From the IMG/VR virus record IMGVR_UViG_3300028025_001183, positions 1-36,702 of that record: a stretch of 36,702 nt of DNA. One strand, given 5' to 3'. The notes under the pieces are model-generated. The model did no database searches and was not told where the DNA came from. It saw only the letters and a program-made list of their open reading frames with translations. Within the stretch, counting starts at the first letter, position 1, and every line of letters starts with the position of its first letter. The DNA is from a virus. Of the stretch, positions 1 through 36,702 are shown piece by piece. The position numbers were made by a program, and so were the translations under genes.

Positions 1-1
1 T

Positions 2-307
2 GGGCAATCAAACCCATCAGCCACTACCGCCACGACTCTTTACACCTGCCCTGCTTCTACTCAGACGGTTATCTCAACCATCACCATCTGTAATCAGGCT
101 GGCACAAGTGGCACATATCGAATCGCAATTCGCCCAAATGGAGCGACCTTAGCAACTGAACACTATGTTGTTTACGATGCAACAATTCAGGCAAATACAA
201 CCACGGCTTATACCCTAGGGCTTACAATAGATGCTTCAGATGTGGTCACAGTCTACGCATCAACAACAAGTTTCTCATTCAGCGCGTTCGGAAGCGAGAT
301 AGCATAA
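2..307 (+). CDS. Partial phage structural protein (C-terminal part)
   Basis: An open frame runs from the window edge to a TAA at 305-307, giving about 101 residues without a start, so the gene begins upstream. The visible part is a Ser/Thr-rich beta-type protein: an LYTCPAS segment, then [16 protein letters not shown] and a DVVTVYAST stretch, ending FGSEIA. I recall small proteins of this pattern next to fibre genes in aquatic phages, where they are annotated only as hypothetical or structural. It stops one base before the next start codon, so it is very likely co-transcribed with the fibre genes that follow. A virion role is an inference from composition and position; no enzymatic motif is visible. 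Confidence 0.6.
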
Positions 308-308
308 T

Positions 309-1274
309 ATGGCAATTACCACCAATGGTGGCGCAGGAGTCACCGCAGATGCAGTTGCAACACTTACCAATAAGACTCTTACAGCCCCAGTAATCACCGA
401 TGCAACTTTCACAGGTCAGCAAAGTGGGCTACAGATTGCTTTTAACCAATCTATTGTCTTTGAAGGAACTACAGCAGATGCTTTTGAGACAACTCTAAGC
501 GCTGGAGAACCAACAGCAGACCGCACAATTACTTTGCCAGATGCTACAGGTCAAGTTGTTCTTCGTGATACAACAGATACTCTTACAAATAAGACATTGA
601 CTAGCCCAACAATGACCGCTCCTGTGCTTGGGACTCCAGCATCAGGAACTCTTACAAATACAACTGGATTGCCTATTACTGGCTTGGTTGCTTCAACTTC
701 TGCCGCTTTGGGAGTTGGTACTGTTGAGTTGGGTCACGCTACAGATACAACAATTTCCAGAGTTTCAGCAGGTGTTGTTGCAGTTGAAGGCGTAAATGTT
801 GTTACTACTTCTTCAACAGATACTCTCACAAATAAGACTCTTACGAGTCCAACAATAAACAGCGCCGTTGTATCTACTCCAATCTTAAAGTCTCCAGAGG
901 AGCGACTAACCGTATCTGCTACAGCGGCTACAGGAACAGTAAATTATGATGCTCTTACTCAAGGCGTTCTTTACTACACATCAAATGCAACTGCTAACTG
1001 GACTCTCAATGTTCGCGGAGATAGCGGAACTACGCTCAATGATTCTTTAGCAACAAACGACTCAATCACTATTGTTTTCTTGGTTACACAAGGTTCAACT
1101 GCTTACTACTCAAATGCTTTTACTATTGATGGCACTTCAGTTACCCCTAAGTACATAACAGGAACAGCATTTAGCGCAGGAAACGCATCTTCGATTGATT
1201 CTTATGTATACACTATTATCAAGACAGGAAGCGCTACCTTCACGGTACTAGCCTCACAAACCAAGTTCGCATAA
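309..1274 (+). CDS. Tail-fibre-like repeat protein
   Basis: A 321-residue Thr/Ser/Ala-rich protein with no hydrophobic segment. The unit TLTNKTLT followed by a short P-containing stretch occurs three times (about residues 18-25, 92-99 and 175-182), a repeat characteristic of fibre shafts in environmental phages. A second module at about residues 37-75 (QQSG..., [22 protein letters not shown]) is almost identical to one in the 5182-5727 product, which shows duplication within the fibre locus. The C-terminal half ([14 protein letters not shown] and onward) looks like a separate beta domain. The start at 309 has only a weak ribosome-binding site but lies one base after the previous stop, which suggests translational coupling. 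Likely a virion fibre or appendage; whether it sits on head or tail cannot be told. Confidence 0.7.
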
Positions 1275-1283
1275 GGAGTCGTA

Positions 1284-1877
1284 ATGCCAATTATTGCTGG
1301 TCGCGCTTCTGCGGCTTATGGTGCTGGATTTGGTGCTATAACAACACCACCTTTTCAATTGACTGAAGGAAGTTTTGACTTTCTATCTTTCATAACTGCT
1401 CCAAGCGGCGGTTTAGCAGATGTTACCTTTGAGTCAATCCCGCAAGGATATAAACACTTGCAGATACGCACTATGGAAAACATTACTAACGCAAACAATG
1501 ACCAAGGATACGGCAGTATGCGTTTCAATGGAGATACAACTGGCTCATACTCCAGACATCAGTTCACTACAAACCAAAGTAGCGCAAGTTCATTTGGTTT
1601 AACGGGACAAACAAATGCAGTTTACGGTTACGCTTACCTAGTGAACGCAACCAGTTCATTTATGTGTACAAATATAATCGACATATTAGATTATTCACAC
1701 CCAAGTAAGACAACAATTGTAAAAGGTTTAAGCGGTATGGAGTTCAACGGAAGTGGATTTATGGGGCTATTTTCTTCAGTATGGGCAAAAACTGAACCAG
1801 TAACATCAATTAGAATTTTTAACACAACTGGAGCATTTAGAGTAAACTCCACTTTTGCGCTTTACGGGGTGCGTTAA
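1284..1877 (+). CDS. Virion adhesin paralog 1 (no glycine-rich domain)
   Basis: 197 residues, preceded by a strong AAGGAGTCGTA ribosome-binding site. The core (about residues 38-197) shares a pattern with the N-terminal domains of the next two genes: an IPQGYKHLQIR strand, FNGDTTGSY at 81-89, and a C-terminal block ending in F-A-L-Y-G-V. The neighbours show the equivalent YTDLELVV or YTDLKIVA, FNGDTG and SIYGI blocks. This gene therefore looks like the shortest member of a tandem family of three, lacking the glycine-rich C-terminus. It ends immediately before the next ATG. A surface or receptor-contact role is inferred from its neighbours; the fold is presumably a beta sandwich. Confidence 0.6.
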   Translation: MPIIAGRASAAYGAGFGAITTPPFQLTEGSFDFLSFITAPSGGLADVTFESIPQGYKHLQIRTMENITNANNDQGYGSMRFNGDTTGSYSRHQFTTNQSSASSFGLTGQTNAVYGYAYLVNATSSFMCTNIIDILDYSHPSKTTIVKGLSGMEFNGSGFMGLFSSVWAKTEPVTSIRIFNTTGAFRVNSTFALYGVR

Positions 1878-3191
1878 ATGCCAACAAATACTTATGTAGC
1901 ACTTCGCACGGAGACAGTTTCTGTAGCAACTAACTCCATAACACTTAATCTTTCTGGAATAACTGGTTATACCGACCTTGAATTAGTAGTTGCCAGTTCT
2001 AACGCAACCGCAGATTCTACGATTCTAGTCGCAGTAAATGGTGAAAATACAGGAACTAATTACTCCTTCACTTATTTTAACGGCAACGGTGCAAATCCAG
2101 TAACAGGCGCAGTAAATAATAATAATTTAGGTGTAATAGGTAATCATCACACAACCCGAAGTTGTGTTGTAGCAAGGTTTCTAAATTACACAAATACAAA
2201 TATGTATAAGCATTGGATTTTCAATGGTGGTGCAGCGGCGGGTAGCGGAGTATCTAACGGCGTAGTCTGCTGGCGCTCTACCGCCGCTATTACTTCAATT
2301 ACTTTAACCACTACTTCTGGTCGTAATTTTACAGTTGGCTCAACAGTTTCACTTTATGGAATCTCAACAGTCGGAGATACAACTCCAAAGGCAACTGGTG
2401 GAGAAGTTACTAGCGATGCAACTTATTGGTATCACACATTTAATATGTCGGGCAATTTTGTGCCTCTACAGTCTTTGACTGCTGACTTCCTTGTTATTGC
2501 AGGCGGTGGTGGTGGTAATGCCAACGGTGGCGGTGGCGCAGGTGGTTATCGCACCTCTGTCGGAACATCAGGCGGTGGTGCTGCTGCTCAATCTGCACTA
2601 TCTCTAACAGCACAACGCTACCAAGTCCTTGTCGGTGCTGGTGGTGCTGGTGGTTCTAGCGGTGCAAACGGTAGCGCTAGTTCTTTTTCATCAATTTCAA
2701 CCACGGGCGGCGGTAGAGGCGGTGGCTCAGACCAAAATGGTTTTAGCGGCGGCTCTGGCGGCGGCGGTGGTGGTAATACACAAGTAGGCGGAAGTTTTAG
2801 CGGTGGCGGTGGAACAACTAATGAAGGTTTTGGCGGCGGTAGTACCCCAGGAGCATCCAACTCTCCAGGTGGCGGTGGTGGTGGCGCGGGAGGCGCTGGT
2901 GGTAACGGTAATGGTTCTTCAGAACCTCGCGTTGGTGGAACTGGTGGCGTAGGGCTTACTTCAAGCATTTCAGGTACATCAGTTGGTCGCGCTGGTGGCG
3001 GCGCTGCTGGTAGCGGTGCTTTAGGTGGAACCGCAACACAAGGCGGTGGCGCAGGTGCTAGTGGTCAAAACGCTACAGATGCTACGGCTGGAACTGTTAA
3101 TACAGGCGCAGGCGGCGGCGGTGGTGGTGGCGCTCGCGCTTCTGCTGCTGGTGGCTCAGGTGTTGTTATTGTTAGATACACAAAGGCTTAG
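1878..3191 (+). CDS. Glycine-rich fibre/adhesin paralog 2
   Basis: 437 residues. Residues 1 to about 165 are the beta domain shared with the flanking paralogs (GYTDLELVVASS, STAAITSITL, GSTVSLYGI). A linker with TYWYHTFN follows, then from about residue 206 to 430 an extremely glycine-rich domain with runs of five to six glycines. It ends GGSGVVIVRY, the typical closing strand of phage glycine-rich domain proteins. In phages such domains form polyglycine-helix or loop-rich tip structures, as in the T4-like gp38 adhesins, and often determine host range. The ATG directly abuts the previous TAA. The long proline-rich reading frame on the opposite strand is a by-product of the glycine codons. Confidence 0.75.
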   Translation: MPTNTYVALRTETVSVATNSITLNLSGITGYTDLELVVASSNATADSTILVAVNGENTGTNYSFTYFNGNGANPVTGAVNNNNLGVIGNHHTTRSCVVARFLNYTNTNMYKHWIFNGGAAAGSGVSNGVVCWRSTAAITSITLTTTSGRNFTVGSTVSLYGISTVGDTTPKATGGEVTSDATYWYHTFNMSGNFVPLQSLTADFLVIAGGGGGNANGGGGAGGYRTSVGTSGGGAAAQSALSLTAQRYQVLVGAGGAGGSSGANGSASSFSSISTTGGGRGGGSDQNGFSGGSGGGGGGNTQVGGSFSGGGGTTNEGFGGGSTPGASNSPGGGGGGAGGAGGNGNGSSEPRVGGTGGVGLTSSISGTSVGRAGGGAAGSGALGGTATQGGGAGASGQNATDATAGTVNTGAGGGGGGGARASAAGGSGVVIVRYTKA

Positions 3192-3201
3192 GAGATAGAT
3201 A

Positions 3202-4584
3202 ATGCCAGCAAACTATGTTCTTTTAGAAACGATTGAACTTACGCAATCAGCATCGTCTGTAACCTTTGATAACTTGCCTACTTCGGGTTATACAGATTTG
3301 AAGATTGTTGCAAGCGCAAGAACAACAAATGGCGCAGGACCCCGCGACCAGATAGACATTAACTTTAATGGTGATACAGGAAATCAGACTTATGTTTTGC
3401 TTTTTGGTATCCCAGATGTATCTACTGGTTCGGAATCTGGTGTTGAAATACGCGGCGGTTATATGTCGGGTTCAACTGGAACTGCAAGCACTTTTGGAAA
3501 CGCAGAGATTTATATTCCGAACTATAGAGATGGAAATACTAAAGCCGTTCTTTCATACGGAGTAAACGCGACAAATGCTAATACTCAAGGCGGTATGCAA
3601 TTCTCAAATAGTCTTTGGAATAGCACAGCGGCAATCACATCAATCCAGTTGGTATCAAATACTGGCGCTAACTTTGTTGCAGGTTCAACTTTCTCTATTT
3701 ATGGAATCGCTACACTTAATATAACTCCAGTAACCGCTCCACTTGCAACAGGTGGAAACATCGTTGCTAATGATGGTACTTATTGGTATCACGCTTTCTT
3801 GAGTTCAGGAACATTTACTCCGCTAAAGACTTTAAGTTGTGATGTTCTAACTATTGCAGGCGGCGGTGCAGGTGGTAATGACGATGTTCGTGGCGCTGGC
3901 GGCGGTGCAGGTGGTATTTTTTACGCAACTTCTCAATCAGTTTTAACCGCCAAAACAGTTACTGTTGGTGCAGGAGGTACTGCTGGACTTGCCTCAACGC
4001 GTGCTAACACGGCTGGTTCTAACTCTACTTTTGAAGGATTAACCGCCGCAGTAGGTGGTGGTCGTGGTGGTGGAAATACTATAACTGGCGTAAAAACTGG
4101 TGGTAACGGCGGTTCAGGCGGTGGTGGTACTACTTCAAACAGTCAGCCTTCAACTAGCGCGGCTGGTGGTTCATCTACTCAAACTGGTACTGGTGGAACA
4201 GGCTACGGTAACGCTGGCGGCGCAGGTGGAAATAACGGTGCATCAGGCGGCGGTGGTGGTGGTGCAGGAGCGGCTGGAACAGGCAACATAAGTAGTTATG
4301 GTGTCGGTGGTACTGGCGGTGCTGGATTAAATACTTGGTCTACTTGGGCTACTGCTACAAATACTGGAGTTTCAGGTTACTACGCTGGCGGTGGTGGCGG
4401 TGGTGGCACAGGTGGAAATTATGGTAATGGTGGCGCAGGAGGCGGAGGTCGCGCTGGAGACAATAACGGAGTTTCAGTAGCGGGAACTGCTAACACAGGT
4501 GGTGGCGGTGGTGGTCGTGGCGGTGGTGACGAAGGTTCTGCTGGTGGCTCAGGAATTATTATAGTTCGTTATCCAATGGTATAA
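3202..4584 (+). CDS. Glycine-rich fibre/adhesin paralog 3
   Basis: 460 residues with the same architecture as the preceding gene. The N-terminal beta domain (SGYTDLKIVASAR, INFNGDTGN, STAAITSIQLVS, GSTFSIYGI) runs to about residue 170, followed by GTYWYHAF and a glycine-rich domain from about 218 to 450 that closes with GGSGIIIVRYP. It is clearly a tandem duplicate of the 1878-3191 gene, but the glycine-rich parts differ in length and spacing, as expected for a fast-evolving recognition surface. A TAGGAGATAGATA leader supplies the ribosome-binding site. Virion adhesin is the best call; the actual ligand is unknown. Confidence 0.75.
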   Translation: MPANYVLLETIELTQSASSVTFDNLPTSGYTDLKIVASARTTNGAGPRDQIDINFNGDTGNQTYVLLFGIPDVSTGSESGVEIRGGYMSGSTGTASTFGNAEIYIPNYRDGNTKAVLSYGVNATNANTQGGMQFSNSLWNSTAAITSIQLVSNTGANFVAGSTFSIYGIATLNITPVTAPLATGGNIVANDGTYWYHAFLSSGTFTPLKTLSCDVLTIAGGGAGGNDDVRGAGGGAGGIFYATSQSVLTAKTVTVGAGGTAGLASTRANTAGSNSTFEGLTAAVGGGRGGGNTITGVKTGGNGGSGGGGTTSNSQPSTSAAGGSSTQTGTGGTGYGNAGGAGGNNGASGGGGGGAGAAGTGNISSYGVGGTGGAGLNTWSTWATATNTGVSGYYAGGGGGGGTGGNYGNGGAGGGGRAGDNNGVSVAGTANTGGGGGGRGGGDEGSAGGSGIIIVRYPMV

Positions 4585-4596
4585 AGGAGAAAAAAT

Positions 4597-4932
4597 ATGT
4601 CGCATTGGGCAGAAATAGATGAGAACAACATTGTTCTCCGTGTACTCGTTGGGAACAACAGCGAGCCAGATGAAGGCGAAGCCTTTATGAATAGTCTTGG
4701 TGGTACTTGGGTCAAGACCTCATATAACGGCACAATCCGCAAGAACTATGCTGGTATTGGTTACTCATACGATGCAACCCGCGATGCTTTCATCGCGCCG
4801 AAGCCATTCGATTCTTGGATTCTTGATGAAGAAACTTGCCGATGGGAAGCCCCAGTTGCTTATCCAACTGACGGTATCATGTATGTCTGGGATGAAGAAA
4901 CAACTAATTGGAAGGCGACAGTAAATGACTGA
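4597..4932 (+). CDS. Small fibre-locus protein, aquatic-phage type
   Basis: 111 residues, acidic and aromatic-rich, starting MSHWAEIDENNIV. It contains WVKTSYNGTIRKNYAGIGY, then YDATRDAFIAPKPF and a repeated W-acidic pattern (CRWEAPVAYPTDG, YVWDEETTNW). I recognise this pattern from small proteins accompanying fibre genes in marine and freshwater phages, where function is not established; chaperone, fibre-tip or connector roles are all possible. The ribosome-binding site AAGGAGAAAAAAT is strong. Its stop codon overlaps the next gene by 8 bases, consistent with a cotranslated pair. Confidence 0.6.
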   Translation: MSHWAEIDENNIVLRVLVGNNSEPDEGEAFMNSLGGTWVKTSYNGTIRKNYAGIGYSYDATRDAFIAPKPFDSWILDEETCRWEAPVAYPTDGIMYVWDEETTNWKATVND

Positions 4933-5161
4933 TGTACCTAAGAAACTCGTAGTGAATGTAGCCGATGGCACATCACAATACATTGATTTAACACCTGCTG
5001 AGATTGCTCAGCGCGACCAAGATGCAGCAGCAGCAGTCGAGTTAGCAGAAGCGCGTGAAGTAGAAGCCGCAGCAAAAGAGGCTCTCAAGGTTTCTGCTAA
5101 AGCAAAATTAGTTGCTGGCGAACCTTTAACAGCCGAAGAAGCCGCAGTTCTCGTAATCTAA
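4925..5161 (+). CDS. Small alanine/glutamate-rich helical protein
   Basis: 78 residues. A short beta-like start (KKLVVNVADGTSQYIDLTPAEI) is followed by a highly charged Ala/Glu/Lys helix (about residues 28-65) and a C-terminal EPLTAEEAAVLV. The gene overlaps the preceding one by 8 bases. Such small helical proteins commonly follow the 111-residue partner in aquatic phages; an assembly chaperone or structural plug is possible but unproven. No enzyme motif is visible. Confidence 0.55.
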   Translation: MTDVPKKLVVNVADGTSQYIDLTPAEIAQRDQDAAAAVELAEAREVEAAAKEALKVSAKAKLVAGEPLTAEEAAVLVI

Positions 5162-5181
5162 TTATCCAATAGGAGTATAAA

Positions 5182-5727
5182 ATGGCAGGTACAACTACTA
5201 AGGGTCTACGCTATCCAACAGCGGGAGATAACCCTGCCGTACATACCGATATTCAAAACTTGGCTACTGATGTAGATACAGAGTTAAGCGATTATGCCCT
5301 TCTTGCTGGAGCGACCTTTACTGGCAATATCCAGATTCCAACTGAGTTGGTTTTTGAAGGCGCTACAGCCAATGGATTCGAAACTACTCTTACGGTTGTA
5401 GACCCAACAGCAGACCGAATTGCGACATTTCCAAATGTGAGCGGAACAGTCATTACGACTGGAAACCTCACAGACATCACGGCTTTAACTTCGCCAACTA
5501 TCAGCAATGCTACTTTCACAGGTCAGCAATCAGGGCTTGAGTTGGCTTTCACTCAGAACATTGTCTTTGAAGGTACGACAGCAGATGCTTTTGAACTTAC
5601 TCTTTCAGCGGGTGAACCAACAGCCGATAGAACAGTTACTTTGCCAGATGAGACTGGAACTCTAACTACTGAGGCGAATGTACTTGATTATGCTCGAACA
5701 GTTGGTCTATTCCTTGGCGGTATGTAA
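5182..5727 (+). CDS. Fibre-like virion protein with two repeat modules
   Basis: 181 residues, ribosome-binding site AATAGGAGTATAAA. The N-terminus (TTKGLRYPTAGDNPAVHTDI) resembles the capsid- or tail-attachment part of short phage fibres. Two copies of a 35-40-residue module follow: LVFEGATANGFETTL...DPTADRIATFP and [15 protein letters not shown]...EPTADRTVTLPD. The second copy is nearly the same as one in the 309-1274 product. The gene ends in a one-base overlap (TAATG) with the head-tail connector gene, tying it to the virion neck operon. I call it virion structural with fair confidence; the exact site is unknown. Confidence 0.65.
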   Translation: MAGTTTKGLRYPTAGDNPAVHTDIQNLATDVDTELSDYALLAGATFTGNIQIPTELVFEGATANGFETTLTVVDPTADRIATFPNVSGTVITTGNLTDITALTSPTISNATFTGQQSGLELAFTQNIVFEGTTADAFELTLSAGEPTADRTVTLPDETGTLTTEANVLDYARTVGLFLGGM

Positions 5728-6173
5728 TGACTTTTACATACTCAGGAGACCCGAGTACATCGGCTCGAAATTATGTTCGGTTCCTTCTTAACGACACAGA
5801 CTCAACTGATGCTTTATTCTCAGACGAAGAAATTTCTTATGTTCTAACTGAATGGTCAAATGATTCTTATGAAGCAGCGCGTGAGTTGGCTGAAATCCTT
5901 ATTGCTCGCTTTGCCCGTCTAGCCGATAGCACCTCAAAGAGTGTTGGCGATATTTCAGTCTCCGAGTCTTTTGGCTCAAAGGTAACGCACTACAAAGAGT
6001 TGGCTAATAGCCTAGCCCTACGCAAGATGCGTAAATCTCCTCCTCGCCCTTGGGCTAAGACAGATGCTTTGAAGTCCACAGACGACAAGACAACTACTGA
6101 TTACAACACAGACTTTGTAGTTGGTCAGATGGATAACCCAAATAGTTTCTACGAAACACGCATCGTAGAATAG
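5727..6173 (+). CDS. Head-tail connector (adaptor, HK97 gp6-like)
   Basis: 148 residues, largely alpha-helical: YVRFLLNDTDSTDALFSDEEI near the N-terminus, then YEAARELAEILIARFARLADSTSKSVGD and a basic C-terminal half. The D-x-D...F-D-E-E-I start followed by a long helix of A/L/R residues is typical of phage adaptor proteins that dock on the portal ring. Position is decisive: it heads a run of four neck genes in the usual order of adaptor, stopper, gp10-like and terminator. It starts within the stop codon of the upstream gene. The portal gene it would contact is not in the window. Confidence 0.7.
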   Translation: MTFTYSGDPSTSARNYVRFLLNDTDSTDALFSDEEISYVLTEWSNDSYEAARELAEILIARFARLADSTSKSVGDISVSESFGSKVTHYKELANSLALRKMRKSPPRPWAKTDALKSTDDKTTTDYNTDFVVGQMDNPNSFYETRIVE

Positions 6174-6183
6174 GGGGATAGCC

Positions 6184-6522
6184 ATGGCAGATGCTATCTA
6201 CAACAAAGTCGCTGAGTTTATGACCGATACCGTGGTCTTTACACCCAAGGCATCAGTTAATAAATACAACACAACTACTTATGGCGCTTCTAACACAAAT
6301 GTTACGGCTACTGGTCGTCTCATTTACGACACAATTCGAAGCCGAGATGTCCAAGGAATTGAAGTTGTTGATATTGGTCGCTTCATAACCAAGGGTCCAC
6401 AGACTTCAATCACCGTATCTCACAGAATGGTAGTCGGCTCAGATACCTTTACTATCAATGCAGTTGATAACATCGCAGATGAAAATGGAGCGCATCACAC
6501 CGTCATACGCTTTGGTAGATAA
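6184..6522 (+). CDS. Head closure / stopper protein
   Basis: 112 residues, beta-rich: FMTDTVVFTPKASVNKYNT, a central GRLIYDTIRSRDVQG and a C-terminal VGSDTFTINAVDNI...HHTVIRF. Small beta-barrel proteins with a closing [VI]R[FL] strand after the adaptor gene are head-completion stoppers (SPP1 gp16 or HK97 gp7 type) that seal the capsid channel and accept the tail. The ribosome-binding site is AGGGGGATAGCC. Family assignment rests on size, strand pattern and gene order. Confidence 0.6.
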   Translation: MADAIYNKVAEFMTDTVVFTPKASVNKYNTTTYGASNTNVTATGRLIYDTIRSRDVQGIEVVDIGRFITKGPQTSITVSHRMVVGSDTFTINAVDNIADENGAHHTVIRFGR

Positions 6523-6524
6523 AT

Positions 6525-6932
6525 ATGAGCGATGTATTTACCTTTGAGATAGATGGCGCTCAAGAGTTGCGTAAGATGCTGGCGGAATCTGGCGCTGATG
6601 CGGGTAAAATAGTTGGTCAAGTAATCCTTGAAGAAGCCAATATGATTTTCGCCAAGGCGATGATTCTTACCCCTATTGATACAGGTGCTTTGCGAGGTTC
6701 GGGCGGAGTCTCGGCTCCAATAAATACCCCTCAAGGCATCGGAGTTGATATTTTCTTTGGCGGACCAGCAGCGCCTTATGCGCTTTATGTCCATGAGATT
6801 ATGTACTACAAGCACAATTCCCCAACTCAGGCAAAATTCCTTGAACAACCTTTCATGGAGAGATTGCCAGCAATTCAGCAGAATATGGCTCGGCGTATCA
6901 TTGACCTCATTAGAAAGAACGGAGCATCCTGA
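6525..6932 (+). CDS. HK97 gp10-like neck/tail completion protein
   Basis: 135 residues. The pattern FEIDGAQELRKML, then a helix, then TPIDTGALRGSG, YALYVHEIMYY and FLEQPFME with a C-terminal helix is the signature of HK97 gp10-like neck proteins; TPxDTGxLR and YxxxxHE are the conserved blocks. These proteins act between the stopper and tail terminator during head-tail joining. The start lies three bases after the previous stop and the end overlaps the next gene by one base (TGATG). Confidence is high for the family and moderate for the exact role. Confidence 0.8.
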   Translation: MSDVFTFEIDGAQELRKMLAESGADAGKIVGQVILEEANMIFAKAMILTPIDTGALRGSGGVSAPINTPQGIGVDIFFGGPAAPYALYVHEIMYYKHNSPTQAKFLEQPFMERLPAIQQNMARRIIDLIRKNGAS

Positions 6933-7357
6933 TGCCAACAATTCTTGAGTCTATAGGTGACTACCTACAGAACACATCAAGCGCTTTTGGCGCACACACT
7001 TCTAAGGGAACATTAGGAACAACCCTATTTCTAGGCACTTTGCCAGAGTCTCCAGATGTCTGTACGGCTGTCTTTGAGAACTCAGGAACTCCGCCAGCGT
7101 TCACAATGGGAACAGGTGGAATTGTAATTGATTACCCAATGATTCAAGTTATCTGTCGAGCAGGGCGTGAAGATTATCCAACGGCGCGAGATGCGGCTGA
7201 GGCAATTCGCAACTTGCTTGCATCCGTAACTGATGCCACAATTTCAGGTGTTAATGTTTTGCGTATAGAGCCAATGGGTAGTGTAAATCCATTGGGTGTA
7301 GACCCGAAGCAAAGACCACTACTATCGGTGAATTTTCGATGTCTAGTGAGGACATAA
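6932..7357 (+). CDS. Tail terminator / minor capsid-type protein
   Basis: 141 residues: IGDYLQNTSSAFG, TLFLGTLPESPDVCTAVFENSG, then IDYPMIQVICRAG and YPTARDAAEAIRNLLA, ending VNFRCLVRT. The L[PT]xxPD...YP.iqv..R....Y..A...A..i layout matches the phage minor capsid / tail terminator family (PF12691-like). Terminator rings stop tail-tube growth and bind the neck. The last 18 bases overlap the next start in another frame. The order adaptor, stopper, gp10 and terminator supports the assignment. Confidence 0.7.
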   Translation: MPTILESIGDYLQNTSSAFGAHTSKGTLGTTLFLGTLPESPDVCTAVFENSGTPPAFTMGTGGIVIDYPMIQVICRAGREDYPTARDAAEAIRNLLASVTDATISGVNVLRIEPMGSVNPLGVDPKQRPLLSVNFRCLVRT

Positions 7358-7527
7358 CCACGGAGCCAACGGCTCCCCAGGAGAGAGTGGTAGACCCGTA
7401 TGGCAGAAACGCAACGACAGACGAGTTCCAAAGGTGCTGGAAATGCGACAGACTCCTCTTTGAGTCGGCAACGCGCCCGTGGAGTATCCGATGCCCGAGA
7501 TGTAAGTCAAAGAATAAGTCTGGATGA
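7339..7527 (+). CDS. Com-like zinc-finger microprotein
   Basis: 62 residues. The C-terminal half carries C33-W-K-C36 and C52-P-R-C55 separated by 15 residues, with a basic tail (KSKNKSG). This is the arrangement of the Com family, whose founding member in phage Mu is an RNA-binding translational activator of mom. The gene starts 18 bases inside the tail terminator gene without a clear ribosome-binding site, so it probably depends on coupling, and overlaps the next gene by 128 bases in a different frame. Both frames look protein-like. Function here is unknown; an RNA-binding regulator is a hypothesis only. Confidence 0.5.
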   Translation: MSSEDITTEPTAPQERVVDPYGRNATTDEFQRCWKCDRLLFESATRPWSIRCPRCKSKNKSG

Positions 7528-7780
7528 GTTCACCTCTAAGTTAGACTCCCTCTACGGTAAGAAAACCTTGCCAGGTGGTGAGTGTGCTATGGGTAAATTA
7601 CTTCGTGAGTTGCCAGAGGAATTCTCTAAGAGGCTGGCTGAGGCTCTCTTGACTCCATCCGTAGAAGGAACAGCAATTACTAAAGTTCTTGCAGACTATG
7701 GATTCGAGATGAGTTCAAATGTTGTTCGCCGTCATCGGCGTAGGATGCAAGGACTAGATGGGTGTAAGTGCGCTAAATGA
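7400..7780 (+). CDS. HTH-like DNA-binding protein with C-terminal CxC
   Basis: 126 residues. The first 40 are Ser/Arg/Gln-rich and overlap the Com-like gene. The conserved-looking core (about residues 42-126) has GGECAMGKLL, LPEEFSKRLAEALLTPSVEG, a helix-turn-helix-like KVLADYGFEMSSNVVRRHRRR, and ends GCKC. The VRRHRR segment resembles DNA-recognition helices of small actinophage regulators or TerS-like proteins. The AGGAGAG at 7379-7385 is a long 14 bases from this ATG, so the start is uncertain and a downstream start is possible. It overlaps the phosphoesterase gene by ATGA. Confidence 0.55.
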   Translation: MAETQRQTSSKGAGNATDSSLSRQRARGVSDARDVSQRISLDEFTSKLDSLYGKKTLPGGECAMGKLLRELPEEFSKRLAEALLTPSVEGTAITKVLADYGFEMSSNVVRRHRRRMQGLDGCKCAK

Positions 7781-8976
7781 ATTTAGATGATGCACTAGAG
7801 AATTTATTAAAAACTTCAGAAAACAATACGACTCAGCCTATGGAGTCACGCAAAAGAAGCGCTGAATGGACTCCTGGTGTTTCGTGGGATGGCAATGAAG
7901 GCGTAGTAACTACAGAACCAATGGTGGGCGATACTCACCCAGATTGGTCAGGAGTTCTTCGTATCTGGGGTCTCGACCCCGATAACTTCGCTGTTGTCGA
8001 GCCTGTCCTTTTCAATGTGTGGGGTAACGCCGAAGGTGCGCTGAACCGCCAATGGAAAGGAAAGGTCGTTCGTAAAGGGGCTAAAGAACGCGCCGATATA
8101 GACCATTTGATTCAAGAGATACGAAAGCATAAGCCTAAAGAAAGAAAGCCACTTATTGAAGGTGCGGCTAGTCTTGTTGTAGTTGCAGCGGATTGGCAGG
8201 TTGGAAAGAAAGATGGAGATGGGCTTAAAGGATTAGTTGGGCGCTGGCTCCAAGCCATTGATGATGTTGAAGCCCGATATAAAGAGTTGAAAAAGATGGG
8301 CAGACCCATTGAATCCATAACTGTCCTTTGCCTCGGTGATTTAGTAGAAGGTTGCGATGGACATTATGATATACAAACCTTCACCGTGGAAGTTGATAGA
8401 CGAGACCAAGTAAAGATTGCTCGCCGACTTCTTCGAGATGCTCTTATCCGTTGGTCTAAGTTCGCTCCAGAAATCACAGTTGCAGCCATTGGCGGAAACC
8501 ATGGTGAAAACCGTAAAAACGGAAAAGCCTTTACGACCCTTAACGATAATGACGATGTAGCCCTAGTTGAGTCCGTGGCGGAAATCTTCGCCGCTAACCC
8601 TGAAGCCTACGGGCATATCAAGTTCGCCATTCCAACCGATGCCCTATCGCTCACAGTTGAAGCAGGGACAAAAATCATTGGAATTACTCACGGGCATTTG
8701 GCTCGCGCTGGCGCTGGAGTTGAAGCCAAACTCCGTAGATGGATTGCAGACCAGACACTCGGGCGCAATAAAATCGGTGACTGCGACATTCTGGTTACTG
8801 GTCACTATCATTCTTTGAAGATGGCAGATTGGGGCGGAGTCAAATGGCTCCAGGCTCCAGCATTAGATGGGGGAAGCGTATGGTGGAGTCAATCAACGGG
8901 AGAAACTGCGGATGTGGGAGTTCTGACCTTTGTTGTGTCGGAGCGGGGGATAACAGACCTCCAACTACTTCAATGA
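7777..8976 (+). CDS. Calcineurin-like metallophosphoesterase
   Basis: 399 residues. Metal-binding motifs occur in the order of the calcineurin-like superfamily: AADWQVG near residue 140, CLGDLVEG near 186, GGNHGEN near 240, THGH near 304 and TGHYH near 341. The first motif reads D-x-Q where D-x-H is usual, a variation seen in some members. The N-terminal 120 residues hold a nucleic-acid-type or linker region (PDWSGVLRIWGLDPDNF). Related phosphoesterases occur in many actinophage genomes; whether they act on DNA, nucleotides or protein is not settled. The gene is coupled to its neighbours by ATGA overlaps on both sides, in the middle of the morphogenesis genes. Confidence 0.8.
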   Translation: MNLDDALENLLKTSENNTTQPMESRKRSAEWTPGVSWDGNEGVVTTEPMVGDTHPDWSGVLRIWGLDPDNFAVVEPVLFNVWGNAEGALNRQWKGKVVRKGAKERADIDHLIQEIRKHKPKERKPLIEGAASLVVVAADWQVGKKDGDGLKGLVGRWLQAIDDVEARYKELKKMGRPIESITVLCLGDLVEGCDGHYDIQTFTVEVDRRDQVKIARRLLRDALIRWSKFAPEITVAAIGGNHGENRKNGKAFTTLNDNDDVALVESVAEIFAANPEAYGHIKFAIPTDALSLTVEAGTKIIGITHGHLARAGAGVEAKLRRWIADQTLGRNKIGDCDILVTGHYHSLKMADWGGVKWLQAPALDGGSVWWSQSTGETADVGVLTFVVSERGITDLQLLQ

Positions 8977-9257
8977 ATGACCCTAGAGACTTAGCCATGT
9001 ATGCGGCTGAACTCGTCTCTGGAGACCGTCAGGAGGCTTACGGGCATCCTTTAGATAACTTTACTAGGGCGGCTCAAATATGGAGCGCTATCCTGGGCAT
9101 AGAGGTCACAGCCGAGCAAGTAAGCCTTTGCATGGTCGGAGTTAAGATTGCAAGAGAAGCCCATATCACCAAGCCCGACACAGTTGTAGACGGCATCGGA
9201 TATTTTTTAACACTCGCCATGATTCGTGAGGAACGCGCTCGCCGAGAAAGTATGTGA
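8973..9257 (+). CDS. DUF6378-like protein
   Basis: 94 residues from the ATG that overlaps the phosphoesterase stop (ATGA). Longer in-frame extensions upstream read only a shadow of that gene. The DRQEAYGHPLDNFTRAAQIW block, then VTAEQVSLCMVGVKIAREAH and DTVVDGIGYFLTL, match the DUF6378 pattern common in actinophages. The histidine and acidic residues in an all-helical layout recall MazG-like all-alpha nucleotide pyrophosphohydrolases, but that link is only a resemblance. It is the last gene before a strong terminator. Confidence 0.7.
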   Translation: MNDPRDLAMYAAELVSGDRQEAYGHPLDNFTRAAQIWSAILGIEVTAEQVSLCMVGVKIAREAHITKPDTVVDGIGYFLTLAMIREERARRESM

Positions 9258-9275
9258 TAAGTTCAGTTTTGAAAT

Positions 9276-9312
9276 AGCCTCTTGGTGACGGGGAAGAACC
9301 AAGGGGCTTTTT
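9276..9312 (+). terminator. Rho-independent terminator
   Basis: AGCCTCTTGGT (9276-9286) pairs with ACCAAGGGGCT (9298-9308), an 11-bp stem with a single G-U pair and an 11-base loop, followed directly by TTTTT at 9308-9312. It ends the neck/phosphoesterase operon just before a strong promoter. Confidence 0.85.
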
Positions 9313-9317
9313 CATGC

Positions 9318-9346
9318 TTGCATATTAAACCCCCGTATGATATAAT
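9318..9346 (+). promoter_or_regulatory. Sigma70-type promoter, extended -10
   Basis: TTGCAT (9318-9323), a 17-base spacer, and TATAAT (9341-9346), preceded by TGA to give an extended -10. The spacer contains AACCCCCGTATGA, closely matching the spacers of several minus-strand promoters in the accessory region. It lies just after a terminator and drives 9372-9788 and probably the downstream tail genes. Confidence 0.85.
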
Positions 9347-9371
9347 AGTGCTGTAACGAAAGGGGATGGAA

Positions 9372-9788
9372 ATGGCAAGACCTGTCGAGAGTTCAAAACC
9401 TTGCTTCAAGTGTGGGCGCACAGTCGTTAAGTGCGAATCTAAGAGCGGCAAGTTCTACACCGCGAGTATCGAGATTGTCTCCAGCCAATACGCTGACTAT
9501 TCAGCGAGAGGTAGGGCTATCTACCCAGTTCACGAATGTGACGAAAGAGAAATCGTCAAGTATCAAGAAACTCTCAAGCGCCAATTAGCCGAAGGTCAAA
9601 TTGTTAGAGGTCAAAAAGTTGTGGTCGTTAAGGGTCGCAAAGTGGCAAAAGGCACAGAAGGCGAAATCTTCTGGCTTGGCTACGAAACCTGGAATGGCGA
9701 ATCTGTATTGAAGCGCGTTGGAATCGTGGTCGAATCAGGTGAAAAAGTCTTTGTGAGTTCAGAATATGTTGAGGCTAAAGTCTCATAA
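9372..9788 (+). CDS. Small zinc/KOW-like domain protein
   Basis: 138 residues from the second of two in-frame ATGs; AAAGGGG lies at the right distance for 9372 and too close to 9366. The N-terminus has a C-F-K-C pair and a further C (PCFKCGRTVVKCES), plus VHECDERE, suggesting a metal site. The C-terminal part (about residues 78-135) has QIVRGQKVVVVKGRKV and KGTEGEIFWLGY, resembling a KOW/SH3-like barrel that contacts RNA, DNA or RNA polymerase in other proteins. It is the first gene after a consensus promoter, a suitable place for a regulator. The function is unknown; the fold guess is weak to moderate. Confidence 0.6.
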   Translation: MARPVESSKPCFKCGRTVVKCESKSGKFYTASIEIVSSQYADYSARGRAIYPVHECDEREIVKYQETLKRQLAEGQIVRGQKVVVVKGRKVAKGTEGEIFWLGYETWNGESVLKRVGIVVESGEKVFVSSEYVEAKVS

Positions 9789-9796
9789 TTTAAGCC

Positions 9797-9805
9797 TGAT
9801 ACACT
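9797..9805 (+). promoter_or_regulatory. Possible extended -10 promoter before the tail genes
   Basis: TGATACACT has the TGN-TANNNT form of an extended -10, just after the stop of the preceding gene. No convincing -35 lies 17 bases upstream. It would transcribe a leader of about 100 bases before the 9910 start. Speculative. Confidence 0.3.
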
Positions 9806-9866
9806 TTCCTTAATGTGCGCTAGTCGCCCGAGTTAGTCGTCTTACCTCCGTGTCCTTGTGACCTTA

Positions 9867-9897
9867 GACGGTGTACTTGGGCTACCCATGCGCCGTC
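9867..9897 (+). promoter_or_regulatory. Structured leader hairpin before 9910
   Basis: GACGGTG (9867-9873) pairs with CGCCGTC (9891-9897), one G-U pair, enclosing an inner GGG-CTA-CCC hairpin. The ribosome-binding site AAGGAGG (9898-9904) begins at the next base. The stem lacks a U-tract, so a translation or RNA-processing element is more likely than a terminator. The rest of the 121-base leader (9789-9909) holds short motifs also found before 34592. Confidence 0.4.
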
Positions 9898-9909
9898 AAG
9901 GAGGAATAG

Positions 9910-10167
9910 ATGGCTAAGTACCGTGTACTTCAGGGTATTGATTACCCACCAAACAAACGCGCCGAAATCGGCGATGTCGTAGAAGATTTACCAGCCGCAG
10001 CAATTAAGTGGCTACTTGAGTCTGGCGCTATTGAGGATTCCTCTAAGCCAGCGAAGAAGATTGAAGAACCAACTCCAGAACCAATTGCCGAGCCAGTAGT
10101 TGAGGCACCAGTTGAGGTAGTTCCAGAACCAGAAACCCCAGAACTCACAGATGAGGATGATGACTAA
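9910..10167 (+). CDS. Small acidic protein preceding tail tube
   Basis: 85 residues. Residues 1-40 form a compact module (KYRVLQGIDYPPNKRAEIGD, then AAIKWLLESGAI) of a kind that recurs in phage structural operons just before tail-tube genes. The rest is a Pro/Glu/Val-rich acidic tail (EPTPEP, PEPETPELTDEDDD). The AAGGAGG ribosome-binding site is the strongest in the region, so high expression is expected. One-base overlap (TAATG) couples it to the tail-tube gene. A tail-assembly or virion-linked role is inferred from context only. Confidence 0.55.
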   Translation: MAKYRVLQGIDYPPNKRAEIGDVVEDLPAAAIKWLLESGAIEDSSKPAKKIEEPTPEPIAEPVVEAPVEVVPEPETPELTDEDDD

Positions 10168-10898
10168 TGCCTACATTCCGCCACGGTAAAGGTGTAAGAG
10201 TATTTGTAGATGAGTTCGATTTCTCATCTTATTTCAATGATGTATCTGCATCAACAATGATTGAGACAGCAGAGACAAGTACCTTTGGCTCAGATGCCAA
10301 GGAGTACATTACTGGACTTGTAGACGGAAGCGTATCGCTCAGCGGTATGTTCGAGGCAACAGCAAGTGTCGGTACCGATGCTTATTTCGCAACAGTTCTC
10401 GGCGGCACAACAAAGGAAAAAGTTATTGTTGCAACCGAAGGTCACGCTCTCGGCAATCGCGCCGTGATGCTTGAGTCCGATGCCACTTCATACGAGGTAT
10501 CAGGAGCAATCTCAGATGTTGTCCAGGCAAGTGCTGAGTTCCAGTCATCTAATGGTGTAGAACACGGGGTCATCTTGTCCTCTGGTTCAGCCGTTAGTGC
10601 AACTGGAAACGGAACAGGCGTGGACAATGGCGCTTCATCAGCCAATGGTGGAGTTGCATATCTTTCTGTTCCGACTAATACTCGAAACGGAAATATCACC
10701 GTAAAGGTTCAGCAGTCAGCCGACAACTCAACCTTTACAGACTTGGTGACTTTCACCGCAATCACTTCTGCTCAAAAAATATCTTACCGAGTTGAAGTTG
10801 CGGCTGGAACATCAGTAGCAAGATACCTGCGCGTGAACTACACGGTTGCAGGTTCCACAGGTACCGCCACCCCAATCGTGGCTTTTTCAAGGAGATAA
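10167..10898 (+). CDS. Major tail (tube) protein, long form
   Basis: 243 residues. The N-terminal 130 residues (MPTFRHGK, IETAETSTFGSDAKEYITGL, VSLSGMFEAT, YEVSGAISDVVQASAEFQ) are clearly homologous to the whole of the next gene product, and the layout matches siphovirus tail-tube proteins. The C-terminal 110 residues (YLSVPTNTRNGNITVKVQQS...FTDLVTF...YLRVNYTV) form an extra beta sandwich typical of surface-exposed decorations on tail tubes. This copy could be a decorated or initiating tube subunit and the shorter one the bulk tube, or the reverse; the sequence does not tell. Confidence 0.75.
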   Translation: MPTFRHGKGVRVFVDEFDFSSYFNDVSASTMIETAETSTFGSDAKEYITGLVDGSVSLSGMFEATASVGTDAYFATVLGGTTKEKVIVATEGHALGNRAVMLESDATSYEVSGAISDVVQASAEFQSSNGVEHGVILSSGSAVSATGNGTGVDNGASSANGGVAYLSVPTNTRNGNITVKVQQSADNSTFTDLVTFTAITSAQKISYRVEVAAGTSVARYLRVNYTVAGSTGTATPIVAFSRR

Positions 10899-10901
10899 CA
10901 A

Positions 10902-11321
10902 ATGCCTACATTTCGTCATGGTAAGTCCACCGTATTCAAGGTAGACAATGCGGCTGGCTCACTTACCGATATTAGCAACACACTTACAGATGTTTCATTC
11001 CCACAGACAATCGAGACCGCCGAAACTACAAGTTTCGGAAGTTCTGCAAAGACCTACATTGTCGGTCTTTCAGATTCATCACTATCAGTATCAGGAAACT
11101 TTGATGCAACAGTTGATGCTCACCTCGCGGCAGTCGTAGGACAAGCAGCAACACTTTCATTCGAGTACGGTCCAGAAGGTTCTACAAATGGACAGGTTAA
11201 GTACACAGGCGAGTGCATTATGACTTCTTACGAGAAGTCTGGCGCTGTCGGAGATGTCGTAACATACTCAGCAGAGTTCCAGGTAACAGGTGCAGTAACA
11301 CGCGGAACATACTCAGCATAA
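10902..11321 (+). CDS. Tail tube protein paralog, short form
   Basis: 139 residues starting MPTFRHGK, as in the preceding gene, with the same blocks: TIETAETTSFGSSAKTYIVGL, SLSVSGNFDATVDAHL, MTSYEKSGAVGDVVTYSAEFQ. It lacks the C-terminal decoration domain. Tandem tail-tube paralogs are known in some siphoviruses, where both can enter the virion. The start follows the previous stop by three bases, with AAGGAG upstream. A 58-base gap to the next gene contains no clear terminator. Confidence 0.75.
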   Translation: MPTFRHGKSTVFKVDNAAGSLTDISNTLTDVSFPQTIETAETTSFGSSAKTYIVGLSDSSLSVSGNFDATVDAHLAAVVGQAATLSFEYGPEGSTNGQVKYTGECIMTSYEKSGAVGDVVTYSAEFQVTGAVTRGTYSA

Positions 11322-11379
11322 TTTAATAGCAGTACAACTTAATAAATCGTGACCAACCTAGTGTCCCAAGGAGAAATAA

Positions 11380-11739
11380 ATGAGTCTCAAAGAAACAATC
11401 TTTAGTGCAGACGACATCACAAAAGAACTTGTAGAAGTTCCTGAGTGGGGAGTGAGCGTAGAAGTTCGCTCCATGACTGCGGCAGAACGCGCCAAACTGG
11501 GCGAGGGTGCATCAAACGGCGAAAAAACAGATGTTGCCAAGATGTACGCATTAACAGTTATTGCAACTGTTTATGACCCAGCGACAGGTTTACCAGTCTT
11601 TACAGACCAGGATAAAGAAGCCATTCTTTCAAAGAATGGCGCAGTAATTGAGCGCCTTGCTACAAAGGCACTTGGTTCATCTGGTCTAACTGAAAAGGCG
11701 GCAGACGAAGCGCAGGCGCGATTTCCTAAAGAATCCTGA
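11380..11739 (+). CDS. Tail assembly chaperone G
   Basis: 119 residues, ribosome-binding site CAAGGAG. The order VPEWGVSVEVRSMTAAERAKL...KMYALTVIATVYDPATGLPVFTDQDKEAI is typical of siphovirus tail-assembly chaperones encoded between tube and tape measure. Such proteins coat and fold the tape measure before tube polymerisation. The frame ends at TGA 11737-11739, but an open extension in the +1 frame continues to the tape-measure start, as expected for a G/G-T pair. Confidence 0.8.
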   Translation: MSLKETIFSADDITKELVEVPEWGVSVEVRSMTAAERAKLGEGASNGEKTDVAKMYALTVIATVYDPATGLPVFTDQDKEAILSKNGAVIERLATKALGSSGLTEKAADEAQARFPKES

Positions 11740-11917
11740 GCGGCGAGTTCTATTTGAAATTGCAGAAAAACTAGGAAGAACGGTGGCTGAACTTCTTTAC
11801 GGGAGTCCAGCACACCGTCCTCTTACTAGCATGGAATTAACTGAGTGGACTGCGTTATGGACTCTCAAAGCAAAAGAGCAAGAGAAGGCAGAGCGTAGAG
11901 CGAAAGCGAGGCGATAA
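11380..11917 (+). CDS. Tail assembly chaperone G-T, by apparent +1 recoding
   Basis: Past the G stop, the frame that is +1 (equivalently -2) relative to G is open to TAA 11915-11917, which overlaps the tape-measure ATG. It encodes about 61 residues beginning NPERRVLFEIAEKLGRT, then VAELLYG and a charged LTEWTALWTLKAKEQEK tail, the conserved look of the T half of chaperone fusions. No plausible independent start precedes the conserved part, so ribosomal frameshifting is the natural explanation. The slip site must lie at or before the TCC-TGA at 11734-11739; TTTCCTAAAG at 11722-11731 is a candidate stretch. Most described cases shift -1, so the frame relation is notable. Confidence 0.7.
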
Positions 11918-14900
11918 TGGCAGAAACTCCAACCATGGAAGTTCGCGCTCGGCTAACCGCTGAAACCGCACAGTTCACCAAGGGGATGCAACAGGCATCC
12001 GCATCGGTAGATGAGTTCGCTCAAAAGAGTGCAAGTCTGCGTGGAGCAATGGTCGGTATCGGCGTTGCTTCCGCAGCACTTACTACTGCGCTTATTGCGA
12101 TGGGTACAAAATCATTTTTGGCTGCTGCTCGTATCGAGGAACTCGATTACGCGATGGATGCCATCGGTAAATCTACTGGTCTCGGTTACCAGGCAATTAA
12201 AGATACAGCCCTTGCTATTAAAGCCGAGGGTATTGAGATGGAAATTGCATCTAAGACCGCTATTAAGTTCGCTCAAAACCAATTAGATATGAGTAAGGCG
12301 GCGCTTCTTGCAAAAGCCGCCCAAGACTTCGCTATCGTTGGAGCAAAGAACTCATCCGAGACTTACGATATGCTCACACACGCCGTTATTACGGGTCGAA
12401 GTGAAGTTCTAAAATCAGTTGGTATTCAAAAATCTGCTGGACAGATGTATGAGACTTTTGCTAATAAAATTGGTAAGGCTACAACTGCTTTAACTTACCA
12501 AGAAAAACAACAAGCAGTTCTTGAGGGAGCGCTGAAAGAAGCAGAAAATGTTGCTGGCGCTTACGCCGCCGCTATGCAGAGTCCAGGAAAGGTTCTCCGT
12601 TCTTTTGCCCGTATAACAAATGAAGTCCAAGTATCCATGGGCAATATGCTTCTCAAGGGCATCGGACCAGTAATCTTCCATCTTTACGAACTTACAAAAA
12701 CTTTTGCAAAGGCTCTTGAAAATAGCGTTGCTTTCAAAATTGTTATTGAGGCAGTTAAGCAAGTAATGATTAAAATTACTGCTCCAATTGTCTCTTTCCT
12801 AAAAAATATGAAAACAATGCTTGAAGGATTGACTAAGGTAACGACTGCCGCTGGTGAGTTGAAATCTAACTTTGACCCAGTTGGAGATGCTGTAAAGAAA
12901 CTTGCTACAAAAATTGAATTTGTCCTTCCACCTCTTGCCGCGCTTTTGGCTATGTTCGCCACTTTTGCTGGCGCTAAAGTTTTTGCTTCAATCCCAGTTC
13001 TAGGCTCAGTTTTAGGAATGTTGGCTGGTCCTATCGGTATTATCGTTATTGGTCTTACAACTCTTTATCTGACTTCAAACCAGGTAAAAGATTCAGTAAA
13101 TAGATTATTCGCTTCTCTGCAACCTTTGGTGAGCATAGTCGTAGCAGTTGGAAAGGCATTTGCTATCGCTGCTGGATTCGGCGTAGCAATTTTGGCTAAG
13201 GCTATTGGTGGTCTTGCAACAGTTATTCAGGGCGCTAATAACTTCCTGAGTTCACATAGAACTATTCTCAACGGAATTAAATACATTGTGGGCGTTCTAG
13301 TCGCCTCATATATTGGCTACAAGGCTGTCCTTCTAACGCAATTGGCAATTACAAAAGTCTCAGCAATTATGTCTGCAATTCACGCAAAAATAACAAACGC
13401 TCAGGCAGTTGCCAATGCTAGAGCAGCGGTTACCCAGGCTCAGGCGAATGTACAGCAGACCGCCCACAATGTTTTAACGGCTCAGGCAGCAGTTCAACAG
13501 GCTGGATTAAATGTAGCCCTTGGCGGTGGAGCAATTGCAGCATCAGCCCTTGCCATAGCCCAAACCAATTTAGCAGCAGCAGAGACGGCAGCAACGGCAG
13601 CAACAGCCAGCCTTGCAGGTGCGACTACTGCACTCAATACCGCAATGGCTCCTACTGCCCTTATGACTTTCGGAATCGTTGCAGCAATCGCAGCCCTAGT
13701 AATTGGATTTGTTCTTGCTTACAAGAATAGCGAAACATTTAGAGAAGTAGTAACTACTGCTATCAACTTTGTTGCTAAGGTTGTTGGAAAAGCAGTCGGA
13801 TTTATTATGAGGGCTTTCGCATACTTCCTAAAGGGTATTGCTTATGTGATGGATACAAATGGCGCACTTGGAAACTTCATTGCAACGGTATATGAATTTA
13901 TGCTTGATGTTATTTTATTTGCCGTAATTTCATACATTAAGTTCTACAAGTTTTGGCTTGACGGGTTCTCATCCCTAGTAAAAGAACACGCTGGCGGTGC
14001 AAAACTTATTGGAACAATCTTTGAGTTTATAGCCCGTTATATTGGTGCTGCGATAACAAATATATTAGTTCAGTTCGCTAATGTTTTGAAGGGTATTGCA
14101 ACACTTATTCATTGGTTCGGAGTTGCTAAAAAATGGATTGGCGAACAATGGGAAAGAATTACTGAGGCAATTGGCAAAGCAACCGAAATTATCGGAAGTA
14201 TATTTGGCACCCTCGGAGATTTAGTCAGCGGCGTTGTTAAATTTATGAGAGATAAATTTGCTGGGTTTATTGATTATTTTATAGAAAAAGCACGGGCAAT
14301 TCCAGCCGCGCTTGGCGGAGGCTTAATTGTCTCTGGTCTTGAAAAACTTCAGGCTGCTATCCGTGGAACTTCAGAAGAAGTGAGCAAGTTCGATAACACT
14401 TCTAGCGTTTCTAAAATGACTAAGGTAGTTAGTGAGGGAACAAATAAAATAAATTCCGCGATAACAAGAGTTAGCAATGTTGTAATTGATGCCTCTTTGA
14501 GTTGGGGCAATTACGAGACTGGCGCTGAAGGAACCTTATCCAGAGTCGCTAATAAACTTTTAGGTTTTGCAAAGAATGTAACCGAGTTCGCTGCAAATGT
14601 TGATGGCGACAAAATACTAAGTGGAATGGTTAGCGGAGCCGAGAAAGCCTCTGAGGTTTTAGGTAAAACAATCGAATTGCTTCAAGGCGTAAAAGATAAA
14701 GACATTTTTAAGACCGTTATGAAGGTTGTATCTAGCGGTGCCAATACTGCATCCGAATGGTTATTGGCGACAGCCACAACAGTTGAATCCTTTACCAATT
14801 CAGACTTTGCTGGAAAAATGGGCGATGCTATTGGAAATATGGTTGATAGTCTTAAAAAGGGTCTCGGTTTCGGCGATATTTTAGGGGACTTGAAAAAAGA

Positions 14901-15612
14901 GTTTTCACTTCCTAGCGACTTGGGCAAGGATAAAAATGCTGAGGCAATTGAAGCCCAGACGAAAAGAGCAGATGCAGTTAAGGAAGCAATGCGCTCTGCT
15001 ATTGATTCAATCAAGTCAGTTCTTGACGACCTTAAAAATGCAGCCCGAGACTTTGCCGATAGCCTCAAGGACACAATCGTAGGCTTTGCTGGTCTAAAGA
15101 GCATTGAGTTGCCTGACGGGTTCATACCAAAGGCTAAGTCTTTGATTGATAACATGAACCAAAGATTGAATAAGAGCCTTCAGTTCGCAAATCAAATTCA
15201 GCAATTGCAATCTCTTGAACTTGATGCTGGAGCGCTAAAGGACATCATTGAGGCGGGTCCAATTAAGGGCGCTCAGTTGGCATCATCAATTCTTACTGGA
15301 GATGCAAAGTCAAACATCGCTCAGATTAACGCCTTGCAGAAGGCAATTACATATTCGGGCGCGGCTATTGGTCAGATGGGCGCTCAGGCGGCTTACGGTG
15401 GACTCATCGCTAACGCAGAGGCTAAGTACGCATCTCTACAGGGTGACCTTAAGACTGGTGGCAGCGGAACAAATCAGTACATCCAGCAAGGCGCTTTCCA
15501 AATCAACATCAGCACCGCTGGAGCAAAAGATACTGACGAACAGATTAAAATGATTACCGATAAGATTCAAGAAACATTTGCAATCTTGGCTAAGGAATTG
15601 GCGGCTAAATAA
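11917..15612 (+). CDS. Tape measure protein
   Basis: 1231 residues, by far the largest gene, located directly after the chaperone pair. The N-terminus (VRARLTAETAQFTKGMQQA, residues 9-27) is the classic tape-measure start. Hydrophobic membrane-type segments lie near residues 43-63, 335-385 and 583-602, with more near 660, and long Ala/Gln helical stretches lie between. No lytic transglycosylase or peptidase motif is evident. At the usual ratio of about 1.5 angstroms per residue this would give a tail of roughly 185 nm, which is an estimate only. The stop overlaps the next start (TAATG). Confidence 0.9.
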   Translation: MAETPTMEVRARLTAETAQFTKGMQQASASVDEFAQKSASLRGAMVGIGVASAALTTALIAMGTKSFLAAARIEELDYAMDAIGKSTGLGYQAIKDTALAIKAEGIEMEIASKTAIKFAQNQLDMSKAALLAKAAQDFAIVGAKNSSETYDMLTHAVITGRSEVLKSVGIQKSAGQMYETFANKIGKATTALTYQEKQQAVLEGALKEAENVAGAYAAAMQSPGKVLRSFARITNEVQVSMGNMLLKGIGPVIFHLYELTKTFAKALENSVAFKIVIEAVKQVMIKITAPIVSFLKNMKTMLEGLTKVTTAAGELKSNFDPVGDAVKKLATKIEFVLPPLAALLAMFATFAGAKVFASIPVLGSVLGMLAGPIGIIVIGLTTLYLTSNQVKDSVNRLFASLQPLVSIVVAVGKAFAIAAGFGVAILAKAIGGLATVIQGANNFLSSHRTILNGIKYIVGVLVASYIGYKAVLLTQLAITKVSAIMSAIHAKITNAQAVANARAAVTQAQANVQQTAHNVLTAQAAVQQAGLNVALGGGAIAASALAIAQTNLAAAETAATAATASLAGATTALNTAMAPTALMTFGIVAAIAALVIGFVLAYKNSETFREVVTTAINFVAKVVGKAVGFIMRAFAYFLKGIAYVMDTNGALGNFIATVYEFMLDVILFAVISYIKFYKFWLDGFSSLVKEHAGGAKLIGTIFEFIARYIGAAITNILVQFANVLKGIATLIHWFGVAKKWIGEQWERITEAIGKATEIIGSIFGTLGDLVSGVVKFMRDKFAGFIDYFIEKARAIPAALGGGLIVSGLEKLQAAIRGTSEEVSKFDNTSSVSKMTKVVSEGTNKINSAITRVSNVVIDASLSWGNYETGAEGTLSRVANKLLGFAKNVTEFAANVDGDKILSGMVSGAEKASEVLGKTIELLQGVKDKDIFKTVMKVVSSGANTASEWLLATATTVESFTNSDFAGKMGDAIGNMVDSLKKGLGFGDILGDLKKEFSLPSDLGKDKNAEAIEAQTKRADAVKEAMRSAIDSIKSVLDDLKNAARDFADSLKDTIVGFAGLKSIELPDGFIPKAKSLIDNMNQRLNKSLQFANQIQQLQSLELDAGALKDIIEAGPIKGAQLASSILTGDAKSNIAQINALQKAITYSGAAIGQMGAQAAYGGLIANAEAKYASLQGDLKTGGSGTNQYIQQGAFQINISTAGAKDTDEQIKMITDKIQETFAILAKELAAK

Positions 15613-17201
15613 TGGCTTCGTACACACTTCGCCCTAACGCCAACTGGAACGGCGATAATCTCTTTACAGGCACAGGTGGCTCCGACCATGCAGTTCTGGC
15701 AGATGATACCGATGGCACTTTCCTGCTCCGTACCAGCACAACAGTACCCGCTTCATACGAGGCTGAGTTCGGAACCACCACTTTGTCTGCTGATGAAACA
15801 ATTGTTTCTATCAACCTACGCGCCCGTATCTCTGCTTTAGCAGCAGATTCTCTTGCTCAGTTCAGCATTGGTGTAATTACAGACCGCAATGGTCGCGCTG
15901 TGAGTTACGGAATTCCAGTCACTAAACAAGGAATTGTTACTGCAACCACCTATGACCTAGGTATCAAATTAACAAGTGCGCCCAATGGTGCAACTTGGAC
16001 ACAGACACTTCTCGATAATCTCGTTGTTAAATTTACCGATGGCGCTACTGGCTCAGTAGTTCTACCGCCAGACCCAACTAACCGAACAACTCTCTATGCT
16101 CTTTACATTGATGTTGAAACTGCTCCACGCCCGACAGTAACCGTAACGGCACCAACAGGAACAGTCACCGATACATCATTTCCTTCAGTCACATGGACTC
16201 CAGTATTTTCTGATGGTAGCCCACAGTCTGCCTATGAAATTAAAATCTTTGATGCGGCTACTTATGGCGGGGCTGCTTTTAGCCCAGATACATCTACCCC
16301 CATTATTGGTACTGGAATCATCACTTCGACTAATAACGGTCAAACTCTTGAAGGCGACCTAGCCAATAGCACTACCTACCGCGCTTATGTTCGAGTTGCC
16401 TCTCTTATCAACGGTAATAACTATTTCAGCGCATGGGCTTTTTCGCAGTTCGCTTTAGCCATTGATTCTCCTGCTACTCCAACAGTATCCGCGTTCTATG
16501 ACTCAAATTCTGGAGCGGTAACCGTCACAATCTTTGGTCGAACAAATGCCATGACTGCGAATCAGGCTTCTTTTGAAGTTGATACGACTGGATGGGCGGC
16601 AGTTGCTAATTGCTCCATCTCGCGCAGTACATCTCAGGCTTCAAGCGGCTCGGCATCCCTCGCAGTTCTTTCTGGTTCTGCTGGAGATATGACTGCATCT
16701 ACGACTACGGCAACAAAGTTCCCAGTAACAGCCAATAATAAATTCTCGGCTACCGCTGAGTTCAAATCAGGCTCAACGGCTCGCTCATGCTCTGTGGGAA
16801 TTATCTGGCTAAACACGGCTGGAACCGCCATATCAACGCTTTTCGGTACAGCGGAAAACGATTCATCTAGCGCATGGAATGAGTGCAATGTTTCTGGTAC
16901 GGCTCCAGCAACCGCCACTCACGCTCAGGTAATTGTTAAGATTGCTAGCGCTGGTTCGGCTGAAACTCATTTTGTAGACAAAGTGGCTTTTCACGCTGGA
17001 GATAGCCCATTTTGGACTCGCGGTGGTTTTGGAACATTCTCATTTGTAGTTGAGCGCTCTCAAGATTCTGGGGTTACATACGCGGAAATTCGTAACAGCC
17101 CAGTAACAGCATCGGCATCACAAATCGCAACTTTAGATGATTATGAAGTTCCTCTTGATACAACCGTAACTTATCGTGCGAAAGCGAGGGCTGAAATCTA
17201 A
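15612..17201 (+). CDS. Minor tail protein with sugar-binding-like module
   Basis: 529 residues. The N-terminal 175 residues form a beta domain (NANWNGDNLFTGTGG, ISALAADSLAQFSIGVI). A fibronectin-III-like segment follows (PTVTVTAPTGTVTDTSFPSVTWT; residues 175-295), then from about 310 to 460 a region resembling a carbohydrate-binding jelly roll (ASFEVDTTGW, SGSASLAVLSGSAG, VTANNKFSATAEF). The C-terminus has another beta segment (FSFVVERSQDSGVTY). It lies between the tape measure and tail-hub genes, so a tail-tip protein with host-surface glycan affinity is plausible. Module names are by eye. Confidence 0.6.
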   Translation: MASYTLRPNANWNGDNLFTGTGGSDHAVLADDTDGTFLLRTSTTVPASYEAEFGTTTLSADETIVSINLRARISALAADSLAQFSIGVITDRNGRAVSYGIPVTKQGIVTATTYDLGIKLTSAPNGATWTQTLLDNLVVKFTDGATGSVVLPPDPTNRTTLYALYIDVETAPRPTVTVTAPTGTVTDTSFPSVTWTPVFSDGSPQSAYEIKIFDAATYGGAAFSPDTSTPIIGTGIITSTNNGQTLEGDLANSTTYRAYVRVASLINGNNYFSAWAFSQFALAIDSPATPTVSAFYDSNSGAVTVTIFGRTNAMTANQASFEVDTTGWAAVANCSISRSTSQASSGSASLAVLSGSAGDMTASTTTATKFPVTANNKFSATAEFKSGSTARSCSVGIIWLNTAGTAISTLFGTAENDSSSAWNECNVSGTAPATATHAQVIVKIASAGSAETHFVDKVAFHAGDSPFWTRGGFGTFSFVVERSQDSGVTYAEIRNSPVTASASQIATLDDYEVPLDTTVTYRAKARAEI

Positions 17202-17626
17202 TGGCTATTCTTTCATCTGGCTATGTTGCAACAGAGCCTATTCAAATTACCAATCCTAGAATCTGGTCTTTTACAGCAGTACAAAACCCAACAATTGCCG
17301 CTCGTTCGCTTCGAGTGCAACAACCGCTAAATTCACAGATTGTGGAATCCTACGGTCAATTCAAACCGCTTGGCGCATCTAAGACGATTGTTGTAGCAAC
17401 TAGCATCTACGGAATTGACGGCTCTTATGAGTTCACCACGCAAGGCGAAACCGAGTGGGATAACTTATATCCAGTTCTTACATATCAAGGAATCCTCCAT
17501 GTTCACGACCCCCTTGGTCGCCAAAAGTATGTACGCTTTGTAGATAGAACATGGACTGAAGTTGGACCAGTTGGAAATCTTATCCGTAATGCCAAGGTCA
17601 ATTACTTTGAGGTAGGCGCTCCATAA
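17201..17626 (+). CDS. Distal tail (Dit-like) protein
   Basis: 141 residues, coupled to both neighbours by one-base overlaps. Beta-rich, with TIVVATSIYGIDGSYEF, a TEWDNLYPVLTYQGILHVHD block and YVRFVDRTWTEVG. The size and position between the first minor tail gene and the hub gene fit a small Dit-like ring protein that links the tube to the hub. The fold assignment is from context and secondary-structure feel rather than a diagnostic motif. Confidence 0.5.
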   Translation: MAILSSGYVATEPIQITNPRIWSFTAVQNPTIAARSLRVQQPLNSQIVESYGQFKPLGASKTIVVATSIYGIDGSYEFTTQGETEWDNLYPVLTYQGILHVHDPLGRQKYVRFVDRTWTEVGPVGNLIRNAKVNYFEVGAP

Positions 17627-18744
17627 TGTATCCCGTAACGGACACATTTCTCTCCTCAGTTCGAAAGTCTCATATCAGCAAGGTCAAGGTTGAGATTTAC
17701 GATGCTGCTACTGGAACTATTTTAAGTGAGGCATCTCCGATTTCTGGAGAAGTCACCATTGATAGCCGCCGCTCAATCCGCAGACAATGTAGCCTTGAGT
17801 TCGTTGATACAAATGGAACTTTGGTGCCGACTAATAACAAATCATCGGTTCTGCTGCCTTTTAACCGAGAAGTAAAAATCTACCGAGGCGTTCAATATCT
17901 TGACGGTACAGAGGAATTAGTCCCTCTTGGAGTTTTTCAGATTACTACCGTTGATGTTTCAGATAGTGGGGCAGGAGTTAAAATTTCTATTCAAGGCTCT
18001 GACCGTAGCCTCAGAATTTCCAAAGCAAAATGGACAAACCACGATTTCTATATCGAAGATGCGACACCCAAAGAAACCGCTATCGCTCAAATTCTTAAAA
18101 ACCGTTACCCAAATGTAAAGACCGATTTTCCAGCAACAAATCAGGTGACCAGTTTAATTTATCCAACGCTTGACCAGTCATCTGACCCCTGGAAAGAGGC
18201 TCTCAAGATTGCTGAGTCGGCTGCCATGGATTTATATTTTGATGAAAATGGCACAGCCCGTATGCGACCAATCCCAGACCCAGATTTAGGCAAGGCTTTA
18301 ATTGAGTACACAGATGGTGAGGATTCAGTCGTCACTCAATTGGGTCGCAATCTATCTAGCGATGAGTCCTATAACCATGTCGTCTACACAGGAGAAGGAA
18401 CTAATCTCACTATTGGAGTTATTGGCGAGGCTTTCGATAACAACCCGTCAAGTCCAACCTATGTGACTACCTATGGTTCAGTTCCTCTATTCAAATCTTC
18501 TCCGAATATCCTTACTGTTGCAGAGGCAGAAGAAGCCGCTCGCGCCGAGTTGAAAAAGGTCATTGGTGCATCCGAAAAAATTACATGGGACCAGATTGTA
18601 AACCCAGCCCACGATGTTTATGACTTAGTGAAGGTAGTCCGACCTTCTTCTGGAGTTGATAGAACATTGATGCTGGATGCTATTACTATTCCACTTGCTC
18701 CGACTGCAACAATGAACGCTATCGGCAGAAGTAGGAGATTCTAA
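17626..18744 (+). CDS. Tail hub protein, DUF5047/Tal-like
   Basis: 372 residues. The N-terminal SHISKVKVEIYDAATG, GEVTIDSRRSIRRQCSLEF and VKIYRGVQYLDGTEELVPLG blocks, followed by GVKISIQGSDRSLRISKAKW, are the pattern of actinophage tail proteins annotated DUF5047, equivalent to hub or tail-associated lysin N-termini. The later half has FDENGTARMRPIPDP and VVYTGEG, usual in baseplate hub domains. No peptidase motif is seen. It would cap the tube and hold the receptor-binding parts encoded next door. Confidence 0.7.
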   Translation: MYPVTDTFLSSVRKSHISKVKVEIYDAATGTILSEASPISGEVTIDSRRSIRRQCSLEFVDTNGTLVPTNNKSSVLLPFNREVKIYRGVQYLDGTEELVPLGVFQITTVDVSDSGAGVKISIQGSDRSLRISKAKWTNHDFYIEDATPKETAIAQILKNRYPNVKTDFPATNQVTSLIYPTLDQSSDPWKEALKIAESAAMDLYFDENGTARMRPIPDPDLGKALIEYTDGEDSVVTQLGRNLSSDESYNHVVYTGEGTNLTIGVIGEAFDNNPSSPTYVTTYGSVPLFKSSPNILTVAEAEEAARAELKKVIGASEKITWDQIVNPAHDVYDLVKVVRPSSGVDRTLMLDAITIPLAPTATMNAIGRSRRF

Positions 18745-19415
18745 TGGACCTGAGTTACCTTGTTAATCAGATTAAGGCGAACCCATCTGGATTAAGACTA
18801 CGCCAAGGCACCGTCATAACAGTCAATGCCAATCGCACTATGGATGTTCAGATAGCCAGCGATGGTTTTACCTTGCCTTCAGTTCGATACTTGAGCAATT
18901 ACGCACCAAAGCCATCTGACCAAGTATGGCTCCTTAATGATGGGGCTGACCTTTTGGGAGTTGGCATGATTGCTGGCGCTGATAGAACTCTTGCTCCAAC
19001 GGCATCCCGCTCAACATCTCAGACCATCACAACTAGCACCCAAACAAAAGTAATTTTTGACGAGGTTGATTCTGACGGGTGGAATTGCTGGGATGTGAGT
19101 CCAAATCCAACACGCCTCACAGCACCTTTGACTGGGCGCTACATAATCACGGGCAATGTTGCTTTCGAGGCAGCATCATCTGGTCACCGAGCAATTAACA
19201 TATTAAAAAATAACACTTTGGAGTTGGCTCGCTCTGACTTCAACCCAGTTTCTAATTCAGTTGATACTCACAGCACAGTAACTTGCCATGCAGTTTCTCT
19301 CACTAAAGGCGATTATGTGGAATTACGAGTCTGGCAAAATAGTGGAAGCGACTTAAACATTTTAGATTCAGGCGAGCACAATCCAAGATTTAGTCTTATC
19401 TACCTTGGTTCATAA
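18744..19415 (+). CDS. Baseplate/receptor-binding protein, OB plus C1q-like
   Basis: 223 residues. The first 80 (RLRQGTVITVNANRTMDVQI, VRYLSNYAPKPSDQVWLL) resemble the small OB-type domain found at tail hubs. The C-terminal part (about 100-223) reads FDEVDSDGWNCWD, TAPLTGRYIITGNVAFEA, AINILKNNTLELARS and GDYVELRVWQNSGS, the layout of a C1q/TNF-like trimeric jelly roll used as receptor-binding head in several phages. Being last of the tail genes before lysis also fits a receptor-binding role. Specificity is unknown. Confidence 0.6.
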   Translation: MDLSYLVNQIKANPSGLRLRQGTVITVNANRTMDVQIASDGFTLPSVRYLSNYAPKPSDQVWLLNDGADLLGVGMIAGADRTLAPTASRSTSQTITTSTQTKVIFDEVDSDGWNCWDVSPNPTRLTAPLTGRYIITGNVAFEAASSGHRAINILKNNTLELARSDFNPVSNSVDTHSTVTCHAVSLTKGDYVELRVWQNSGSDLNILDSGEHNPRFSLIYLGS

Positions 19416-19457
19416 ACCGATAGGTTATTATTTACACATCTAGTAGAGGAGTTCACA

Positions 19458-19754
19458 ATGAACGATAAGCAAAAGGCAATGCTCGCATCTTATGGTCGCT
19501 CATTTTTAGCGGCAATGACGGCAACTTTTATGGCAACAGGTGGAGACCTGTTCGCTCTTGATACAGACACACTCAAGGCAATTTTGGCTTCAGGCATCGC
19601 GGCAGTTTTGCCAGTTGCCCTGCGCTATATCAATAAGCAAGACCCAGCCTTCGGCAAGATTGCTGAAGTAGTTGCGGCTGAGGGAATGAAGAAACTTACA
19701 GAAAAAAAGGCTCCTGCAAAGAAAGCAGTTGCAAAGAAGAAGGCGGCTAAGTAA
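19458..19754 (+). CDS. Putative holin with lysine-rich tail
   Basis: 98 residues, strong GTAGAGGAG ribosome-binding site. Two hydrophobic segments lie at about residues 12-29 and 40-56 (SFLAAMTATFMATGG; AILASGIAAVLPVALRY). The C-terminus is very basic (KKAPAKKAVAKKKAAK). Small size, two membrane segments, a charged tail and a position immediately before the endolysin fit a holin. The lysine/alanine tail looks like a histone-H1-type sequence and is longer than a holin needs. One-base overlap with the endolysin gene. Confidence 0.65.
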   Translation: MNDKQKAMLASYGRSFLAAMTATFMATGGDLFALDTDTLKAILASGIAAVLPVALRYINKQDPAFGKIAEVVAAEGMKKLTEKKAPAKKAVAKKKAAK

Positions 19755-20260
19755 TGGCAGAGAAAGGCACAGTTGCTCTTTTTCTTGAAATTGCTCGCGC
19801 AGAGATTGGCACTATCGAAGGTCCCAAAGAAAACGAAACAAAGTACGGCGCTTTTATGAAGGCTAACTACCTTGCATGGTGCGGTTCATTTGTGAACTGG
19901 TGCGCCAATGAAGCGGGAGTTAAGATTCCGAATACTGTTTCTACTTTGGCTGGGGCTACCGCCTTCAAAAAGAATAAGGCTTGGGAAGATGTTGAGACGG
20001 CAACTCCTCAGCCTGGCGACATCGTTTACTTTGATTTTCCTGGAGATGGCGTAGACCGTATTAGCCATGTGGGAATTGTTTTGAAAGATAACGGTGACGG
20101 GACAGTTACATGTGTCGAAGGAAATACCAGCCCAGATAAAAAAGGAGACCAAAGAAACGGTGGACAGGTTGCCAAGAAAGTTCGTGCCTATAAAAAAGGC
20201 ACTAAAAAAGGCTTACCTCTCGCTGTTGTCGGCTTTGGTCGCCCTAAGTTCAAAGGATAG
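19754..20260 (+). CDS. CHAP-domain endolysin
   Basis: 168 residues. A single CHAP cysteine amidase/endopeptidase domain: AWCGSFVNWC with the likely nucleophile C43, TPQPGDIVYFDF, ISHVGIV with H105, and VEGNTS with E122/N124. These act as the catalytic triad in CHAP enzymes that cut peptidoglycan amide bonds. There is no separate cell-wall-binding domain, although the C-terminus is basic (KKVRAYKKGTKKG). Its place between holin and a small membrane protein marks the lysis cassette. Confidence 0.9.
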   Translation: MAEKGTVALFLEIARAEIGTIEGPKENETKYGAFMKANYLAWCGSFVNWCANEAGVKIPNTVSTLAGATAFKKNKAWEDVETATPQPGDIVYFDFPGDGVDRISHVGIVLKDNGDGTVTCVEGNTSPDKKGDQRNGGQVAKKVRAYKKGTKKGLPLAVVGFGRPKFKG

Positions 20261-20262
20261 TC

Positions 20263-20541
20263 ATGGCAGAACACGAACCAACCCTCGGAGAAATCATGCG
20301 TAGGCTTGATGACCTAACCACGGAAGTCAAGCAAATCAACATCAACATCGGCGAGACTTATGTTCGCCGTGATGTCTACTCCTCTGATTCTGCTCGCTTC
20401 CAACAGGCAATGGAGTCAATCCTTGACCGAGTTGAAAAGATGGAGTCACGCTCCGAGTGGGTGGTTCGCACTGTCGGCGCTTTAATTATTGCAACAGTTG
20501 TCGGTGCTTCGGTATATGTTGGGCAAATCATCGGCTTGTAG
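20263..20541 (+). CDS. Small coiled-coil membrane protein of lysis cassette
   Basis: 92 residues. A coiled-coil-like N-terminal part (IMRRLDDLTTEVKQINI, residues 10-27; FQQAMESILDRVEKMESR around 46-63) is followed by one membrane segment at about 70-90 (VGALIIATVVGASVYVGQI). The layout is common for a second small membrane protein next to actinophage endolysins, proposed as an accessory holin or envelope-linked factor. The start is three bases after the endolysin stop. Confidence 0.6.
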   Translation: MAEHEPTLGEIMRRLDDLTTEVKQININIGETYVRRDVYSSDSARFQQAMESILDRVEKMESRSEWVVRTVGALIIATVVGASVYVGQIIGL

Positions 20542-20544
20542 GAT

Positions 20545-20574
20545 TTGACTTACCCAACTGGGGGTGTGTATCCT
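20545..20574 (+). promoter_or_regulatory. Promoter for recombination/replication operon
   Basis: TTGACT (20545-20550), an 18-base spacer and TATCCT (20569-20574). It sits in the only noncoding gap between lysis and recombination genes and starts the next plus-strand operon. The spacer includes the GGGGTGTG-type sequence seen near other promoters here. Confidence 0.6.
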
Positions 20575-20589
20575 CTCGCTATGAGAGGA
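20571..20589 (+). promoter_or_regulatory. Hairpin overlapping the Gam-like ribosome-binding site
   Basis: TCCTCTC (20571-20577) and GAGAGGA (20583-20589) form a perfect 7-bp inverted repeat with loop GCTAT. The right arm is the ribosome-binding site of the 20595 gene, so in RNA it could hide the site. If transcription begins around 20581 from the promoter above, the left arm would be missing and only readthrough RNA would fold. Confidence 0.45.
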
Positions 20590-20594
20590 GCAAC

Positions 20595-21137
20595 ATGACT
20601 ACACAACCAGAAATAAATGAGTTCGATAATCCCGCTGTATCTTCAATCTCAGCGGATAATGAGGGCTTTGTCGTTGATAACGACCAGAAGGCTGACTGGG
20701 CAATTCGCAAGTTAGCAGTCATTCGGCGTAAGCAAGCCGAGAACAAAGCCATCTACGATGCGGAGGTTATCCGTATTACTGAATGGCTTTCAACGGTCAA
20801 TACAGCCCTAGACAGAGATGCCCTGTACTTTGAGGCAGTCCTGACCCCATACGCGCTCCTACAGCGCTCTGAGGGTCGCAAAACGGTGACTTTACCCCAC
20901 GGCACAATCAAGACCACCGCTGGTCAGCCAAAGGTTGAGTTCAAAGACGAGTCAGCGTTCATTGAGTGGGCGCGTTCAAATGACCCAGCACTTCTGAAAA
21001 TCAAAACTGATATTGACCGCACCGCTGTTAAGGCTTTGATTACTGATGAAGGTGTAGTAATATCAACCCAGGGTGAAATTATCCCAGAGGTGACGGTTAC
21101 ACCAGCCGAAACTTCAGTCAAGTTCGTTACCGAGTAG
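20595..21137 (+). CDS. Gam-like host nuclease inhibitor
   Basis: 180 residues from the ATG after GAGAGGAGCAAC. After an acidic start, a long helical hairpin (KADWAIRKLAVIRRKQAENK, residues 34-53, to about 105) is followed by GRKTVTLPHGTIKTTAG, the beta turn characteristic of Gam proteins (PF07352-like). Gam protects linear DNA ends from host exonucleases. The gene precedes an ERF annealing protein, a common recombination pair in phages. The C-terminal 70 residues (EVTVTPAETSVKFVTE and before) also fit the family. Confidence 0.7.
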   Translation: MTTQPEINEFDNPAVSSISADNEGFVVDNDQKADWAIRKLAVIRRKQAENKAIYDAEVIRITEWLSTVNTALDRDALYFEAVLTPYALLQRSEGRKTVTLPHGTIKTTAGQPKVEFKDESAFIEWARSNDPALLKIKTDIDRTAVKALITDEGVVISTQGEIIPEVTVTPAETSVKFVTE

Positions 21138-21149
21138 AGAGAGAAGGAA

Positions 21150-21824
21150 ATGGCAGAAACTAAAACACTATCAATTGCTCAAGCCCTGAATGAAGTTATG
21201 AAGGAAGTTGGAGCAGTTAAGAAAAATGACCGTAACGCATCCCAAGGATTTAACTTCCGCGGAATTGATGCAGTCGTCAATGCAGTATCACCAGCACTTC
21301 AAAAGCATGGCGTGATTGTCGTGCCTTCAGTTGAGGATTACGAATACGCCTCAGTTGAAATCGGTAAAAACCGCACCGTGATGGGTCATGTAAAAGTAAA
21401 AGTTACTTACACATTTATCGGCGCTGGTGGAGATGCAATTAAAGCCACGGTAGTAGGTGAGGCAATGGACTCAGGAGACAAGGCAACCGCTAAGGCGATG
21501 TCTGTCGCATTTCGTACCGCACTCCTCCAAACGCTATCTCTACCGACAGATGAGCCTGACCCAGACAGTCAGAGTTACGAGCGCTCCGAAAAAGCCGTAG
21601 TTGATACCAAGGCACTTGCTAGGGCAATCTCTGAGGCTTCTGACCTAGATACGCTTGCTAAGTTGGGTGCATACATCACCAAGTACAAAGATGCAATTGA
21701 GCCAGCAATCCTTGAGACTTTACGAATTTCATTCAAGGAGGCTCAGAACCGTGTCGGTACTTCCCCTGTAGTTGAAACTTCAACCACTAAGGAGTCAAGC
21801 GATGACCCAGTTAGCGTTTCCTGA
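21150..21824 (+). CDS. ERF-family single-strand annealing protein
   Basis: 224 residues, ribosome-binding site GAGAAGG. The ERF signature is clear: SIAQALNEVMKEVGAVKKN, then FRGIDAVVNAVSPALQKHGV, VKVTYTFIGAGGDAI and EAMDSGDKATAKAMSVAFRT with LSLPTDEPDPD. ERF proteins anneal complementary single strands in phage recombination and genome repair. The variable C-terminal 70 residues end in a short overlap with the next gene. It works logically with the upstream Gam-like gene and the downstream RusA-like resolvase. Confidence 0.9.
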   Translation: MAETKTLSIAQALNEVMKEVGAVKKNDRNASQGFNFRGIDAVVNAVSPALQKHGVIVVPSVEDYEYASVEIGKNRTVMGHVKVKVTYTFIGAGGDAIKATVVGEAMDSGDKATAKAMSVAFRTALLQTLSLPTDEPDPDSQSYERSEKAVVDTKALARAISEASDLDTLAKLGAYITKYKDAIEPAILETLRISFKEAQNRVGTSPVVETSTTKESSDDPVSVS

Positions 21825-22176
21825 AGCCCCGTATAGCGGGACATCTGGTTGGTCAGGTTCAGATTCATCTGAGGAGCGAGCGAGAGTTCAAGATGCAGAT
21901 GGGACTACAGGTAAGCGCCAAATCGCGGCGCTTACCTACCTAGCCAATCGTGGCGTACATGGTTCAACTTGGAAAGAGTTGGCTGATGCACTCGGACTTC
22001 ACCATGGGTCGGCATCGGGTGTATTGTCCGTTCTCCATCTGACCGAGCGCATTGCGAGATTGAAAGAGACTCGTAACCGTTGCAAGGTCTATGTGTTACC
22101 CGAGTTCGTAGATAATCGAAAAATAGAATTACGCCAGCAAAAGAAATCATGCCCTAATTGTGGGCATCACTTCTAA
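21802..22176 (+). CDS. Winged-HTH-like DNA-binding protein
   Basis: 124 residues from the ATG preceded by AAGGAGTCAAGCG; this start overlaps the ERF gene by 23 bases, and an earlier in-frame start lacks a site. The N-terminus (YSGTSGWSGSDSSEERA) is of a type seen in actinophage genes, followed by a winged-helix region (QIAALTYLANRG, TWKELADALGLHHGSASGVL). An extra C-terminal CPNCGHHF tail could bind zinc. It is a likely DNA-binding factor of the replication operon. Confidence 0.7.
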   Translation: MTQLAFPEAPYSGTSGWSGSDSSEERARVQDADGTTGKRQIAALTYLANRGVHGSTWKELADALGLHHGSASGVLSVLHLTERIARLKETRNRCKVYVLPEFVDNRKIELRQQKKSCPNCGHHF

Positions 22177-22192
22177 ATCATGAGGAGAGAGA

Positions 22193-22945
22193 ATGACTTG
22201 GGTAAAGATTGATGACTCGTTTCCTGACCATCCAAAGATAAAAGGATTGAAGGATGATGAGTTCAGGTTGTATATGACGGCTCTATGTTATTCGAGCCGC
22301 TATCTAACTGACGGCGTAATCCCGTTGAACATCGTTCGAACTTTCATCGAATCTCGCTCCAAGTCGTCTCGAATCTCTGCTCTAGTTGATGCGAACCTAT
22401 GGGAAATCGTGGCAGACAATGTAGTTATTTTGTCCTACTCCGAGTACCAATTTACCAAGGAGAGGATAGAAAGTGAGCGTAAATTAGCCGCTGAGCGAAT
22501 GGCTAAGTCCCGAGGGTTACGGCGAACAGATGGCGTAACTTCGGGTGATGTTCCCCCGCCCCATACCCATCCCATACCCATACCCATACCCATTAAAGAT
22601 ATAAAGATAGCGAATCCTTCGGATTCTGACTTCAATCTTTTTTGGGCTATCTATCCAAGGAAAGAAGCAAAAGGCGCAGCAAGGACAGCATTTATCAAAG
22701 CCTGCAAAAAGGCTTCAGTTGATGAAATCATTGAAGGCGCAAAGAGATTCGCTTCAGACCCTAATCGCCAGCCTGAGTTCACGGCTCACGCCTCTACTTG
22801 GCTGAATCAAGAGCGTTGGAGTGATGATGCACTTCCATCTCGCGGAGGTAATCTGACTCGCACCGAGACTTCGGTGATGAGAGCGCTTGAAATTGCGGAG
22901 AGGTTTACTGTAGAAGAAAGGGCTTTAGAAAATGAACCGTTCTGA
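22193..22945 (+). CDS. Replication initiator-like protein
   Basis: 250 residues. The N-terminal TWVKIDDSFPDHPKIKGLKD with a following helical domain (to about 105) is the start of phage initiator/DnaD-like replication proteins. The linker contains a PI repeat (HTHPIPIPIPIK, about residues 124-135) encoded by tandem CCCATA units. The C-terminal domain (FWAIYPRKEAKGAARTAFIK, HASTWLNQERW) is the helicase-loader-contact type seen in many phage initiators. The next gene, a possible loader, overlaps by 14 bases. Confidence 0.75.
   Translation: MTWVKIDDSFPDHPKIKGLKDDEFRLYMTALCYSSRYLTDGVIPLNIVRTFIESRSKSSRISALVDANLWEIVADNVVILSYSEYQFTKERIESERKLAAERMAKSRGLRRTDGVTSGDVPPPHTHPIPIPIPIKDIKIANPSDSDFNLFWAIYPRKEAKGAARTAFIKACKKASVDEIIEGAKRFASDPNRQPEFTAHASTWLNQERWSDDALPSRGGNLTRTETSVMRALEIAERFTVEERALENEPF
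22561..22594 (+). repeat. CCCATA microsatellite-like tract
   Basis: CCCATA/CCCAT units run in tandem within the initiator gene: an interrupted CCATACCCAT start, then three complete CCCATA copies and a partial one. The 6-base unit keeps frame, so copy-number change would alter only the length of a Pro-Ile linker. Confidence 0.7.
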
Positions 22946-23327
22946 GGTTGCTCAACTTTTTGCGTACTGCTGTTTATTTGATACTCGGCTTCAAGCCGAT
23001 GAAGGAAGAATCTTGGCGTGGGATGCTGCCCTCTACGCCGATATGACTTTTGAGTTCGCTAAAGAATTTGTTTCAAGGCATTACATGAATGAGGATAGGC
23101 TGATAGCACCAGTCTATTTCAACAAAGAATGGCTACGACATGTAGAGCGCATGAGAGAACAGAGAAGAACTCAGGAGTACATGCTGGAGATGGCAGAGGG
23201 TAAAAGCAAAGCCGCAACTCCAGAGCAGGTAAATTTCTACATGAGTCAAATACGAGCAGTATTTTCGAAAGGTAATCCCGATGCTGATATGGAAACAAAT
23301 ACAGGAGAGGTGGCACCTGACCTATGA
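22932..23327 (+). CDS. Helicase-loader-like protein
   Basis: 131 residues, overlapping the initiator gene by 14 bases. The start MNRSEVAQLFAYCCLFDTRL and following ILAWDAALYADMTFEFAKEFV with NEDRLIAPVYFNKEWL match small actinophage proteins found right after the initiator and thought to load the helicase, distantly like G40P loaders. The second half is charged and helical (RMREQRRTQEYMLEMAEG). The loader role is inferred from neighbours and general layout. Confidence 0.55.
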   Translation: MNRSEVAQLFAYCCLFDTRLQADEGRILAWDAALYADMTFEFAKEFVSRHYMNEDRLIAPVYFNKEWLRHVERMREQRRTQEYMLEMAEGKSKAATPEQVNFYMSQIRAVFSKGNPDADMETNTGEVAPDL

Positions 23328-23451
23328 GGATATTCCGATTTGCAGACTGGCTACGGTTACGGCGATACAGACGGATGAATCAATCTGCTCTGGTTGCACA
23401 GAATCTTTACAGACTGCGAGAGTCCAATGGCAAAACCTAAACTCAAAGTAG
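23281..23451 (+). CDS. Candidate overlapping small Cys-containing ORF
   Basis: A 56-residue frame (MLIWKQIQERWHLTYEDIPI at the start, later SICSGC) overlaps the loader gene by 47 bases and the HNH gene by 25. Residues 16-56 look protein-like and have three cysteines (C21, C37, C40). No good ATG lies after the loader gene, so the start is uncertain. A competing 38-residue arginine-rich frame at 23324-23440 begins by an ATGA overlap. At most one is likely real; I slightly prefer the Cys frame on composition. Confidence 0.3.
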   Translation: MLIWKQIQERWHLTYEDIPICRLATVTAIQTDESICSGCTESLQTARVQWQNLNSK

Positions 23452-23813
23452 GCGATGAAGTTCGCTTCATGGTTTTTTATAGAGCCAACTACCGATGCGA
23501 GAAGTGTGGCGGGATGGGCGATGCCTTCGGGTGGTCAGTTCACCATAGAGTTCCGCGCCGAATGGGAGGCTCTCGGAATGAGCAATTACATCTTGCCGCT
23601 AACTTGATTCTTCTCTGTGGCTCTGGAGTTACTGGATGCCATGGATGGGTTGAGTCTTATCGAGACAAGGCTAGGGAGCGAGGTTACTTGCTTACCAAAG
23701 TTGAGTCGGCTGAGGAGATTCCATTCATTGACGATGAGGGGAAAGCGTGGAAAATCTTTAACGATGGGGAGAAATGGGAATTCGACAGGAGTTCAGGTGA
23801 CCCTTATCTTTAA
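23427..23813 (+). CDS. HNH endonuclease
   Basis: 128 residues from the ATG at 23427; an in-frame TTG at 23394 has no ribosome-binding site. Zinc pairs C24/C27 and C64/C71 frame the HNH core: SVHHRVPRRMGG (H39/H40), N59 in LAANLILLC and H72 in CHGWVES. In phages HNH enzymes near terminases can aid packaging; here the gene is grouped with replication and recombination genes, with RusA right after it. A free-standing homing-type nuclease is another possibility. Confidence 0.8.
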   Translation: MAKPKLKVGDEVRFMVFYRANYRCEKCGGMGDAFGWSVHHRVPRRMGGSRNEQLHLAANLILLCGSGVTGCHGWVESYRDKARERGYLLTKVESAEEIPFIDDEGKAWKIFNDGEKWEFDRSSGDPYL

Positions 23814-23816
23814 GCC

Positions 23817-24224
23817 ATGGATTGCCTATGCAGGATTGATGAACATGAACAACTTGTCTACAGACTTGAGTTGGCTCAGCGCCCTTGGACGACCAACGGC
23901 GAACGCGCTGGCAACAGGTGGCAGAGGGCTGAGTTGGTCAAGACCTGGCGCTCAGCATTTCATATCTTGGCAAAATCAGAACAAATGCCAGAGATGGAAT
24001 GGATTTCAGTCACAGTCGAGCCTCACCAAAAGGGAGGTCGCCTTCAGGATGTCGGAGCGTGTAACCCAGCAGTAAAAGCGGCGATAGACGGAATTGTGGA
24101 TGCGGGTGTTTTGCCAGATGACTCACCTAAGTACATGAAGTCCCTGATTTTCTTAACACCGCAAAACGATAGAAATTCTTTAGTGCTTTACATACGAGGG
24201 GCAAGAAAAGAGGGGAAACGATGA
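23817..24224 (+). CDS. RusA-like Holliday junction resolvase
   Basis: 135 residues. A RusA-type layout: a KTWRSAF-containing helix, VTVEPHQKG strand, then QDVGACNPAVKAAIDGIVDA and LPDDSPKYM. The acidic residues D78, D91, D95 and D101/D102 occupy positions like the metal-binding aspartates of RusA. It would cut branched recombination intermediates before packaging. No good ribosome-binding site is seen before 23817, so translation is probably coupled to the HNH gene four bases upstream; the first ten residues may not belong. Confidence 0.75.
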   Translation: MDCLCRIDEHEQLVYRLELAQRPWTTNGERAGNRWQRAELVKTWRSAFHILAKSEQMPEMEWISVTVEPHQKGGRLQDVGACNPAVKAAIDGIVDAGVLPDDSPKYMKSLIFLTPQNDRNSLVLYIRGARKEGKR

Positions 24225-24424
24225 ACTGGAACTTAATTTTGACTGTAGTAGGATTATTTACTACTCTTGTATTATTCGCACCTATCTTCATTGGCTATGC
24301 ACTCGCTTATCACAAAGCAAAAATGAGTGCAGAGATAGAGACGATAGAAAAACATAAGAAGTTATTTAACAAAAACGATGACGGTATTGACTGGACACAA
24401 ATCTTCGAAGGAGAGACACAATGA
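24221..24424 (+). CDS. Small single-pass membrane protein
   Basis: 67 residues. One membrane segment at about 5-30 (LILTVVGLFTTLVLFAPIFI) and a charged cytoplasmic-type tail (KMSAEIETIEKHKKLF). It overlaps both neighbours by ATGA, in the middle of a DNA-metabolism operon. No family recognised; possible roles include membrane anchoring or superinfection control. Confidence 0.55.
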   Translation: MNWNLILTVVGLFTTLVLFAPIFIGYALAYHKAKMSAEIETIEKHKKLFNKNDDGIDWTQIFEGETQ

Positions 24425-24720
24425 GCGACACACAGACGGCTGAAGAATTAGATGGTCGTGGGCTTCAAGAGGTTCGAATGATTACTGATGCGATGCGCGA
24501 ACACCAAAACCAGATTTCTGACCTTGGTAAGCGCCGTAAGCAGTTGATTCTCCGACTTCGTAAACAGCGAATTACTTACAAAGAGATTGCAAAGGCTATG
24601 GGAGTATCTGAGCAGTTGATTTACAAAATCATCCGCCACGATATTGACCGTACCCCTGAGTACGATGGAGATGGCAAAGTAATCCGCCGCCGTGGTCGTC
24701 CAGCAAAGCCCGTTATCTAA
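24421..24720 (+). CDS. HTH regulator with AT-hook-like tail
   Basis: 99 residues. A coiled helix (residues 20-45) leads into a helix-turn-helix (ITYKEIAKAMGVSEQLIYKI) at about 57-76, and the C-terminus is RRRGRPAKP, containing the GRP core of AT-hook DNA-binding motifs. The combination suggests a small DNA-binding regulator. It is the last gene before a 44-base gap. Confidence 0.65.
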   Translation: MSDTQTAEELDGRGLQEVRMITDAMREHQNQISDLGKRRKQLILRLRKQRITYKEIAKAMGVSEQLIYKIIRHDIDRTPEYDGDGKVIRRRGRPAKPVI

Positions 24721-24764
24721 CCCTTTACCTAAAAGTTCTTAGCCTTTACTTATGAGGGGGATTA

Positions 24765-25955
24765 GTGAAAGCCAATATCCAGACGGGAAACATTCAAAGC
24801 GTGGCAATCAGTTCGCTGACCGCCTATCCAACGAATCCAAGACGAGGAGACATTGATGCCATTGCATCATCGCTTACTGCTCATGGTCAGTATCGCCCTA
24901 TCGTGGTTCAAGCGAGTACCAAGTATGTTCTCGCAGGTAATCACACTCTTAAAGCGGCAAAAAAACTAGGCTGGAAAAAGATTAAGGCAGTTCTCGTTGA
25001 GGTAGACGAGGACACAGCAAAGAAGATAGTTCTAGCCGACAATCGCCTAACCGACCTTGCTGGATATAACGAGCCACTTCTCAAAAGCCTTCTTGAAGCG
25101 CTCCCTGAGTTGGATGGCACAGGATTTACTGCATCTGAGGTTGAGACATTAGACCGCCTCATATCAGGTAACCAAAAGGAACCTTTGGGAACCTCTGGCA
25201 CCTTAAAAGATGACCCCGAGGTAAAGATAGCCGCCTGGAAATTTACAATTGAGCAAGATGCCTACGATGCCTGGAAAGAGCAACTTTACGATGAGTTCGG
25301 CAAGACTAAGAGCAAAGCGAACGCAGGGATTAAAGAGCGCTTAGGATTCCCAGAGCGAATCATGGAAAAGCCAGAACGGATTGAGGAGCGCTCCGAGAGT
25401 TCACCCGAAGATGTAGAAACCGTATCTGTGAACGAAATTCAGACACACCCGCTGAATCCACGGGAAGGCGACATTGGAGCAATCATTGAGTCCCTTTCAA
25501 CCATGGGGCAATACCGACCAATCGTGGTCAATCGCCCTACGAAGCATTGCGTATCAGGTAATCACACACTCCAGGCAGCAGTTCAATTAGGCTGGGAGAA
25601 GATAGCCGTTCATTGGATTGATGTAGACGACATTGAAGAAATTAAAATCCTCATCGTGGATAACCGCACTTCAGACCTTGCCACTTATGACTCTGGTGAT
25701 TTGAATAAGTTACTGACCAGTACGAGTACAAAGGGAACGGGATTCTCCAGAGATGAAGTCGCTGAGATTCTTTCAGGGGGAAAGACCAAGCCAGGACATA
25801 ACCCGATAGGTCGCACCAATATCAGAGTGGGCAATCATTCAATGCGAGTTCACACCGAGGACCTAAACACATGGGCGAATACCATATATGGTTGGACCGA
25901 CATTGCTGAGTTGCTTCAGATTCCGCTTGAGGCTTGCACAACTGAGGTAGAATAA
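24765..25955 (+). CDS. Tandem double ParB-domain protein
   Basis: 396 residues from GTG with GAGGGGG ribosome-binding site. Two ParB/sulfiredoxin-like nuclease domains occur in one chain. The first (about 10-100) has AYPTNPRRGDIDAIASSL, HGQYRPIVV, LAGNHTLKAAKKLGW; the second (about 216-305) has HPLNPREGDIGAIIESL, MGQYRPIVV, SGNHTLQAAVQLGW. The domains are similar but diverged, suggesting an old internal duplication. Phage ParB-domain proteins of this type act as nucleases or regulators and often sit before terminase genes, as here. The C-terminal segment contains an extra region of unknown function. Confidence 0.8.
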   Translation: MKANIQTGNIQSVAISSLTAYPTNPRRGDIDAIASSLTAHGQYRPIVVQASTKYVLAGNHTLKAAKKLGWKKIKAVLVEVDEDTAKKIVLADNRLTDLAGYNEPLLKSLLEALPELDGTGFTASEVETLDRLISGNQKEPLGTSGTLKDDPEVKIAAWKFTIEQDAYDAWKEQLYDEFGKTKSKANAGIKERLGFPERIMEKPERIEERSESSPEDVETVSVNEIQTHPLNPREGDIGAIIESLSTMGQYRPIVVNRPTKHCVSGNHTLQAAVQLGWEKIAVHWIDVDDIEEIKILIVDNRTSDLATYDSGDLNKLLTSTSTKGTGFSRDEVAEILSGGKTKPGHNPIGRTNIRVGNHSMRVHTEDLNTWANTIYGWTDIAELLQIPLEACTTEVE

Positions 25956-25959
25956 TCTT

Positions 25960-26466
25960 ATGAGCGCAGTTGCAAAGAAAGAACCAGCAAAGCCTAAGAA
26001 AGCCATGGGGCGTAAGACAGCGCTACTTCAACCTGACTTAGAGCAGACACTTTTAGATTACATCAGAATTGGAACACCTGTTCGAGTAGCAGTTGCCTCA
26101 GCAGGGGTATCCAATCAAACTTTTTACTCATGGATAAACAGAGGATTAGCAGAGCGCGAGAGATTAAAGTTGGTCAAAGGTGCAAAAAACAATCCATCTG
26201 AGGTTATATTTCTTGACTTTCTTGATAAAGTTGAACGGGCAAAAGCCGAAGCGGTAACCAAAAAGGTTGCAGTTATAGCAAAGAGCGGTAACGATGGTGA
26301 CTGGAGAGCGGCTGCATGGTGGTTAGAGCGCCAGATGCCAGAGGAGTTCGGAAAGACCGATAGGGTCGAGATTGGTGGAACCAACGGGGAACCTATTAAG
26401 ATACAGGTTGAAATAGGCGAACTTGAAAGCAAGATTGCGAAAGTCTTAGCAATTCGAAAGAGGTAA
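25960..26466 (+). CDS. terS: Terminase small subunit
   Basis: 168 residues immediately before TerL. A basic N-terminus (KKEPAKPKKAMGRKTA) is followed by a helix-turn-helix-like part (GTPVRVAVASAGVSNQTFYS, residues 38-57) and a helical middle ending WRAAAWWLERQMPEEF, which is characteristic of TerS proteins, then FGKTDRVEIGG. It would bind the packaging site and load TerL. The call is supported by synteny. Confidence 0.85.
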   Translation: MSAVAKKEPAKPKKAMGRKTALLQPDLEQTLLDYIRIGTPVRVAVASAGVSNQTFYSWINRGLAERERLKLVKGAKNNPSEVIFLDFLDKVERAKAEAVTKKVAVIAKSGNDGDWRAAAWWLERQMPEEFGKTDRVEIGGTNGEPIKIQVEIGELESKIAKVLAIRKR

Positions 26467-26468
26467 GA

Positions 26469-28067
26469 ATGGGTGAACGGCTCGTAGACCTCGTTCTCAA
26501 TGCCACGCCCGAAGAACGAGCAAAGATTTACCTATCGCTTAATGAAGATGAGAAGTACGCGCTATCGGTCATCCTTGATGCTGAGATAAGTAATCCCTGG
26601 GCTAGATACGAGAATGACCCAGTTGGATTTATTGAAGATGGGCTAGGCGAAACACTTTGGTCTAAACAGCGCGAGATTCTAATGTCCATCCGAGACAATA
26701 AGAGAACGACAGTTCCCGCTTGCCACGCACCAGGAAAGTCTCACTTAGCCGCTAGAGCCGTTGCATGGTGGATTTCAGTTCACCCGCCTGGGACAGCGAT
26801 TGCGATTACTACAGCATCTACCTTTAAGCAGGTTAGAAACATTATGTGGGCGCAGATTCGCCGAGTTCACATGGCTCATGAATTACCTGGAGAGATTCTC
26901 ACTACTGAGTGGAAAATGGACGACACGGTAGTTGCCTATGGATTTAGACCAGCCGATAACAATGAAGCCGCCGTACAGGGTATCCACGCGCCTCACCTGC
27001 TCGTAGTAGTGGATGAGGCTGGCGGTATCTCGGACAAGATTGGCAGCGCCTTAGAAGCCCTTATGACGGGTGGACATACACGCCTTTTAGTATTGGGTAA
27101 CCCACCGACAGACCAAGAACAAACTTGGTTCGAGCGCATCTGCAATTCACCTATTTATGAAAACATCCCTATCGGGGCTTACGACACGCCTAACTTCACG
27201 GGTGAGGAAACTGGTCAATGCCGCAGTTGCCCTCCCCATGTAGAGGCTCACGCAGTTGCTACGCACCTAGTAGACCAGAGTTGGGTTGATGATGTAATAA
27301 GTGAATTCGGAGAAGATTCTCCATTCGTTGAAGCCCGTGTAAATGCGCGATTCCCACAATCGGGAACAGGAAAAGTCATTCCCTACCATTGGGCAGAACA
27401 GGCAACACAGAATGAAGATTATCTCGAATCCGCAGTTATCCGTCTCGGAGTGGATATTGCATCCGATGGCGGAGATGAATTCGTAATCGCAAAGGCAGAT
27501 GGATACAAAGTTTCTATTACTCACCGCTCATCTGGCAAGGCTAATGCCAACGCCGTTGATGTCGCAGGTGTGATTATTGGTGAAATCGAGAGAGCAGTTG
27601 CCGAGCATAAAACCAGAGGCGTACCAGATGTGGTACGAGTCAAGATAGATACCATCGGCGTTGGATGGGGAGTCGTATCCTTATTGGATAGATGGGTAAA
27701 AGAGCGGCAGTTGAAAGCCTTGGTCATCGGGGTCAATGTGGCAGAGCGACCTAAAGACCAAACTAAGTTCAAGAATCAACGCGCCGAGATGTGGTGGAAT
27801 ACCCGCTCAATGCTGCAACCGAAAGATGAAAAGCAAGAATTACGCCTGGATGTGGATAGAGCGGTATTGGCTCAGTTGGCTGGACCGACATTCAAATCTG
27901 ATTCATCGGGTCGCTTGCTGATTGAATCTAAGATAGACATGAAGAAGCGCGGAGTTCATTCACCCGATAGAGCGGAGGCTATTCTCCTCGCGCTATACGA
28001 GAATAAAACCGTACACGCACCTATCTCGCCTCTTTCATTCACCCAATCGAATCCGTGGACATTATGA
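26469..28067 (+). CDS. terL: Terminase large subunit
   Basis: 532 residues. The ATPase has an atypical Walker A ACHAPGKS (84-91) and Walker B VVVDEAG with D182/E183. ATPase-linked TASTFKQ lies around 115 and a LGNPP coupling motif near 211. The nuclease part has GVDIASDGGDEF around residue 330, KIDTIGVGWG around 391 and RAEA near 500, the RNase-H-like acidic set. It packages DNA into proheads using the portal, which is outside the window. TerS is two bases upstream. Confidence 0.95.
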   Translation: MGERLVDLVLNATPEERAKIYLSLNEDEKYALSVILDAEISNPWARYENDPVGFIEDGLGETLWSKQREILMSIRDNKRTTVPACHAPGKSHLAARAVAWWISVHPPGTAIAITTASTFKQVRNIMWAQIRRVHMAHELPGEILTTEWKMDDTVVAYGFRPADNNEAAVQGIHAPHLLVVVDEAGGISDKIGSALEALMTGGHTRLLVLGNPPTDQEQTWFERICNSPIYENIPIGAYDTPNFTGEETGQCRSCPPHVEAHAVATHLVDQSWVDDVISEFGEDSPFVEARVNARFPQSGTGKVIPYHWAEQATQNEDYLESAVIRLGVDIASDGGDEFVIAKADGYKVSITHRSSGKANANAVDVAGVIIGEIERAVAEHKTRGVPDVVRVKIDTIGVGWGVVSLLDRWVKERQLKALVIGVNVAERPKDQTKFKNQRAEMWWNTRSMLQPKDEKQELRLDVDRAVLAQLAGPTFKSDSSGRLLIESKIDMKKRGVHSPDRAEAILLALYENKTVHAPISPLSFTQSNPWTL

Positions 28068-28468
28068 GAGATTCCAATTGGGATTTAGACTTTCGTTTTG
28101 GTAAAGCGGGTGAGGATTTTGTTGCTCACCTTATCGAAACAGTTGAAGTAAAAACCGATAGGCGCTGGAAAGAAACAGGCAATTTATACATAGAGGTTTA
28201 TTGCTGGTCACCTAACACAGAGGGCTGGTATCCATCGGGCTTATCTTCTACCAAGGCATCGCATTGGGCTTTTAACCTAGAGGGAACAGTTCTCATCGTG
28301 CCTACGCTAGTTCTCAAAGATGCCTGCATTAAATTCGGCAGACAAATAAATTGCGAGATTCCACCAAACCAATCAAGAGGATATTTAGTCACAGTTGATA
28401 ATTTGATGGAATCTACACGAACCTATCTTTTGCAGTCATCGTCTGATGACCCATGCTCCTCGCAATAA
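28064..28468 (+). CDS. PDDEXK-like nuclease
   Basis: 134 residues from the ATG that overlaps the TerL stop by ATGA. The nuclease pattern is GKAGEDF (E17), then E28-V-K30 with D32, then TGNLYIEVYCW (E44) and PSGLSSTKASHWA, resembling PDDEXK-type phage nucleases. A DNA-processing role near terminase is plausible. Its last 46 bases overlap in antisense with the minus-strand zinc-ribbon gene ending at 28423. Confidence 0.7.
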   Translation: MRDSNWDLDFRFGKAGEDFVAHLIETVEVKTDRRWKETGNLYIEVYCWSPNTEGWYPSGLSSTKASHWAFNLEGTVLIVPTLVLKDACIKFGRQINCEIPPNQSRGYLVTVDNLMESTRTYLLQSSSDDPCSSQ

Positions 28469-28644
28469 TAGTAATACTTATGCTCAGGCACTTTGCAATG
28501 TGGGCATGACTTTTCCTCATTGACCACAATTACCTGGGCATCGGTATATTCCTCATCGCAGTTTAAGCAACACGCTAGGCGCTCGCTCCAATTCGTCAGC
28601 CAGAGTTGATGGCGCTTACGCCGTAAATCGTCTAGGACACTCAT
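28423..28644 (-). CDS. Zinc-ribbon small protein
   Basis: 73 residues. The pattern is C-C-x2-C at 25-29, C47-x2-C50, C61 and C71, with H49 and a tyrosine cluster (HKYYYYCEEHGS). The N-terminus (LDDLRRKRHQLWL) is helical. It is the last gene of a four-gene operon coupled by ATGA overlap to the upstream gene. It overlaps the convergent PDDEXK gene for 46 bases. Probably a small metal-binding protein; no known partner. Confidence 0.55.
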   Translation of the reverse strand: MSVLDDLRRKRHQLWLTNWSERLACCLNCDEEYTDAQVIVVNEEKSCPHCKVPEHKYYYYCEEHGSSDDDCKR

Positions 28645-29054
28645 CCAAGGACCGATTCTGGCTGGATGTCGAAAACGGTTTCGTAAAGCAAACGCCCACC
28701 TTCCCAGTTATTCCAGGAGCCATCCGAAGTGACCTCAATGGCATCGCCAAAGATTTTCTTCGCATGGATGAGGCTGGCAGTCACGGCTGCATCGTAAGGT
28801 GCGCCACCAGTCTTGCAGAAGTCAAAACCCTCATCGTCAATTGAGATTCCGAATGTCTCGACACCTTGATTGCCTGCGCCATTGAAGGCAACAACATTGT
28901 CTGAGAGTTCTGGAGCATCTTCGCCGATTCCGTTACCGAGCGGGATTCCCGCTTCAATCGCAGTTTCAACAATTGCTTTCACGCCCTCAGCCCAAGTGAT
29001 GAATTGCTCGCGGGTGAGTTCTTCCTTGATTGTCCAGTAATGTGTGTATCCCAT
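28641..29054 (-). CDS. Conserved phage protein, MGYTHYW family
   Basis: 137 residues starting MGYTHYWTIKEEL, a start I recognise from conserved hypothetical phage proteins. Other blocks are LGNGIGEDAPEL, VAFNGAGNQGVETFGI, FDFCKTGGAPYDAAVTASLI. The ribosome-binding site GAGGAGGAGAAATAA lies in the end of the upstream gene. The family has no assigned function. Part of the operon from the promoter at 29401-29429. Confidence 0.6.
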   Translation of the reverse strand: MGYTHYWTIKEELTREQFITWAEGVKAIVETAIEAGIPLGNGIGEDAPELSDNVVAFNGAGNQGVETFGISIDDEGFDFCKTGGAPYDAAVTASLIHAKKIFGDAIEVTSDGSWNNWEGGRLLYETVFDIQPESVLG

Positions 29055-29222
29055 TTATTTCTCCTCCTCGGCTATGAACCACTTACCACCACGGCGAACC
29101 AGTTGGTAATTCTTTTCTGGGTATTGCTTTTGAAACTGAACCAATTGGTTCTTGAGTCCTGCGGTTTTAATCTTTGAACCCGCATTGGAATAACCATCTA
29201 TCCAGAGTTGAATGACGGTCAT
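29055..29222 (-). CDS. Small basic protein
   Basis: 55 residues (TVIQLWIDGYSNAGSKIKTA, ending GGKWFIAEEEK), stop directly before the MGYTHYW start and start directly after the previous stop. Mixed charge, possible beta hairpin in the C-terminal half (YQLVRRGGKWFI). Ribosome-binding site GGGAGGAAAGTAA. No family recognised; reality is supported by the tight operon fit. Confidence 0.6.
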   Translation of the reverse strand: MTVIQLWIDGYSNAGSKIKTAGLKNQLVQFQKQYPEKNYQLVRRGGKWFIAEEEK

Positions 29223-29372
29223 TTACTTTCCTCCCCTGCTGAATACGCCACCGCTCTCACGGCGCTTAGTTTCAGTTGCCCAGCACTTTCCGCAGACCAC
29301 GAAGAATTGATGACCGTAGCCTTCTTCGAAGATATTGAATTCTGCTCCGCAGTCGTCACAAGTCTTAATCAT
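29223..29372 (-). CDS. Zinc-ribbon microprotein
   Basis: 49 residues. C5-x2-C8 and C27-x2-C30 (TCDDCGAEF, VVCGKCWATE) make a four-cysteine ribbon with an 18-residue spacer, followed by a basic tail (KRRESGGVFSRGGK). First gene of its operon, with GAGAGGGGATGCAAA before the ATG. Likely nucleic-acid or protein binding; no specific function. Confidence 0.65.
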   Translation of the reverse strand: MIKTCDDCGAEFNIFEEGYGHQFFVVCGKCWATETKRRESGGVFSRGGK

Positions 29373-29400
29373 TTTGCATCCCCTCTCTAGGAACAATCTA

Positions 29401-29429
29401 ATTATATCATACCGTGGTTAGTTATTCAA
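29401..29429 (-). promoter_or_regulatory. Minus-strand extended -10 promoter
   Basis: On the minus strand TTGAAT (29429-29424), 17 bases, TATAAT (29406-29401) preceded by TGA. The spacer has AACTAACC...GGTATGA, the shared motif of the accessory-region promoters. It drives 29372 to 28423. Confidence 0.85.
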
Positions 29430-29432
29430 TCA

Positions 29433-29858
29433 TTAGTGAGTGTGGCTTGCTTCCTTTGGCTTACCGTCCCACAACCAAGCCGATGAGAATGAGTTAAGGC
29501 TTACACCGTAACCGCCACCGTAGGTCTGAATCTTCTTGCGTTGGATTGGATGAGTCTTGGTGATGTATGTGTTCACATTGCCCCACGCATCTGGAACATT
29601 ATCCCAGTTTCTTACCTGATAATCTGAAGAATCAGTTGGGACTACCTTTTCGTGCGCCCACCCAGTTACCTCAACTACCTTGGCACCAACTTCTTGAATC
29701 CAGACTGAGAACTCGCTGACCTTGACCACCTTGAAAAACTCAATGTTGGTCTGGTCGTAGCCCCATGATGAGTAAAGAATGTCGCCCACCTTTGGCTTTG
29801 CAATTTCAGACTCGATTACTGTCGCAATCTTTTCCTCGTATTTGTAATCTACCGACAT
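29433..29858 (-). CDS. Conserved phage hypothetical protein
   Basis: 141 residues. Of two in-frame ATGs, the second (29858) has GAGAGAGGAA at the same spacing as other genes here, so it is chosen. Blocks are VGDILYSSWGYDQTNIEFFK, WIQEVGAKVVEVTGWAH and YGGGYGVSLNSFSSAWLWDG. I recall similar proteins in many phages of unrelated hosts, without known function. Beta-rich. It is expressed from its own promoter at 29891-29919. Confidence 0.6.
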   Translation of the reverse strand: MSVDYKYEEKIATVIESEIAKPKVGDILYSSWGYDQTNIEFFKVVKVSEFSVWIQEVGAKVVEVTGWAHEKVVPTDSSDYQVRNWDNVPDAWGNVNTYITKTHPIQRKKIQTYGGGYGVSLNSFSSAWLWDGKPKEASHTH

Positions 29859-29890
29859 TTTCATTTCCTCTCTCTCGGTCTTACATTCTA

Positions 29891-29919
29891 ATTATATCAT
29901 ACCCTGGTTAATAATCCTA
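29891..29919 (-). promoter_or_regulatory. Minus-strand extended -10 promoter
   Basis: TATAAT (29896-29891) with upstream TATGA, giving TGATATAAT. The spacer has TTAACCAGGGTATGA. The -35 (TAGGAT, 29919-29914) is poor and overlaps the stop codon of the 29917 gene. It would drive the 29858 gene. Confidence 0.75.
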
Positions 29920-30225
29920 CTTCTTCAACCTAACCTGGGAAACTTTTATTCCGTGTCGCTTGGCGTATTCCTTCTTAGCCTGAGCAACCGCTGACCGCTT
30001 TTGCTTAGATTCAGCAGTCAAGATTAAGAAGGCAACAACATTTGCCCAACCCTGAGCCTCCTCCTCATTTTCAGCGGCATAAGTAGCCAACCATTCAGCG
30101 GCAGAGTGTAAATCCCCTGTTGATGGTGATTGAGGAACTAAACCTTCGTGAAGGAATCTATCAACCGATTCATGGTCAGATGAGATTCTGTTTCCCCACT
30201 CAAATCCTTTGTAATTAAGACTCAT
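29917..30225 (-). CDS. Small helical phage protein
   Basis: 102 residues from the ATG overlapping the previous stop (TAATG), with GGGAGG upstream; a longer in-frame start reads through the zinc gene and is rejected. Contains SLNYKGFEWGNRIS, AAEWLATYAAENEEEAQGWA and a basic C-terminus (YAKRHGIKVSQVRLKK). Mostly helical. No family recognised. Confidence 0.55.
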   Translation of the reverse strand: MSLNYKGFEWGNRISSDHESVDRFLHEGLVPQSPSTGDLHSAAEWLATYAAENEEEAQGWANVVAFLILTAESKQKRSAVAQAKKEYAKRHGIKVSQVRLKK

Positions 30226-30359
30226 TACTTGAACCTCCCGACCTTGATGATGCTTTCCCATTCCTTCTGGAACTGGATTCCGTAGCACTTCACGCAAACG
30301 CCCTCTGGGAACACTTCAAACTTCCCAATCTGGACACCGCACTCAACGCACTTTTCCAT
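30225..30359 (-). CDS. Zinc-ribbon microprotein
   Basis: 44 residues with C4-x2-C7 and C22-x2-C25 (KCVECGVQI, VCVKCYGI), a compact zinc ribbon, then a basic tail ending VGRFK. Ribosome-binding site GAGAGGAGTGACC. First gene after the promoter at 30385-30413 and coupled to 29917-30225. Confidence 0.65.
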   Translation of the reverse strand: MEKCVECGVQIGKFEVFPEGVCVKCYGIQFQKEWESIIKVGRFK

Positions 30360-30384
30360 GGTCACTCCTCTCTCTTACATATCT

Positions 30385-30413
30385 AGTATACCACACGGGG
30401 GTTAGTTATTCAA
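30385..30413 (-). promoter_or_regulatory. Minus-strand extended -10 promoter
   Basis: TTGAAT (30413-30408), 17-base spacer with AACTAACCCCCGTGTGG, TATACT (30390-30385), preceded by TGG to give TGGTATACT. Drives 30359 and 30225. It is divergent to the 30456 promoter, with the LexA-type box between them. Confidence 0.85.
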
Positions 30414-30423
30414 CATAAACTAT

Positions 30424-30439
30424 TCGAACAAATGTTCGC
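30424..30439 (+). promoter_or_regulatory. LexA-type SOS box
   Basis: CGAAC-AAAT-GTTCG (30425-30438) is a perfect palindrome with a 4-base centre and T at 30424, matching the actinobacterial/Gram-positive LexA consensus TCGAAC-N4-GTTCGA at 15 of its 16 positions when the free N4 is counted as matching (the final A is C). It lies just upstream of the -10 of the 30456 gene and overlaps the -35 area, an ideal repressor position. Confidence 0.8.
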
Positions 30440-30440
30440 C

Positions 30441-30449
30441 TGATACCCT
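30441..30449 (+). promoter_or_regulatory. Promoter for a probable leaderless gene
   Basis: TGATACCCT is an extended -10 (TACCCT, 30444-30449). The next bases TGGGCT lead to the ATG at 30456, so initiation at that A would give a leaderless mRNA. No ribosome-binding site precedes the gene, in contrast to most genes here. The LexA-type box overlaps the upstream half of this promoter. Confidence 0.65.
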
Positions 30450-30455
30450 TGGGCT

Positions 30456-30875
30456 ATGTCTCTTACACCAGCGTTCGTCACACTATTGAAGGCATCATGC
30501 CCAACAGCGACCCAGGATGTAGGAGCCAACCTTGAGAACCGAAAGAAAGCCATTGAGAAGGCTAACTACGGTCCTCTGAACCCTTCGGAGCCTAATGAGG
30601 ATTTCTGGTCTGAAATCGCTTCTGAATGGGATGTCCCAGTTGCCGAGGCTAAGAAACAAAAATGTGGCAATTGCGCCGCGTTTATCCAAACCTCAGCAAT
30701 GATGGAGTGCATCAAAGGCGGGTTGGCTCAGGGAGATTCTTCCGATAACGCCTGGGATGTAACCGATGCGGGTGAGTTGGGATATTGCGAGGCTTTCGAT
30801 TTCAAATGTGCCAGCGCTCGTACTTGCAGAGCATGGATTGTTGGCGGTCCAATTACCGATAAGAGCAAAAAATAA
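30456..30875 (+). CDS. Cys-rich phage protein under LexA-type control
   Basis: 139 residues. The C-terminal half has C70-x2-C73, C85, C111, C118 and C124 (KKQKCGNCAAFI; LGYCEAFDFKCASARTCRAW), a likely zinc or Fe-S cluster site, ending VGGPITDKSK. I recall this Cys block from hypothetical proteins in aquatic phages. The N-terminal part is helical (VTLLKASCPTATQDVGANLE). The gene starts with no ribosome-binding site right after a promoter, and an SOS box sits in that promoter, so expression may follow DNA damage. Function unknown. Confidence 0.65.
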   Translation: MSLTPAFVTLLKASCPTATQDVGANLENRKKAIEKANYGPLNPSEPNEDFWSEIASEWDVPVAEAKKQKCGNCAAFIQTSAMMECIKGGLAQGDSSDNAWDVTDAGELGYCEAFDFKCASARTCRAWIVGGPITDKSKK

Positions 30876-31006
30876 TGCCTAAGAAAAAAGCGGGCGCATT
30901 TAACCCTATGCAGATTAAAGATGGCTGGATTGTTCGTATTACTAAAGATGGTCGCATTGCAGAGAAGATAGAGCGCTACACCCCGCGCCAGTCAAAAAAG
31001 GCTTAA
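30875..31006 (+). CDS. Small basic protein
   Basis: 43 residues (MPKKKAGAFNPMQIKDGWIV at the start, ending TPRQSKKA), very basic with a short beta-like centre. The ATG overlaps the previous stop (TAATG) and the next gene starts two bases after its stop, so it fits the plus-strand island operon. May bind nucleic acid; no family recognised. Confidence 0.55.
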   Translation: MPKKKAGAFNPMQIKDGWIVRITKDGRIAEKIERYTPRQSKKA

Positions 31007-31008
31007 CA

Positions 31009-31203
31009 ATGCGAACCTCACTCACGCCCCGCGATAGATGCGATAGGTGCGGGGCGCAAGCGAAAGTCCGAGCGAGTTTCCTATCGGGCGATTTATATTT
31101 CTGCGTTCACCACGCTAGGCAGTTCGATATTAAGCAATCATCTTTTTCTGTTGAAGTAGAAAGCGAAGAAGTTGAAAGCATGTTAGTTCTACATAAGTTT
31201 TAG
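31009..31203 (+). CDS. DUF7455-like zinc protein
   Basis: 64 residues. C11-x2-C14 (RCDRCGAQAKVRASFLSG) then LYFCVHHARQF (C32, H34, H35), matching the DUF7455 pattern found in actinobacterial chromosomes and phages. Its role in cells is unknown. Of all genes here it is one of the clearest host-lineage markers. Acidic C-terminus (EVESEEVESML). Confidence 0.75.
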   Translation: MRTSLTPRDRCDRCGAQAKVRASFLSGDLYFCVHHARQFDIKQSSFSVEVESEEVESMLVLHKF

Positions 31204-31212
31204 AAAGGTCTG

Positions 31213-31350
31213 ATGATGAAATGTGTTGATTGTGAAACTACTGAAAATCTTGTCTATTCAGGCGTTGCTGCATTTGTATTAGGAGTTATTGACCTGGTAG
31301 AAAAGATATGTTACGACTGCGCTAATAAGCGCCGCCGCTCTCTATCTTAA
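31213..31350 (+). CDS. Small Cys-pair protein
   Basis: 45 residues from the first of two adjacent ATGs (31213 or 31216). It has C4-x2-C7 and C33-x2-C36 with a hydrophobic middle (YSGVAAFVLGVIDLV) and a basic end (NKRRRSLS). AGAAAGG serves as ribosome-binding site. The stop TAA interlocks with the convergent minus-strand gene over four bases (TTAA). Confidence 0.5.
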   Translation: MMKCVDCETTENLVYSGVAAFVLGVIDLVEKICYDCANKRRRSLS

Positions 31351-31568
31351 ATAGAGTCTAAAGCAACAACGATTGTGGCAGTTATCAGCAGAATCGAAAA
31401 CGATAGTGCGAAAGAAACGCCAGTCACGATTGCAGCAATTCCAAGAAACCATCGCACTTCAGGAAATTTTGCAGGTGTTTTAGGTGGCTTGGGAGCCTTA
31501 ATAACCTGATTGATAATCTTTGGGTGAATGATTTCGTCAAACTTTTGATTTACTTCATTGGTATCCAT
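31347..31568 (-). CDS. Small membrane protein
   Basis: 73 residues from the ATG following AGAGAGGGAATT; a longer in-frame start at 31592 would place its ATG upstream of that ribosome-binding site. The N-terminus is polar and helical with a lysine/proline stretch (IKAPKPPKTPAKFPEV), then hydrophobic segments at about 40-71 (WFLGIAAIVTGVSFALSFSI and on), either one long or two short spans. Function unknown; downstream of the proteasome-like gene but with its own promoter. Confidence 0.55.
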   Translation of the reverse strand: MDTNEVNQKFDEIIHPKIINQVIKAPKPPKTPAKFPEVRWFLGIAAIVTGVSFALSFSILLITATIVVALDSI

Positions 31569-31583
31569 AATTCCCTCTCTTAA

Positions 31584-31589
31584 TTTATA
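31584..31589 (-). promoter_or_regulatory. Possible -10 for 31568 gene
   Basis: TATAAA on the minus strand, preceded by CCCTAGTTG, similar to the CCCCAGTATGA spacer end of the other promoters. It sits 16 bases before the start codon, just in front of AGAGAGGG. The -35 is weak. Confidence 0.45.
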
Positions 31590-31605
31590 CAACTAGGGTA
31601 GGATA

Positions 31606-32166
31606 CTATTTATTCTTAGATAATGCAACTTTCTTTGTCTGAGTCTTATAGGTAAATGGAGCCGATGTATAGGCATCATTTTCCGCGGCAATAGCCAAGG
31701 CAATTTCAATCTCAGCGCCAGCGGCTAATGCGCCGATTGCATAATTAGACCCAGAGCCAACGCCATAAATTCCTTTTGAATCCAGGGAGATGCTCATATC
31801 CTCAGCAAGTTCAAAAACCTCACCAGCAACAGCAATTAGAAACGCAAATTTAGTTTCTCCATCATCGGATTCATTCCATTTGTATTCTTGGTCTTTGAAA
31901 CAAGCCTTCAAAGATGGGACAACTTTAGAAATCATAAAGTGGTAGACATCTTTAAGGTCGGTTGCAGTTGGCTTAGGTGGAATCCAAATATGCTGAGCAA
32001 TATCGCATGGTGCAACTTCGCCAGAACCAGCAATAAGGAAATCTCCGCGCTCGCTAATCTTTACCATTTTTGGGTGATTAGCAGTTCGACCATTCGGAGA
32101 TGTTGTCTGTGAGTCAGCCCCAAAAACAACTTTGTCCTTATGCTGGATTGCCACGATTGTCGTCAT
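31606..32166 (-). CDS. Proteasome-beta/HslV-like Ntn hydrolase
   Basis: 186 residues from the ATG at 32166; longer in-frame starts read into the deacetylase gene and would bury the catalytic Thr. The start M-T-T-I-V-A-I exposes Thr1 after Met removal. Other hallmarks are GADSQTT (mature D17), HPKMVKI (K at about 32-33), FLIAGSGE (Gly47 region) and YGVGSGSNYAIGAL with the conserved GSGS. The catalytic Thr/Asp/Lys set is thus complete. No ATPase or alpha-type partner is seen, so an HslV- or Anbu-like self-assembling ring is possible. A TACGCT -10-like site six bases before the ATG and no ribosome-binding site suggest a leaderless start. Confidence 0.8.
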   Translation of the reverse strand: MTTIVAIQHKDKVVFGADSQTTSPNGRTANHPKMVKISERGDFLIAGSGEVAPCDIAQHIWIPPKPTATDLKDVYHFMISKVVPSLKACFKDQEYKWNESDDGETKFAFLIAVAGEVFELAEDMSISLDSKGIYGVGSGSNYAIGALAAGAEIEIALAIAAENDAYTSAPFTYKTQTKKVALSKNK

Positions 32167-32172
32167 AGAGCA

Positions 32173-32178
32173 AGCGTA
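32173..32178 (-). promoter_or_regulatory. Possible -10 of a leaderless transcript
   Basis: TACGCT on the minus strand ends six bases before the ATG at 32166. There is no ribosome-binding site in this gap. If used, transcription would begin at or near the ATG. Weak evidence; co-transcription from the promoter at 33283 is equally possible. Confidence 0.3.
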
Positions 32179-32182
32179 CCGC

Positions 32183-33097
32183 TTAGCCTCTAGGAGCCAC
32201 CAGCGCCAGGGATGCCTTGCCCCATAGGTTAGGAGTCTGGTCGTCTGGCAGATAGCCTCCAGCGCCTCCAAAAAGGATAGGCGTATCTGGATAAGCCATG
32301 CGAATACTTTTCATGGCGAGTTCATAACCACCCACGGTATATTTCAATTCAGAAAGTGGGTCATCGGCTAGTCCATCAGCACCGCAGGCAATGAAGATTA
32401 AATCTGGCTCAAACTCAAAGCAGACATCCAGAAAGGATTGAACCGCATCGGTTAAACCTTCATCATTAGTGCCAGCAACAAGAGGAAAGTTCAAAGCCTT
32501 TCGCTCCCAATCTGAGGTGAGTCCAGTTCCAGGGAAGATTCCCCATTGGTGGACAGAAAAGGTCAAGATATTTTTGTTCCCATGAGTCAGCGCTTCAGTA
32601 CCGTCTCCATGGTGAGCATCGCAATCGAATATCGCTACCTTCTTGCCGAGTTGCGTTGCCTTGGTTGCAGCAATCGCAAAATCACCGAACACGCAGAAAC
32701 CGCTTGAGTAATCGCGCATTGCATGGTGCTTAGCACCTGGTAGGTGAATTGCTAACTTGGTCTTTTCTTCCAGTAGCGCATCAAGAGCCGTAAGAGTTCC
32801 GCCTACGAATAACTTTGCAAGGTCACCGAGGTCATGGCGAGCGCCATCCCATTCATCCGATAAACCCTTGACGGTTACATCGTGGACATAAATCGGGTCG
32901 TGGCATAGCAATAGGTCATCGGTATGCGGTAACTCTGGGAGAAATTCGTCAATGTTGAGATGACGGTCTTGACCTTCCAGGATTACACGGTTACGCCCGA
33001 GCATGAACCTGCGCCCCTGCGTAGGGTGCGTAGGGTCGAATATCCAGTTCGCATATTCAGGCGAATGAACAATGATTGCATCTTCCATTTTAGGCAT
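32183..33097 (-). CDS. Histone-deacetylase/AcuC-like amidohydrolase
   Basis: 304 residues from the ATG with AAGGAGAGAG upstream; the in-frame start at 33157 is rejected for lack of a site. Arginase-deacetylase superfamily motifs are complete: DPTHPTQGRR near the N-terminus, PGAKHHAMRD with H124/H125, SSGFCVFGDFAIAA, FDCDAHHGDGTEAL with D158, D160 and H162, HQWGIFPGTG, CGADGLADDP with D246, and GGAGGY with Y282. By analogy with HDAC8, D160, H162 and D246 would bind zinc and Y282 assist catalysis. Relatives deacetylate lysines, polyamines or other acyl-amides; the substrate here is open. Very unusual in a phage. It overlaps the small upstream gene by 8 bases and lies 16 bases before the proteasome-like gene. 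Confidence 0.85.
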   Translation of the reverse strand: MPKMEDAIIVHSPEYANWIFDPTHPTQGRRFMLGRNRVILEGQDRHLNIDEFLPELPHTDDLLLCHDPIYVHDVTVKGLSDEWDGARHDLGDLAKLFVGGTLTALDALLEEKTKLAIHLPGAKHHAMRDYSSGFCVFGDFAIAATKATQLGKKVAIFDCDAHHGDGTEALTHGNKNILTFSVHQWGIFPGTGLTSDWERKALNFPLVAGTNDEGLTDAVQSFLDVCFEFEPDLIFIACGADGLADDPLSELKYTVGGYELAMKSIRMAYPDTPILFGGAGGYLPDDQTPNLWGKASLALVAPRG

Positions 33098-33257
33098 CTT
33101 CTCTCTCCTTAATTGGATAAAGATAGCCGCCCATTGCGACATCTGCACCAGTTTCAATAACTACGCCTTTATCAGAAAGTTGGACAACAGCATCAGGGAA
33201 AAACTGAATAATCCACTTTTGTAAATCTTCTTTTGTTTCCACTTCGTTGATGTCCAT
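33090..33257 (-). CDS. Small protein coupled to the deacetylase
   Basis: 55 residues: MDINEVETKEDLQKWIIQFF then AVVQLSDKGVVIETGADVAM and GGYLYPIKEREDA. Ribosome-binding site AGAGAGGAAAGTT. It overlaps the deacetylase start by 8 bases and follows the promoter at 33283-33288, so it is probably the first gene of the deacetylase operon. Mixed helix/strand; no known family. Confidence 0.6.
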   Translation of the reverse strand: MDINEVETKEDLQKWIIQFFPDAVVQLSDKGVVIETGADVAMGGYLYPIKEREDA

Positions 33258-33282
33258 AACTTTCCTCTCTATTATTAACCCC

Positions 33283-33288
33283 AGTTTA
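33283..33288 (-). promoter_or_regulatory. Minus-strand -10 before the deacetylase operon
   Basis: TAAACT, whose TAA is also the stop of the upstream gene, followed by GGGGTTAATAATAG and the ribosome-binding site. The same TAAACTGGGGTT occurs before the 34484 gene. No strong -35. Confidence 0.5.
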
Positions 33289-33777
33289 CACTAGGAGGGC
33301 TTTATTTGTCCATTGCTTAGCCTTCTTTTGAGCAATCTCCTCGTCAAGTTCTGCAATCTGCACAGTCAAAGCATCACGATTCGATTGAAGGCGCTCAATG
33401 TCGTATCCGAGATATTGCGATTCTGTTGCAATCTGCTCGTTTACGAAATTTCTATCCTGGAGTACAACAGCGACAATTTCTGCAAGAGCCTTACGAAATG
33501 TCTCTCTCGCGCTATCGCTGGCATATTCTGAGAAGGTGCCATTCTTGGTAAGTGCGTAGTGTTCAATCTTTGCAACATCTACGGCGCAGTTATTACTTAC
33601 GGAATAGTGGACCCCGTTGATAATTACGCTTCCTGTGTAGCGGATGTGTGTAGGTGAAGCCATCGCTCCAATGGTTATGATTCCCTCAATGCGAGGGTCA
33701 GCGAAATCCACGGTCACGCAGTAGCGGTCTCCGTAGGATGACTTTTCTAAATCTCCTGTAAGCGATAGTTTTTTCAC
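33286..33777 (-). CDS. Hypothetical protein with C-terminal coiled coil
   Basis: 163 residues from a GTG start that overlaps the previous stop (GTGA), with AGAGAGAGGAAC upstream. The N-terminal 100 residues are beta-rich ([30 protein letters not shown]), and the C-terminal 50 form a heptad-like helix ([20 protein letters not shown]). Similar proteins occur in other actinophages without known function. Its stop overlaps the next promoter. Confidence 0.55.
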
Positions 33778-33935
33778 TTTTTGTTCCTCTCTCTAAGTAC
33801 AACTTTGGCTGCTTCTAGGTTTAGTTCATCTTCAGCGGTATTCAGCGCTGGGAGCATCTTGAGCGCCTTAACCATATTTTTTAGCGCCCATGTTGGCTGA
33901 TTGCCAACGATTTTCTTGGCTTCAATAAGATTCAT
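33774..33935 (-). CDS. Small helical protein
   Basis: 53 residues ([20 protein letters not shown] at the start, later [18 protein letters not shown]), entirely helical and basic at both ends. GAGAGAGGAAACAAA precedes the ATG. Coupled by ATGA to the gene before it and by GTGA to the one after. Unknown function. Confidence 0.6.
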
Positions 33936-34081
33936 TTTGTTTCCTCTCTCTTGAATCTATCGGTTACATTGAATCCAGTTGGAATGTGAATCTCGCAGTA
34001 ATATCCTGCCCAATCTCCTGAGCGTGGACCCATCGCGTAAACCTCAGCAAACCCACCGCAGTTCTCGCAGTTTTTAGCCAT
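33932..34081 (-). CDS. Zinc-binding microprotein
   Basis: 49 residues from the ATG with GAGAGAGGAAACAAA upstream; the longer in-frame start is rejected. C5-x2-C8 ([12 protein letters not shown]) and C29-E-I-H32 ([10 protein letters not shown]) form a C2CH ribbon like that of the DUF7455-type protein at 31009. First gene after the promoter at 34111-34139. Confidence 0.65.
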
Positions 34082-34110
34082 TTTGTTTCCTCTCTCTTGG
34101 TTACAACCTG

Positions 34111-34139
34111 AGTATATCATACTGGGGTTAGTTATCTAC
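34111..34139 (-). promoter_or_regulatory. Minus-strand extended -10 promoter
   Basis: TATACT (34116-34111) preceded by TGA; spacer AACTAACCCCAGTATGA is shared with the other accessory promoters. The -35 position (GTAGAT) is weak. The spacer contains the stop codon of the 34128 gene. Drives 34081, 33935 and 33777. Confidence 0.8.
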
Positions 34140-34484
34140 CTTATCTTTCTTCGACACTCTGAAAACTGAATCTCCGAAATACTTGATTTCGACATCCTCA
34201 ATCTTCTCAAAACCAAAATCAGCGCAGATGTAAACCTGACCATCAATCTCGATTTCGTCACCGATTGAGATAGATGTGTGAGTGCGAGTTGGAGATAACT
34301 TAGGTTCGATTACTTTCCATAACTCGCCTGAGTAAGTATTGGTTACGCGATAAACGACCTCTAAAAACTGGTCTACATCCGCTTCGGCAATCTTGAATTC
34401 TGTTTCGAATTCAATAGAACTAATGAAGCGCCCGATTTCTGGCTTATCGCCAAAAGCCTTCCAGGTGATTTTTACTTGTGCCAT
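34128..34484 (-). CDS. Hypothetical beta-rich protein
   Basis: 118 residues from the ATG with GAGAGAGGAATCAA before it; six upstream in-frame residues would overlap this site. Contains QVKITWKAFGDKPEIGRFIS, YRVTNTYSGELWKVIEPKLS and ISIGDEIEIDGQVYICADFG, suggesting a beta-barrel end. First gene of the minus-strand block. No recognised family. Confidence 0.55.
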   Translation of the reverse strand: MAQVKITWKAFGDKPEIGRFISSIEFETEFKIAEADVDQFLEVVYRVTNTYSGELWKVIEPKLSPTRTHTSISIGDEIEIDGQVYICADFGFEKIEDVEIKYFGDSVFRVSKKDKVDN

Positions 34485-34516
34485 TTGATTCCTCTCTCTC
34501 ATTCATTTACAACCCC

Positions 34517-34522
34517 AGTTTA
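34517..34522 (-). promoter_or_regulatory. Minus-strand -10 before 34484 gene
   Basis: TAAACT preceded by TGC (extended -10), then GGGGTTGTAAATG and the ribosome-binding site. A TTGTAC 18 bases upstream can act as -35. It overlaps the divergent plus-strand promoter of 34592. Confidence 0.55.
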
Positions 34523-34547
34523 GCATAGATTATTCCATTGGTACAAT
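34519..34547 (+). promoter_or_regulatory. Plus-strand promoter for the lectin gene
   Basis: TTTAGC (34519-34524), 17 bases, TACAAT (34542-34547) preceded by TGG. The following TGGGCTA is the same as after the 30444 -10. The leader to the ATG at 34592 contains GTGTCCTAGTGACC and AGGGGGTTAG as ribosome-binding site. Confidence 0.6.
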
Positions 34548-34591
34548 TGGGCTACATATCGTGTCCTAGTGACCCCGAGTTAGGGGGTTAG

Positions 34592-36601
34592 ATGCGGTAT
34601 TTACGCTTAGGCATAGCGTTCCTCATCGTCATCCTCCTAGCCCTTTTGCCCATGGATGATGCTGGGGCTGATAACGCATGGGAATCCGTGGTAAACGGCA
34701 ATGTCTCGGGCAGTTCGGTTCAATTCGACTACCGAGGGGGTAGCGCCTCCTACATCACCAATGTCTCTGATGGCTCAACCGTCACGGTCACGGTAGATAA
34801 CACAATCGCAAACTGCATCGGCTCTTGTACGCCGATACCCGATAACTGGACAGTCTCAATCAACGGTCAAAGTTCTAGTGGCAACACAATCGAAGTTGCA
34901 ACCGTTAGCGCCGTGGTCTCAGGTCAGGTAACAATTTCTGTTTCAGGCATTGATGCTGGATTTTGGGGTGGATGGTACGGACCAATCTTTACTGTTTCGG
35001 TTAGTTCTCCTACCCCAGTCCAATCTCCCGAACCTTCTCCCAGCGCAAGCCCTTCGACTTCTCCTTCGCCAGAGCCAACCGTAACTCCTGAACCTTCTCA
35101 ATCTCCTCAGCCAGTTGAGACTCCAACCGCTTCTTCGAGTCCTGAGCCAACATCCAGCCCAGAACCAACCCCAGAACCAACACCGTCACCAATGCCAGAA
35201 ACTCCATCGCAATCTCCTGCTCCTCAAAATAATGTAGTGAATGGTAGTACAAACGAGAATGATGAATTAACTCTTTCTGCCCCTATCGGAAAGATTTTTA
35301 CCTCAGTTGTATTTGCAAGTTATGGAACACCTACTGGTTATTCAATCGGGCAATGCCACGCACCGAGTTCGGTTGAAAAAGTTGCAGAAGTATTTTTAGG
35401 AAAAGCAATCGCAACGATTATGGCGATTAACGATTTATTCGGTGACCCTTGCGGCGGTACTTACAAATCTTTAGCGGTCAGCCTTGCTTATAGCGATGAC
35501 CCTCAAGCCCCAGAACCCAGCCCCAGCCCTTCGCCATCGCAACCTTCTGATACTCCGACAGCGGTGGTAACACCTCCAGGGATTCTTCCAGTTGAGCCAA
35601 GTCCATCGGCTTCTCCTCAACCCGAACCAACATCGGAACCATCGCCTTCACCGTCTCCAAGCCCGCAACCTCCCGCAGTTGAGCCTCCTCGACCAGAACC
35701 GACCCAGGAACCTCAGCCGACCACACCTGAACCCACACCTGAGCCATCGCCTACTCCATCCCCTGAAATTTCCCCGACTCCCGATGAAACTCCCACTCCC
35801 GAGCCTTCGCCAGAACCAAGTCCGAGCGAACCCGAACCAACTCCGACTCCAGAGCCTTCACCTGAGCCTTCGCCCGAGCCAAGTCCAGAGCCGTCAGTAG
35901 ACCCTGAACCAGAAACACCAGAGCCAACGCCGACACCGCCAGTAGAAGAACCGTCTCCTGAACCATTAGAAACCTCCGAAGTCATTGATGATGTTTTATC
36001 CGATGGAAAGATTACACCCGCCGATGCAGAGGCGGTAGTTGATTCATTGATGGAAGATGGAGAGGTAACCGAAGCCGAGGCTACTGAGTTGATTGAAACT
36101 CTTTCCGATGGCGGCGCTTTAACTGGAGCCGAAGAAGATTTAATTCTTGATGCGCTTGCAGCAGATGGCGAAGTTACCCAAGACGAGGTAAATAATCTTT
36201 CAGAAACTCTTTCTGGGGATGGAAAATTTACTGAGGCGGAAAAAGGACTTGTAGCCGAGGCGCTTATTACTCAATTCGATGGCGCTCCAGTAACAGCAGC
36301 AGCAATCGCTGAAGCAGGAATTGATTACGAGAATTTGCCTCCAGAGACACCAGTTGAAACTCGCGTTGATGAAAGTGGCGAGCCAATCGTCATCACAGCC
36401 GAGGTTGCCGATGCCCTTGAGTTGGTGGCAAACCCATCCGAATTAGTAGGAGCAATTTTTACTGACCCTGCTAAGGCGCTTATAGCGATAGGAAATATCG
36501 GGGCAGATATGTCCAATACAGAAAGACAAGAATCACAAACAGTAGTTGTTGCCTCGGTCATCGTGGGAGCAATCGCATCACTATCTATAAGGAGAATGTA
36601 A
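34592..36601 (+). CDS. Secreted/anchored Pro-rich lectin-domain protein
   Basis: 669 residues. Domains in order: signal peptide (about 1-26, LGIAFLIVILLALLP), beta domain (27-140), Pro/Ser/Glu linker (140-210), and a SUEL/galactose-rhamnose-lectin-like domain (213-301) with VVFASYGTPTG, CHAPSSV and FGDPCGGTYKSLAV. Then a long PEPSPSP linker (303-458), a segment of about five DG-x-[IVLF]-T repeats of 18-19 residues (463-559) that recall EF-hand loops or dockerin-type calcium sites, and a C-terminal hydrophobic span with RR (about 650-669). The protein probably goes through the host membrane and displays a sugar-binding domain. It may act in the cell wall or in exclusion, or be host-derived. 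Confidence 0.7.
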   Translation: MRYLRLGIAFLIVILLALLPMDDAGADNAWESVVNGNVSGSSVQFDYRGGSASYITNVSDGSTVTVTVDNTIANCIGSCTPIPDNWTVSINGQSSSGNTIEVATVSAVVSGQVTISVSGIDAGFWGGWYGPIFTVSVSSPTPVQSPEPSPSASPSTSPSPEPTVTPEPSQSPQPVETPTASSSPEPTSSPEPTPEPTPSPMPETPSQSPAPQNNVVNGSTNENDELTLSAPIGKIFTSVVFASYGTPTGYSIGQCHAPSSVEKVAEVFLGKAIATIMAINDLFGDPCGGTYKSLAVSLAYSDDPQAPEPSPSPSPSQPSDTPTAVVTPPGILPVEPSPSASPQPEPTSEPSPSPSPSPQPPAVEPPRPEPTQEPQPTTPEPTPEPSPTPSPEISPTPDETPTPEPSPEPSPSEPEPTPTPEPSPEPSPEPSPEPSVDPEPETPEPTPTPPVEEPSPEPLETSEVIDDVLSDGKITPADAEAVVDSLMEDGEVTEAEATELIETLSDGGALTGAEEDLILDALAADGEVTQDEVNNLSETLSGDGKFTEAEKGLVAEALITQFDGAPVTAAAIAEAGIDYENLPPETPVETRVDESGEPIVITAEVADALELVANPSELVGAIFTDPAKALIAIGNIGADMSNTERQESQTVVVASVIVGAIASLSIRRM

Positions 36602-36702
36602 ATGAAGAACTTCTTCAATGACCTCATCGGACAGTTGTTCACCATGCTGGGATTTTTTATTGCTTGGGTAACGATTGACGGGTCGGCTAAAACGGCAGTT
36701 GC
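36602..36702 (+). CDS. Small membrane protein, truncated by window end
   Basis: The ATG at 36602 follows AAGGAGAATGTAA, overlapping the previous stop by one base. The visible 33 residues (KNFFNDLIGQLFTMLGFFIA then WVTIDGSAKTAV) include one membrane segment. It runs off the window. It probably belongs with the lectin gene in one operon. Function unknown. Confidence 0.6.
   Translation, partial: MKNFFNDLIGQLFTMLGFFIAWVTIDGSAKTAV

Follow-up and report, generated by a model that had tools for sequence, protein, structure and literature searches.

A predicted zinc-dependent deacylase and a proteasome-like threonine hydrolase are encoded side by side in phages that probably infect freshwater actinobacteria

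Results and discussion

The two genes and the phages that carry them

A phage gene for a predicted zinc-dependent deacylase of the histone deacetylase superfamily (HDAC) is followed by a gene for a predicted proteasome-like N-terminal nucleophile hydrolase (Ntn), and the pair looks conserved and selected. We tentatively read it, with a confidence somewhat under an even chance, as a co-transcribed cassette in which a lysine deacylase and a stand-alone threonine peptidase, each working alone, would serve the takeover of the host.

The window, by which we mean the whole 36.7-kb stretch of DNA that was analysed, is an IMG/VR record. The pair lies in a minus-strand gene run from 34502 to 31347 whose last members are the genes for a 55-aa protein, HDAC, Ntn and a small membrane protein. 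The three adjacent minus-strand genes that an earlier note on this DNA had reported are there, with open reading frames of 55, 304 and 186 aa. The features are as follows:

33286 to 33777, minus strand: 163-aa protein, upstream in the HDAC gene run and found in close relatives only
33090 to 33257, minus strand: 55-aa protein 5' of HDAC, its end overlapped by the HDAC start; loose association only
32183 to 33097, minus strand: HDAC, predicted zinc-dependent deacylase, class-I/AcuC-like, 304 aa; ATG at 33097, stop ends at 32183
31606 to 32166, minus strand: Ntn, predicted N-terminal nucleophile hydrolase of the proteasome-beta/HslV/BPH family, 186 aa; ATG at 32166, stop ends at 31606
31347 to 31568, minus strand: small membrane protein, 73 aa, with one hydrophobic segment by sequence reading; same gene run as HDAC and Ntn

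In the window the gap between the HDAC stop and the Ntn start is 16 bases. Since both proteins match Pfam or PHROG families, have invariant residues and show low dN/dS (0.06-0.16 against close relatives for HDAC and likewise for Ntn, which is purifying selection), they are not chance open reading frames. Profile searches gave no family match for the 55-aa protein and no convincing one for the 73-aa membrane protein. The family of the latter is near HDAC in 46 of 76 distinct HDAC loci, where its usual place is next after Ntn. Matches to consensus promoters and terminators in the region were in no clear excess over shuffled expectation. Elsewhere in the window, a plus-strand gene at 34592-36601 codes for a secreted-looking protein of 669 aa with Pro/Thr/Ser-rich low-complexity repeats, and contig L108 has a similar gene ahead of its Ntn region; two neighbouring plus-strand genes at 1878-4584 both match phrog_2295, an apparent tandem duplication.

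The window terminase is 70-95% identical to that of 17 HDAC-carrying relative records, mostly near 60 kb, and 53-56% identical to the terminases of 60-kb Arthrobacter phages. The carriers of HDAC and Ntn are probably freshwater phages of actinobacteria of about 60 kb; such a host is probable because of the HDAC relatives, the terminase relatives and a G+C content near 46%. Some HDAC-carrying relatives (L415 9427-17469, which is record G016 29.4-37.5 kb, and L402-L406) have, on the stretch from a Mu-F-like gene to the capsid region, a row of genes for large proteins. These proteins share a repeated linker, KHxxHDQxxHGxWA, and look like virion cargo effectors; an ADP-ribosyltransferase exoenzyme domain was recognised in one of them (PF03496, 7e-18) and weak matches to GNAT in others. 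The linker was considered as an Ntn processing site and dropped because it is absent from two HDAC-less sister phages, from the Ntn-bearing phage E7 and from a 90-kb phage.

HDAC is followed by Ntn at most of its loci

Two HDAC searches of IMG/VR gave 90 loci, the window included. In 83 of them Ntn is the first or second gene downstream of HDAC; three loci end before the Ntn place is visible, and four, which are four contigs of one 90-kb phage lineage, have no adjacent Ntn. The adjacency on which the earlier note had based a joint system therefore holds up on the HDAC side. When HDAC and Ntn are directly adjacent, the spacing is usually 9-45 bases, and in some relatives a gene for GP88 (PF17338; L043 4464-5261) or for SpeD, i.e. 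AdoMet_dc (PF02675; L049 6976-7356), lies between them. The slot after HDAC is held by six families, with Ntn in 55 of 73 cases and then GP88 or SpeD with Ntn behind, whereas the slot before HDAC, where the 55-aa gene lies in the window, is held by 17 different families, the commonest in 13 of 72 cases. The pairing is therefore not merely general synteny, and the 55-aa protein lies outside the conserved unit and was dropped as a third component.

The Ntn that follows HDAC is not always of the same kind. On an HDAC tree of 89 rows, made by a quick search, four Ntn types (A to D) are distributed with seven changes, one loss included, so several are replacements, and through these an Ntn has continued to occupy the slot. 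Type A shares about 33% identity with type B, and close HDAC pairs can have different types (e.g. type B in L029 and type A in L033). Type-B Ntn proteins at least 56% identical to the type-B query from L035 all adjoin HDAC where the flank is present. In the 90-kb lineage, a long contig has Ntn 20 kb from HDAC and on the opposite strand. Its 90-kb member L210 (record G056) has an 83%-identical HDAC and no detectable match to the window terminase; since this HDAC nests in the window clade, it points to a recent transfer of HDAC between phage groups. Much of the conservation of the pair comes from one phage group, so that it is inflated by shared synteny.

Ntn is common without HDAC

The earlier note held that either gene alone is rare in phages. 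This is true of HDAC, which was found in 8 of 50,697 phage records, and not of Ntn, of which there are at least 559 relatives in viral contigs. HDAC accompanies Ntn at 70 of 188 distinct Ntn loci and is missing from 102 that have at least 1.5 kb of upstream sequence, the other 16 being too short to judge; pairing is thus the minority state for Ntn (70 of the 172 loci with enough flank, against 102 of 172 without HDAC). In 15 HDAC-less Ntn records no HDAC match was found anywhere in the available record sequence, and five of these records are sister phages with a terminase identity of 60-66%. Common neighbours of HDAC-less Ntn genes are CHAP-type endolysin genes, as in L108, a metallophosphoesterase-like protein (by reading) and small membrane proteins. 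The cultured Planktophila phages E7 and F5 (OX376640, OX376641; PMC10202952) also carry Ntn. In E7 (OX376640.1; L239 7500-8036) a portal-like gene immediately precedes it and a gene for a 1764-aa protein, perhaps an internal virion protein, follows it; a gene in such a position might be expected to encode a head maturation protease. The isolated phages Magritte (of Microbacterium) and E3 (of Rhodococcus) have HDAC, and Ntn was not found in either genome. Because Ntn is common without HDAC and these two phages have HDAC without Ntn, an obligate two-part machine is unsupported; the evidence supports a one-sided dependence, that is, a co-inherited accessory cassette. What stands of the joint system proposed earlier is co-inheritance, as seen at the HDAC loci, and what falls is obligate coupling, given the state of Ntn loci, Magritte, E3 and the 90-kb lineage.

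These distributions bear on two other explanations. The first, to which we give a real but lesser chance, is linkage without functional coupling, in which the pair sits in a variable accessory region where a widespread Ntn is present by descent. The abundance of Ntn in phages, its location elsewhere in sister phages, e.g. beside a CHAP endolysin gene, and the insertion of GP88 or SpeD genes into the pair agree with this, but very different Ntn types have been swapped in at one place while the flanking slots vary freely, and drift would not be expected to hold Ntn in that slot. The second is a coupled module in which deacylation by HDAC would license degradation by Ntn, or HDAC would salvage Nε-acyl-lysine from Ntn peptides. 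The strong adjacency in spite of repeated Ntn replacement and the retention of Ntn elsewhere in the genome of a 90-kb HDAC phage are in its favour, and so is a phage precedent that links acylation and proteolysis, namely the GNAT Rac, which triggers cleavage of RNAP alpha (PMC7552054). Against these stand HDAC without Ntn in Magritte and E3, the many Ntn genes without HDAC and the fact that no HDAC-Ntn fusion was seen, and we consider coupling unlikely.

HDAC is a predicted lysine deacylase

HDAC matches Pfam PF00850 (Hist_deacetyl) with an E value of 6e-50 and 170.7 bits, the cut-off being 27.9. Residues H124, H125, D160, H162 and Y282 are invariant among 66 distinct relatives and D241 is invariant in 21, which confirms the earlier description of an enzyme with all zinc and catalytic residues. 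The arginase-deacetylase fold and the HH, D-x-H, D and catalytic Y residues that define the superfamily are all found. An AlphaFold2 model (pLDDT 87) aligned by VIA-align to HDAC/HDAH structures with Z about 34; for the subclass the structure search was uninformative because all rows were tied at Z 33-34. The invariant sites and purifying selection predict that HDAC is likely to be catalytically active.

The subfamily has the signature HPTQGRRF / GAKHHA / DAHHGDG / FPGTG / GADG..DPL / GAGGY, which is common to chromosomal homologs of freshwater Actinomycetota at about 50% identity; judged by sequence, the closest cellular relatives of the phage HDAC are among these bacteria. Of 81 genomes of the probable host order, 8 encode PF00850 proteins, in two cases of the phage HDAC subfamily. 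With 140 bits for the HDAC2 domain versus about 85 for each HDAC6 domain, HDAC appears nearest to class I by profile scores, and the class-I-like sequence goes with the lack of an RPP motif; the GAKHH of HDAC also resembles GGLHH of the HDAC2 alignment. In the phage proteins and their host relatives the RPPXHH motif before the catalytic His pair is absent and PGAKHH is there instead, and at the foot pocket EGGY is absent and replaced by an invariant AGGY. The motif rules in PMC11532494 link the lack of RPPXHH and a small residue before GGY to lysine deacylases with an open foot pocket. Because HDAC has both characters, its motifs point to such a pocket, which lets some deacylases accept longer acyl groups than acetyl, and away from the bacterial polyamine deacetylases. 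The invariant lysine that immediately precedes the HH pair is an uncommon feature in our set of compared sequences; a preference for acidic acyl groups, for instance succinyl, would be a speculative consequence. D84, aligned by eye with the Asp of class I enzymes that binds the peptide backbone, varies between relatives, so that the substrates might also be small molecules.

Among known enzymes, HDAC shares with the class I/AcuC-like lysine deacylases (PF00850; clusters 2 and 5 of PMC11532494) the fold, the HH pair, the Asp-His-Asp zinc site, the catalytic Tyr, FPGTG, the small residue before GGY and the lack of RPP. It differs from them in that it is short (304 aa), has a near-invariant HPTQGRRF and a Lys directly before HH (GAKHH), and is encoded by phages, beside a protease and not in an acu operon; it is 20-29% identical to solved structures. 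The other actinobacteriophage HDAC homologs, E3 gp202 (putative histone deacetylase) and Magritte gene 204, are 32-37% identical to it, lack HPTQGRRF and are in genomes without Ntn.

It is quite unlikely that HDAC instead deacetylates acetylpolyamines, so that spermidine or putrescine would become available for DNA packaging and translation. SpeD was found in 6 of the 36 HDAC records tested, mostly inside or beside the cassette, the PLS of HDAC resembles the PIS motif found in bacterial acetylpolyamine amidohydrolases (APAHs), and the APAHs of giant viruses are proven enzymes while freshwater phages have SpeD-like ornithine/arginine decarboxylases (PMC9992855). However, the RPPGHH and EGGY of bacterial polyamine deacetylases are GAKHH and AGGY in HDAC, which therefore was not placed in the acetylpolyamine amidohydrolase cluster (cluster 4), and at 304 aa it is about 37 aa shorter than the Mycoplana ramosa APAH (about 341). 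The window has no SpeD gene, nor do most HDAC records, and SpeD was rejected as a general partner. The viral APAHs, though likewise virus-encoded enzymes of the HDAC superfamily, belong to giant eukaryotic viruses, are related to the Mycoplana APAH and have homologs only in Imitervirales (PMC9992855). Very doubtful, too, is the idea of a dedicated phage system of deacylase and threonine protease in which host or phage proteins would be marked out for degradation or for sparing by the removal of acyl marks, perhaps in opposition to the GNAT domains of head-region proteins of related phages.

Ntn is a predicted single-subunit threonine hydrolase

Ntn matches PF00227 (Proteasome) with 25.7 bits, the curated cut-off being 22.4, and PHROG 1040, "peptidase HslV family", with an E value of 1.6e-26. 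Across 91 distinct sequences, among them types about 30% identical, there is no variation at T2 (mature Thr1), D18 (Asp17), K36 or S138-G139. The features that mark the PF00227 family (Thr1, Asp17, a Lys33 equivalent and the SG motif) are thus all found in Ntn, with the lysine at precursor residue 36. This residue, mature K35, is the functional counterpart of proteasomal Lys33; precursor position 33 is variable, with Q in 35 and K in 23 of the 91 sequences. Of the Thr1/Asp17/Lys33 set named earlier, the threonine and the aspartate were correct, and so was the region of the lysine but not the exact residue. Ntn has no propeptide, Thr1 coming straight after Met (MTT start). The AlphaFold2 model (pLDDT 85) matches BPH, HslV and 20S beta with Z 16-18; the best match is Thiobacillus BPH at Z 17.9, rows within Z 1 being tied. 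Structure prediction of each protein alone gave an HDAC fold and a proteasome-like fold. Ntn looks, from its conserved sites, like an active single-subunit threonine hydrolase.

With the group I proteasome-like proteins HslV, BPH, AAH and PPH (PMC8665760) and with PHROG 1040, Ntn shares the single-subunit beta fold and the Thr1/Asp17/Lys triad. Its model contains both helix pairs as in group I, BPH heads the tied matches among solved structures, and in lacking a propeptide it is like the group I proteins other than HslV (PMC8665760). Unlike HslV and the archaeal beta subunit, it is paired with a deacylase and scores far below the respective cut-offs, with 21.5 versus 157.75 bits for the HslV equivalog (TIGR03692) and 20 versus 224 bits for archaeal 20S beta (TIGR03634). 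It also differs in having no HslU/Clp partner in the phage: no such AAA+ gene (AAA_2, PF07724) was found among the phage genes of 23 records, and the control was positive in 14 of 14. An unfoldase of the host is a possible partner.

The suggestion of interference with the host Pup-proteasome, for which the proteasome fold of the Ntn model and the probable actinobacterial host would speak, did not survive as a main reading and is highly improbable, because in the probable host order (the order that holds the chromosomal HDAC relatives) 20S proteasome subunits occur in only 2 of 81 genomes, and the invariant active site of Ntn argues for an enzyme and not a decoy. Membership in a defence system was rejected as well, there being no PADLOC match to HDAC or Ntn.

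Proposed role

Phages change host protein modification and proteolysis. In the reading that we favour, HDAC would deacylate lysine side chains in metabolic or transcription enzymes of the host, taking off small acyl groups, and the deacylated proteins would stay unacylated and active during infection. Ntn, an HslV/BPH-type enzyme that starts at Thr1, would degrade or process host or phage polypeptides without a phage-encoded unfoldase. The common cassette would let HDAC and Ntn be made at the same time and in matching amounts for takeover of the host proteome, with each acting independently. We infer co-transcription, catalytic activity, lysine-protein substrates, timing and the benefit of pairing from the comparisons above. 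The zinc site and the Thr site are both kept, and on the HDAC side neither the rare adjacency nor the loss of a site that would speak against a joint system was found. Independent action in a common cassette is weakened as the best explanation because the 90-kb lineage, Magritte and E3 keep HDAC without an adjacent Ntn, and in view of the GNAT matches in related phages HDAC may have a phage-specific acyl substrate.

Conclusions

Both superfamilies are known, and the pairing and the phage deacylase subfamily are undescribed as far as the open-licence PMC literature shows: we found in it no description of a phage zinc deacylase tied to a protease or of an HDAC-Ntn pair. A survey of the proteasome-like family in 2021 reported no functional gene context in phages (PMC8665760). 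If the two enzymes are active, the pair would be a widespread point of access to protein acylation while phages infect abundant freshwater bacteria, and it would be a lead on the role of proteasome-like proteins in phages.
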